From contig JAFLTH010000018.1 of assembly GCA_022510525.1 (NCBI GenBank), positions 1 through 44,017 of the forward strand: a stretch of 44,017 bases of DNA, in the 5' to 3' direction. Both the position numbers and the translations under genes were made by a program. The notes under the pieces are model-generated. The model worked only from the letters and a program-made list of their open reading frames with translations, was not told the DNA's origin and did not search any database. This stretch comes from Lachnospiraceae bacterium. Lineage in GTDB: Bacteria; Bacillota; Clostridia; Lachnospirales; Lachnospiraceae. Of this stretch, positions 1-44,017 are shown one piece after another (position 1 is the stretch's first letter; each line of letters begins with the position of its first letter).

Positions 1-54
1 ACCCTCGACCTACTGATTACGAATCAGTTGCGCTACCGACTGCGCTATTCCAGC
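1..54 (-). tRNA. tRNA-Thr (CGT anticodon), 3' part cut by the window edge
   Basis: Read on the minus strand, the sequence begins GCTGGAATAGCGC and has a D-arm with GCGC/GCGC stems. The anticodon stem is ACTGA/TCAGT with loop TTCGTAA, giving anticodon CGT, which reads the Thr codon ACG. The variable region and the start of the T-arm (GTCGAGGGT) follow, and then the window ends, so about 54 of some 73 nt are present. The acceptor and T-arm 3' strands are missing, but the D and anticodon arms fold cleanly. Confidence 0.9.
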
Positions 55-150
55 TCAATGCTAAACACAAGTGTTATTATAAGGGTTAATTCCCTATTTT
101 GCAAGATGTAATTATTTTTTATTTTTATGAATAATACCTTTTAAAATTAT

Positions 151-1029
151 CTACTGTTCTTTATCAATATGAACATCCAACTGATTGAAGGGAATATTAA
201 TACCCGCCTCATCCAATGCATACTTGATATTCTCGGTAAGTCTCCATTTTGTTTCCCAATAGTATTCCGACTCAACATAGCAGCGTACTCCAAGAATTAC
301 CGCACTGTCTCCAAGGGAATCAACAAATACTGTTTTATCTTCACTCTGCATTACTTTATTATCACTTTCAAGCAGTTTTATAAGTACAGCTCTTGCTTCC
401 CTTATATCAGCATCATAAGAAATTCCCACCAATATATCTATACGTCTCTTGGGCATCGCGCTTGCATTAATCAGGCTCGAATTGGACAGTTCTCCGTTCG
501 GAATAACCACCAGTCTGTTATCAGCAGTAACCAGTTTGGTATAGAAAATCTGCATCTCTATTACGGTTCCTTCGTTTCCGTTTCCGGCAATAATATAGTC
601 ACCCACCTTGAAGGGACGAAGCAGCAAAATCAGAACGCCGCCTGCAAGATTGGAAAGACTGCCCTGTACTGCAAGACCTATTGCCACACCGGCAGAACCA
701 AGAAGCGCCACCACACTTGCCGCATCCAGTCCGAAACCGCTCGCAATAAAGAAGATTAAAATAATATATAACGCAATTTTTACAAAAGAATTTAAAAATT
801 GTATTACTCCCACATCCGCATTGCCGCGTTTTAGAGATTTTTTCAGAATCTTGCACAAAAGCTTAATAAGCTGCGTGCCAATAATAAATACCATTAACGC
901 CAATACGACTCTGATTCCGAAACGTAATGCGGTTTCCGGAAGTTTTTGCAAATATGACTGAATCATTCCTACATTTATTTCTTCTCCTGTCATTGCCTCT
1001 ATTTCCGATAAAGCAGTATCAAAAACCAT
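151..1029 (-). CDS. MscS-family small-conductance mechanosensitive channel
   Basis: The 292-residue protein has the MscS plan. An N-terminal amphipathic part is followed by membrane segments at about 35-60 and 75-100. The conserved Gly/Ala-rich pore helix (about 105-135) includes GLAVQGSLSNLAGG, and the beta domain starts at GDYI. The C-terminal alpha/beta vestibule domain ends at DVHIDKEQ. The family opens under membrane tension and releases solutes during hypo-osmotic shock. The size is typical of the short MscS/YkuT-like class. The ATG at 1029 follows an AGAGGG ribosome site. It lies 80 nt downstream of glgB on the same strand and may be read with it. The family call is firm; no regulation can be read from the sequence. 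Confidence 0.92.
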   Translation of the reverse strand: MVFDTALSEIEAMTGEEINVGMIQSYLQKLPETALRFGIRVVLALMVFIIGTQLIKLLCKILKKSLKRGNADVGVIQFLNSFVKIALYIILIFFIASGFGLDAASVVALLGSAGVAIGLAVQGSLSNLAGGVLILLLRPFKVGDYIIAGNGNEGTVIEMQIFYTKLVTADNRLVVIPNGELSNSSLINASAMPKRRIDILVGISYDADIREARAVLIKLLESDNKVMQSEDKTVFVDSLGDSAVILGVRCYVESEYYWETKWRLTENIKYALDEAGINIPFNQLDVHIDKEQ

Positions 1030-1109
1030 AGTACCCTCTGATCATTTAACACAGTTTATACATAATCATATGCACTAATTTATACTTTCTGACTCTTTAT
1101 CTTCTCCTT

Positions 1110-3620
1110 TTATCTATTCTGCTTTTTAGTTGCATTGGCTTTTTCGGTTGACTTTACTGTTTTTCTACCTGTTTCCTTATTACTGCTCTCGTTTTTCTTC
1201 TCTCTGTCAGTTATTTTTTTCAAACGCTCTGCAGCTTCATCAGCCGCCCTGGCTTTTTCTTCTGCCTCCTGCATAGCTTTCCTTGCAGCCTCTTTGGCTT
1301 CCTTAGCCTCTTGTGCAGTAATTCTTGCCAATTCTTTTGCGGCCTTTTTTTCTTCAGCCTCTTTTGCCTTGCGGATAGCCTCCGCTTTAGCTCTGTCAAT
1401 CTCTGCCTTTTCTTCCTTTGTATAAGGTGTATATGAAAAGATACTGAGTGAAAGCGGCGCACTTACCATTTCAATTGCATACGGTTTTCCGTCCCACTCC
1501 TTTTCAATACTGTGTTTTTCCTTAGTATTGACCATGCCGTTTCCGCCATAGGTTTTAGAATCAGTGTTCAGGATTTCTTTATATTTACCTTCATACGGAA
1601 CTCCCACAGTAAATTCCTGTCTTGCATTGGCAAAATTGGCAACTACCACAAGAGTATCCTCCGGCTTATCAGTTTTACGCAGATATGAAAGCATACAGTC
1701 CTGTGGGGTAATGCAGTTAATCCATTCAAATCCTTCCCATGAATCATCTTTGGCATACATAGCCGGAACGGTGGTATACATCTTATTTAAATCTGCAACC
1801 AGCTTATTTAATTTCTTATGCTCCGGATACTCAAGTAACTCCCACTCTACCGCACGGTTTTCATTCCACTCATCATATTCACCGATATCCTGTCCCATAA
1901 AAAGAAGTTTCTTACCGGGATGGGTCATCTGGTATGCATAAGTCAGACGCAGGTTGGCAAACTGATCTTTACGCTCGCCCGGCATCTTGCCAAGCAGTGT
2001 AGCCTTACCATGTACAACCTCGTCATGTGAAAAGACAAGCACAAAGTTCTCGCTGTATGCATATATCATACTGAATGTAAGATTGTTATGGCAGCCTGAG
2101 CGGAAATACGGATCATTTTTAATATAACTTAAATAATCGTTCATAAAGCCCATATTCCATTTCAAATCAAAGCCCATGCCATCATCATCCAAAGCCCCCG
2201 TAATCTTAGGCCATGCAGTGGACTCTTCCGCTATCATAAGCACATCTTTGTTTCTTTTTTTTACAATTGAATTAAGGTGTTTCAAAAATTCCACAGCCTG
2301 AAGATTCTCATTGCCGCCATACATATTGGCAATCCATTCTCCGCTGTTTTTTCCATAATCCAGATACAACATTGATGCAACCGCATCCATACGGATTCCG
2401 TCAGCATGATACTGTTCTATCCAGTACAGCGCATTGGCAATGAGATAGTTACTCACTTCGGGTCTGCCATAGTTGTATATAAGCGTTCCCCAATGGGGAT
2501 GACTTCCCTGTCTCGGATCCGCATGCTCATAAAGGCAGGTGCCGTCAAAATTGGAAAGTCCATGAGTATCCCTTGGAAAATGTGCCGGCACCCAATCCAA
2601 AATAACTCCGATATCAGCTTTATGCATTTCATTTATAAAGTACATAAAGTCCTCTGCCGTACCGTAACGCGAGGTGGGAGCATAGTAACCGATAACCTGA
2701 TATCCCCATGACTCATCCAGCGGATGCTCCATAACAGGCATAAGCTCAATATGTGTATAATTCATCTTTTTTGCATAGGAGACAACCTTGGGAGCCAGCT
2801 CACGATAATTCAGATAATCATTCTCATCTTCCGATCTGGCAAACGAACCAAGGTAAAGCTCATAAATACTCATAGGTGAATTAACCGCCTGCACTTTGCC
2901 ACGGTTTTTCATCCACTTTGAATCATTCCATTCAAAACCGCTGATATCCCTGACAATTGAAGCCGTTTCGGGACGAAGCTGCTGTCCAAAAGCATAAGGG
3001 TCAGCTTTCATATAAGTCAGTCCACCTTTTGCTTTTAATTCAAACTTATAACTGTCTCCCGCCTTAACTCCGGGAATAAAAATTTCAAATATTCCGGAAT
3101 CCCAAAGTCTTCTCATCTGATGTACTCTTCCATCCCAGCCGTTAAAATCCCCAACCGTGCTGACACGCAGTGCATTAGGAGCCCACACTGCAAAATAAAC
3201 TCCGTCCACACCATCTATCTTCATAGGATGTGCACCAAGCTTCTCATATATAGTATAATGAATTCCCGAATTAAATTTATCGGTTTCACGTTTATCAATT
3301 TGCGGTTTGAAGTTGTAAGGATCTATGACTTTTTTCAAAGTTCCGTCTTCATATTCCACAATATATTCATATGGATTAATTGTTTTTCCGGGAAGCAGTA
3401 CCGCAAAAAATCCCGATTCATCCACGCATTCCATCTTATAGCTTTTATCACCTGTTTCCGGCTGAAGACGTACAGTCTTGGCATCCGGGAAAATTGCCTG
3501 AACCAGAACATTGTTTCCGGTAACATGTGCTCCGAGTATGCGGTGCGGATCATCCTCCTCGGAATATATGATTCCTTCAATTTCAGGCCAGTTCATTAAT
3601 TTATAAAGCTTTTTATTCAT
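1110..3620 (-). CDS. glgB: 1,4-alpha-glucan branching enzyme with a charged C-terminal extension
   Basis: This enzyme makes alpha-1,6 branches in glycogen by cleaving and transferring alpha-1,4 chains. An N-terminal beta module covers about residues 20-105 and a CBM48 module about 135-225 (VGDFNGWDG). The GH13 barrel follows. The catalytic Asp is D412 in GIRMDAVASM, the acid/base Glu is about E465 in IAEEST, and the third carboxylate is D533 in SHDEVVHGK. The C-terminal all-beta domain ends near residue 735. Beyond it lies a tail of about 100 residues rich in Lys, Glu, Ala and Arg, predicted as a long charged helix, which makes the protein 836 residues against about 630-730 for most homologues. 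A GGAG ribosome site precedes the ATG. The gene lies 39 nt after the DUF1015 gene. No other glycogen genes are in the window. Confidence 0.96.
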   Translation of the reverse strand: MNKKLYKLMNWPEIEGIIYSEEDDPHRILGAHVTGNNVLVQAIFPDAKTVRLQPETGDKSYKMECVDESGFFAVLLPGKTINPYEYIVEYEDGTLKKVIDPYNFKPQIDKRETDKFNSGIHYTIYEKLGAHPMKIDGVDGVYFAVWAPNALRVSTVGDFNGWDGRVHQMRRLWDSGIFEIFIPGVKAGDSYKFELKAKGGLTYMKADPYAFGQQLRPETASIVRDISGFEWNDSKWMKNRGKVQAVNSPMSIYELYLGSFARSEDENDYLNYRELAPKVVSYAKKMNYTHIELMPVMEHPLDESWGYQVIGYYAPTSRYGTAEDFMYFINEMHKADIGVILDWVPAHFPRDTHGLSNFDGTCLYEHADPRQGSHPHWGTLIYNYGRPEVSNYLIANALYWIEQYHADGIRMDAVASMLYLDYGKNSGEWIANMYGGNENLQAVEFLKHLNSIVKKRNKDVLMIAEESTAWPKITGALDDDGMGFDLKWNMGFMNDYLSYIKNDPYFRSGCHNNLTFSMIYAYSENFVLVFSHDEVVHGKATLLGKMPGERKDQFANLRLTYAYQMTHPGKKLLFMGQDIGEYDEWNENRAVEWELLEYPEHKKLNKLVADLNKMYTTVPAMYAKDDSWEGFEWINCITPQDCMLSYLRKTDKPEDTLVVVANFANARQEFTVGVPYEGKYKEILNTDSKTYGGNGMVNTKEKHSIEKEWDGKPYAIEMVSAPLSLSIFSYTPYTKEEKAEIDRAKAEAIRKAKEAEEKKAAKELARITAQEAKEAKEAARKAMQEAEEKARAADEAAERLKKITDREKKNESSNKETGRKTVKSTEKANATKKQNR

Positions 3621-3659
3621 CCTTACTCCTTATCTGTCCTCATTTACGGACGCTCATAA

Positions 3660-4907
3660 TTAACTATGATCTTCTAATGAATGTATAAAGATTCCACTGC
3701 GCAGCTTAGGCTCAAACCAGGTTGATTTAGGGGGCATCAGTTTGCCTGCATCGGAAACCGCAAACAATTCATGTATATCTGTCGGATACATTGAAAAAGC
3801 CACTTTACAATCGGTTTGAACTCTTTTCTCCAATTCATTAAGTCCCCGTATTCCGCCGACAAAATCAATCCTTCCGTCACTTTTTGGATCTAAAATGCCA
3901 AGCACCGGCTGTAACAGATAATCCTGTAAAATTGCGACATCCAAATCCTTTACCGGGTCATTTGTTAACATTTCTTTCTTTACCGAAAGCTTATACCAGG
4001 TATCTTGCAGGTACATTCCGAATTCGCCCTTCCTTACCGGACGATACGGTGTATGGCCTACTATCTCCACATCAAAAACTTCCTCAGTTTTTGCAAGAAA
4101 TTCTTCTTTGGTATATCCGTTTAAGGATTTCACAACCCTGTTATAATCCATTATATATAACTGGTCATCCGGAAAAATCACGGAAAGGAAATAATTAAAC
4201 TCTTCTTTTCCTGTATAATTCGAATTCTGCTCTCTTCTTTTCTGTGAAACCCTGACAGCCGAAGCGCATCTGTGATGTCCGTCAGCAATATAAACCGCAT
4301 CCACCTTGGCAAAGCCATCGCGAATCGCATTTACAGAAGCTTCATCGTCAATTATCCACACCCTATGTATAATACCATCGTCTGCAGTAAAATCATACAC
4401 AGGCTGTTTCTCCTTGGCTTTTTCCACCCGGGACTGAATATCTTCCCTTCCTCTGTATGCCAAAAAAATGGGTCCTGTCTGCGCATTGCAGGTATCCACA
4501 TGACGGATTCTGTCAGCCTCTTTATCGGCTCTTGTATTTTCATGTTTCTTTATTATCTGATTCTCGTAATCATCTACGGATGCACACGCGACAATTCCTG
4601 TCTGTGACCTTCCGTTCATCACAAGCTCATACACATAATAAACAGGCTTATCATCGGTAATAAACTCACCATCTTTTATCATCTTAGTCAAAAGTTCTTT
4701 TGCCTTCTCATAGACTTCCGGCGCATACATATCATAGCCTTCCGGAAACTGTGTCTCCGGTCTGTCTATGCGTAAAAAAGTTAACGAATCACCGTCCACT
4801 TTTTTCCTTGCTTCTTCCCTGCTGTATACATCGTATGGCAGAGCTGCAATTTTTTCTACTAAATCGGGCCTGGGTCTGTATGCCCTAAAAGGTATTATAT
4901 CAGCCAT
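3660..4907 (-). CDS. DUF1015 family protein
   Basis: This 415-residue protein opens with the family hallmark MADIIPFRAYRPRP and continues with LPYDVYSREEA, which identifies DUF1015. The middle carries YIADGHHRCASAVR, a His-rich conserved motif of the family, and the C-terminus has KSTWFEPKLRSGIFIH. There are no membrane segments, so it is probably cytoplasmic. The biochemical role is not established. From memory, the gene is often found beside serC and serA in clostridia; here those genes sit about 5 kb away on the same strand with other genes between. A GGAGA ribosome site fits the ATG at 4907. An upstream TTGGAC...TATAAT pair (19-bp gap, 4975-5005) may be its promoter. Confidence 0.9.
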   Translation of the reverse strand: MADIIPFRAYRPRPDLVEKIAALPYDVYSREEARKKVDGDSLTFLRIDRPETQFPEGYDMYAPEVYEKAKELLTKMIKDGEFITDDKPVYYVYELVMNGRSQTGIVACASVDDYENQIIKKHENTRADKEADRIRHVDTCNAQTGPIFLAYRGREDIQSRVEKAKEKQPVYDFTADDGIIHRVWIIDDEASVNAIRDGFAKVDAVYIADGHHRCASAVRVSQKRREQNSNYTGKEEFNYFLSVIFPDDQLYIMDYNRVVKSLNGYTKEEFLAKTEEVFDVEIVGHTPYRPVRKGEFGMYLQDTWYKLSVKKEMLTNDPVKDLDVAILQDYLLQPVLGILDPKSDGRIDFVGGIRGLNELEKRVQTDCKVAFSMYPTDIHELFAVSDAGKLMPPKSTWFEPKLRSGIFIHSLEDHS

Positions 4908-4997
4908 AAACTATCTCCTATTATTTTCTGCTTTATATTTATGCATATATTGGAGGTATAAAATTTAAATATATATTATACATTTTAACAAATATAC

Positions 4998-5027
4998 TTG
5001 TCCAACACAAGCATACAGTGATAAAAT
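4998..5027 (+). promoter_or_regulatory. Candidate SigA promoter of the small gene at 5057
   Basis: TTGTCC (4998-5003) and TAAAAT (5022-5027) are separated by 18 bp and point toward the small plus-strand gene. The -35 overlaps a candidate -35 for the divergent DUF1015 gene. A small inverted repeat, CTTGT/ACAAG (4997-5011), covers the same spot and could be a shared operator. This is a sequence match only. Confidence 0.45.
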
Positions 5028-5056
5028 AAGAATATTAAATAAAAGGAGAAATGAAT

Positions 5057-5308
5057 ATGACCCCGGAAAATGCAGAAATCCTTCATAAAATCAATGCTTA
5101 TGCAGAAAAAACACTTGCAGATATAGATCCTCAGAAAACTCCGGTTTCATACCAGCTTGAAACACTGAAACCCGTTATGGAAGAAATTGCAAAAGAAAAA
5201 GGAATGTCTGTTGAGGATGTTTTTATTCTTTATATGGATCTTGCCAGTGAAGTGGCTGTAAAGGCTGAGGCTCAGTTCCAGAGTGAGATGCGTGATGTGA
5301 TGGAATAA
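5057..5308 (+). CDS. Small hypothetical protein, 83 residues
   Basis: I do not recognise the family. The protein is soluble and acidic, starting MTPENAEILHKI and ending RDVME, with no signal peptide, membrane segment or cysteines. It looks mostly helical. I place the start at the second ATG (5057), because AGGAG at 5044-5048 is 8 nt from it but only 2 nt from the first ATG at 5051. It has its own candidate promoter and is convergent with the Gfo/Idh gene, whose stop lies 20 nt beyond its own. Clear coding character, a good ribosome site and a codon pattern like its neighbours support a real gene. Confidence 0.75.
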   Translation: MTPENAEILHKINAYAEKTLADIDPQKTPVSYQLETLKPVMEEIAKEKGMSVEDVFILYMDLASEVAVKAEAQFQSEMRDVME

Positions 5309-5328
5309 GAATTATATAAGCTTCAGCT

Positions 5329-6369
5329 TTATTTATGCCAAGGCTGTTCCGTACTCTTAACCGTCTGCCCGCAGGCAATCGCCTGCTGTAACAAAATCGC
5401 CATATATGAGTCCTGCAGCGCACTTTTCAAAGAGTATGAGGTCCCTATAATATTTTCTATGGCCTCATTCTCATCCCTTGCATACCCTGCCACTCCATAC
5501 ATCACCTCTGCAATTGCTTTTTCATCGGATGACAATTCTGAATTTTCCATATCCAACATCCCCGTAGTATGAGCAAAGTTCTCTATTGATGCAGTTTCAG
5601 GAAGATTGTCCTGATTCAGAAAATAAATCTTATCATCTTTTATTTCTCCCCGTGATCCACGGATATTCAAATAATTATGACGAATAGGCGAGCGATACTG
5701 CTCCGAATCAAAATCATACAATCCTACTTTTCCGTCCTCAAATTCAAATAAAGCAACGGTACGCTTTTTATCTGATATTCTGCCATCCGTAAACTGCTCA
5801 TAGCGGCTCATTGTTTCAACTGTCGGAAAAGTAAACGTTTTTCCGTTTATTTTGAACGGGGTCATATCTTCCTTAAGAAAATGACGTATCAAGCTCGCCC
5901 CATGATACTCATGCGCCAGTGATACCACCGCACTGTATGGCTCGCCAATCAGTTTCTTATCCAACACCTGACTAACGGCATAATAGTCGGGATAATACAT
6001 ATATTGCTCTGCCACAGCCAGTTTTGCCCCTTGTTCATGCAGTGCCCACAGCTCATGCAAAGTCTCTATCCCTAATGCCGCAGGAGTCTCACACAGCACA
6101 GTAAAACCTCTTTCCAGCCATTCCTTGGACACGTCCGAAATAGAGGCCTTATTTACCGCCACCACAACGAAGTCCGGCTTAATTTCTACACATTCCTCTA
6201 TGGAAGTGGTTGTATTTATTCCATATTCTGTAGCCAACCGGTCCGCTTTCTCCTGTGTCCTGCACAAGATAGCGCACATTTCAAAACGATGTGAAAGTGC
6301 CTTCGCCACCCTCACATAAAACAGTGATCTCCATCCGGAACCTACAATAATAAAACGAAATCTTTCCAT
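5329..6369 (-). CDS. Gfo/Idh/MocA family oxidoreductase
   Basis: This 346-residue NAD(P)-dependent enzyme starts with a Rossmann fold (IIVGSGWRSLFYVRVAKAL). It then has the family segments PDFVVVAVNKAS and LCETPAALGIETLHEL at about residues 70-105, followed by an alpha/beta substrate domain. The usual EKP motif at the cofactor site reads ETP here, so the conserved Lys of classical members is replaced by Thr. That may mean a changed activity. The ATG at 6369 is 1 nt after the stop of the upstream membrane protein gene, with GGAGAA before it, so the two are probably translated together. The substrate cannot be told from sequence; a sugar or sugar nucleotide is the usual choice. Confidence 0.85.
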   Translation of the reverse strand: MERFRFIIVGSGWRSLFYVRVAKALSHRFEMCAILCRTQEKADRLATEYGINTTTSIEECVEIKPDFVVVAVNKASISDVSKEWLERGFTVLCETPAALGIETLHELWALHEQGAKLAVAEQYMYYPDYYAVSQVLDKKLIGEPYSAVVSLAHEYHGASLIRHFLKEDMTPFKINGKTFTFPTVETMSRYEQFTDGRISDKKRTVALFEFEDGKVGLYDFDSEQYRSPIRHNYLNIRGSRGEIKDDKIYFLNQDNLPETASIENFAHTTGMLDMENSELSSDEKAIAEVMYGVAGYARDENEAIENIIGTSYSLKSALQDSYMAILLQQAIACGQTVKSTEQPWHK

Positions 6370-6370
6370 A

Positions 6371-7930
6371 TTAATTCTCCGCTTTTGCTGTTTTCCTTAC
6401 CTTGGGAATTAATTGATACAGTTGATGTATTCCGTATATTGCTTCCGGAATAAGCCACACAAAATACGGAAAACAATACCTGGCCAGACTTTCCCACATT
6501 AACTGAAAAGTAAAACCACCTATAAAAAACAACTGTATCAAAAAATGTATAGATCTATCTTCTGTCATTTCATTTTTATAAATCAATGTAAATACTCCCG
6601 ATATCAATGCAAATCCGTAAACAAGTATCATAAAAATATCCGATACTTTAAATATGATTGTCCGAAACCCACTATTATAAAATCGTATAAAAGCCTCCGA
6701 ATTGGGTGGTTCTCCAAGATTGACATCGTTAGGTATAATAGTTTTTCTTGCACCCATTGTAGGATCCATCCACTGGTATTCTGTCTTACGAATAAAAAAC
6801 GATAAACTTCTTTTTCCTGTAATATAATCCAATATGACTAATTTAATTCTTTCAACAGCATCCTTGTTAGTCTTATCCCCATCGTTTCCATTTTCATAAA
6901 AAAGATTGGTAAACGACCCATCCTGGCTGCCCGGACCGCCATCCTGCGTTTCTGAATTCAATCCCATATAAATCGTTGTCGTTACAGGAACAGAGTCTCC
7001 TCCGGCAGCACCTGTCAGCTTCTCATATATGATATTGGTCAGATGCAGGGACATAAATATAAAAAAGATGATGAATGCAACAGTAATGCAGTTTTTCACT
7101 GCATTTGTTCTGTTAATATGCAACAAAAAATAAATAATTCCAGCCACCGCTGCAACAGCCGCCGATTGATGCATAAGTATCCCTATTGAAAAACCGATTG
7201 CCGCCAAAACAGCATATCTGTTTTTCAATGTATCACAATATGCAATAACAGCATAGACCCCCCAGACGGAGAATGTCAGTGAAAGCAGTGTACCATACAT
7301 AAACGTAGTATAAATAACAAGCGGATAAAATAATGTCAATACAATCGATGTAAAAACAAAATATCTTTTATCTTTTACAGTTTTATGCACCGTTTTGCAG
7401 ATACCGGCATAAGCAGCTACACATCCAATTACATTTAGAATTCCTACAGAGGTTTGGGCATCACCAAATATTTTAAGAGTTGCCGCCATACATAAGACGA
7501 ATCCCCTCTGTCTTTTGTAAAATGTCATATAAGTAATATTAAACGGTTCCCTAAGATATCCGGCCAGTCTTCTTGCCTCTGCATATATAATTTTTTGATC
7601 GTATTTTGGTCCGCTGTTGTTAAAATTGATCCAGAATATGCCGGCCGCAAAAACCATCAGTGCGCACACCACAACAATGGCCTTTTCAGTCTTATCAGGA
7701 TTCTTTACTTTTAACATAATCCTATCTGTCAATCCGTAAAAAAACAGAACCATGATACCGGATATCAATACAAGTATTATATAAAGAAAAATTCTGTGAT
7801 TATCTATCATTCTAACCTGATTATATGAATATATGTCCACCTCACAATGAACACACAAAGACATTAAGAACAAAGCTGCCATTATAATCAGGAAAAATAT
7901 ATTCGTAATTTTTTTACATATACTCAGCAA
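6371..7930 (-). CDS. Polytopic membrane protein, GT-C (family 39-like) glycosyltransferase candidate
   Basis: The 519-residue protein has about 11-12 hydrophobic segments, the first at residues 8-27. An extracytoplasmic loop after the early helices contains NFNNSGPKYDQ, then AEARRLAG. That loop-plus-helix layout resembles lipid-linked sugar transferases of the GT-C fold, where an acidic residue in the first outer loop is catalytic. A large outer loop at about residues 320-400 separates the helix bundles. I see no motif naming a donor or acceptor. The start is TTG at 7930, with AGAGG placed 9 nt upstream. It overlaps nothing and is 1 nt from the following Gfo/Idh gene. Together they may modify a surface glycan. 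The specific function is inference. Confidence 0.7.
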   Translation of the reverse strand: MLSICKKITNIFFLIIMAALFLMSLCVHCEVDIYSYNQVRMIDNHRIFLYIILVLISGIMVLFFYGLTDRIMLKVKNPDKTEKAIVVVCALMVFAAGIFWINFNNSGPKYDQKIIYAEARRLAGYLREPFNITYMTFYKRQRGFVLCMAATLKIFGDAQTSVGILNVIGCVAAYAGICKTVHKTVKDKRYFVFTSIVLTLFYPLVIYTTFMYGTLLSLTFSVWGVYAVIAYCDTLKNRYAVLAAIGFSIGILMHQSAAVAAVAGIIYFLLHINRTNAVKNCITVAFIIFFIFMSLHLTNIIYEKLTGAAGGDSVPVTTTIYMGLNSETQDGGPGSQDGSFTNLFYENGNDGDKTNKDAVERIKLVILDYITGKRSLSFFIRKTEYQWMDPTMGARKTIIPNDVNLGEPPNSEAFIRFYNSGFRTIIFKVSDIFMILVYGFALISGVFTLIYKNEMTEDRSIHFLIQLFFIGGFTFQLMWESLARYCFPYFVWLIPEAIYGIHQLYQLIPKVRKTAKAEN

Positions 7931-8045
7931 TTTCTTTTACCTCTCAAATAAGCTTGTACTACCCGTGCTCATTTAAACGCTATTTTGCAATATTAGTAAA
8001 TATATTAGCATAATTTGTAATATCCTGCAATATTGCCTATAATGC

Positions 8046-8087
8046 AAAAAAGCAATAGAAAGCCCGATGTATGAGCTTTCTATTGCT
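8046..8087 (-). terminator. Rho-independent terminator of the SleC-like gene
   Basis: A perfect 13-bp inverted repeat (AGCAATAGAAAGC at 8051-8063 and its complement at 8075-8087) has an 11-nt loop. On the minus strand the stem is followed by a run of T (8046-8050). It lies about 60 nt after the stop at 8148. The rest of 7931-8147 holds only AT-rich DNA with two copies of TGCAATATT. Confidence 0.85.
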
Positions 8088-8147
8088 GATGCTATTTATA
8101 TTATATCTTAATTATTTTACTATATATTTTCCACTGATCAATAGTCC

Positions 8148-9974
8148 TTATGCACCGTCCGGAATCAAAAGCACCTGACCTATATATATCAGATTACTGG
8201 TTAGTCCGTTCAAACTCTTTATTGCATCTACCGTTGTTCCGTATCTTTGTGCAAGAATCCATAGTGTATCTCCGGAACGGACCGTATATTCAAAATATGA
8301 TGGAGAAGTCGATGCAGATGTCGGGATTCTTAATACCTGACCTATATATAATGAATCACTTGTCAGCCCGTTCAATCGTTTTATGGCATCAACTGTGGTT
8401 CCATATCTTTGTGCGATAAGCCACAGAGAATCGCCTGAGCGAACCGTATATTCGACATAACCGGACCCCGGATTATTTGATGGTATATTTTCCTGAATAC
8501 CCAGAAAGATATTATAAAGAGCCTGCCAGGTAGCGGCACCAACGATACCGTCCGGATTAAGCTGCATCATCTGTTGGAAGGTTATTACCGCCTGTTTTGT
8601 TGCCGCACCAAATATACCGTCTTGGGAAACACTTGGAATATTAGGATAAAATTGCGAAATTACGTTTAAAATATATTGCAATGTCAATACATCATTTCCT
8701 CTTGAGCCCTGACTCAGTACAGTGTTTGGAGGTACTGTTCCGACTCCGATAGATGTTCCTTCGCTGTCAAGCTCTGCCAGTCTTGTAACTGCCGTATATA
8801 CTTGTGAAATCTTATACCAGGTGGCCTTTCCGACAACACCGTCAGAACCGAGGTTAAATATGCTCTGAAACTTTCTGACCGCCGCTTCCGTGCTGCTCCC
8901 AAATACACCTGTCTCATCGGTAATATTGGGAATCGCCGGATAATTCCTGCGTATTCTGTTCAAATAGGTCTGAATTGTCTGGACATCCAACCCTGTACTG
9001 CCTCTTCTCAACGGTGTACCGGGATAAGAAGCTGTGGCATCCGAAACCGAATTTGCTTCTGCAATCACTATATCATCCGGATAATACGAGCGTAGAATCT
9101 GCAAAGGAGTAAGTCCACGCTGCGCCAATGTAACAGTACCCCACTGGGAAAGACCTGAGCAGGTAACTGTAGTACCGTTGCAGAAAGAAGTAAAGTATGG
9201 CGCATTCTGCCCCGGCCTTTTTACATATTCATTGAAAATCTCGTCTACTATATTATTAATAGATTCATAAATCGGTCCACCGTATACATAAGCCTGATCG
9301 TATGCAGTGTTATTTGTAATATCAAAATCGTATCCCTGACTTCTGTACCACTCTGTAAATATGCGGTTTAGCGCAAATGTAATAATTGCATAAATATTCG
9401 CTCTTAATGCCGCATCTGGCCAGGTGGGATAAATTTCGCTGCTGGCAACATTTTTCACATAATCAAGAAAAGACACATTAACATCGGCAGCATAAGAAGC
9501 AGGCGGTCCCAGATGTACCGTAACAGTCTTGGGAATTACTACCTGGCGAAGTACACGAGGCTCATCAACAGGCTCCTGCTGAAAATGCGGCTCTATCCTT
9601 GCAACTGCCGGTTTTTCAATTGCAATTCTTGTCACATCTGTGCTGCGTCCAAGTTCCTGCAATGGTATAAGCGTAATCGGTAAAATGGCAGACTCCCCAT
9701 CATATATCGGAACACCCTCTACATAGACGGTTCGAAAACCTTCTCCCTGAGCAAGTACATCATATCCCACATAAGGTGTTCCGGTATAATTTGGATTTAA
9801 TGAAAGACTTGAGTCTACAGTTTCCAAAGAAACCATGGGAGTTTCTCCGTTTGAATCTGTTGTAAGATCATAAACTCTGCCTCCCTGATCATCCAGAATA
9901 CGGATTTGTATCCCTTCAAGCGGAATAGCATCATTGGCAACCCTTGTTTGTATAGTCAAATAACCAATAGCCAT
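8148..9974 (-). CDS. SleC/SpoIID-type peptidoglycan lytic protein with two PG-binding and two LysM domains
   Basis: The 608-residue protein begins with a beta-rich domain (1-105). A SpoIID/SleC-like region (about 150-310) contains VKNVASSEIYPTWP, where E180 aligns with the catalytic Glu of SpoIID lytic transglycosylases. Two PG_binding_1 domains follow (about 320-395 and 422-492), then two LysM domains (508-551 and 563-605). From memory, the first 400 residues resemble clostridial SleC, which cuts spore cortex peptidoglycan, but the LysM pair is extra. No signal peptide is visible at MAIGYLTIQT, so delivery to the wall is unclear. The ribosome site AAGGAGA lies inside a hairpin shared with the end of serA. 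A strong terminator follows. The domain calls are firm; spore function is a guess, since no sporulation genes are in the window. Confidence 0.82.
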   Translation of the reverse strand: MAIGYLTIQTRVANDAIPLEGIQIRILDDQGGRVYDLTTDSNGETPMVSLETVDSSLSLNPNYTGTPYVGYDVLAQGEGFRTVYVEGVPIYDGESAILPITLIPLQELGRSTDVTRIAIEKPAVARIEPHFQQEPVDEPRVLRQVVIPKTVTVHLGPPASYAADVNVSFLDYVKNVASSEIYPTWPDAALRANIYAIITFALNRIFTEWYRSQGYDFDITNNTAYDQAYVYGGPIYESINNIVDEIFNEYVKRPGQNAPYFTSFCNGTTVTCSGLSQWGTVTLAQRGLTPLQILRSYYPDDIVIAEANSVSDATASYPGTPLRRGSTGLDVQTIQTYLNRIRRNYPAIPNITDETGVFGSSTEAAVRKFQSIFNLGSDGVVGKATWYKISQVYTAVTRLAELDSEGTSIGVGTVPPNTVLSQGSRGNDVLTLQYILNVISQFYPNIPSVSQDGIFGAATKQAVITFQQMMQLNPDGIVGAATWQALYNIFLGIQENIPSNNPGSGYVEYTVRSGDSLWLIAQRYGTTVDAIKRLNGLTSDSLYIGQVLRIPTSASTSPSYFEYTVRSGDTLWILAQRYGTTVDAIKSLNGLTSNLIYIGQVLLIPDGA

Positions 9975-9982
9975 AAATAAAA

Positions 9983-10035
9983 AATCTCCTTTTTTCCTCT
10001 GTTCTATTATATGAACGGAAAGAAAAAAGGAGATT
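9983..10035 (-). promoter_or_regulatory. Hairpin between serA and the SleC-like gene that includes its ribosome site
   Basis: Perfect 14-nt arms (9983-9996 and 10022-10035) are separated by 25 nt. On the minus strand the 3' arm carries AAAGGAGATT, the ribosome site of the gene at 9974, and is followed by TTTT. It could end serA transcripts, or hide the ribosome site in read-through RNA. The loop contains TATAAT (minus strand, 10006-10011), a possible -10 box from which a shorter RNA would lack the 5' arm. No good -35 was found. Confidence 0.7.
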
Positions 10036-10042
10036 GTTTAAA

Positions 10043-11206
10043 TTATTTAATCACTCTGACACGGAAAACGCCTTCAATAGATGCCAGTTTTTTAATAATA
10101 TCCTCGGATGCCGGTGTTTCAATGTCAAGCATTGTGTAAGCAACCTCTCCCTTGGACTTATTGGTCATATCTGAAATATTGATTCCGTTGTCACCGAAAC
10201 AAGCCGTAAATTTTGTGATCATATTGGCAATATTCTTGTGGAAGATTGCAACACGTCCTGCCTGGGTGCATACGCCCATATCACATTTGGGGTAATTTAC
10301 ACTGTTAATGATATTACCGTTTTCAAGATAATCCATCATCTGTTTGACTGCCATCTTAGCGCAGTTATCTTCGGATTCTTCGGTAGATGCACCAAGGTGT
10401 GGAATAACAATACAGCCTTCTGTTCCGGCAGTTGTGGGATTAGGAAAGTCCGATACGTATTTACGCACTTTTTCAGACTTTATTCCGTCAATGACTGCTT
10501 TTTCATCTGCAAGAAGGTCTCTTGCAAAGTTAAGTAAGATTACTCCGTCTTTCATCTTATCTATTGCTTCTTTATTGATCATTCCTTTGGTCGCATCCAT
10601 AAGCGGCACATGAATTGTTATGATATCGCAGTTTTCGTAAATTTCATCTACATTCAATACGTGTTTAACATCGCGGCTCAGATTCCATGCAGCATCCACC
10701 GACACATAAGGGTCGTATCCGTATACTTCCATTCCAAGATGCTTGGCCACATTAGCAACTTTGACACCAATTGCACCAAGACCGATTATACCCAGCTTTT
10801 TATCCTGAATCTCGGTTCCTGCAAAGTCTTTCTTTGCTTTTTCCGCATCTTTGGCTATGTTCTCATCATCTTTGTTGGCAGATACCCATTCGATTCCGCC
10901 TACAATGTCTCTGGATGCCAGAAGCATAGCAGCAATCACAAGTTCTTTTACACCGTTTGCATTGGCTCCGGGTGTATTAAATACTACAATTCCTTTTTCT
11001 GCACATTTCTCCACCGGTATGTTATTGACACCTGCACCGGCTCTTGCAATTGCAAGCAGATTCTCCGGCAGCTCCATATCATGCATTGCCGCACTTCTTA
11101 CCAGTATGCCGTCTGCTTCCGCTGCATTATCCGTTTTTTGATACTGTGCTGTAAATTTCTCAGTTCCTACTGCAGAAATAGGATTTAAACAATGATATTT
11201 AAACAT
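10043..11206 (-). CDS. serA: D-3-phosphoglycerate dehydrogenase
   Basis: This enzyme catalyses the first step of serine synthesis, oxidising 3-phosphoglycerate to 3-phosphohydroxypyruvate with NAD. The NAD-binding fold shows LGIIGLGAIGVKVANVAKHLGM, and the catalytic region has ARAGAGVNNIP and PHLGASTEESEDN (active-site His-Leu-Gly). The C-terminal ACT-like domain begins near residue 315. At 387 residues it is the short form found in many clostridia, without the extra allosteric domain. I chose the ATG at 11206 because AGAGG lies 7 nt upstream. An in-frame ATG at 11242 would overlap the end of serC and lacks a ribosome site. It is 16 nt behind serC, and both probably come from the serC promoter. 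Confidence 0.96.
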   Translation of the reverse strand: MFKYHCLNPISAVGTEKFTAQYQKTDNAAEADGILVRSAAMHDMELPENLLAIARAGAGVNNIPVEKCAEKGIVVFNTPGANANGVKELVIAAMLLASRDIVGGIEWVSANKDDENIAKDAEKAKKDFAGTEIQDKKLGIIGLGAIGVKVANVAKHLGMEVYGYDPYVSVDAAWNLSRDVKHVLNVDEIYENCDIITIHVPLMDATKGMINKEAIDKMKDGVILLNFARDLLADEKAVIDGIKSEKVRKYVSDFPNPTTAGTEGCIVIPHLGASTEESEDNCAKMAVKQMMDYLENGNIINSVNYPKCDMGVCTQAGRVAIFHKNIANMITKFTACFGDNGINISDMTNKSKGEVAYTMLDIETPASEDIIKKLASIEGVFRVRVIK

Positions 11207-11222
11207 TTGATTTCCTCTTTCC

Positions 11223-12305
11223 TTATCGGTTATTTTTCTCAAATTCCCTCATAAATTCCACAAGCTTCTCCACACCCTCAATAGGCATTGCATTATATAT
11301 GCTTGCGCGCATTCCGCCTACGCTGCGGTGACCTTTCAGATTGACAAAGCCGGCTGCTGTCGCTTCTTTTATGAACTTAGCATCCATTTCGTCATCACCG
11401 GTAATAAACGGAACATTCATAAGAGAACGGTCTTCTTTTCTTACAGTACCTTTGAACAGGCTGCTTTCATCCAGAAAATCATATAAAATCTTAGCTTTTT
11501 TCTCATTGATTTCTTTCATTTTGCTAAGACCGCCGTTCTTAAGCAGCCACTTAAATACCTTACCGCATATATAAATTCCATAGCAGGGAGGGGTATTATA
11601 TAATGATTCATTATCTGCATGTACCTTGAATTTCATCATAGTAGGCGTTCCCGGAAGTACTTCATCCGTAAGAAGATCCTCTCTGATGATTACAACCTGT
11701 ACTCCGGCAGGTCCCACATTCTTCTGCACTCCGGCATATACCAGACCATACCTGGTCACATCCATAGGTTCTGATAAGAAACAGGATGAAACATCGGAAA
11801 CCAGAATTTTGCCCTTTGTATCCGGCAAAGTATGGAATTTGGTTCCATATATCGTATTATTTTCGCAGATATAAACATAGTCCATATCATCCGTAACAGG
11901 CAAATCGGAACAATCCGGTATGTAAGAAAAAGTCTTATCGGCAGAAGATGCAAGTTCTACCGCTTCTCCGTATATCTTAGCTTCCGCAAAAGCCTTTTTA
12001 GCCCACTGTCCTGTCAGAATATATCCCGCTTTGCGATTTTTCATAAGATTCATCGGAACAGACGCAAAAACCAGACTTGCGCCGCCCTGTAAAAATAACA
12101 CCTTATAATTATCGGGAATATTTAATAATGTTCGAAGATCAGCCTCCGCCTCTTTAATGATTGTATCGTATACCTTGGAGCGATGACTCATCTCCATTAC
12201 GGACATACCGCTTCCCTTATAATCCAGCATCTCCTCTGCTGCTTCTTTTAAAACCTCTTCAGGCAAGACCGCCGGTCCTGCCGAAAAATTATATACTCTA
12301 GACAC
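11223..12305 (-). CDS. serC: Phosphoserine aminotransferase
   Basis: This PLP enzyme turns 3-phosphohydroxypyruvate and glutamate into phosphoserine and 2-oxoglutarate, the second serine step; it also serves pyridoxal phosphate synthesis in some bacteria. The class V aminotransferase fold is complete at 360 residues. YNFSAGPAVLPEEVL is at the N-terminus, FLQGGASLVFASVPMN follows, and GVQKNVGPAGVQVVII holds the PLP-binding Lys. The start is GTG at 12305 with GGAGG 9 nt before it. It leads a serC-serA unit. Its promoter is clear at 12350-12378. No phosphoserine phosphatase gene is in the window. Confidence 0.97.
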   Translation of the reverse strand: MSRVYNFSAGPAVLPEEVLKEAAEEMLDYKGSGMSVMEMSHRSKVYDTIIKEAEADLRTLLNIPDNYKVLFLQGGASLVFASVPMNLMKNRKAGYILTGQWAKKAFAEAKIYGEAVELASSADKTFSYIPDCSDLPVTDDMDYVYICENNTIYGTKFHTLPDTKGKILVSDVSSCFLSEPMDVTRYGLVYAGVQKNVGPAGVQVVIIREDLLTDEVLPGTPTMMKFKVHADNESLYNTPPCYGIYICGKVFKWLLKNGGLSKMKEINEKKAKILYDFLDESSLFKGTVRKEDRSLMNVPFITGDDEMDAKFIKEATAAGFVNLKGHRSVGGMRASIYNAMPIEGVEKLVEFMREFEKNNR

Positions 12306-12349
12306 TTTTCATTTCCTCCGATAAATAACAGTTTTACAAATCACAGAAT

Positions 12350-12378
12350 ATTTTACATTCATACTATAGTTTCGTCAA
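12350..12378 (-). promoter_or_regulatory. SigA-type promoter of serC-serA
   Basis: On the minus strand TTGACG (12373-12378) and TAAAAT (12350-12355) are separated by exactly 17 bp. They lie about 45 nt before the GTG start of serC. The spacing and match are good for the vegetative sigma factor. Confidence 0.7.
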
Positions 12379-12402
12379 GATTCTATTATAATTTTTCACT
12401 CT

Positions 12403-13800
12403 TTAATAAAACATAACCACCGGTGTCCCCATCTCCACCATCTCATATATTTTAGACATAACGGAATACGGTGCATTAATACAGCCATGCGAACCGTTGG
12501 TCTGATATATTTTCCCTCCAAAGTTACTGCGCCACGTGGCATCATGTATTCCTATATTGCCTTTTACAGGCATCCAGAAATTCACATGCGAGGCGTAACC
12601 TTCTCCACGTAAAATGCGGTCAGTCTGTTTTATATATACATAATTAACGCCTTCGGGGGTTCCCATGTCGCGGGATGTATTTCCGGTTACAATCGGTGTT
12701 TCAATCTCAAGCTTTCCATTCAGATAATAGTACAGCATCTGCTCGGTCATATCAACTTCGACATATGTATCGCCTATATCATCTTTTCCCTGTTTCACCG
12801 AGGTTTGTTTATAGACAGGTGTATGTATCTCATCCACTTTATTGGCAAAGGCCTGGGTAAGATATTCGATTTCTGCATCTTTATCCAGTTTATTCCCGTA
12901 TATACCGCCCTCTACTTCTACAATTTCGCCCCTTGTCGCCTTAAAACGTCTGGTTTTTCCTACGGTATCATACTGTTCTGCCAGCTTGTCGATAAATTCC
13001 GTTATCGCATCCTCCCTCAGTTGCAGCTGCCCTTTATCATCAAATGCAAAACTTCCGTCCTCTTCAAGCAAAATCCAGTCACACACTACGGAAGCATCTA
13101 CAGGTACCATTGCTTCACCTATCTGATATACGACATTGCAGTCCTGAAAGTCTTCAATAAGTTCCCAATTATGCAGTATTTCCTGCATTTCCTGAGTAAT
13201 CTCCATGTCATAATAGCAGCCGGCCTCTTCCAGTGAAATGGAGTCTTCTGCATTTTTAACAGCTTCCTCTACTGCAAGTTTTGCCGCTTCAACATTTAAA
13301 AGTCCGCATCTTTCATTTAACAACTCATAGCCGTTATATGTCTTAACAATCGCAAGTTTTCCGTTTCCGACATTTCCTTTGGGAAGAAAAGACATGGCGT
13401 TAAAACATTCTTCAAAATCACCCTCGTCGTATATTATCGCAGGATTCAGTTTATCATTTCTGATTTTCCATAAGCTGTCCAACCATAGCCATGAATTCTG
13501 CCTGTCAAGATACAGTTTCAGTGACTGTCCAAAATCATATTGATAATCAATATCCTCGGCTGATATCTTATATGCATTCTGATCTTTATCATAAATAGTA
13601 ATGCCATCATAATCAAACTTTCCGGACAGCTCTTCATTGACCTCCTCAATGCTTTTACCTGTACAATAGACTCCGTTTATCCAGGTTCCGTACTCAAAAG
13701 CATTACGGTAATAAATTGCAAGTCCGATATAAGCTATCATAAACTGCAGTATGACTACAAAGAACAGTATTATAACTTTTTTAAACGAATTTTTTCCCAT
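12403..13800 (-). CDS. L,D-transpeptidase (YkuD) with N-terminal anchor
   Basis: The 465-residue wall enzyme has a short basic N-terminus and a single membrane segment (about 9-30), then an extracytoplasmic region with two repeats of the PG_binding_4 type. The YkuD catalytic domain carries HDATWRSNFGG and SHGCINAP, with catalytic Cys about C440. The family joins peptidoglycan stems through 3-3 cross-links or attaches proteins. I chose the ATG at 13800 because GGAAAG lies just upstream; a longer reading to 13863 would overlap the end of ilvB. It follows ilvB by 22 nt, so it may be expressed at the tail of the amino-acid operon. The domain call is firm. Confidence 0.93.
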   Translation of the reverse strand: MGKNSFKKVIILFFVVILQFMIAYIGLAIYYRNAFEYGTWINGVYCTGKSIEEVNEELSGKFDYDGITIYDKDQNAYKISAEDIDYQYDFGQSLKLYLDRQNSWLWLDSLWKIRNDKLNPAIIYDEGDFEECFNAMSFLPKGNVGNGKLAIVKTYNGYELLNERCGLLNVEAAKLAVEEAVKNAEDSISLEEAGCYYDMEITQEMQEILHNWELIEDFQDCNVVYQIGEAMVPVDASVVCDWILLEEDGSFAFDDKGQLQLREDAITEFIDKLAEQYDTVGKTRRFKATRGEIVEVEGGIYGNKLDKDAEIEYLTQAFANKVDEIHTPVYKQTSVKQGKDDIGDTYVEVDMTEQMLYYYLNGKLEIETPIVTGNTSRDMGTPEGVNYVYIKQTDRILRGEGYASHVNFWMPVKGNIGIHDATWRSNFGGKIYQTNGSHGCINAPYSVMSKIYEMVEMGTPVVMFY

Positions 13801-13822
13801 ATAACTTTCCGGTTTATTTAAA

Positions 13823-15502
13823 TTATTCTTGCTTCTCCAAATCCTGCGCATCAAAGGCTTCACTTATAGGCGCACCTGCCGGTACCATTGGAAATACCTT
13901 ATCATCTTCCGGAATAATGCAATCCAATAATACAGGTGCATTCATTGCCAACGCTTTTTCAATTGCAGGCGCAACTTCTTCCTTAGTTGTTACACGTATT
14001 GCCTCACAGCCAAGTCCCTCCGCAACCTTGCAGAAATCAACCTTGTCACTGAGTACAGTCTGGGAATAGCGTTTTTCATAAAAGAGTGTCTGCCACTGTC
14101 TAACCATTCCCAATACGTGATTGTTTATTACAATCTGGATAATCGGAATATTGTATCTGCTTGCGGTTGCCAGTTCATTCATATTCATCCTAAAGCAACC
14201 GTCCCCTGCAATATTGACACAAATTTTATCCGGTTTGCCGACTTTTGCTCCTATGCAGGCACCCAGTCCATATCCCATAGTACCAAGACCGCCCGATGAC
14301 AGGAAAGTACGAGGTTTTGAGTATTTATAATACTGCGCCGCCCACATCTGATGCTGCCCCACATCGGTAGTTATGATAGCCTGACCCTTGGTAATACGGT
14401 CAAGTTCTTCCATAATATACGGACAGGACAAAACTGAATCGTCATAACCCAGCGGATATTTTTCCTTGTAGTTTTCAATATGAGCGGTCCACTCCTTATG
14501 GTCCTGTTTATCCAGCTTAGAATTCAACTCATTTAATACTTTTTTCAAATCGCCTACTATTGATATGTCGGTACGGATATTCTTATCTATTTCGGCTGCA
14601 TCAATATCTATATGAAGCACTCTGGCATTCTCGGCAAATCTCTTAGGATTACCTATTACTCTGTCGGAAAATCTTGCACCGAGCGCTATAAAAAGGTCGC
14701 ATTCGCTTGCACCGAAGTTGGAAGCCTTGGTTCCGTGCATTCCTATCATTCCGGTATAAAGTGCATCATGCCCGTCATATGCACCTTTTCCCATCAGGGT
14801 ATCGCATACAGGTGCATCAACCTTCTTGGCAAATTCCTTTACTTCTTCATATGCGCCTGAAATTACTGCACCGCCGCCCACACAAATCAAAGGTTTCTTA
14901 GATTCTTTAATGGCTTCCAGTGCTTTTTCAATATCAGTTGTATTATCGATAACTTTTTTACTGTATTCTGTCACCGGCATTTTAGTGTATTCGCACTTGT
15001 TGGCAGTAACATCCTTGGTGATATCCACCAGCACAGGACCCGGGCGTCCGCTTCTTGCAATTGCAAAAGCCTTACGCAGTGTATCCGCAAGTATATTGAC
15101 ATCCTTTACAATATAGCCATGCTTGGTGATCGGCATAGTCACACCTGCAATATCTACTTCCTGAAAAGAATCCTTTCCAAGCAAAGGCAGATTTACATTA
15201 CAGGTAATCGCTACCATCGGCACCGAATCCATATATGCGGTTGCAATACCGGTAACCAGATTGGTTGCTCCCGGCCCGCTTGTTGCAAGACACACCCCCA
15301 CCTTTCCGGTAGCGCGCGCATAGCCGTCTGCAGCATGCGCAGCGCCCTGTTCATGAGAAGTCAGAATATGATTTATTTCATTACTATGTTGATACAAAGC
15401 ATCATATACATTTAAAATACTTCCTCCGGGGTAACCGAATACCGTATCCACTCCCTGCTCTTTCAAACATTCTACAACGATTTCCGAACCTGTGAGTAAC
15501 AT
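13823..15502 (-). CDS. ilvB: Acetolactate synthase large subunit
   Basis: This ThDP/FAD enzyme condenses pyruvate with pyruvate or 2-oxobutyrate in valine, leucine and isoleucine synthesis. At 559 residues it has all three domains. The catalytic Glu is in SHEQGAAHAADGYAR. The central FAD domain has GMHGTKASN, and the ThDP motif begins GDGCFRMN and ends in IQIVINN. No regulatory subunit gene (ilvN) is adjacent, so the small subunit must be elsewhere or absent. It begins 4 nt after ilvD, so the two are translationally coupled. The biosynthetic rather than catabolic (AlsS) role is inferred from the ilvD and leuB neighbours. Confidence 0.95.
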   Translation of the reverse strand: MLLTGSEIVVECLKEQGVDTVFGYPGGSILNVYDALYQHSNEINHILTSHEQGAAHAADGYARATGKVGVCLATSGPGATNLVTGIATAYMDSVPMVAITCNVNLPLLGKDSFQEVDIAGVTMPITKHGYIVKDVNILADTLRKAFAIARSGRPGPVLVDITKDVTANKCEYTKMPVTEYSKKVIDNTTDIEKALEAIKESKKPLICVGGGAVISGAYEEVKEFAKKVDAPVCDTLMGKGAYDGHDALYTGMIGMHGTKASNFGASECDLFIALGARFSDRVIGNPKRFAENARVLHIDIDAAEIDKNIRTDISIVGDLKKVLNELNSKLDKQDHKEWTAHIENYKEKYPLGYDDSVLSCPYIMEELDRITKGQAIITTDVGQHQMWAAQYYKYSKPRTFLSSGGLGTMGYGLGACIGAKVGKPDKICVNIAGDGCFRMNMNELATASRYNIPIIQIVINNHVLGMVRQWQTLFYEKRYSQTVLSDKVDFCKVAEGLGCEAIRVTTKEEVAPAIEKALAMNAPVLLDCIIPEDDKVFPMVPAGAPISEAFDAQDLEKQE

Positions 15503-15506
15503 TACT

Positions 15507-17180
15507 TTATTCTCCTCTCTTATTCATTAAGATGGCGCCTCTGTTTCCGCTTGTTACAAGTTCACGGTATCTTGCAAGATAGCCTGTTGTAATCTCAGGT
15601 TCCCTTGGCTGCCATTTTTCTTTCCTTGCCGCCAGCTCTTCGTCAGATACCTTTATATCAAGCTTCATTTCAGGAATGTTTATACTTATGATATCTCCTT
15701 CTTCCACCAGTGCAATAGGACCGCCTACTGCCGCTTCCGGAGACACATGTCCTATGGAAGCGCCACGGGATGCTCCTGAGAAACGACCGTCCGTAATAAG
15801 CGCAACACTTGAGCCAAGTCCCATTCCTGCAATAGCGGATGTGGGATTCAACATCTCGCGCATACCCGGACCTCCTTTGGGTCCCTCATAACGTATTACA
15901 ACAACGTCTCCCGCAACTATCTTACCGCCCTTAATTGCTTCAATTGCATCTTCCTCACAATCAAATACACGTGCAGGTCCTTCATGTACCATCATTTCCT
16001 CTACGACAGCCGAACGCTTAACAACACTTCCGTCCGGAGCAAGATTTCCTTTTAATACAGCAAGACCGCCTGTCTTGGAATAGGGATTGTCAAGAGGTCG
16101 TATAACTTCAGGATTTTTATTTACAGCATCAGCAATATTTTCTCCTATAGTATTTCCTGTTACCGTCATGCAATTCGTATTTAACAATCCTGCATCCGCA
16201 AGTTCCTTCATAACCGCATAAACGCCTCCGGCTTCATTCAAATCCTCCATATATGTAGGACCTGCCGGTGCAAGGTGGCAGAGATTAGGAGTTTTAGCGC
16301 TTATATCGTTTGCAAATGCTATGTCAAAATCAAAGCCGATTTCATGTGCGATAGCAGGTAAATGCAGCATTGAATTGGTTGAGCAGCCAAGCGCCATATC
16401 TACTGTAAGTGCATTTAAAACCGCGTCCTTAGTTATAATATCGCTTGGTCTGATATTCTTTTTATACAGCTCCATAACAGCCATTCCGGCATGTTTAGCT
16501 AACTTGATTCTTTCAGAATATACCGCGGGAATCGTGCCGTTACCGCGAAGTCCCATACCCAGCGCCTCTGTCAGACAGTTCATCGAATTGGCCGTATACA
16601 TACCGGAGCAGGAACCGCAGGTAGGACATACCTTCTCCTCAAATTCCCTTACGTCTTCCTCGGTCATAGTACCTGCCGCATGGGAGCCTACCGCCTCAAA
16701 CATAGAAGATAAGCTTCTCTTTTGACCCCGTACGTGACCTGCCAGCATAGGTCCTCCGGATACAAATACCGTAGGCACATTGATTCTTGCGGCCGCCATC
16801 AAAAGACCCGGCACATTTTTATCACAGTTGGGAACCATTACCAGTGCATCGAACTGGTGTGCGAGTGCCATACACTCGGTAGAATCCGCTATCAAATCTC
16901 TTGTGACAAGCGAATACTTCATACCGATATGTCCCATTGCTATTCCGTCACATACCGCAATAGCCGGAAATACCACCGGAACACCGCCGGCCTCGGCTAC
17001 TCCCAGCTTAACCGCATTAACGATTTTATCAAGATTCATATGCCCCGGCACAATCTCATTATATGAACTTACTATGCCGACCATTGGTTTGTTCATCTCC
17101 TCCTCCGTAAAACCGAGCGCATTAAATAAGCTTCGGTGCGGAGCCTGCTGTATACCTTTTTTTACGTTATCACTTTTCAT
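15507..17180 (-). CDS. ilvD: Dihydroxy-acid dehydratase
   Basis: This Fe-S enzyme dehydrates dihydroxy-isovalerate and dihydroxy-methylvalerate to the 2-keto acids of valine and isoleucine synthesis. The 557-residue protein shows the cluster ligands in PNCDKNVPG and [19 protein letters not shown], and the C-terminal conserved block [20 protein letters not shown]. Length and motifs are normal for IlvD. It stands between a GT-C-like membrane protein gene (56 nt upstream) and ilvB (4 nt downstream). I see no separate promoter in the 56-nt gap, so it may depend on read-through from leuB. Confidence 0.97.
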
Positions 17181-17236
17181 TACTCATCTCTCCTTTATAA
17201 TATTAACTGTAATTTTGAATCTTCCGGACTTACATA

Positions 17237-18796
17237 TTAATTATCTTTTTTAGCAAAAATGACAACCCTGTCATTTTTATAATAAATCTCTGTCTCTTTC
17301 TCCAGATACTCTCTCGGCAGTTCATCATAAGTTATATATAATTTCCATTCATCCGCATATGAATCCAATGTCAGCAATGTATTCTCGGATAAAAGCAGCA
17401 TACTGTCCAACAGAATGTAATCGGCCTCCTGCGGTATTAATGTAATATTTTCCCTGTCAAAAAGGTATTTCACCAGATATTCCTGATCACAGTCGGTTAC
17501 ACAAAGTATATCGTCTTCTTTTAAATCAATATTGTCAAGTGCATCTTCTATTGCCGCCTCTCTGTTACTGTACTGCCGGTTGTATGAAGGTTGGAATAAA
17601 AATATCATACACAATATACAGGTAACAACAGTAATTGATATGGCAAAGTAGTCATGACCTTCACGTTTAGAGTTTTTAATCAAATCATCTATACAGACAA
17701 ATAACCAGGTAATAAGCACAGCCACAGGTACCGCAAAGAATGAGAATACCCTGTAATAAGGAAGCGCCGCCTGTATGATGAGCATTAGCGGAGTGATTAA
17801 AAATGATAACAGTAAATACCACTCCGTAAAACTGCCTATTTTTTTCTTAAAAACCGCCCTTCCTATAATTGATATAATACCAATACAGACAATCAGAATC
17901 AATGCCACCGACAAACCGGAATAATAATTTTCAAACAATGCCTTTATCCATATTCCAAACCTTGGAATATAACCGTCTCTTGCCACACTCTGTATATAAG
18001 GTGTATCAAGCATATATTGAATACCGGTCTGAATCGCCTTAAAAGGTGCATGTAAGATGATTGAAAAATGTCCTTCTCCATAATACATGCTGTCTACTGT
18101 CTTAGACAAAAGGTTAGAACCGATTGCAAGCCATATTACAGCATACAGCCCCGCCGTACATACCGCACTTATCAATGCAGTTATAAAAAGTTTTATAAAC
18201 TCTTTTATGCGCTTTTGAATAAGCAGCCAGCCACCGCCAATAAAACATAAAGGAATAACGTAATAAACACTGCTTGGAAGCGTATACAATGCCCATATGA
18301 ACGAACAGGCAAGAATAATATAATTTCTTTTTTTATTTGCATTTAATAATATAATCTGAACAAGTTCATATATGGCAGTCAGATACAAACAAGTAGCCAG
18401 CGCATATCCCCTGCCTTGTACCGCTAGCGAATTTACTATATTCATTGATGCAAAAACAAACACCGGTATCAGCGCAAACCCTTTGGGAAAAAGCTTTTTT
18501 CCTATTGAAAACAACAGGCATAGAGTGATAAGACTTGCAAGCCAGGATACACCTCTTAAACCAATTGCAGAATTTCCAAAAAAATCAAGCACCGCAGATA
18601 ATACAGAATACCCCACGTGATTGTTGGGTAGCGGCCAGTGTATAGCCGCATAAACCGGACCTCTGCTGATAAAATAATAATAAGTATAAAGCTCATCATA
18701 CCAAGGTGTCAACGCAAAAAGCCGCCAGCCGTAATACACTGCCATTCCTAAAAGAAAAAGCAGGAAAATCACATTTTCCGATTTTCGTTTTACCAT
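17237..18796 (-). CDS. Polytopic membrane glycosyltransferase (GT-C, family 39-like)
   Basis: The 519-residue protein has about 11 membrane segments in the N-terminal 400 residues. The first outer loop reads LTPWYDELYTYYYF. The Asp-Glu pair in this loop is a hallmark of GT-C enzymes such as ArnT and PMT, which move a sugar from a polyprenyl carrier outside the membrane. The soluble C-terminal part (about 410-519) is a small alpha/beta domain. It lies between leuB (4 nt) and ilvD (56 nt), an odd place for a cell-surface enzyme inside a biosynthetic operon. It has the same length and architecture as the protein at 6371-7930, though the sequences are clearly different. Donor and acceptor are unknown. 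Confidence 0.75.
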   Translation of the reverse strand: MVKRKSENVIFLLFLLGMAVYYGWRLFALTPWYDELYTYYYFISRGPVYAAIHWPLPNNHVGYSVLSAVLDFFGNSAIGLRGVSWLASLITLCLLFSIGKKLFPKGFALIPVFVFASMNIVNSLAVQGRGYALATCLYLTAIYELVQIILLNANKKRNYIILACSFIWALYTLPSSVYYVIPLCFIGGGWLLIQKRIKEFIKLFITALISAVCTAGLYAVIWLAIGSNLLSKTVDSMYYGEGHFSIILHAPFKAIQTGIQYMLDTPYIQSVARDGYIPRFGIWIKALFENYYSGLSVALILIVCIGIISIIGRAVFKKKIGSFTEWYLLLSFLITPLMLIIQAALPYYRVFSFFAVPVAVLITWLFVCIDDLIKNSKREGHDYFAISITVVTCILCMIFLFQPSYNRQYSNREAAIEDALDNIDLKEDDILCVTDCDQEYLVKYLFDRENITLIPQEADYILLDSMLLLSENTLLTLDSYADEWKLYITYDELPREYLEKETEIYYKNDRVVIFAKKDN

Positions 18797-18800
18797 AATC

Positions 18801-19883
18801 TTATATCCTTTGCGCCAGCAAATCTCCCATCTGCTTACAGCCGACCTGTGTGCATCCTGCAGACATTATATCGACCGTCCTGTAACCTTCTTTTAATACG
18901 CTCTTGACTGCATTGTCAATTGCATCCGCCTCTTTATCCAGGTCAAAACTATAACGAAGCATCATTGAAGCCGAAAGCACGGTTGCTATCGGATTGGCAA
19001 CATCTTTACCCGCAATATCCGGCGCAGAGCCGTGACTCGGTTCATACAGACCAAACTTAGAATCATTCAGTGAAGCAGATGCAAGCATACCTATAGAACC
19101 GGTTACCATACTTGCTTCATCAGATAAAATATCACCGAACATATTTTCGGTCAATATAACATCAAATTGTGCCGGATCTTTTACCAGCTGCATAGCGCAG
19201 TTGTCCACCAGCATATGCTCTAACTTAACTTCCGGGTAGTCCTTTGCAACCTCTTCCACTACCTTACGCCACAGTCTGGAGGAGTCCAGTACATTTGCCT
19301 TATCGACGCTGGTCACTTTCTTCCTTCTCTTCATTGCAATATCAAAGCCTTTGACAGCTATGCGACGAATTTCATTTTCATCATAAGTCAAAGTATCGAT
19401 TGCCTTTAATACACCGTTTTCTTCTATCGTCTTACGTTCTCCAAAATAGAGACCACCGGTAAGCTCTCTCATAATAAGCATATCGAAACCTGCCGCGGAA
19501 ATCTCTTCTTTTAACGGACAGGCTCCCGCAAGCTCCTCATAAAGCACTGCAGGTCTTAAATTTGCAAATAAATTAAGCGCCTTCCTGATCCCAAGAAGTC
19601 CTGCTTCCGGTCTTAAATTGGGAGGCAGTTTATACCAGGGAGAAGTAGTCGTATCGCCTCCTATAGAACCCATAAGCACCGCATCCGCACTCTTAGCCTG
19701 TTCTATCGCTTCATCCGTAAGCGGCACACCGTGCGCATCTATAGATGCTCCTCCCATAAGAATATCCGTATACTTCATAGTGTGACCAAATTTAGCTGCC
19801 ACAGCATCCAGAACTTTCTTGACTTCAGTTACAATCTCCGGTCCTATTCCGTCTCCCGGAATACAAGTGATATTTAATTCCAT
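18801..19883 (-). CDS. leuB: 3-isopropylmalate dehydrogenase
   Basis: This NAD-dependent enzyme oxidatively decarboxylates 3-isopropylmalate to 2-ketoisocaproate in leucine synthesis. It has 360 residues, the normal length. It starts [17 protein letters not shown], with the substrate-binding arm [16 protein letters not shown] and the metal-site block [16 protein letters not shown]. The cofactor region [17 protein letters not shown] is characteristic of LeuB rather than isocitrate dehydrogenase. AGGAAGGGG precedes the ATG at 19883. leuA, leuC and leuD are not in the window. It heads the run leuB, GT-C protein, ilvD, ilvB, L,D-transpeptidase. Confidence 0.97.
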
Positions 19884-19911
19884 TTATCCATACCCCTTCC
19901 TAATAGCATAA

Positions 19912-19935
19912 TAAGATGCACCGAAATGCATCTTA
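19912..19935 (-). terminator. Hairpin between yajC and leuB, weak terminator or leader element
   Basis: Perfect 9-nt arms, TAAGATGCA (19912-19920) and its complement (19927-19935), enclose a 6-nt loop. It lies 27 nt after the yajC stop. On the minus strand it is followed by TTATGC, a poor T-run, so complete termination is doubtful. It may only protect the 3' end or partly separate yajC from leuB. Confidence 0.5.
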
Positions 19936-19961
19936 CTTTTATCTTACTTAAATATTAATCC

Positions 19962-20291
19962 CTATTCGGCATCAGGTTTTTCAATCTGTACAATAGCTGT
20001 CTTTTGCATCGGAATACGGCAGTTTTTGTTATTTCCAAACTCAACAATAACCGTATCATCCGTAATATCAATTAGTGTTCCGTAAAAACCGCTGCTTGTC
20101 AAAACAGCATCACCTACTGCAAGCTCAGCCATCATAGCCGCCACTCTTTTTTGTTCCTTTTTCTGCGGACGAACCATAATAAAATACATAACGGCTACAA
20201 CTATTATTATATATATTACCATAATAACGGTACTGCTTGCGGCTGCACCTGCTTCTGCAGCAGCCTCTTCTGCGGTCAATAATATTCCCAT
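19962..20291 (-). CDS. yajC: Preprotein translocase subunit YajC
   Basis: YajC is a small accessory of the SecDF-YajC complex at the Sec translocon. The 109-residue protein has a short N-terminus, one membrane helix (about 21-39) ending in the conserved MVRPQKKEQKR block, and a cytoplasmic domain with GDAVLTSSGFYGTLIDITDDTVIVEF. It follows tgt by 57 nt. The tgt-yajC order is common in bacteria. secD and secF are not in the window. Confidence 0.95.
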   Translation of the reverse strand: MGILLTAEEAAAEAGAAASSTVIMVIYIIIVVAVMYFIMVRPQKKEQKRVAAMMAELAVGDAVLTSSGFYGTLIDITDDTVIVEFGNNKNCRIPMQKTAIVQIEKPDAE

Positions 20292-20348
20292 AGTAATCCC
20301 TCCATTCTTATTAAACTATACACAAAACAATAAAAGAAAACAAGTCTT

Positions 20349-21470
20349 TTATAAGCCTTCCAATTTCTTTTTCTTATACTGGGCAAATTCGCCTCTGTCC
20401 AGAGCATCTCTGATTTCAGTCATCATAGTATTATAAAAATATAAATTATGCAGTACGCAAAAACGCATACCCAACATTTCCTTAGCTTTGAGCAGATGCC
20501 TGATATAGGCTCTGGAATATCCCTTTTTACATACCGGACAGCCGCAGCCTTCTTCAATCGGCCTATCGTCAAGCTCATATTTGGCATTAAAAAGGTTCAG
20601 TTTCCCATGATTGGTATATAAATGTGCATGTCTTCCGTTTCTGGTAGGATAAACACAATCAAAAAAGTCTACTCCCCGTTCTACCGCTTCCAGAATATTG
20701 GCAGGAGTTCCGACTCCCATCAGATATACCGGTTTATCCTCAGGCAGATAAGGTACTGTTTCCTCAATAATGTGGTACATCTGCTCATGACTCTCTCCTA
20801 CGGCAAGACCGCCAATCGCATATCCGTCTAAATCAAGCTCCGTAATCCTCTTGGCATGCTCTATTCTTATATCATCAAAAATCGCTCCCTGATTGATTCC
20901 AAACAAAAGCTGGTTCGGATTAATAGTGTCCTCCAGACTGTTAAGCCTGTTCATCTCCTGTTTGCATCGCACCAGCCATCTTGTGGTACGCTCTACGGAA
21001 TTCTGTACATAACTTCGTTCCGCCGTACTGGGCGGACACTCATCAAAAGCCATTGCAATTGTGGAAGCCAGATTGGACTGTATCTGCATACTTTCTTCCG
21101 GCCCCATAAAAATTTTTCTTCCATCTATATGAGAGTTAAAATAAACGCCCTCTTCTTTAATCTTACGAAGTCCTGCCAGTGAAAAAACCTGAAATCCACC
21201 GGAATCCGTCAAAATCGGCCGGTTCCATAGCATAAACTTATGTAAACCGCCAAGTTTCTTTATAACAAGGTCGCCCGGTCTTACGTGCAAATGGTAAGTA
21301 TTGGACAATTCCACCTGTGTATCTATCTGCATAAGATCCTCGGTGGAAACCGCACCTTTAATGGCTGCGACCGTACCTACATTCATAAAAACGGGGGTCT
21401 GTATTGTGCCATGTACAGTGCTTAGTTCTCCGCGTCTCGCCCTGCCTTCTTTTTTTATGATTCTATACAT
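20349..21470 (-). CDS. tgt: tRNA-guanine transglycosylase (queuine tRNA-ribosyltransferase)
   Basis: Tgt swaps guanine-34 of GUN-anticodon tRNAs for preQ1, the first committed tRNA step of queuosine formation. The 373-residue protein has the substrate motif LTDSGGFQVFSL. The nucleophile Asp lies in DFFDCVYPTRNGRHA. The zinc site is formed by the CGCPVCKK Cys residues, a further Cys and a His near LHNLYFYN. Length is normal. It sits 18 nt after the M15 peptidase gene and 57 nt before yajC. No preQ1 synthesis genes are nearby. Confidence 0.97.
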   Translation of the reverse strand: MYRIIKKEGRARRGELSTVHGTIQTPVFMNVGTVAAIKGAVSTEDLMQIDTQVELSNTYHLHVRPGDLVIKKLGGLHKFMLWNRPILTDSGGFQVFSLAGLRKIKEEGVYFNSHIDGRKIFMGPEESMQIQSNLASTIAMAFDECPPSTAERSYVQNSVERTTRWLVRCKQEMNRLNSLEDTINPNQLLFGINQGAIFDDIRIEHAKRITELDLDGYAIGGLAVGESHEQMYHIIEETVPYLPEDKPVYLMGVGTPANILEAVERGVDFFDCVYPTRNGRHAHLYTNHGKLNLFNAKYELDDRPIEEGCGCPVCKKGYSRAYIRHLLKAKEMLGMRFCVLHNLYFYNTMMTEIRDALDRGEFAQYKKKKLEGL

Positions 21471-21488
21471 GAATCGCTAATCTCCATC

Positions 21489-22616
21489 TTAAAGATACTT
21501 ATCCCAGAATTCTTCCAGACAAATATTATCCTGCACCATAACAGTGGCTGCATCTTTACCCACATATCTGAAATGCCAGGGTTCAAATTCAATACCTGTA
21601 ATATACTCTTTTCCTTCCGGATACCTAAGTATAAAACCATACTCGCAACTATGCTCTGCCAGCCATTTACCTGCATCCGTATCCCCAAAGGCCTCATCTA
21701 AGCCAACATGGGTGTCTGATGTTATATCCAATGCAAGTCCTATCTGATGTTCACTTGAACCGGGTATCGTAACAGTCAGGGATGCGGTTTTATATGCTTC
21801 CATATATGAATACCCCTGAGCCATATATCGATTGATTTTCCGTCCAAAAAGATACTCCTGTCTATCCAATGTCCTGTATGGAGATCGAACCGCAAGATTG
21901 ATACCGTCTACTCTGGCAGCCTGAAGCATACTGAGCAGGTCGGATACAATCCTCTCGTCACACTTCATATCGCCCCTAATGGCACCAAGATTAAAACTGT
22001 AATCCTCCGGGATTGGATGCTGCTTATTTACCAGCACAAGCCGCCAGTCGCTGCTGTCAAATTCCTGTATCTGTTCTGTTTCAGTCTCCGATTCTTCCTC
22101 AGTTCCTATTCCTACCTCAGCTTCTGCTTCCGTTACGGCTTCTGATTCCGCATCAACACCATTTCCTTCTACATCATCCTCAATAGAATATGAATCCGAA
22201 TTTTCCAAAATATCATCCAATGTATAAGAAGTTGCATCCTCATCATTTTCAGCCAATTCGTGTTCTTTCAAATCTTCTTCGCTCTCTGAAAGCATGCTTT
22301 CGTCAGGTTCAAACGTTTTTTCATCTGCAAATCCTATATCAGAATACTCAACAACCTCATTATAAGTCTCCTGTGCATTAATAAATCCCGACGGTCCTGT
22401 AAATACAGCAAAAGAAAAGCTGCATCCGGACACGAAAAACAGCAGGGAAAATGCAATCCCCGCATATCGTTTACCATTTGTTGCAAAATGACGGCACAGG
22501 TAATACAGACTTAAAATTATTACCATAACTGCCATACTTGGATATTTCAACAGCTTATGCTTTTTTGCAAAAGCCGTGCATTTTTGCACAACTTTTTCGC
22601 GAAAAGTTTTATTCAT
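21489..22616 (-). CDS. M15-family (VanY-type) D-alanyl-D-alanine carboxypeptidase
   Basis: This zinc peptidase is predicted to trim the terminal D-Ala from wall peptides. A basic N-terminus is followed by one membrane segment (about 40-60) and a long acidic linker rich in Glu, Ser and Thr (about 85-195). The VanY domain then follows. Zinc ligands are visible in SSEHQIGLALDIT (His, Asp) and EPWHFRYVG (His), with the catalytic Glu nearby in GIEFEP. The start is uncertain. I prefer the ATG at 22616 (MNKTFREK), but an in-frame ATG at 22655 also exists, and neither has a strong ribosome site. A TATATA-rich stretch before 22660 suggests a promoter. It leads toward tgt, 18 nt away. Confidence 0.85.
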   Translation of the reverse strand: MNKTFREKVVQKCTAFAKKHKLLKYPSMAVMVIILSLYYLCRHFATNGKRYAGIAFSLLFFVSGCSFSFAVFTGPSGFINAQETYNEVVEYSDIGFADEKTFEPDESMLSESEEDLKEHELAENDEDATSYTLDDILENSDSYSIEDDVEGNGVDAESEAVTEAEAEVGIGTEEESETETEQIQEFDSSDWRLVLVNKQHPIPEDYSFNLGAIRGDMKCDERIVSDLLSMLQAARVDGINLAVRSPYRTLDRQEYLFGRKINRYMAQGYSYMEAYKTASLTVTIPGSSEHQIGLALDITSDTHVGLDEAFGDTDAGKWLAEHSCEYGFILRYPEGKEYITGIEFEPWHFRYVGKDAATVMVQDNICLEEFWDKYL

Positions 22617-22748
22617 CCGAATGTACACCACTTTCAAATATAAAAGCCAAAACATTTAATTTTAAAATCTAATATATATAATAACACATATTTTTTATTT
22701 GTACATCTTTTTTTGTCATGTAAAGTTTTTCCCTAATTTATTATATTA

Positions 22749-24518
22749 TTATCCTAATTTTGTGCCAATATTACTTCTTGACAATTCCACCAGCCTTTTA
22801 TATGCACCATCCTGTTTCATTAACTCGGTATGACTGCCTTGCTCGCATATTTTCCCACTTTCTATAACGTATATCATATCTGCATTTTCAATAGTTGACA
22901 GCCTATGTGCTACTACAAGTGTAGTACGTCCTCCCATAAGTGCCTCAATTCCTTTTTGAACAAGCTGTTCACTCTCCGAATCTAAAGCAGAGGTTGCCTC
23001 ATCCAGAAGAAGTATCGGCGCATTTTTTATAAATGCACGGGCTATTGCGATTCGCTGGCGCTGTCCTCCGGACAGACTTTCCCCACGCTCTCCCACCAGC
23101 GTGTCATATCCACTCGGAAATTCCATAATGAATTCATGCGCATAGGCACGCTTTGCAGCCTCAATTATTTCATCATCAGTCGCTCCCGGTCTTCCATATC
23201 TTATATTTTCTTTTATGCTTGTTGTAAAAAGATAAGCATCTTGCGGAACATATGCAATATTACCACGTAATTCATCCAAAGTGTAGTCTGATAGTGGTTT
23301 CCCCAATATTATGATATTACCACTGTTAAGTTGATAAAAACCCAATAAAAGCTTGACTATCGTACTCTTGCCTCCACCGCTCTCTCCTACAAGTGCAGCA
23401 GTCTTTCCATTATTCACTGTAATATTAATACCGTTTATTACTTTTTGTATATCATCATATGAAAATACAGCGTCACTTATAGTAATGTCAGTATCTTCTA
23501 TGGGAAAAGAGCCGCCTGCATTAATGTTTTTAATCCGTTGATCCCTCGGCTGTATTGGCTGATCTAAAATCTCGTATACTCTGTCTGCCAGGACAAATGA
23601 GTCTATCAAACTTCCCCATGCGCTGCCAATACGGCTTAAGAAATACGATACCGCACCCTGTAAGCTGAGAATTGCTATCACCGTACCAAAATCAATCAAA
23701 CCCGCAAAAGACATAAATACACCAATGATCAGGATAACAATATTGCACAGGTAGCCAAATACCCATTCAACTGCCGATACGTCAGACATCCTGCGAAATC
23801 TCTTCACTGTATGTTCGGCTGCTTCCTCATTAAAACCGGAATAACGTTCTATCATAGCCCGTGTTCCCGGAAACATTTTGATAACGTTAATCCCTGCCAA
23901 TATATCTGTAAGACTCATTGTGCATTTAGTAAGAAGTTTCTGTATCCTGACCGCCATACCACGAAGAGGTTTGGAAAGAACCATATTTATTCTCACTGAT
24001 AAAATGCTTAATGCAAGTACCATAAGCCCTATACGCGCATCCATCAATAAAATGATTATAATTGATGAAACACCGATTATCACAGGCCCTATGATCACTT
24101 GATGCCTGTTTGCAAGGGAGGACTTTATATCCTCCACATTGAAACATAGTTTTTGTATGGAATCTGCCGAGTGATTCTTTTCAAAATATGACATCGGCAT
24201 ATTGAACAAATGTGTCATCACCCTTAGGCGAAGTCTCGCCATAATCTGACGGACATGATACATATATGTATAAATGATAAAACATCTGACCATGTCTGCG
24301 GCCAAAACAACTGCTGCCAGCCAAAGCGCAGTTTTAAATAAATTAATATCGGAAGCCGTCACTGCATTAATGATATTTTTATAAAATATTGCATTCATTG
24401 CACTTACAAATACATCAGTAGCCGGAATCAGTATCAGGCAGAGCCAATATACACCGGTTCCTTCAAACAGCGATAGATATTTTTTAAATTTATTAATTGT
24501 TATTTTATCTTTATTCAT
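22749..24518 (-). CDS. ABC exporter half-transporter (second of a pair)
   Basis: The 589-residue protein fuses a six-helix exporter membrane domain (about 25-310) to an ATP-binding domain. Walker A is GESGGGKST (378-386), the signature is LSGGQ (482-486), Walker B runs LLLDEATSALD from 503, and the switch His is in VAHRLST. All are intact. With the neighbour 27 nt upstream it most likely forms a heterodimeric type IV (multidrug/lipid/peptide) exporter. No peptidase domain is present, so it is not a typical bacteriocin exporter. Substrate is unknown. The regulator at 26301-27566 lies in the same run and is the likely controller. Confidence 0.92.
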   Translation of the reverse strand: MNKDKITINKFKKYLSLFEGTGVYWLCLILIPATDVFVSAMNAIFYKNIINAVTASDINLFKTALWLAAVVLAADMVRCFIIYTYMYHVRQIMARLRLRVMTHLFNMPMSYFEKNHSADSIQKLCFNVEDIKSSLANRHQVIIGPVIIGVSSIIIILLMDARIGLMVLALSILSVRINMVLSKPLRGMAVRIQKLLTKCTMSLTDILAGINVIKMFPGTRAMIERYSGFNEEAAEHTVKRFRRMSDVSAVEWVFGYLCNIVILIIGVFMSFAGLIDFGTVIAILSLQGAVSYFLSRIGSAWGSLIDSFVLADRVYEILDQPIQPRDQRIKNINAGGSFPIEDTDITISDAVFSYDDIQKVINGINITVNNGKTAALVGESGGGKSTIVKLLLGFYQLNSGNIIILGKPLSDYTLDELRGNIAYVPQDAYLFTTSIKENIRYGRPGATDDEIIEAAKRAYAHEFIMEFPSGYDTLVGERGESLSGGQRQRIAIARAFIKNAPILLLDEATSALDSESEQLVQKGIEALMGGRTTLVVAHRLSTIENADMIYVIESGKICEQGSHTELMKQDGAYKRLVELSRSNIGTKLG

Positions 24519-24545
24519 AATAATCCTTCATTCTTTTATTCGTTA

Positions 24546-26288
24546 TTAATATGAATTACCTTCGTACATACAATAAAGCTTTGGATAAACTCTACCCTTT
24601 TCCAGTAATTCTTTATGCGTTCCGATCTCAACTACTCTTCCGTGATCCATAACAACGATATAGTCTGCGTTTTGTATTGTAGACAGTCTGTGTGCGACTA
24701 CAAGAGTTGTGCGTCCTTTTGCCAGAGAGTCAAGTGCCTTTTGTACATCGGATTCTGACTGAACATCAAGTGCCGAGGTTGCCTCATCCAAAAGTAATAT
24801 AGGAGCATTTTTTAAGATTGCACGTGCAATGGAAAGACGCTGTATCTGCCCTCCTGACAATCGTGACCCCCGTTCACCTGCCGGAGTGTCGTACTTTTCA
24901 GGTAGTTCATTTATGAAACCGGATGCATTCGCAGCTTCCGCTGCCATACGAATTTCGTCCTCATCAGCTCCGGTCTTCCCCATAGCAATATTTTCTCCCA
25001 CGGACACCGGAAACAGATATGCATGCTGTGACACATATGAAAAGCGTGAACGTAATGCTTCCAGATTCCAATCGTTAAGTTCAATTCCTTCAATCAAAAT
25101 ACTTCCCTGCCGCGGTCGATAAAAGCCGCATATAAGACGAAGCAACGTGCTTTTTCCACTCCCACTTGCACCAACTATTGCGACAGTCTTACCTTTAGGA
25201 ACTGTAAAGCTTATACCATTAAGCACAGGAGTCCCTTCTTCATAGAAAAACTCTACACCCCTGAATTCTATTGCAGGAGCATCCTCTATACCGCACTCTA
25301 CGCTTCCCGCCTTTTCGACCGGTGTATTTAATATCTCAAATACTCTTTCTCCCGCTGCCAATGCTGTCTTACTGTTAAATAATTTATTGGCCGTATCATT
25401 AATGACATTAACCATCTTGGGTAAAAGAGAAAAAAATGCCACCAGGCTGCCTATTGTCAACCTTCCCTGAATGCAGAACCACCCGCCTATTACAAGGCAG
25501 AATATAGAAGAAAGACTACCTGACAGAATAAAAAATGCACGTCCTTTATACTGGTTTTTGTCATTAGAAACTGACATGTCTGTCATTTTTCGTACATTTT
25601 CACGGTAATCCCCAAGCAGCGTATCCTGAAGGCAATAGCTTGCAACCACCTCCATGCCGCCTATCATGTCTACTGACGAACTTATGACATCTGCGGAATA
25701 CTGCATATATGCTTTGGATCCGAATTTAAATTTGGTTGTAAGCATTGAACCAAAGGGCAGACAAAGTATTGTCGGCACTATGGATATAATAAATAATGGC
25801 GGATTGAGATATAACAAATATGTAAAATAAAAAATAAGCAAGAATGGATTCATAATTACATAAATCAAATCAGCTTGCACAAAACCACTTACTCTGTTTA
25901 CATCGTCTGTCAGTCTTGACAGAATATCTCCCGAACGGTTTTTTTCCATATATTCTGCTGTCATTTTGGTAATATGGATTACCGCATCATCTTTAACTTC
26001 TTTAAGTATCTTAGTTGCCGCCCTCCCTGATGTATACCGTGTAAGCCATGCCGAACCGGCTCCGGTTGTAAGTATACCAACACACACCAAGATAATGAGT
26101 CCTATATCGGTTAATGTTCCTGCCTCAAGTCCATCAACCACACGTTTTATAAGCTCAGAACCGGCAACATCACAGCCGGTACATAACGCCCCTGATAATA
26201 AGGCAAGAAATATGAGTATTTTATGCTTATTAACATACTTTAAAATCTGTATAGTAATTTCTTTATCTGTTTTCATATTTTTGACCAT
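24546..26288 (-). CDS. ABC exporter half-transporter (first of a pair)
   Basis: The 580-residue half-transporter has a membrane domain (about 28-300) and an ATPase domain. Walker A is GASGSGKST (373-381), the signature is LSGGQ (477-481), Walker B is LLLDE (498-502) and the switch His is H532. Both partners of the pair keep canonical catalytic motifs, so neither nucleotide site looks obviously dead. The start ATG at 26288 has GAGG 10 nt before it and is 12 nt after the stop of the HTH-PurM regulator. The three genes thus form one unit on the minus strand. Role: export of an unknown compound, perhaps one sensed by the regulator. Confidence 0.92.
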   Translation of the reverse strand: MVKNMKTDKEITIQILKYVNKHKILIFLALLSGALCTGCDVAGSELIKRVVDGLEAGTLTDIGLIILVCVGILTTGAGSAWLTRYTSGRAATKILKEVKDDAVIHITKMTAEYMEKNRSGDILSRLTDDVNRVSGFVQADLIYVIMNPFLLIFYFTYLLYLNPPLFIISIVPTILCLPFGSMLTTKFKFGSKAYMQYSADVISSSVDMIGGMEVVASYCLQDTLLGDYRENVRKMTDMSVSNDKNQYKGRAFFILSGSLSSIFCLVIGGWFCIQGRLTIGSLVAFFSLLPKMVNVINDTANKLFNSKTALAAGERVFEILNTPVEKAGSVECGIEDAPAIEFRGVEFFYEEGTPVLNGISFTVPKGKTVAIVGASGSGKSTLLRLICGFYRPRQGSILIEGIELNDWNLEALRSRFSYVSQHAYLFPVSVGENIAMGKTGADEDEIRMAAEAANASGFINELPEKYDTPAGERGSRLSGGQIQRLSIARAILKNAPILLLDEATSALDVQSESDVQKALDSLAKGRTTLVVAHRLSTIQNADYIVVMDHGRVVEIGTHKELLEKGRVYPKLYCMYEGNSY

Positions 26289-26300
26289 AATACACGTTCC

Positions 26301-27566
26301 TCATTCCTGCCATAATATTCGGCCCTTGTTCCAAACCTTTTCTCCTTTGTTTCTGTCATCGGTTTCTACCTGTCCGATACGCCAGCACTCCGAAAACTTC
26401 CCTATAATTTTCATTGCTTCTTCCCAATGTTTCTCCGGAACAGCCACTACCATTCCGATTCCCATATTAAAATGAAACGGAAACACATTTTCTCCAATCA
26501 TATCCTGTTCAAAGATGAATCTATACAAAGGCATAACAGGAACAGAAGACAAATCAATATACGCGCACAGTCCTTCGGGTATATCCCGCCAACAATTTAC
26601 GTTTATAAGAGAATTGCTGATCCGAAAAGCTTTGTGCAAATATTCTAACTCTTGTAAAGCTGCTATCTCCCTTGTGTAGACTAGATTTGCTTTCATTAAC
26701 TCGTCCATAAAAGAAGTATTTTCATCAATTTTAGCATGGTAAAGTTCAGGTTTTTTATCAAGCATTAACTTCACAAAGGGGTAGCTTATACCATCTATGC
26801 CCTCCGTCTTTATACCAATCAATATATCTCCTTCTTTAATACTGCTTCCTGTCAGCACTTTATCCTTATCCTGCACACCTACCACCGTAGAGTTCAACCA
26901 ATACTCTGTCGGGTTATAATTAACAGGCTGGGCGGAAATCTCCATTCCGGCAAATGAAACCTTATTTTCTTCGCAGATTCGTTGAAATGATTGTGCCATA
27001 AGATATAACTGTTCATAATCGTAATTTCCACAGATTATCATTGACCTTAAAATAACCGGTTTCATGCCATGATGTAATGTAAAATTAATTGCACGGGCCG
27101 CTACATCCTCACAAATCTCATAATTGTATCCATACTCTTTTGCCAATTTTTCCTTAGATCCCGGAACACAGGTAATACATGAATATACAGGTTCTTTCAT
27201 CTGTGATGTATCTATCCTAAACAGACAGGCATCCGCATAATTTGAGGACAATATAGTATCATCATTAGAATTAAGTTCCATAACTGACGATTTTAAAGCA
27301 TGTAACTTTTTTGTATCAAGCCCCGAATCCTTATATGAAATCCACCTGTTTTTCCATTCATCTTCGTTTAACAACGCATCAACTGTCACATTTAGCAGAC
27401 CGGAAATCTCATATAACATTTCAACCGTAGGCAGACTCTTTCCTAACTCCCATTTTGAAACGGCTTGATAGGAAATATGCAATAAATCAGCAAGTTCCTT
27501 TTGCGTTATGCCTTTTTGCTTTCTAAAAAAGGCGATTCTTTTACCAATATTTTCTTTATCCAACAT
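26301..27566 (-). CDS. XRE helix-turn-helix fused to a degenerate PurM-like (AIR synthase) domain
   Basis: Residues 8-66 are a clear XRE HTH (ITQKELADLLHISYQAVSKWE). From residue 77 the protein follows PurM, phosphoribosylformylglycinamidine cyclo-ligase. YKDSGLD matches PurM YKDAGVD, and SSIKEGDILIGIKTEGI matches the GD-V-LIAL segment. CWRDIPEGL matches the FWENIPRVLP block, and FHFNMGIGMVVAVPEKHWEEA matches the C-terminal FNCGVGM block. Catalytic features are eroded. The GTDGVGTK segment reads CVPGSKEK, GGETAEMPG reads GMEISAQPV, and the Gly-triplet before FWENIP is gone. So it is probably not an enzyme. It is co-directional with, and 12 nt from, an ABC exporter pair. I infer a DNA-binding sensor of a nucleotide or purine-like ligand. 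Confidence 0.85.
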   Translation of the reverse strand: MLDKENIGKRIAFFRKQKGITQKELADLLHISYQAVSKWELGKSLPTVEMLYEISGLLNVTVDALLNEDEWKNRWISYKDSGLDTKKLHALKSSVMELNSNDDTILSSNYADACLFRIDTSQMKEPVYSCITCVPGSKEKLAKEYGYNYEICEDVAARAINFTLHHGMKPVILRSMIICGNYDYEQLYLMAQSFQRICEENKVSFAGMEISAQPVNYNPTEYWLNSTVVGVQDKDKVLTGSSIKEGDILIGIKTEGIDGISYPFVKLMLDKKPELYHAKIDENTSFMDELMKANLVYTREIAALQELEYLHKAFRISNSLINVNCWRDIPEGLCAYIDLSSVPVMPLYRFIFEQDMIGENVFPFHFNMGIGMVVAVPEKHWEEAMKIIGKFSECWRIGQVETDDRNKGEKVWNKGRILWQE

Positions 27567-27672
27567 ACTTCATCCGGCCTTTCTTAATCTGTAAGTTCCA
27601 ATCACATTTAAAATATACCATAACATTTTATATAGTATCAATAAACGCTTTAGCGACTCATTTATAAGAAAA

Positions 27673-27687
27673 TCAACTATCAGTTGA
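27673..27687. promoter_or_regulatory. Palindrome in the divergent regulator/aroC region
   Basis: TCAACTATCAGTTGA is a perfect inverted repeat with 6-nt arms and a 3-nt spacer. It sits about 107 nt before the regulator start and 100 nt before aroC. Two smaller inverted repeats are nearby: CGCT/AGCG at 27646-27655 and GTCAC/GTGAC at about 27700-27716. XRE regulators bind such short dyads, so this is a candidate operator. The rest of 27567-27786 is AT-rich without a clear gene. Confidence 0.4.
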
Positions 27688-27786
27688 ATCGCAAACACGG
27701 TCACACTTATCGTGACTTTTCTTAATGAATAATTTATGCTATACTTTTACGTAAACATATCAATAAATGCGAAAGGAACTTATGCA

Positions 27787-28887
27787 ATGTCCGGTTCATC
27801 TTATGGCAAATTATTTAAAATCACAACTTGGGGGGAATCCCATGGTAAGGCACTGGGTGTCGTCATAGACGGTTGTCCGGCAGGTCTGCCTCTGACAGAG
27901 GAAAATATTCAAATATTTCTGGACCGACGCAAACCGGGTAAAACCAAAATCTCAACACCCAGAAAAGAGGATGACAAAGTAGAAATACTCTCCGGTGTAT
28001 TTGAAGGCAAAACTACCGGAACACCGATTTCTCTTATTGTGCATAATACTTCACAACGTTCTTCCGATTACAGTGAGATTGCAAGCTATTACCGTCCCGG
28101 ACATGCCGATTATACTTTTGATGCAAAATATGGTTTTCGCGACTATCGCGGTGGCGGACGCTCATCCGCAAGGGAAACCATCGGGCGTGTTGCAGCCGGA
28201 GCAATTGCTTCTAAAATATTGAATACATTAGGCATCAACCTTATTGCATATACCAAATCGATAGGCCCTATAGAAATTGACGAAAAAGCGTTCAATCCAG
28301 ATGCTATTCTTGATACGCCTACTTGTATGCCCGATTATGAGGCTTCTAAAAAAGCCGAGGAATATCTTGCAGAATGTATGAAAGATTTTGATTCCGCAGG
28401 CGGCGTCATTGAATGCAAAATAGAGGGTTGTCCTGCCGGTATCGGTGAACCGGTATTTGATAAACTGGATTCCGATATAGCCAAAGCCATTATGTCAATA
28501 GGTGCCGTCAAGGCAGTGGAAATCGGTGACGGAATACAGGTTTCAACACGCAGGGGCAGCGAGAATAACGATGCATTTACAATGCAGGAAGATAAGGTAT
28601 GTAAAGCTACTAACCACGCCGGGGGAATTTTGGGCGGAATCAGTGACGGCTCCACTATTATTTTCCGTGCTCATATAAAGCCTACTCCTTCTATTTTTAA
28701 GAAGCAGCAGACTGTAAATAAGCAGGGAGAGAATATAGAAATAGAAATTAAAGGCAGACACGACCCTGTGGTTGTTCCAAGGGCCGTGGTGGTGGTAGAG
28801 GCTATGGCTGCCATTACTTTACTGGATGCCATGCTCGTCAATATGGGATCTAAGATGGAAAATCTGCGGAAGATTTATGTACTATAA
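27787..28887 (+). CDS. aroC: Chorismate synthase
   Basis: This FMN-dependent lyase converts EPSP to chorismate, the last shared step of aromatic amino acid synthesis. The 366-residue protein begins MSGSSYGKLFKITTWGESHGKALGV. It carries the conserved DYRGGGRSSARET and the C-terminal GRHDPVVVPRAVVVVEAMAA. I chose the ATG at 27787 because AAGGAA lies about 8 nt before it; an upstream in-frame ATG at 27736 adds a tail foreign to the family. It stands alone, divergent from the HTH-PurM gene. Its last 6 bases overlap the end of the convergent FlxA-like gene. No other aro genes are in the window. Confidence 0.97.
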   Translation: MSGSSYGKLFKITTWGESHGKALGVVIDGCPAGLPLTEENIQIFLDRRKPGKTKISTPRKEDDKVEILSGVFEGKTTGTPISLIVHNTSQRSSDYSEIASYYRPGHADYTFDAKYGFRDYRGGGRSSARETIGRVAAGAIASKILNTLGINLIAYTKSIGPIEIDEKAFNPDAILDTPTCMPDYEASKKAEEYLAECMKDFDSAGGVIECKIEGCPAGIGEPVFDKLDSDIAKAIMSIGAVKAVEIGDGIQVSTRRGSENNDAFTMQEDKVCKATNHAGGILGGISDGSTIIFRAHIKPTPSIFKKQQTVNKQGENIEIEIKGRHDPVVVPRAVVVVEAMAAITLLDAMLVNMGSKMENLRKIYVL

Positions 28888-29679
28888 GCGAACATCAACC
28901 GGTACATATGTTGTAGCGTTAGGTGTTACTGCTGTTTCGGCTGACGATGCATTCTCCGAAGCAGAAGTGCCAGACTGTTTGTTTACGCCTTCTACACCTG
29001 ATATGCTTTCTTCTGTATCTTTTTCCTTTGCATTTATATCGCTGCCGTCTGATTTTTCTGCATTGCGGTCTGCCTCGGCTGCTTCTTTCATTGTTTTATT
29101 TGTATCCGCTAAGGTAGAAAGTTGTGATGCTGTCGCTTCCTGTGCTTTTTTCTCAGTTTCGGCAAGTTCTTGTTTCTTTGAAGACGTATCACCGCCTCTA
29201 GCTCCATCCAGCTGAATTTCAGCCTTCAGAACTCCTGCTTTCCCTTCCATTTTGGTTGCTATGCTGCCCTGTGCCTTTGCCTGTTTCATGGAAGTGTCCG
29301 CAGAAATCATAGCTTCCATGCTTGCCTGTGAAAGTCCTTGGATGTTTTGTCCATCTTTCACCTTACTATTATTTGATTGACCATTCGGGTCAAAAATATC
29401 ATCGGATGAGGATGCTGCTTTCTCCTGCTGTTTTTCCCTGCGCTGCTCAATCTGGTACTGCCTTAACTGCATATTAAGTTCACTTATCTGCTGCTGTATT
29501 TCCTGCCGTTTTTTCATCTTTTCTTCCAACGACATATCTTCATTGGAAGAAAGCTCCTGCAGCTGTTTTTGTGCATCGGCAATCTGACTCTGAATCTGAC
29601 GTACGTAAGGATCCGTTGACTGATTCATTCCCATCTGCCCCATTTGTGCGTTTACTCCATTGATACCGTTAATTGTCAT
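28882..29679 (-). CDS. FlxA-like coiled-coil protein
   Basis: The 265-residue soluble protein has the FlxA-type helical region at about 25-90, rich in Gln and Glu (DPYVRQIQSQIADAQKQLQEL and RQEIQQQISELNMQLRQYQIEQ). A low-complexity Ala/Ser/Glu/Lys-rich part follows, with a further helix near 130-210. There is no signal peptide or membrane segment. In E. coli flxA belongs to the flagellar regulon, but its function is unknown. AAGGAGG gives a strong ribosome site. Upstream CCGATA (minus strand, 29748-29753) resembles the -10 of flagellar sigma (SigD/FliA) promoters, although a matching TAAA -35 is not evident. The extreme C-terminus overlaps aroC by 6 nt, tail to tail. Confidence 0.75.
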   Translation of the reverse strand: MTINGINGVNAQMGQMGMNQSTDPYVRQIQSQIADAQKQLQELSSNEDMSLEEKMKKRQEIQQQISELNMQLRQYQIEQRREKQQEKAASSSDDIFDPNGQSNNSKVKDGQNIQGLSQASMEAMISADTSMKQAKAQGSIATKMEGKAGVLKAEIQLDGARGGDTSSKKQELAETEKKAQEATASQLSTLADTNKTMKEAAEADRNAEKSDGSDINAKEKDTEESISGVEGVNKQSGTSASENASSAETAVTPNATTYVPVDVRL

Positions 29680-29823
29680 TTTCTTTTCCTCCTTGATAAA
29701 AATTTGAAATCCATTTCGAAGTTATTCTTTTTTGCTTCTGTTAAATCTATCGGAGAATAAAATATCGAAATAAAGCAAATTGTTGTAAAGCGTCCTTTTT
29801 ATGGTGTGAAGCAAAACACCGAA

Positions 29824-29905
29824 ATACCGTATATAAATACAAAGTTTTCTTTGCTTATTGTCGGAGCCAGAGGCGCAAAGAAAACTTTATATTTATATAC
29901 GGTAT
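29824..29905 (-). repeat. Near-perfect 30-bp inverted repeat (long hairpin) after the histidine kinase gene
   Basis: Left arm 29824-29853 and right arm 29876-29905 match over 30 nt with one difference, around a 22-nt loop. In minus-strand RNA the odd position becomes a G-U pair, so that strand pairs fully. It begins 3 nt past the stop of the kinase gene. The bases after it (TTTCGG) are not a good T-run, so it is not a textbook terminator. It may end or protect the kinase mRNA, or be a small mobile-type repeat. The rest of 29680-29908 holds only the FlxA-like leader. Confidence 0.85.
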
Positions 29906-29908
29906 CAT

Positions 29909-31282
29909 TTACTCTATCATAAGCATAACACTTAATACGAATTCATCATTATTTAATACAATATCTATATCTCCAAAATATTTCCTTGCCACATTGCGTA
30001 TATTATGTAAACCATACCCATGACCTTCTATTTTTGATTTTGAAGTAATTGGCAGTCCGCATTCAACATCCCAACGCAAAGTTCCTTCAAAACTATTACT
30101 GATTTCTATCATATAAGCATTGTCCCTGCGGTAGGATTTTACACCTATATATGCATCCTTCTCTCCCTCTGTATTTTCCACAGCGTTCTGCAAAGCATTG
30201 TTCAATATGACACTGATATCAAATGCGTTAATATTAGAATCTGTAGGAAAATGAAAATCACTGTCAAAGCGGATATTTCTTTTTTCCGCATCCGTCTTCC
30301 ATTCCTGCAGAATCGTATCCGTTATTGGGTTTCCGCTTTTTATACCATCCACCGCCACGTTTAATAGAACTGCCTTCAATTCATTGGCATATTCCTGTGC
30401 CTGTGCCGCTCCATTCCCTGTATAAAGCCTTTCCAGCGTAAGTATATGGTTTGTCATATCGTGCTTCATACCGCGTATATCCTTATATAAATTTTCAACT
30501 TGTCCGATATGACGCTTCAGATCATCTATCTGTGTGGAAAGCATCTGATTTGCCAACTTTTCCTCCTGTTCCGCTTTTATATTCTGATAGAGTATTATCA
30601 AAATAACAACCACTGTCACAGCCACGCTACAATAAACAAACAACAGCAAATCATATATCTGCGGCAGTTTTCTGCTCTCTAATATATAAAAAACACGATA
30701 GTATCGTATGATTTTATAGCCCACTACTCCCAGCAATGGCGGAATCACCAACATAAACAATTCCCGCTTTGACATCTGCTCATATTTATACACATAGCTT
30801 TTTATTATGAAGCAGATGGCAGCATACGTAATCATAAACACCATTATCAAATAGAATGCACAGCCCCCGACATAAACCATAAACTGCATATACATAGGAG
30901 GATTTCCCTTGTACCACGCGGTATTTTCCACAATTTTATACAAATAATCATATAGAATATCTGCCATTGCAGCCGTAAACCAGCGCAATGAAAAATAGGT
31001 AATGGCAAAAAAAGCTTTCTGAGTATAGTTTCTCCGCTCCATTATACACATTACCAGAAATGCTATAAAGCTTCCCAGCAGATATGCCGTAAAGATACCC
31101 ATATGTGGTGGAATGACATAAAGCACTATCATTGCTAAGAAATAAGTTATTCCTGCTGCCAAAGCCACCTTTGCCTGCTGTACAAACGGCTTTATCAGCC
31201 TGTTAAGACAATAGCCATCAATACATAGCTCTATCATATAAACAGCCACCCCAACGCTGCTCCAGTCAGCTGCATCACTCAT
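29909..31282 (-). CDS. GHKL-domain sensor histidine kinase (AgrC/VirS type)
   Basis: The 457-residue protein has six or seven membrane helices in the first 235 residues, a coiled region at 240-268, and the H-box DIRGMKHDMTNH with phospho-acceptor H274. The GHKL ATPase domain follows, with NNALQNAVEN (N box) and GHGYGLHNI (G box). This is the layout of the AgrC class, which senses peptides or other signals at the membrane. The ligand is not known, and no peptide precursor gene (AgrD-like) or AgrB processing protein is in the window. It is 1 nt downstream of its LytTR regulator gene, so the pair is translationally coupled. A 30-bp hairpin follows the stop. Confidence 0.92.
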   Translation of the reverse strand: MSDAADWSSVGVAVYMIELCIDGYCLNRLIKPFVQQAKVALAAGITYFLAMIVLYVIPPHMGIFTAYLLGSFIAFLVMCIMERRNYTQKAFFAITYFSLRWFTAAMADILYDYLYKIVENTAWYKGNPPMYMQFMVYVGGCAFYLIMVFMITYAAICFIIKSYVYKYEQMSKRELFMLVIPPLLGVVGYKIIRYYRVFYILESRKLPQIYDLLLFVYCSVAVTVVVILIILYQNIKAEQEEKLANQMLSTQIDDLKRHIGQVENLYKDIRGMKHDMTNHILTLERLYTGNGAAQAQEYANELKAVLLNVAVDGIKSGNPITDTILQEWKTDAEKRNIRFDSDFHFPTDSNINAFDISVILNNALQNAVENTEGEKDAYIGVKSYRRDNAYMIEISNSFEGTLRWDVECGLPITSKSKIEGHGYGLHNIRNVARKYFGDIDIVLNNDEFVLSVMLMIE

Positions 31283-31283
31283 C

Positions 31284-32003
31284 TCATACGCTCCCTTTCA
31301 TTCGGTTATATCGCAAATAACTTTTCACGAAGCCCTGATAGTTCTGTTTGGCCATAAGTACCTGTCCTTTTTTCAGATAGATAGTCTTAGCATCATATTT
31401 TCGTATATAGTCAAAATTTACAAGATACGCTCTGTGAGGGCGGTAGAATCCCTCTCCTGCTTTCTCTTCCAGGTCTTTAAGTTTTCCGTAATACTCTATA
31501 TCCGCATCCTGTGTATGGATTATCACTTTACGGTCATACACTTCAGCATATATAATGTCCTCAAAGTTGACTGTGATATGTTCTCCCTTTGTAGTTATTA
31601 ACAGACTTGGTTTATCTTTTTTCACATCTGCGAATTGCGACTTTTTTCTGTCTGCAAGCTGCCCTGCTGCTTTATGTAATACTTCGGAAAATTTCTCATC
31701 TGTGAATGGCTTTACAAGGTAGTGAAGGGCATCGACGTCAAACGCCTGAAATACATAATCTTCTATTGCGGTCACAAAGATAATAATAAGCTTCTTATCT
31801 ATCAGGCGGAGTTCCTTTGCCGTTTCTATTCCGCTTTTTCCCTGCATCTGAATATCCAAAAGCAGAATATCCGGCAATTCTCCTGCCAGCAGTTCTTCTC
31901 CTGATGTGTACAAAAGTATATCCGATTGAGGATAGAGTTTCATAACTTTATCCTTTATAAGTTCCCTTATTTCTTTTTCATCATCACATATTCCTATCTT
32001 CAT
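31284..32003 (-). CDS. LytTR-family response regulator (AgrA/VirR type)
   Basis: The 239-residue protein has a receiver domain with acidic pocket CDDE, phospho-acceptor D50 in LLLDIQMQG and switch Lys in VKPF (K98). A LytTR DNA-binding domain covers about 130-235 (FEDIIYAEVYDRKVIIH and FYRPHRAYLVNFDYI). LytTR regulators bind paired short repeats upstream of targets; none could be placed with confidence here. It precedes the kinase gene by 1 nt. It is divergent from the XRE/zinc-ribbon gene across 171 bp. Confidence 0.95.
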   Translation of the reverse strand: MKIGICDDEKEIRELIKDKVMKLYPQSDILLYTSGEELLAGELPDILLLDIQMQGKSGIETAKELRLIDKKLIIIFVTAIEDYVFQAFDVDALHYLVKPFTDEKFSEVLHKAAGQLADRKKSQFADVKKDKPSLLITTKGEHITVNFEDIIYAEVYDRKVIIHTQDADIEYYGKLKDLEEKAGEGFYRPHRAYLVNFDYIRKYDAKTIYLKKGQVLMAKQNYQGFVKSYLRYNRMKGSV

Positions 32004-32124
32004 TTTTCCACTTCCCTTGCAAATACTTATATAAATTATATCGGAATCGAACGGATTTTAACATATGGAAAATGTTGTGAAAGGGATATATTATGTTGTA
32101 TGATGCATAGCAACAGACAGTTGC

Positions 32125-32153
32125 TTGGTTTTCTGAAAAATAAATGATATAGT
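32125..32153 (+). promoter_or_regulatory. Candidate SigA promoter of the XRE/zinc-ribbon gene
   Basis: TTGGTT (32125-32130) and TATAGT (32148-32153) are 17 bp apart, about 22 nt before the start codon. The predicted leader is short and includes the GAGGGGG ribosome site. Confidence 0.55.
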
Positions 32154-32174
32154 ATCTACGAGAGGGGGTTAATT

Positions 32175-32621
32175 ATGGAAACAAAGAATATTATATATGA
32201 ACTGCGGACCAAAAACGGATTATCCCAGGATGAGCTCGCGGAAAAAGTCTATGTTACACGTCAGGCTGTATCCCGCTGGGAAACCGGTGAAACCACACCA
32301 AATACAGAAACCCTGAAACTGCTGTCAAAACTCTTTGACGTTTCTATCAATACACTTCTTGGTTCTCCAAGGAAGCTGATCTGCCAATGCTGCGGTATGC
32401 CGCTTGATGATTCTTCCATCAGTAAAGAGCCCGACGGTACATTTAATGAAGAGTATTGTAAGTGGTGCTATGCAGATGGAAAATTCGTTTATACAAGTAT
32501 AGAGGAATTGACAGATTTTCTTGTGGGACACATGTCAAATGAGAACTGGCCTCCGAAGCAGGCACGAGCGTATTTTGAAGAACAACTTCCAAAGCTCAAT
32601 TACTGGAAGCAGACGAAATAA
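32175..32621 (+). CDS. XRE regulator with C-terminal zinc-ribbon domain
   Basis: The 148-residue protein begins with an XRE helix-turn-helix (residues 5-62, LSQDELAEKVYVTRQAVSRWETGE). A Cys-rich putative zinc ribbon follows: ICQCCGMPL at about 69-77 and EEYCKWCYADG at about 93-103. It then has a conserved tail (EELTDFLVGHM...NWPPKQARAYFEEQLPKLNYW). The tail and ribbon match a small family usually found alone as a 'putative zinc ribbon' protein; here it is joined to a DNA-binding head. GAGGGGG gives a good ribosome site for the ATG at 32175. Target genes are unknown; the next gene, a cupin 90 nt downstream, is a natural candidate. Confidence 0.88.
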   Translation: METKNIIYELRTKNGLSQDELAEKVYVTRQAVSRWETGETTPNTETLKLLSKLFDVSINTLLGSPRKLICQCCGMPLDDSSISKEPDGTFNEEYCKWCYADGKFVYTSIEELTDFLVGHMSNENWPPKQARAYFEEQLPKLNYWKQTK

Positions 32622-32665
32622 CTAAGCAATTTTATACAATTCCGAATTCCTTAATAAGCGTATAA

Positions 32666-32686
32666 TGCAATCATGCATAAATTGCA
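32666..32686. promoter_or_regulatory. Inverted repeat at a possible -10 of the cupin gene
   Basis: TGCAAT and ATTGCA form 6-nt arms 9 nt apart and overlap the end of TATAAT (32661-32666) upstream of the cupin gene. No good -35 is seen, so the promoter may need an activator. The AraC regulator encoded next door is one possibility. Confidence 0.35.
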
Positions 32687-32711
32687 AATAAACTATTAAG
32701 GAGTGTGGAAA

Positions 32712-33107
32712 ATGGATTACAAAGATTTATTTGAACAATTCAACAATGAGGGTAGGTTGATTTTACCGGACACTGATATTTCTTTTGCAGATATACCATG
32801 GTCTAAACACCCTACTTTTGAGGGTGTGGAGTTAAAACACATTATTACTTCAAAACAGACAAACGGACAGTTTAGTTTTCATCTGGTAAGGATTGCTCCG
32901 AATAAGAAAATCGGAAACCACGTTCACAAAATACAATTAGAAACTCATGAAGTGATTTCCGGTAATGGCATTTGCATTAACAATGGCACCAAGATAAAGT
33001 ATGCTCCGGGCGTAATATCTATATTGCCCATGAATGTAGCACATGAGGTGACTGCCGGCAGCGATGGTCTATACATTTTTGCAAAATTTATGCCTGCCTT
33101 GAACTAG
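32712..33107 (+). CDS. Cupin-domain protein
   Basis: The 131-residue single-domain cupin has the first motif around GNHVHKIQLETHEVISGNG, with metal-ligand His and Glu residues. The second motif is PMNVAHEVTAGSDGLYIFAKF. The family includes small metal-dependent enzymes and sugar-binding proteins, and the substrate cannot be told. I chose the ATG at 32712, 8 nt after AAGGAG; a GTG at 32703 lies inside the ribosome site itself. It is convergent with an AraC regulator gene, 11 nt between stops. Confidence 0.85.
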   Translation: MDYKDLFEQFNNEGRLILPDTDISFADIPWSKHPTFEGVELKHIITSKQTNGQFSFHLVRIAPNKKIGNHVHKIQLETHEVISGNGICINNGTKIKYAPGVISILPMNVAHEVTAGSDGLYIFAKFMPALN

Positions 33108-33118
33108 CAGTTATAATC

Positions 33119-33901
33119 TTATGCCAGTATTCTGCAAGAAGTTTTATATGTAGCCGGTGTCAATCCAACATATTTTTCAAATTGCTTTATGAAATGGCTT
33201 TGGTCACAAAAACCGGTGGCTAAAGCCACTTCTGTTATACTATCAATATTATTTAACATATGTTGGGCTTTACGAATACGATTTTGAATTTGGAACTGAT
33301 GAGGCGTTAGTCCGACAATCTGCTTAAAATTTCTGATAAAATGATACTTGCTCATATACGCAGAGTAAGCCATTTCGTCAATACTTAATTTCTTTTCAGG
33401 ATAACATTCCAACCGATATTTTGCTAAATCGATAAATGGTTCACTAATAGACGAATATGAATTGTCATTGAACAAGTCCAAACAATTCATCAATTGATAT
33501 GTCTGTTTTTCAGTTATATTCAAATCAGAAACAGCAGTTAGTAAATTCCGTATACTATTTTGAATTTCATTTTTATTGCATTTGATCAGAATATTCTTGT
33601 TAATGCATAAGGTTATTAATGAATATGGTGTCTTTGCCTCAATAATGTGAGGTACGTAAGGCAAAATAATAAAGGGATTGTCCTTTTCACAAATGAAAGA
33701 ATTTCCACCGATAGTCAATAAAACTGAACCACATAATATTAAACCAATAGTAAAAACAGAAACATGATTATGCAGTGGATAAGATATTAATGAATTGTTA
33801 CAAAGTATCAGTTCTATACCAATTGACTTATCATATAAATATTGAACACAATTTGGCTTTTGTATAATATCTTTTTGCTCTTTTGTATCTTTTGATTTCA
33901 A
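33119..33901 (-). CDS. AraC-family transcriptional regulator
   Basis: The 260-residue protein has an N-terminal cupin-like ligand domain (about 25-110, with HNHVSVFTIGLILCG) and a C-terminal pair of helix-turn-helix motifs (about 160-258). The tail shows YHFIRNFKQIVGLTPHQFQIQNRI and ATGFCDQSHFIKQFEKYVGLTPATYK, which is the AraC signature. The start is TTG at 33901; its AGAGG lies about 15 nt away, so the true start is uncertain. It is convergent with the cupin gene and upstream of nothing on its own strand. It probably controls a small carbohydrate or stress set. Confidence 0.9.
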   Translation of the reverse strand: MKSKDTKEQKDIIQKPNCVQYLYDKSIGIELILCNNSLISYPLHNHVSVFTIGLILCGSVLLTIGGNSFICEKDNPFIILPYVPHIIEAKTPYSLITLCINKNILIKCNKNEIQNSIRNLLTAVSDLNITEKQTYQLMNCLDLFNDNSYSSISEPFIDLAKYRLECYPEKKLSIDEMAYSAYMSKYHFIRNFKQIVGLTPHQFQIQNRIRKAQHMLNNIDSITEVALATGFCDQSHFIKQFEKYVGLTPATYKTSCRILA

Positions 33902-33932
33902 CGCTGCTAATTTTTTCCTCTCTGTTTTACTC

Positions 33933-33952
33933 GAGTTAGCATAGTCTAACTC
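33933..33952. promoter_or_regulatory. Palindrome upstream of the AraC-type gene
   Basis: GAGTTAG (33933-33939) and CTAACTC (33946-33952) are perfect 7-nt arms with a 6-nt spacer, about 32 nt before the AraC start. It may be a self-regulatory site, or a weak terminator of nothing obvious. The 133-bp gap holds no gene. Confidence 0.4.
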
Positions 33953-34034
33953 CCAAAAACCTCTTCAGTAAAAAATAGTTCTTTTGTTACTTGTCCATAA
34001 ACAACAGCACGATGTATCAGTTCAGGAATCCTCC

Positions 34035-34766
34035 TTAATTACCTACACCGGTTTGTGTCAGCACTTCAATAAGTGAACCGTTTTTTGAGACATATTTATA
34101 TCCATGCTCTAGATCCTCATGGTAAACAGGGTATCTGTTTATATAAAACGCATCTATTCCTGCTGCATTAGCGCCAGCAATATCCGACTTTAACTCGTTG
34201 CCTATCATAATGCTCTGTGATTTTTCAAGTCCGTAGCGCTCACAGCAGATATTGTAAAAATCAGGATCAGGCTTCATACAGTGTTCGTCCGAAGATATTA
34301 ATATACCATCAAAATACGGCGCAAGGCCTGTGTATTCAATCTCCTGCCAAGTAAAGCTTCTCTGTGCGTTTGATAACAAATATATTTTCTTACCTGCCGC
34401 CTTAAGCTTTTTTAAGCATTCAAGCGTATCCGGAAAAAGGCACAAATATATGAGAGAAATATTTCTAAAGTTCTCACATAATGTCAGTATATCCGCGTCT
34501 GACAGCTCATAGCCCTTTATTGCAAAAACCTCACGAAATACATCCTCTATCTGAATTTCGGCTTTTATATGCTTACCCTCTTTAGCTACGTGTTCTCTGT
34601 GCTTACGCTCAGTTGCAGTATACATTTTATAAAAGTATTTCCATTCAAAATAAAAGCCCTGACTGCGAAGCCATTTTGTGTATTTTTTGAAAAAATTTTT
34701 GCTGTATTCGTCTGTGTGGACGTCAACAAGCGTACCATATAAGTCAAATATATAATTTTGGTACAT
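34035..34766 (-). CDS. HAD-family hydrolase (YjjG-like)
   Basis: The 243-residue phosphatase of the HAD superfamily has motif I in FDLYGTLVD (catalytic Asp pair; the second position is Tyr rather than the common Asp or Gly), motif II in LLSNAQ, and the Lys/Asp motifs in HCMKPDPDF and IMIGNELKSDIAGA. A helical cap lies between about residues 18 and 100, as in subfamily I. Substrates range from nucleotides to sugar phosphates. It ends a three-gene run (flavodoxin-like, VOC, HAD) with 23- and 27-nt gaps. Confidence 0.9.
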   Translation of the reverse strand: MYQNYIFDLYGTLVDVHTDEYSKNFFKKYTKWLRSQGFYFEWKYFYKMYTATERKHREHVAKEGKHIKAEIQIEDVFREVFAIKGYELSDADILTLCENFRNISLIYLCLFPDTLECLKKLKAAGKKIYLLSNAQRSFTWQEIEYTGLAPYFDGILISSDEHCMKPDPDFYNICCERYGLEKSQSIMIGNELKSDIAGANAAGIDAFYINRYPVYHEDLEHGYKYVSKNGSLIEVLTQTGVGN

Positions 34767-34789
34767 TGTTCACTCCCCTATTATTTCCT

Positions 34790-35233
34790 CTAAGTCCAGC
34801 TCTGCAGTTCAACAATATTCCCTTCACAATCTGTGGCATAAACAAAAACTGCTTTTCTGCCATCTTCATATTCTGTTCTTACTACTTCTCCAATCTGTCT
34901 TCCACCTTTTTGAAGCAGCAATTGCAATGTCTTTTCTACATCATCCACCTCAAACGCAAGATGTGCTATTCCGCATTTATTGATGGCAATAGTTGAGTCC
35001 TCCATTGAATCATAAGAAAAAATTTCAAGTGTCGGGTGATCATTTTCATATCCCGGAAGGCAAAGATGCTCACCAACAATATGCGCGTTTTGAATTCCCG
35101 TTAACGCATCAAGCCATTCGCCGCGTAAATCTCTTGTCTCTCCTATGCTTTTACATTGGAAAACTTCTTTATAAAAGTCTACTAATCTTTGGAAATCTTT
35201 TGCGATAATATTAGTATGCACATATCTGAACAT
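34790..35233 (-). CDS. VOC-family (glyoxalase-fold) protein
   Basis: The 147-residue protein has two glyoxalase-type beta-alpha-beta-beta-beta halves. The N-terminal half begins MFRYVHTNIIAKDFQRLVDFYKEVF, and the second half includes IAHLAFEVDDVEKTLQLLL and ends DCEGNIVELQSW. The conserved His and Glu positions suggest a metal site. I chose ATG 35233 because GGAGGGG is 5 nt upstream; an ATG at 35251 gives no better site. Members are often dioxygenases, resistance proteins or epimerases, and no specific role can be assigned. Confidence 0.88.
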   Translation of the reverse strand: MFRYVHTNIIAKDFQRLVDFYKEVFQCKSIGETRDLRGEWLDALTGIQNAHIVGEHLCLPGYENDHPTLEIFSYDSMEDSTIAINKCGIAHLAFEVDDVEKTLQLLLQKGGRQIGEVVRTEYEDGRKAVFVYATDCEGNIVELQSWT

Positions 35234-35260
35234 ATGTTCCCCTCCCTGCATATAGCTTGA

Positions 35261-35908
35261 TCATACATTCTCATTCATAATAAGCACAGCACCCATATCA
35301 TATGCCTTTGCGCATTCCTGCGGGAATACGGTTTCGTGCCTGCGTTTCTTTTCTTCGGGGTCAAAATACGACCACTCCCAATCCAGCTTACTGTAGTCCT
35401 TGAGTTGGAGCGTATTCCCACCAACAAAAATTTCTGTTGGTCCGACAAATCGGCTTAGCGTCTGCTGATAATTCCGCATCAATTCTAGATAAGCTGTGTC
35501 CGGTGCATTGCTGGTCATAATCAACAGTACGGGGATAGGATTCCGGTTGCAGCACGGCATTTCGCTGTTATAGGTCAGATTTTGAAAAACAAGCCTCTCA
35601 TAAAGTGCACGGAACGAGGCAGTCATCTCACCGAGATAATTTGGAGAACCGATGATCAGCCCATCAGCCTCGCGAATCGCATCCAGTACTTCTGTCAATC
35701 CATCACGACAAACGCAGTGACCTTTATACTGTTCTTTTTTACATCCAAAGCAGGAGATACACCCCGTGTACTTTTCTAACTGGAACAGATCGAACTTCTC
35801 TAAAACTGCACCTTTTGATTCGGCGCCTTTTGCCGCTTCGTTGATCAGCGTATCCGTATTCCAGCCCTTTCTCGGCCCGGCATTGACTGCAATAATTTTT
35901 TTACTCAT
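35261..35908 (-). CDS. Flavodoxin-fold NAD(P)H-dependent FMN reductase, possible Fe-S flavoprotein
   Basis: The 215-residue protein has a flavodoxin fold with N-terminal MSKKIIAVNAGPRKGWNTDTLI, binding FMN phosphate, and GLIIGSPNYLGEMTASFRALYERL for the isoalloxazine ring. Between them is the Cys cluster CISCFGCKKEQYKGHCVC. The spacing C-x2-C-x2-C followed by a later Cys resembles the 4Fe-4S motif of iron-sulfur flavoproteins, so it may carry a cluster and reduce oxygen, quinones or other acceptors. It leads the run flavodoxin-like, VOC, HAD. Confidence 0.87.
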   Translation of the reverse strand: MSKKIIAVNAGPRKGWNTDTLINEAAKGAESKGAVLEKFDLFQLEKYTGCISCFGCKKEQYKGHCVCRDGLTEVLDAIREADGLIIGSPNYLGEMTASFRALYERLVFQNLTYNSEMPCCNRNPIPVLLIMTSNAPDTAYLELMRNYQQTLSRFVGPTEIFVGGNTLQLKDYSKLDWEWSYFDPEEKKRRHETVFPQECAKAYDMGAVLIMNENV

Positions 35909-35971
35909 AAATTTCCTCTCTAACTGCCAATTAATTTTGGTACTTTCTCTTTATTCTTTTGCAGTTTATTA

Positions 35972-36229
35972 TTATTTATAATGATACCTACACGCCAGAA
36001 TATATACATTATCAGCATCTATTTTATATATAAGTCTATCCTTATCATTAATTCGCCTGCTCCAAAATCCGGCTAAATTTCCGGTTAATGGTTCCGGCTT
36101 TCCTAATCCTTCATTCCCGTTTCGGCAAATATCATCTATAAGCTGATTAATCTTCTTTAAAGTTTTTCTGTCCTCTGTCTGCCAATAAGTATAATCTTTC
36201 CATCCATTATCAGTAAAAAGTTTATTCAT
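35972..36229 (-). CDS. yoeB: YoeB family toxin (mRNA interferase)
   Basis: The 85-residue toxin ends in CRYHYK. Residues E46, R65 and H83, the catalytic set known in E. coli YoeB, fall at the same numbers here. The enzyme cuts mRNA on the ribosome at the start of translation. It overlaps the antitoxin gene by 8 nt, the usual arrangement, and the antitoxin comes first. Length and motifs are canonical. It is transcribed on the minus strand from the promoter at 36527-36555. Confidence 0.96.
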   Translation of the reverse strand: MNKLFTDNGWKDYTYWQTEDRKTLKKINQLIDDICRNGNEGLGKPEPLTGNLAGFWSRRINDKDRLIYKIDADNVYILACRYHYK

Positions 36230-36488
36230 CTACTTCCTCACCAATAAGTTCATGTATATTTACATTACCTTTTTCCAATTGCGTTTTAGATTCCATTAGC
36301 CAATCGTAATTTGCTTTATTTCCCATTACATAAATGTTTTCCATAAGATTATTATAAGATTCTTCTGATAGCATAACCACATTTTTATTATCTTTCCTGG
36401 TAACAATCATGATTTCATAATCATTTGTCACTTTATCCATATACATTTTCATATTATCGCGAAGCGTTGTATAATTAACAGCTAACAT
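36222..36488 (-). CDS. yefM: YefM/Phd family antitoxin
   Basis: The 88-residue antitoxin has the Phd/YefM N-terminal DNA-binding fold (AVNYTTLRDNMKMYMDKVTNDYEIMIVTRKDNKNVVMLSEESYNNL within about 3-48). A flexible acidic C-terminus ends EVDE and would bind and neutralise YoeB. The ATG at 36488 follows AAGGAAGGG. It represses its own operon through palindromes immediately upstream. Confidence 0.95.
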   Translation of the reverse strand: MLAVNYTTLRDNMKMYMDKVTNDYEIMIVTRKDNKNVVMLSEESYNNLMENIYVMGNKANYDWLMESKTQLEKGNVNIHELIGEEVDE

Positions 36489-36506
36489 ATTATCCCTTCC
36501 TTTTAC

Positions 36507-36555
36507 GTACAGTTTTCTGTACTTTTATTATAACGTACGATTTTCTGTACGTCAA
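36507..36555 (-). promoter_or_regulatory. Promoter with two operator palindromes for yefM-yoeB
   Basis: On the minus strand TTGACG (36550-36555) and TATAAT (36527-36532) are 17 bp apart. The first palindrome, GTACAGTTTTCTGTAC (36507-36522), lies over the start site. The second, 20 nt at 36533-36552 with ACGTAC arms, fills the spacer. Centres are 28 bp apart. This resembles the known YefM-YoeB operator of two palindromes with a TGTACA-type core. Confidence 0.85.
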
Positions 36556-36630
36556 TACTGTTTAGTATTATATCCTTTAATGTAGTTTATTCGTTATTTT
36601 CTGTCTGTTCTTTTGTATTTGAGTTTGCTA

Positions 36631-36671
36631 AAAAAAATTAGGCAGGAAGCTATTTTATAGCTTTCCCACCT
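36631..36671 (-). terminator. Terminator of the tyrS-aldolase operon
   Basis: The arms GGAAGCTA and TAGCTTTCC, extended by AGG/CCT, have a short TTTTA loop. On the minus strand a run of T (36631-36637) follows. It lies about 85 nt after the aldolase stop at 36756. The rest of the gap holds the yefM promoter. Confidence 0.75.
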
Positions 36672-36755
36672 TGATTAATCACCAGTAAGTTTAAATTGTC
36701 TGCAATAAAAACAATTACAATAACAGGTAAATGTTCTTTATTTTTCATAACCAAC

Positions 36756-37733
36756 TTAGAAATTATCCAGCAACTCCAGATAGAAGTTATGATAATCCTT
36801 TCTATCATCTTTAGAGAACTGAATAGCAGTCTTAGGATGCTGGTTTAAAATACCTGTTAAGAGATACTCAACATCATAACCCCACTTCACGCCTGATTCC
36901 TTTAAAGGTACAATATGGTTTTCAATAAATTTAAGTAACGGATTTATAGTATATTTCGGGTTCTTCAAGAAACCAAGAAGCAGTTCACTCGGGCAGTTGC
37001 CACAGCCGCGTCCAAGACTGCTTACTGTGGCATCAAGATAGCTTACTCCCCTTCTTAATGCTTCAATTGTATTGGCAAAAGCCAGCTGCTGGTTATTATG
37101 CGCATGTATGCCGACTTTTTTATCGTATTTATCAGCTATTTCCAGATACTTGTCCGAAAGTCTGCTGATCTGTTCGGGATAGAGTGAGCCATAGCTGTCC
37201 ACCAGATAAATACAGCCCACACTGCTCTGGCACAGGAGTTCCAGCGCAGCATCTATGTCTACCTCATTGGATTTGGAAATTGCCATAATATTTACAGTTG
37301 TCTCATAGCCTTTCTTGGTCGCATCCTCAATCATGGCAACTGCGGCAGGAATCGTATTGATATAGGTTGCAACTCTTATAAGGTCAACCGGACTGTCCTT
37401 TTTATTCAGTATGTCTTTTTTATAATCAGTGCGTCCTACGTCCGCCATAACCGATATTTTCATATCTGTCTTATTATCACCGACTATATCTCGTATATCC
37501 TTGTCATCACAAAATTTCCATTTACCGAATTTTTTAACATCAAACATTTCTTTAGATGCTTTGTAGCCGAATTCCATATAATCCACACCGGCCTTGATAT
37601 TTGCCTGATACAAATCCTTTACAAATTCATCTGTAAAAAAGAAGTCATTTACCAGACCACCGTCTCTGATAGTACAATCCACCACCTTGATTTCCGGAGT
37701 GTAGGACATTAAAGTTCTTTCTGTTTTAGGCAT
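36756..37733 (-). CDS. HMGL-like aldolase-domain protein of unknown substrate
   Basis: The 325-residue DRE-TIM protein has VVDCTIRDGGLVNDF (metal and catalytic Asp/Arg) and HAHNNQQLAFANTIEALRRGVSYLDAT (His-x-His metal ligands) near 200-230. The block GRGCGNCPSELLLGFL ends the barrel. It resembles 4-hydroxy-2-oxovalerate aldolase, homocitrate synthase and HMG-CoA lyase relatives, but has no communication or regulatory domain. The ATG at 37733 follows GAGG by 9 nt; the upstream reading from 37754 would sit almost on the end of tyrS. It comes directly after tyrS, so its expression is tied to tyrosine supply. The substrate is unknown. Confidence 0.85.
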   Translation of the reverse strand: MPKTERTLMSYTPEIKVVDCTIRDGGLVNDFFFTDEFVKDLYQANIKAGVDYMEFGYKASKEMFDVKKFGKWKFCDDKDIRDIVGDNKTDMKISVMADVGRTDYKKDILNKKDSPVDLIRVATYINTIPAAVAMIEDATKKGYETTVNIMAISKSNEVDIDAALELLCQSSVGCIYLVDSYGSLYPEQISRLSDKYLEIADKYDKKVGIHAHNNQQLAFANTIEALRRGVSYLDATVSSLGRGCGNCPSELLLGFLKNPKYTINPLLKFIENHIVPLKESGVKWGYDVEYLLTGILNQHPKTAIQFSKDDRKDYHNFYLELLDNF

Positions 37734-37755
37734 ATTACGTTTCCTCTCTTTCATA

Positions 37756-38982
37756 TTAATCGACTAAAATCTTTTTAAAGCTTTTCTTACCTTTTTTCAC
37801 AATAAATTCTTCTGCTGCAATTTCATCCTTGGTATAACACTTCTTGATATCGTTCTCACGCTCTCCCTTAACTGTCACACCGCCCTGTTCTACTGCACGG
37901 CGTGCCTCAGATCGGGATGCTGCAAGCCCTGCGGCAACCAAAATGCCAAGTATGTCTATGCTGCCGTCTATAAACTTATCATCTGTAAGCACAGCAGTCG
38001 GCATATTTTCGGAGCTTCCACCGCCTGAAAAGAGCGCTTTTGAAGCCTCTTTTGCCTTATCTGCCTCTTCCTGTCCATGTACCAGATTAGTCAGCTCATA
38101 TGCAAGAATTTCTTTGGCTTCATTTAACTGACTGCCCTCCCACTTATCCATTTCATCAATCTGTTCAAGCGGCAGGAATGTCAACATTCTAAGGCATTTA
38201 AGTACATCTGCGTCTGCGACGTTTCTCCAGTATTGATAGAACTCAAAAGGTGTAGTCTTGTTAGGATCAAGCCAGACAGCGCCTTTTTGGGTCTTACCCA
38301 TTTTATTACCTTCTGAATTAAGTAAAAGAGTTATCGTCATAGCGTATGCGTCTTTACCCAATTTGCGGCGGATAAGCTCGGTTCCGCCAAGCATGTTGCT
38401 CCACTGGTCATCACCGCCAAACTGCATATTACAGCCATATCTTTGGAAGAGCTCCAAGAAGTCATAGCTCTGCATGATCATATAATTAAATTCCAGGAAA
38501 CTTAAACCTTTTTCCATTCTCTGTTTGTAGCATTCCGCTGTTAACATACGGTTAACACTGAAATGCACTCCTACATCACGGATAAATTCGATATAATTCA
38601 GTCCCGTCAGCCAGTCGGCGTTATTTACCATAAGTGCCTTACCTTCGGAAAAATCAATAAAGCGGCTCATCTGTTTCTTAAAGCACTCACAGTTGTGCTC
38701 GATTGTTTCTTTGGTCATCATACTGCGCATGTCGGTTCTTCCGGAAGGGTCACCTATCATTGCGGTACCGCCGCCGATTAATGCAATCGGTTTATTTCCG
38801 GCTTCCTGCAGTCTCTTCATCAGGCACAGTGCCATAAAGTGTCCTACATGAAGGCTGTCTGCGGTCGGGTCAAATCCGATATAAAAAGTTGCCTTTCCAT
38901 TGTTGATCAAATCGCGGATTTCGTCAGCATCCGTAAGCTGGGCAAGTAAGCCTCTTGCCTGTAGTTCTTCATAGATTTTCAT
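37756..38982 (-). CDS. tyrS: Tyrosyl-tRNA synthetase
   Basis: This class I enzyme charges tRNA-Tyr. It has 408 residues. The HIGH-type motif is in FDPTADSLHVGHF, the tyrosine pocket region is NYMIMQSYDFLEL and GGDDQWSNMLGG, and the KMSKS-type motif is KMGKT. A C-terminal S4 RNA-binding domain covers about 340-408. A T-box leader lies upstream (39079-39437), so expression is controlled by the charge of tRNA-Tyr. The start ATG at 38982 is preceded by GAGAG. Confidence 0.97.
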   Translation of the reverse strand: MKIYEELQARGLLAQLTDADEIRDLINNGKATFYIGFDPTADSLHVGHFMALCLMKRLQEAGNKPIALIGGGTAMIGDPSGRTDMRSMMTKETIEHNCECFKKQMSRFIDFSEGKALMVNNADWLTGLNYIEFIRDVGVHFSVNRMLTAECYKQRMEKGLSFLEFNYMIMQSYDFLELFQRYGCNMQFGGDDQWSNMLGGTELIRRKLGKDAYAMTITLLLNSEGNKMGKTQKGAVWLDPNKTTPFEFYQYWRNVADADVLKCLRMLTFLPLEQIDEMDKWEGSQLNEAKEILAYELTNLVHGQEEADKAKEASKALFSGGGSSENMPTAVLTDDKFIDGSIDILGILVAAGLAASRSEARRAVEQGGVTVKGERENDIKKCYTKDEIAAEEFIVKKGKKSFKKILVD

Positions 38983-39078
38983 AGTAATCTCTCCTCTGCT
39001 ATTTATATATTTTTAAAATTTTATTATTGTATTATTGTGATATCAGAACTTCTTATAACTTTACAAGGAAAATAATAC

Positions 39079-39437
39079 AAAAAAACCTCGTCCACTCTTA
39101 TATTGAAAGGACGAGGTATAAAACCCGTGTTACCACCTAACTTCACAAACAGCTCACGCTGCCTGCCTCACCAAGTACGACCGATATCCGGCGATACTCT
39201 CCTGCTATAACGTGCATTCCCCCGTCATGACCTACTAGAATAAGTTGTCACTTTTATACCGAAAACCGTATAAAAATTATCATCTTATTGATTCTGTCAT
39301 GAAGCTCCAAGATGTATTCATAAAAGACTTCCCGTAACGCCTCTCATCAACCGGCTATTTTCTGTTCGTTTCATCATTTACTACTTGTTCTTTTCAACGC
39401 TTTTAATTTAAGAATATTCAATTGTAATTTCTAACTG
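39079..39437 (-). promoter_or_regulatory. T-box riboswitch (tRNA-Tyr sensing) upstream of tyrS
   Basis: On the minus strand the RNA has a Stem I region with terminal-loop sequence GGTTGATGAGAGGCG, followed by AATACATC holding the specifier UAC (39314-39316), which matches Tyr. A later stem is ATACGG/CGGTAT. The universal T-box AGGTGGTAACACGGG (about 39125-39140) pairs with uncharged tRNA. The competing terminator has arms ACCTCGTCC (39085-39093) and GGACGAGGT (39109-39117), with a T-run in the minus-strand RNA at 39079-39085. Uncharged tRNA-Tyr would promote read-through. Coordinates of Stem I are approximate. The rest of 38983-39508 holds the promoter and AT-rich DNA. Confidence 0.93.
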
Positions 39438-39443
39438 CATTTA

Positions 39444-39472
39444 ATCCTAACTTAAAAAATATATATTGTCAA
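39444..39472 (-). promoter_or_regulatory. SigA-type promoter of the tyrS T-box operon
   Basis: On the minus strand TTGACA (39467-39472) and TAGGAT (39444-39449) are 17 bp apart. The expected start site lies near 39437, just ahead of the T-box. The match is close to consensus. Confidence 0.8.
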
Positions 39473-39508
39473 GTCAAAATATTTCATATAATACTTTTGA
39501 TACACTTC

Positions 39509-40708
39509 TTACTTATTAACCATAAGTTTAACCATAGCCTGATTCAGACCATCTACCGTCAGCTTATACATCGGGAACATCCCTTTGATTGCGGTCTCGG
39601 CTTCGCGCCATGGCGCATGACCGGGTGCCATCTTGGGATTCAGCCATACAATCTTTTTGTAGTGCTTCTTCATAAGCTGCAGCCATTCCATACCTGAGAG
39701 ACCTCCGTTTGGTCCTCTGTAATTTCCGGTATCGGAATAAAGCTCCTCCGGTGCCATAGCGGCATCACCCACAATTATCACTTTATAATCGCTGTCCAGA
39801 TTTCTGAACATCCATTCCGTATCAATCCAGTCTCCGTTTTCGCACTCAGGCGTCTTGTAAAGCTTGGAATAAATACAGTTATGGAAATAATATGTTTTTA
39901 CATCCTTATAGTGATTGGATTTATGCACCGACTGGAAAAGCTCATTTAACAAACTGCTGTATGGAATCATCGTTCCGCCTGAATCCATTAAAAGCAGCAG
40001 CTTAACCGCATTTTTCCTGGGTCTTTCCATAACAATCTGAAGGCAGCCGCCGTTATTACAGGTCTTGTCGATAGTTGCATCGATATCCAACTCAGTCTTG
40101 GGAATATCCAGCTTGGTTGAAAACTGTCTGAGCTTACGTAACGCCATCATAAACTGCCTGTTGTCCAGAATCCTGTCATCTCTGAAGTCGCGGTACTTTC
40201 TTGCACCAATCACCTGAAATGCAGACTGGTAACCGGTGGATCCGCCGACTCTGATGCCACCCATATTACCGCCCATATTACCAAACGAGGTCTTACCCAT
40301 GGTTCCAATCCAGAAACTTCCGCCGTTATGCTCGGAATCCTGATCCCTTAGACGGTCCTTGAATTTCTGCTCAACTTCGTCTTTATCAATATGAACCTCT
40401 TCCTCGTTCATGACGCTTCGCATTTCTTCGTGATACTCGTCTATCATATCCGATTTATCCAGCCACCTGAGCATATTTTTGCTTATTTCATTCTCGGACT
40501 GTATGCCCTTAAATACCTCGTCAAAAGCCATATCAAATTTATCAAACTCAGTCTCGGATTTTACAAGTATCATTCTTGCAGTATAGTAAAAATCAGTAAG
40601 ACTACTGTTGCAGAGACCTTTATTAAGTGCATCCTGCAGGGTCAGCCATTCTGTCATTGTGACGTGGAGCCCTTTGGCTTTTAGGGTATAAAAAAATTTA
40701 CTGAACAT
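39509..40708 (-). CDS. VWA-domain protein (CoxE-like)
   Basis: The 399-residue protein has a helical N-terminal half and a C-terminal von Willebrand A domain (about 195-399). The MIDAS segment reads LLLLMDSGGTM, a DxGxT variant of the common DxSxS, which may still bind metal. I chose the ATG at 40708, about 12 nt after AAAGG; a TTG at 40744 gives 12 more residues without a better ribosome site. It follows the MoxR gene by 92 nt. MoxR/VWA pairs usually act together as chaperones that insert cofactors or assemble complexes. The client is unknown. Confidence 0.85.
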   Translation of the reverse strand: MFSKFFYTLKAKGLHVTMTEWLTLQDALNKGLCNSSLTDFYYTARMILVKSETEFDKFDMAFDEVFKGIQSENEISKNMLRWLDKSDMIDEYHEEMRSVMNEEEVHIDKDEVEQKFKDRLRDQDSEHNGGSFWIGTMGKTSFGNMGGNMGGIRVGGSTGYQSAFQVIGARKYRDFRDDRILDNRQFMMALRKLRQFSTKLDIPKTELDIDATIDKTCNNGGCLQIVMERPRKNAVKLLLLMDSGGTMIPYSSLLNELFQSVHKSNHYKDVKTYYFHNCIYSKLYKTPECENGDWIDTEWMFRNLDSDYKVIIVGDAAMAPEELYSDTGNYRGPNGGLSGMEWLQLMKKHYKKIVWLNPKMAPGHAPWREAETAIKGMFPMYKLTVDGLNQAMVKLMVNK

Positions 40709-40800
40709 ATCGGTACTATGCCTTTCTTTTAACATGCGAATCAATTCATGAATACTTTTACTTCAATTTCAATACTTATGTTCTATGACCATTGACCTAT

Positions 40801-41628
40801 TCAGTCAGTCCTATGTCTTATGGTTTCTAAATCTTCATCTTTTTTAACAACCACACCTATAAACGGAAGTTCCTCACGCAGTTTGTCCGTCGGAATACCG
40901 CCTATCTGCAAGGCATTGATCCAGTCAATAAGTTCTGACGTACTCGGTTTCTTACGTACATCTTTAATTGAACGAATCCAGTAGAATACATCCATTGCAT
41001 CTTTTAAAAGTTTATCTTCCACATCAGGATAGTGAGTTCTTACGATTTCTTCCATCAATTCCGCATTGGGGAAATCAATATAATGGAATATGCATCTTCT
41101 AAGGAATGCATCAGGAAGTTCTTTTTCGGCATTGGAAGTAATAATTACAATGGGACGCTGTTTGGCTTTTACGGTACGCTTGGTTTCATGAATATAAAAT
41201 TCCATCTGATCCAACTCCCACAATAAGTCGTTGGGGAACTCCAGATCCGCCTTATCAATTTCATCTATAAGCAATATAACCTGTTCGTCTGAATCAAAAG
41301 CCTCACCCAGTTTACCAAGTTTGATATATCTTGCAATATCATCTACGCCTTCTTCACCAAACTGTCCGTCGTAAAGTCTCTGTATAGTATCGTAAACATA
41401 CAAGCCTTCCTGTGCCTTTGTCGTTGATTTAATATTCCATACGATGAGCTTTTTCCCAAGAGACTGTGCCACCGCCTGTGCCAGCATAGTTTTGCCGGTA
41501 CCGGGCTCTCCTTTTATCAATAAAGGTTTTTGCAATGCAATGGCAACGTTAACGCTTGCAAGCAATTCCTTAGATGCTACATATGTTGAAGTGCTGGCAA
41601 ATGATGCTGCTGTTTTTTGTTCACTCAT
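40801..41628 (-). CDS. MoxR-family AAA+ ATPase
   Basis: The 275-residue AAA+ protein has Walker A GEPGTGKT (about 37-44), Walker B LLIDEIDKAD, sensor 1 Asn in IVITSNAEKE and a C-terminal helical lid. The family partners with VWA proteins to remodel target complexes. I chose ATG 41628 (MSEQKTAAS), with GGGTGAG about 10 nt upstream; a GTG at 41643 is inside the ribosome region. It is divergent from metF and leads the MoxR-VWA pair. Confidence 0.93.
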   Translation of the reverse strand: MSEQKTAASFASTSTYVASKELLASVNVAIALQKPLLIKGEPGTGKTMLAQAVAQSLGKKLIVWNIKSTTKAQEGLYVYDTIQRLYDGQFGEEGVDDIARYIKLGKLGEAFDSDEQVILLIDEIDKADLEFPNDLLWELDQMEFYIHETKRTVKAKQRPIVIITSNAEKELPDAFLRRCIFHYIDFPNAELMEEIVRTHYPDVEDKLLKDAMDVFYWIRSIKDVRKKPSTSELIDWINALQIGGIPTDKLREELPFIGVVVKKDEDLETIRHRTD

Positions 41629-41650
41629 AACTTCTAATCTCACCCTTTTC

Positions 41651-41698
41651 TTGATTAATATCTTTATTTATGTTACGATATTTTAGTTATAAAAGCAA
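41651..41698. promoter_or_regulatory. Overlapping divergent promoters for metF and the MoxR gene
   Basis: For metF (+): TTGATT (41651-41656), 17 bp, TACGAT (41674-41679). For the MoxR gene (-): TTGCTT (41693-41698), 17 bp, TAACAT (41670-41675). The two -10 boxes overlap, so use of one may limit the other. Both are sequence matches only. Confidence 0.45.
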
Positions 41699-41716
41699 GC
41701 GAAAGGACTAAATCTT

Positions 41717-42574
41717 ATGATAAATGATTTATTATCTAAATCCAAAATGACTATCTCATTTGAGGTTTTTCCACCCAAAAAAGATGACGATTTTCAGTCT
41801 GTTTTTGCGACACTGGATTCACTCGCGGGACTTAAGCCCGACTTTATGAGCTGTACATATGGCGCAGGCGGTTCCAAACCCAAAAAGACTGTAGAAATAG
41901 CATCTTATATACAAAACCAACTCAATATAGATACTATAGCGCATATGACATGCGTAGGTTTTAAAAAGGAAGACCTTGAAGCCAACTGTGAACTTTTGAA
42001 AAAAGAAGGCATCTCGAATGTTCTAGCTCTGCGTGGTGACAGACCGCAGTATATGACGGATGAACAGTTTAACGGCAGGGAATTTTTCTATGCAACCGAT
42101 ATGGTTAAGTATCTTAAGGAAAATACTTCTTTTAAAATTGCGGGTGCCTGCTACCCTGAGAAACATTATGAGGCAGACAGTTTTGAGAGCGACCTTGCAC
42201 ATTTAAAAGAAAAAACTGACGCAGGTGTCAGTTTTCTGATATCGCAGATGTTTTTCAGTAATGAGTATTTTTATCGTTTTTTTGACAAGGCTAAAAACGC
42301 CGGCATTAATGTACCTGTCTGTGCCGGAATTATGCCTATAACCTCTTCCAAGCAGATTGGAACAAGCGTTACACTCTCCGGTTCTTCAGTACCAAAGGAA
42401 CTGGCTGACATTATTGCCAATCATGGGGATGATCCGGATGATATGCGTAAGGCCGGTATTGATTATGCGATTCGTCAGATTCTTGATCTGAAAGCTCATG
42501 GTGTGGACGGGGTTCATATTTATACTATGAACAGGATTAAGACTATGAGAGAGCTTATGGGGGCAATTGGGTAA
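41717..42574 (+). CDS. metF: 5,10-methylenetetrahydrofolate reductase
   Basis: This flavoprotein reduces methylene-THF to methyl-THF, supplying methionine synthesis or the acetyl-CoA pathway. The 285-residue TIM barrel starts ISFEVFPPKKDDDF, with VLALRGDRPQY and AGACYPEKHYEA for the folate and FAD sites. VSFLISQMFFSNEYFYRF and CAGIMPITSSKQI follow. Length and motifs are normal. AAAGGA lies 8-9 nt before the ATG. It precedes the NahK-like kinase gene by 3 nt. Confidence 0.95.
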   Translation: MINDLLSKSKMTISFEVFPPKKDDDFQSVFATLDSLAGLKPDFMSCTYGAGGSKPKKTVEIASYIQNQLNIDTIAHMTCVGFKKEDLEANCELLKKEGISNVLALRGDRPQYMTDEQFNGREFFYATDMVKYLKENTSFKIAGACYPEKHYEADSFESDLAHLKEKTDAGVSFLISQMFFSNEYFYRFFDKAKNAGINVPVCAGIMPITSSKQIGTSVTLSGSSVPKELADIIANHGDDPDDMRKAGIDYAIRQILDLKAHGVDGVHIYTMNRIKTMRELMGAIG

Positions 42575-42577
42575 TAG

Positions 42578-43684
42578 ATGTCACAGGTAACCACGGAACA
42601 ATTGAATGAGGTAATTGCAAATTTCTGTTATGAAGGTATGCCGGTAGGTAAAAACCCATTAAAAAGCGGACATATTAACGACACTTATCTTCTTACATTT
42701 CATATTGCAGATTTAGGGCAGGTTAAAACTATATTGCAACGGATAAACAAAGAGGTCTTTAAATATCCGGAAGAGCTCATGGAGAATGTCATGGGTGTCA
42801 CATCATATCTGCGTGAACACATCATTGAAAATGGCGGAAATCCGGAGCGTGAAACCTTGAATGTTATTCCGACTACCAAGGGTAAGCCCTGCTATCTTGA
42901 TTCATATGGAGATTACTGGCGCTCTTATAAGTATGTAACTGATGCAACCAGCTATGATCTTGTGGAGAAACCTGAGCATTTCTATGAGAGTGCGGTTGCA
43001 TTTGGAAATTTCCAGCGCCTTCTGGCTGATTATCCGGTAGAAACTTTACATGAAACAATCAAGGGCTTTCACGATACAAAAGCCCGCCTGAATACCTTTC
43101 AACGAATTGTAGAGGCCGACCCTCTGGGACGTGCCTCGTTGGTGCAAAAAGAGATTAACTTTGTCTTAGAGCGCAAGGAATTGGCAGATGTTTTCCCAAA
43201 GCTTTTTTTCGAGGGAAAAATTCCTTTACGTGTCACTCACAATGATACAAAACTTAGCAATGTTCTTATAGATAATAAGACAGATAAGGCCATCTGTGTG
43301 GTTGACCTGGATACGGTTATGCCCGGATTTACTATGAATGATTTTGGAGATTCCATCCGTTTTGGCGCAAGTACGGCGGCCGAGGATGAGCCTGATCTGG
43401 ATAAAGTGGATTTTAGTTTGGAATTGTTTGAGTTATATACGAATGGATATATCACAGGCTGTGGCGGACAACTTACAAAGCAGGAAATTGCACTGCTTCC
43501 AATGGGTGCCAAAATGATGACCTATGAATCCGGCATACGATTTTTGACAGATTATCTTCAGGGAGATACATATTTTAAAATCCACAGAGCGAATCAAAAT
43601 CTGGACCGATGCCGGACACAACTCAAGCTTTTATACAAAATGGAAAACCAATGGGACATAATGAATGAAATTGTTAAAAGGTGA
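42578..43684 (+). CDS. Aminoglycoside-phosphotransferase-fold kinase, N-acetylhexosamine 1-kinase (NahK)-like
   Basis: The 368-residue kinase resembles Bifidobacterium NahK closely from memory. It shares KSGHINDTYLLTF (lid loop), ILQRINKEVF, RVTHNDTKLSNVLID (Brenner motif with catalytic Asp and Asn), VVDLDTVMPG (metal Asp) and FGDSIRFGAST. NahK phosphorylates C1 of GlcNAc or GalNAc and acts in host-glycan use. It is 3 nt after metF, an unexpected partner, and the ATG lacks a strong ribosome site, so coupling to metF is likely. The class is firm; the sugar is inference. Confidence 0.85.
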   Translation: MSQVTTEQLNEVIANFCYEGMPVGKNPLKSGHINDTYLLTFHIADLGQVKTILQRINKEVFKYPEELMENVMGVTSYLREHIIENGGNPERETLNVIPTTKGKPCYLDSYGDYWRSYKYVTDATSYDLVEKPEHFYESAVAFGNFQRLLADYPVETLHETIKGFHDTKARLNTFQRIVEADPLGRASLVQKEINFVLERKELADVFPKLFFEGKIPLRVTHNDTKLSNVLIDNKTDKAICVVDLDTVMPGFTMNDFGDSIRFGASTAAEDEPDLDKVDFSLELFELYTNGYITGCGGQLTKQEIALLPMGAKMMTYESGIRFLTDYLQGDTYFKIHRANQNLDRCRTQLKLLYKMENQWDIMNEIVKR

Positions 43685-43736
43685 TTGGTTTTTGATAGGT
43701 TGAGTCTATGAAGAAAAGTCTGTAAATATTGATCTT

Positions 43737-44003
43737 CTATGATAATTGATAGTGATTAAGTTGATTATTTATCTTATATCCCTTAGCTATACTTTTAACA
43801 GATACAGGAGCGCATGTCAAGAACATCCGGCTGGACGGATGGCTTGACATGGCTCCTGTTTTAGTGCCTCCAAGCAGGTCTTTGAGGGCATCCTGAATGT
43901 CACTGGCAGTTTCAATATCATACTCTTGAAGAAGCTGTCGGATGATATTTCTTTTCCCCTCGGTCATTTGTACTTTGTGTACAGGTTTCTTTTCTTTTGC
44001 CAT
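43737..44003 (-). pseudogene. IS256-family transposase remnant (N-terminal 47 residues only)
   Basis: The reading frame starts MAKEKKPVHKVQMTEGKRNI and runs to about ALKDLLGG, matching the N-terminus of IS256-type transposases. After about residue 47 the sequence no longer resembles the family. It passes through a long hairpin (43804-43859) and ends at 43737 after 88 residues. The catalytic DDE domain (about 300 more residues) is missing, so no active transposase is made. The start and ribosome region (GGAGG) are intact at the right edge. The rest of the element may lie outside or have been deleted. Confidence 0.8.
43804..43859. repeat. Long hairpin at the break of the transposase remnant
   Basis: Nested perfect arms are ACAGGAGC, then after one bulged G CATGTCAAG, then CATCCG, with matching right arms CGGATG, CTTGACATG and GCTCCTGT. 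That gives 23 pairs around a 6-nt loop. On the plus strand TTTT follows, so it could also end the metF-kinase transcript, whose stop is 120 nt upstream. Confidence 0.8.
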
Positions 44004-44017
44004 AATAATAGGCCTCC

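Follow-up and report, generated by a model that had tools for sequence, protein, structure and literature searches.

A degenerate PurM domain fused to an XRE helix-turn-helix as probable regulator of its own ABC exporter operon in a Lachnospiraceae bacterium

We analyzed a stretch of 44,017 nucleotides from a Lachnospiraceae bacterium (contig JAFLTH010000018.1 of assembly GCA_022510525.1, positions 1 to 44,017; hereafter the window). Its minus strand encodes at 26301..27566 a protein of 421 residues, in which an XRE-type helix-turn-helix (HTH) is followed by a degenerate PurM (AIR synthase) domain. This HTH-PurM protein is likely an autoregulated, ligand-responsive regulator that binds a palindrome in front of its own gene and controls an operon composed of the regulator and two ABC half-transporters (ABC1 and ABC2), while the PurM fold would be non-enzymatic and serve as effector domain. 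In this gut bacterium, the copy of a purine enzyme seems to have become a switch that binds DNA. The reuse of enzymes as the ligand-sensing part of transcription factors is known but thinly documented, and intermediates are seldom available. Here, three living forms were found: one lacking the HTH, one fused to it with catalytic residues and one fused to it without them. Since all three are extant and both fused forms share a candidate operator, the transition from enzyme to regulator becomes testable step by step. If correct, our interpretation would add the PurM fold to the known sensor folds and would offer a handle on the substrate of the exporter.

Domain architecture and loss of catalytic residues

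Residues 8-67 of the protein (27366..27545, minus strand) form the N-terminal DNA-binding domain that is typical of XRE-family transcription regulators. Two Pfam models recognized it above their cut-offs: HTH_3 at residues 14-64 (58.4 bits vs. 23) and HTH_19 at residues 8-67 (40.2 vs. 30.2). Residues 77-421 (26301..27338, minus strand) align to E. coli PurM, and the structure prediction that had been proposed as a check returned an intact PurM fold from end to end. The AIR synthase model TIGR00878 gave 136.2 bits, below its curated cut-off of 236.35. Thus Pfam, NCBIfam, predicted fold and residue alignment all confirmed the original prediction of an XRE HTH joined to a degenerate PurM domain. 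They support a DNA-binding-type protein that is derived from PurM and belongs to a clade without the catalytic residues. This clade A comprises 10 loci (the window, L039-L042, L101, L102 and L004-L006; L003 lies on the same contig as L039 and was not counted), while clade B, of the same architecture, comprises 30 loci, 21 within the genus and nine from other genera. With dN/dS values of 0.06-0.24 across six clade A pairs, the protein is under purifying selection.

For a detailed residue comparison, 25 PurM proteins, the 30 clade B and 10 clade A proteins, six bacterial HTH-less relatives and 10 PurM proteins from viral contigs were compared with E. coli PurM (L251) as reference. Asp94, His247, Thr249 and Arg259 have been proposed as PurM active-site residues, and PurM is described as a homodimer (PMC5919458). 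Ordinary PurM proteins retain the compared residues, bar one Asn at position 247, and the catalytic residues are likewise kept in the HTH-less relatives. In clade B, Asp94, Glu141, His190, Asn192 and His247 are retained in 30 of 30 proteins; 29 proteins also keep Thr249, the Gly triplet and Arg259, the thirtieth (L114) being incomplete there. Only Asp65 is replaced, by Glu in all 30. One clade B protein, P0001 (L044:8810-10060), passes the PurM cut-off (272.5 vs. 236.35 bits). In clade A, by contrast, each of the 10 proteins carries replacements of Asp65, Asp94, His190, Asn192, His247, Thr249 and the Gly triplet, so that the loss of catalytic motifs and Gly triplet claimed from the window sequence holds throughout the clade. 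Asp65 became Cys and His247 Arg in all of them, Asp94 became His, Phe or Tyr, and Thr249 became Ser, Ala or Asp. Of the four proposed active-site residues of an AIR synthase, clade A thus lacks Asp94, His247 and Thr249 throughout, while Arg259 is kept in seven proteins. Asp94 is also the first residue of the superfamily motif DX4GAXP (PMC4506123); this Asp is present in 30/30 clade B proteins and gone in 10/10 of clade A, and the window departs from the motif, reading F-x4-G-M-K-P at residues 162-170. Judged from these replacements, the PurM fold of clade A is presumably no longer an enzyme.

A binding function might nevertheless persist. The domain could bind a purine nucleotide or intermediate (ATP, AMP, FGAR/FGAM or AIR) without catalysis, in which case the exporter would pump a nucleotide-like compound, as the original prediction had it. 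The predicted fold is intact, and clade A retains the equivalents of Lys70 and Glu141 in all 10 proteins (K138 and E209 of the window), of Asp86 in eight and of Arg259 in seven, the window among them. Moreover, a solved PurM relative (9k05) is described in its record with FGAR and AMP bound. However, the replacements described above removed, in every clade A protein, residues to which catalysis and the binding of metal have been ascribed, which argues against a nucleotide ligand, and the conserved gene set of clade A contains no purine gene. We therefore regard such a ligand as rather unlikely, and this part of the earlier claim is not supported.

Another aspect that sets clade A apart is the presence of three cysteines, Cys114, Cys130 and Cys133, found in 10/10 clade A proteins compared to 0/30 of clade B, 0/25 PurM proteins and 0/6 HTH-less relatives. 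Cys133 occupies the position of Asp65 and forms a Cys-x-x-Cys motif with Cys130, while Cys114 may lie on a neighboring strand. One might speculate that these residues allow the domain to respond to a soft metal, to thiol stress or to an electrophile, as their restriction to clade A would suggest. However, the invariance of the cysteines could simply reflect kinship and the exporter shows no tie to metals; this idea seems to us slightly less probable still than a nucleotide ligand.

Conserved exporter gene pair

Downstream of the regulator gene, after 12 nt, follows ABC1 (24546..26288, minus strand, 580 residues) and after another 27 nt ABC2 (22749..24518, minus strand, 589 residues). In both half-transporters ABC_membrane and ABC_tran are fused, as in ABC exporters of the MsbA/Sav1866/P-gp type, and both carry the Walker B motif DEATSALD; ABC1 has solved relatives. 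The three genes are probably an operon and would be co-transcribed. Matches in a scan for defense systems were confined to the HTH and ABC parts, apart from one weak restriction-enzyme model, and a defense assignment was rejected.

The exporter pair 12 nt away, pointed out in the original prediction, proved to be part of a conserved gene set headed by the clade A regulator. ABC1 lies downstream of the HTH-PurM gene in 10/10 clade A loci, despite unlike flanking genes (aroC, vanY and tgt are neighbors in the window and L039/L003 only), and ABC2 follows ABC1 in all eight clade A contigs that continue. In one locus (L041 of genome G044) the gene of an AraC-type regulator is located between the HTH-PurM gene and ABC1 (L041:10245-11093, plus strand). 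Genome G044 also holds a clade B gene. Among the 77 genomes of the genus, homologs of ABC1 (E <= 1e-110, best 17 candidates per genome scored) were found in seven, exactly those seven that possess clade A.

The expectation that homologs would always neighbor exporters was borne out for clade A and failed for clade B, where the pair was present in 0/28 loci with a downstream gene on the contig (the contig ends in the other two of the 30). Thus the exporter tie belongs to clade A, and exporter control need not be the original job of the family. A search for a functional neighborhood of clade B revealed neighbors that differ among its 30 loci. A gene of one sequence cluster was considered as partner and rejected as too weak, being at most four genes away in 5/30 loci (L050, L052, L053, L055 and L109), some of which are close kin; the one member scanned is RdgB/HAM1-like, below the NCBIfam cut-offs.

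Candidate operator and promoter

Upstream of the regulator gene we found the palindrome TCAAC-N5-GTTGA (27673..27687; TCAACTGATAGTTGA on the minus strand), matched once in the window compared to 0.07 matches expected. It is followed by a probable promoter (27612..27641, minus strand) with a -35 box TTGATA, an 18-nt spacer and an extended -10 element TATATT. This promoter agrees with the consensus at 10 of 12 positions and is conserved in the clade A alignment. The region holds 30 such matches to the consensus, this one included, compared to 19.2 in shuffles. The palindrome precedes the -35 box without overlapping the core promoter, and its center was computed to lie about 75 bp before the probable start, taken as 7 nt after the -10 element.

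The clade A upstream regions have in common the palindrome, followed by a TTATTG element and an extended -10, the exceptions being L006 with one changed arm base and L041 with a variant element. In total, the exact palindrome precedes 9/10 clade A and 12/29 clade B genes (L113 was left out of the upstream analysis), compared to 0.0017 occurrences per letter-shuffled clade B sequence; it is absent from the other 17 clade B regions, some of which carry variants. What is new here is a palindrome at nearly fixed promoter distance in both clades, and it suggests autoregulation.

The composite pattern of palindrome and promoter occurs at 22 places in 18 of the 77 genomes, while the reversed control gave two. 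Fifteen places are upstream of an HTH-PurM gene, three upstream of fusions of an XRE HTH to a SAM-methyltransferase and two inside coding genes. One of the remaining two is the palindrome of a place already counted, read from the other strand; the other lies at a contig edge and fits an HTH-PurM gene. This contig-edge site adjoins a gene judged by eye to be fruK-like, which flanks HTH-PurM in kin. The 19 promoter sites (15, one and three) span 47-49 nt, where 42-50 had been allowed, and the three others 44, 50, and 50. Of the 28 HTH-PurM genes of the genus, 12 or 13 escaped detection with the exact composite pattern. A regulon beyond the own promoter was sought with the pattern TCAACYNNNNGTTGAT; the only other match in the own genome, C182:5147, has no composite site and was taken as chance.

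The three methyltransferase fusions (L263:1612-2451, plus strand; L281:592-1422, minus strand; L282:588-1436, minus strand) belong to three clade A genomes and carry the same palindrome with the same spacing to TTATTG; Pfam was run on the L263 fusion only. Since the palindrome precedes these genes too, it goes with the type of HTH and not with the PurM domain, which suggests one HTH-operator module that is used with different enzyme domains. The same observation could be taken to mean that some other regulator targets the palindrome, while HTH-PurM acts elsewhere. However, 17 of the 18 genomes with a composite site hold an HTH-PurM gene, compared to 27 of 77 overall, and all 19 promoter sites precede the gene of an XRE-enzyme fusion, one of them inferred across the contig edge. 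A different regulator thus appears improbable, and we consider the palindrome as the candidate operator of HTH-PurM itself.

Distribution and origin of the fusion

Within the genus, 28 HTH-including relatives were detected in 27/77 genomes (E <= 1e-40). Seven of them, among which is the window, show 70-100% identity and the other 21 show 33-35%. Among 397 genomes drawn from the family, with the best four candidates per genome scored, 11 gave a match. Besides the own genome, these comprise nine fusions from eight further genera, of which two are incomplete, and a single HTH-less relative. Beyond the family, the class surveys also scored the best four candidates per genome, and rare HTH-PurM fusions may hence be missed. 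The window protein (391 genomes, E <= 1e-30) gave 27 matches, of which only that of the own genome included the whole HTH in an open frame, while a clade B query (E <= 1e-55) matched 220 genomes, with no whole HTH in an open frame among the matches listed. In a tblastn search for HTH-PurM, no match among 13 plasmid records and the best 20 of 201 phage records spans the entire HTH in an open frame, and the clade B query found no relative among viral contigs.

Proteins that lack the HTH but show the signature of clade B, EEPGSK replacing DGVGTK, were detected in the genomes G671, G180, G154, G923, G964, and G1086 (L115:9337-10380, minus strand; L146:6640-7728, plus strand; L147:3211-4479, minus strand; L148, L149, and L150). 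The gene in L147 adjoins genes that by eye resemble purine nucleoside phosphorylase, RpiB, and MtnA. The IMG/VR contigs L233, L235, and L239 (83, 104, and 195 kb) encode such a second-type PurM as well. In G180, G923, G964, and G1086, no protein other than the HTH-less second type passes the PurM cut-off while purD is present, and with the reserve due to draft genomes this type is consequently probably their AIR synthase; G671 holds an ordinary PurM besides it, and G154 has neither PurM nor purD over the cut-off. The second type probably represents a separate AIR synthase lineage.

In our phylogenetic tree, from which the incomplete clade B sequences of L113 and L114 were left out, clades A and B together with the HTH-less second type form a group that excludes ordinary PurM and the remaining viral PurM (SH-aLRT 99). 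In this tree, built with a quick method, the stem of clade A amounts to 5.17 changes per column; according to a warning of the program, branches of such length may be joined falsely. The unconstrained tree did not join A and B. The likelihood of a tree constrained to do so was 9.65 higher (p-AU 0.699), and the junction between HTH and PurM is gapless in the alignment among seven fusion rows. A single fusion event for both clades may have occurred and is not rejected by the tree test. One scenario that we find conceivable, though somewhat short of an even chance, starts from this second AIR synthase lineage, which would have gained an XRE HTH and given rise to clade B, possibly a still active purine enzyme that binds DNA. 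In one branch, clade A, catalysis would then have disappeared and evolution would have been very fast; three cysteines would have arisen in and near the old active site, and the branch would have acquired an ABC exporter operon, with the original operator retained.

Proposed mechanism and comparison with known systems

Taken together, we propose that the HTH-PurM protein recognizes TCAAC-N5-GTTGA ahead of its own promoter, probably as a dimer given the homodimeric state of PurM, and would control transcription of regulator, ABC1 and ABC2. The remodeled PurM cleft, as fold and selection suggest, would be the effector-binding domain, where a small molecule, probably the exporter substrate or a sign of it, may alter DNA binding such that the exporter is switched on. 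With the center of the palindrome about 75 bp ahead of the probable start, cooperative repression and activation are both possible, repression being the more usual sign for regulator-exporter operons. Thus, of the original idea of a regulator that senses a compound and controls its own exporter, the PurM-derived DNA-binding-type protein, the exporter gene set and a conserved palindrome stand, while the nucleotide-like compound does not.

As a genetic arrangement, the system resembles LmrR-LmrCD, a regulator-exporter operon in which a small-molecule-responsive regulator stands beside the two half-transporters of a heterodimeric ABC exporter. However, HTH-PurM is a regulator of a different family, and here both half-transporters possess the DEATSALD Walker B motif. 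Enzyme folds reused as ligand sensors are known from PutA and BirA. With respect to the PurM superfamily, the PDB record 9hjt places human SEPHS1 with other proteins on DNA in the Zincore complex; like HTH-PurM it is a PurM-superfamily protein in transcription, yet it belongs to the selenophosphate synthetase branch. Among the matches listed in a search of the open-access literature, no PurM-based transcription factor was found. Unlike the AIR synthase PurM of E. coli (1cli/9jzw), the window protein has an N-terminal HTH, a TIGR00878 score below the cut-off and lost catalytic residues, while clade B shares its architecture and, in 12/29 cases, its exact palindrome, but keeps the catalytic residues except for Asp65 and has no exporter pair beside it.

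The closest known kind to the HTH-PurM regulator is BzdR, in which an XRE HTH is combined with a shikimate-kinase-like, effector-binding domain that has lost catalysis, binds benzoyl-CoA and controls benzoate genes (Durante-Rodriguez et al., 2013, PMC3602430). Both proteins carry an N-terminal XRE HTH in front of the fold of a metabolic enzyme without its catalytic residues, where the loss of catalysis and the effector role are in our case deduced from sequence and fold. They differ in the enzyme that was recruited, PurM instead of the shikimate kinase family, and in the genes at hand, an ABC exporter pair instead of benzoate genes.
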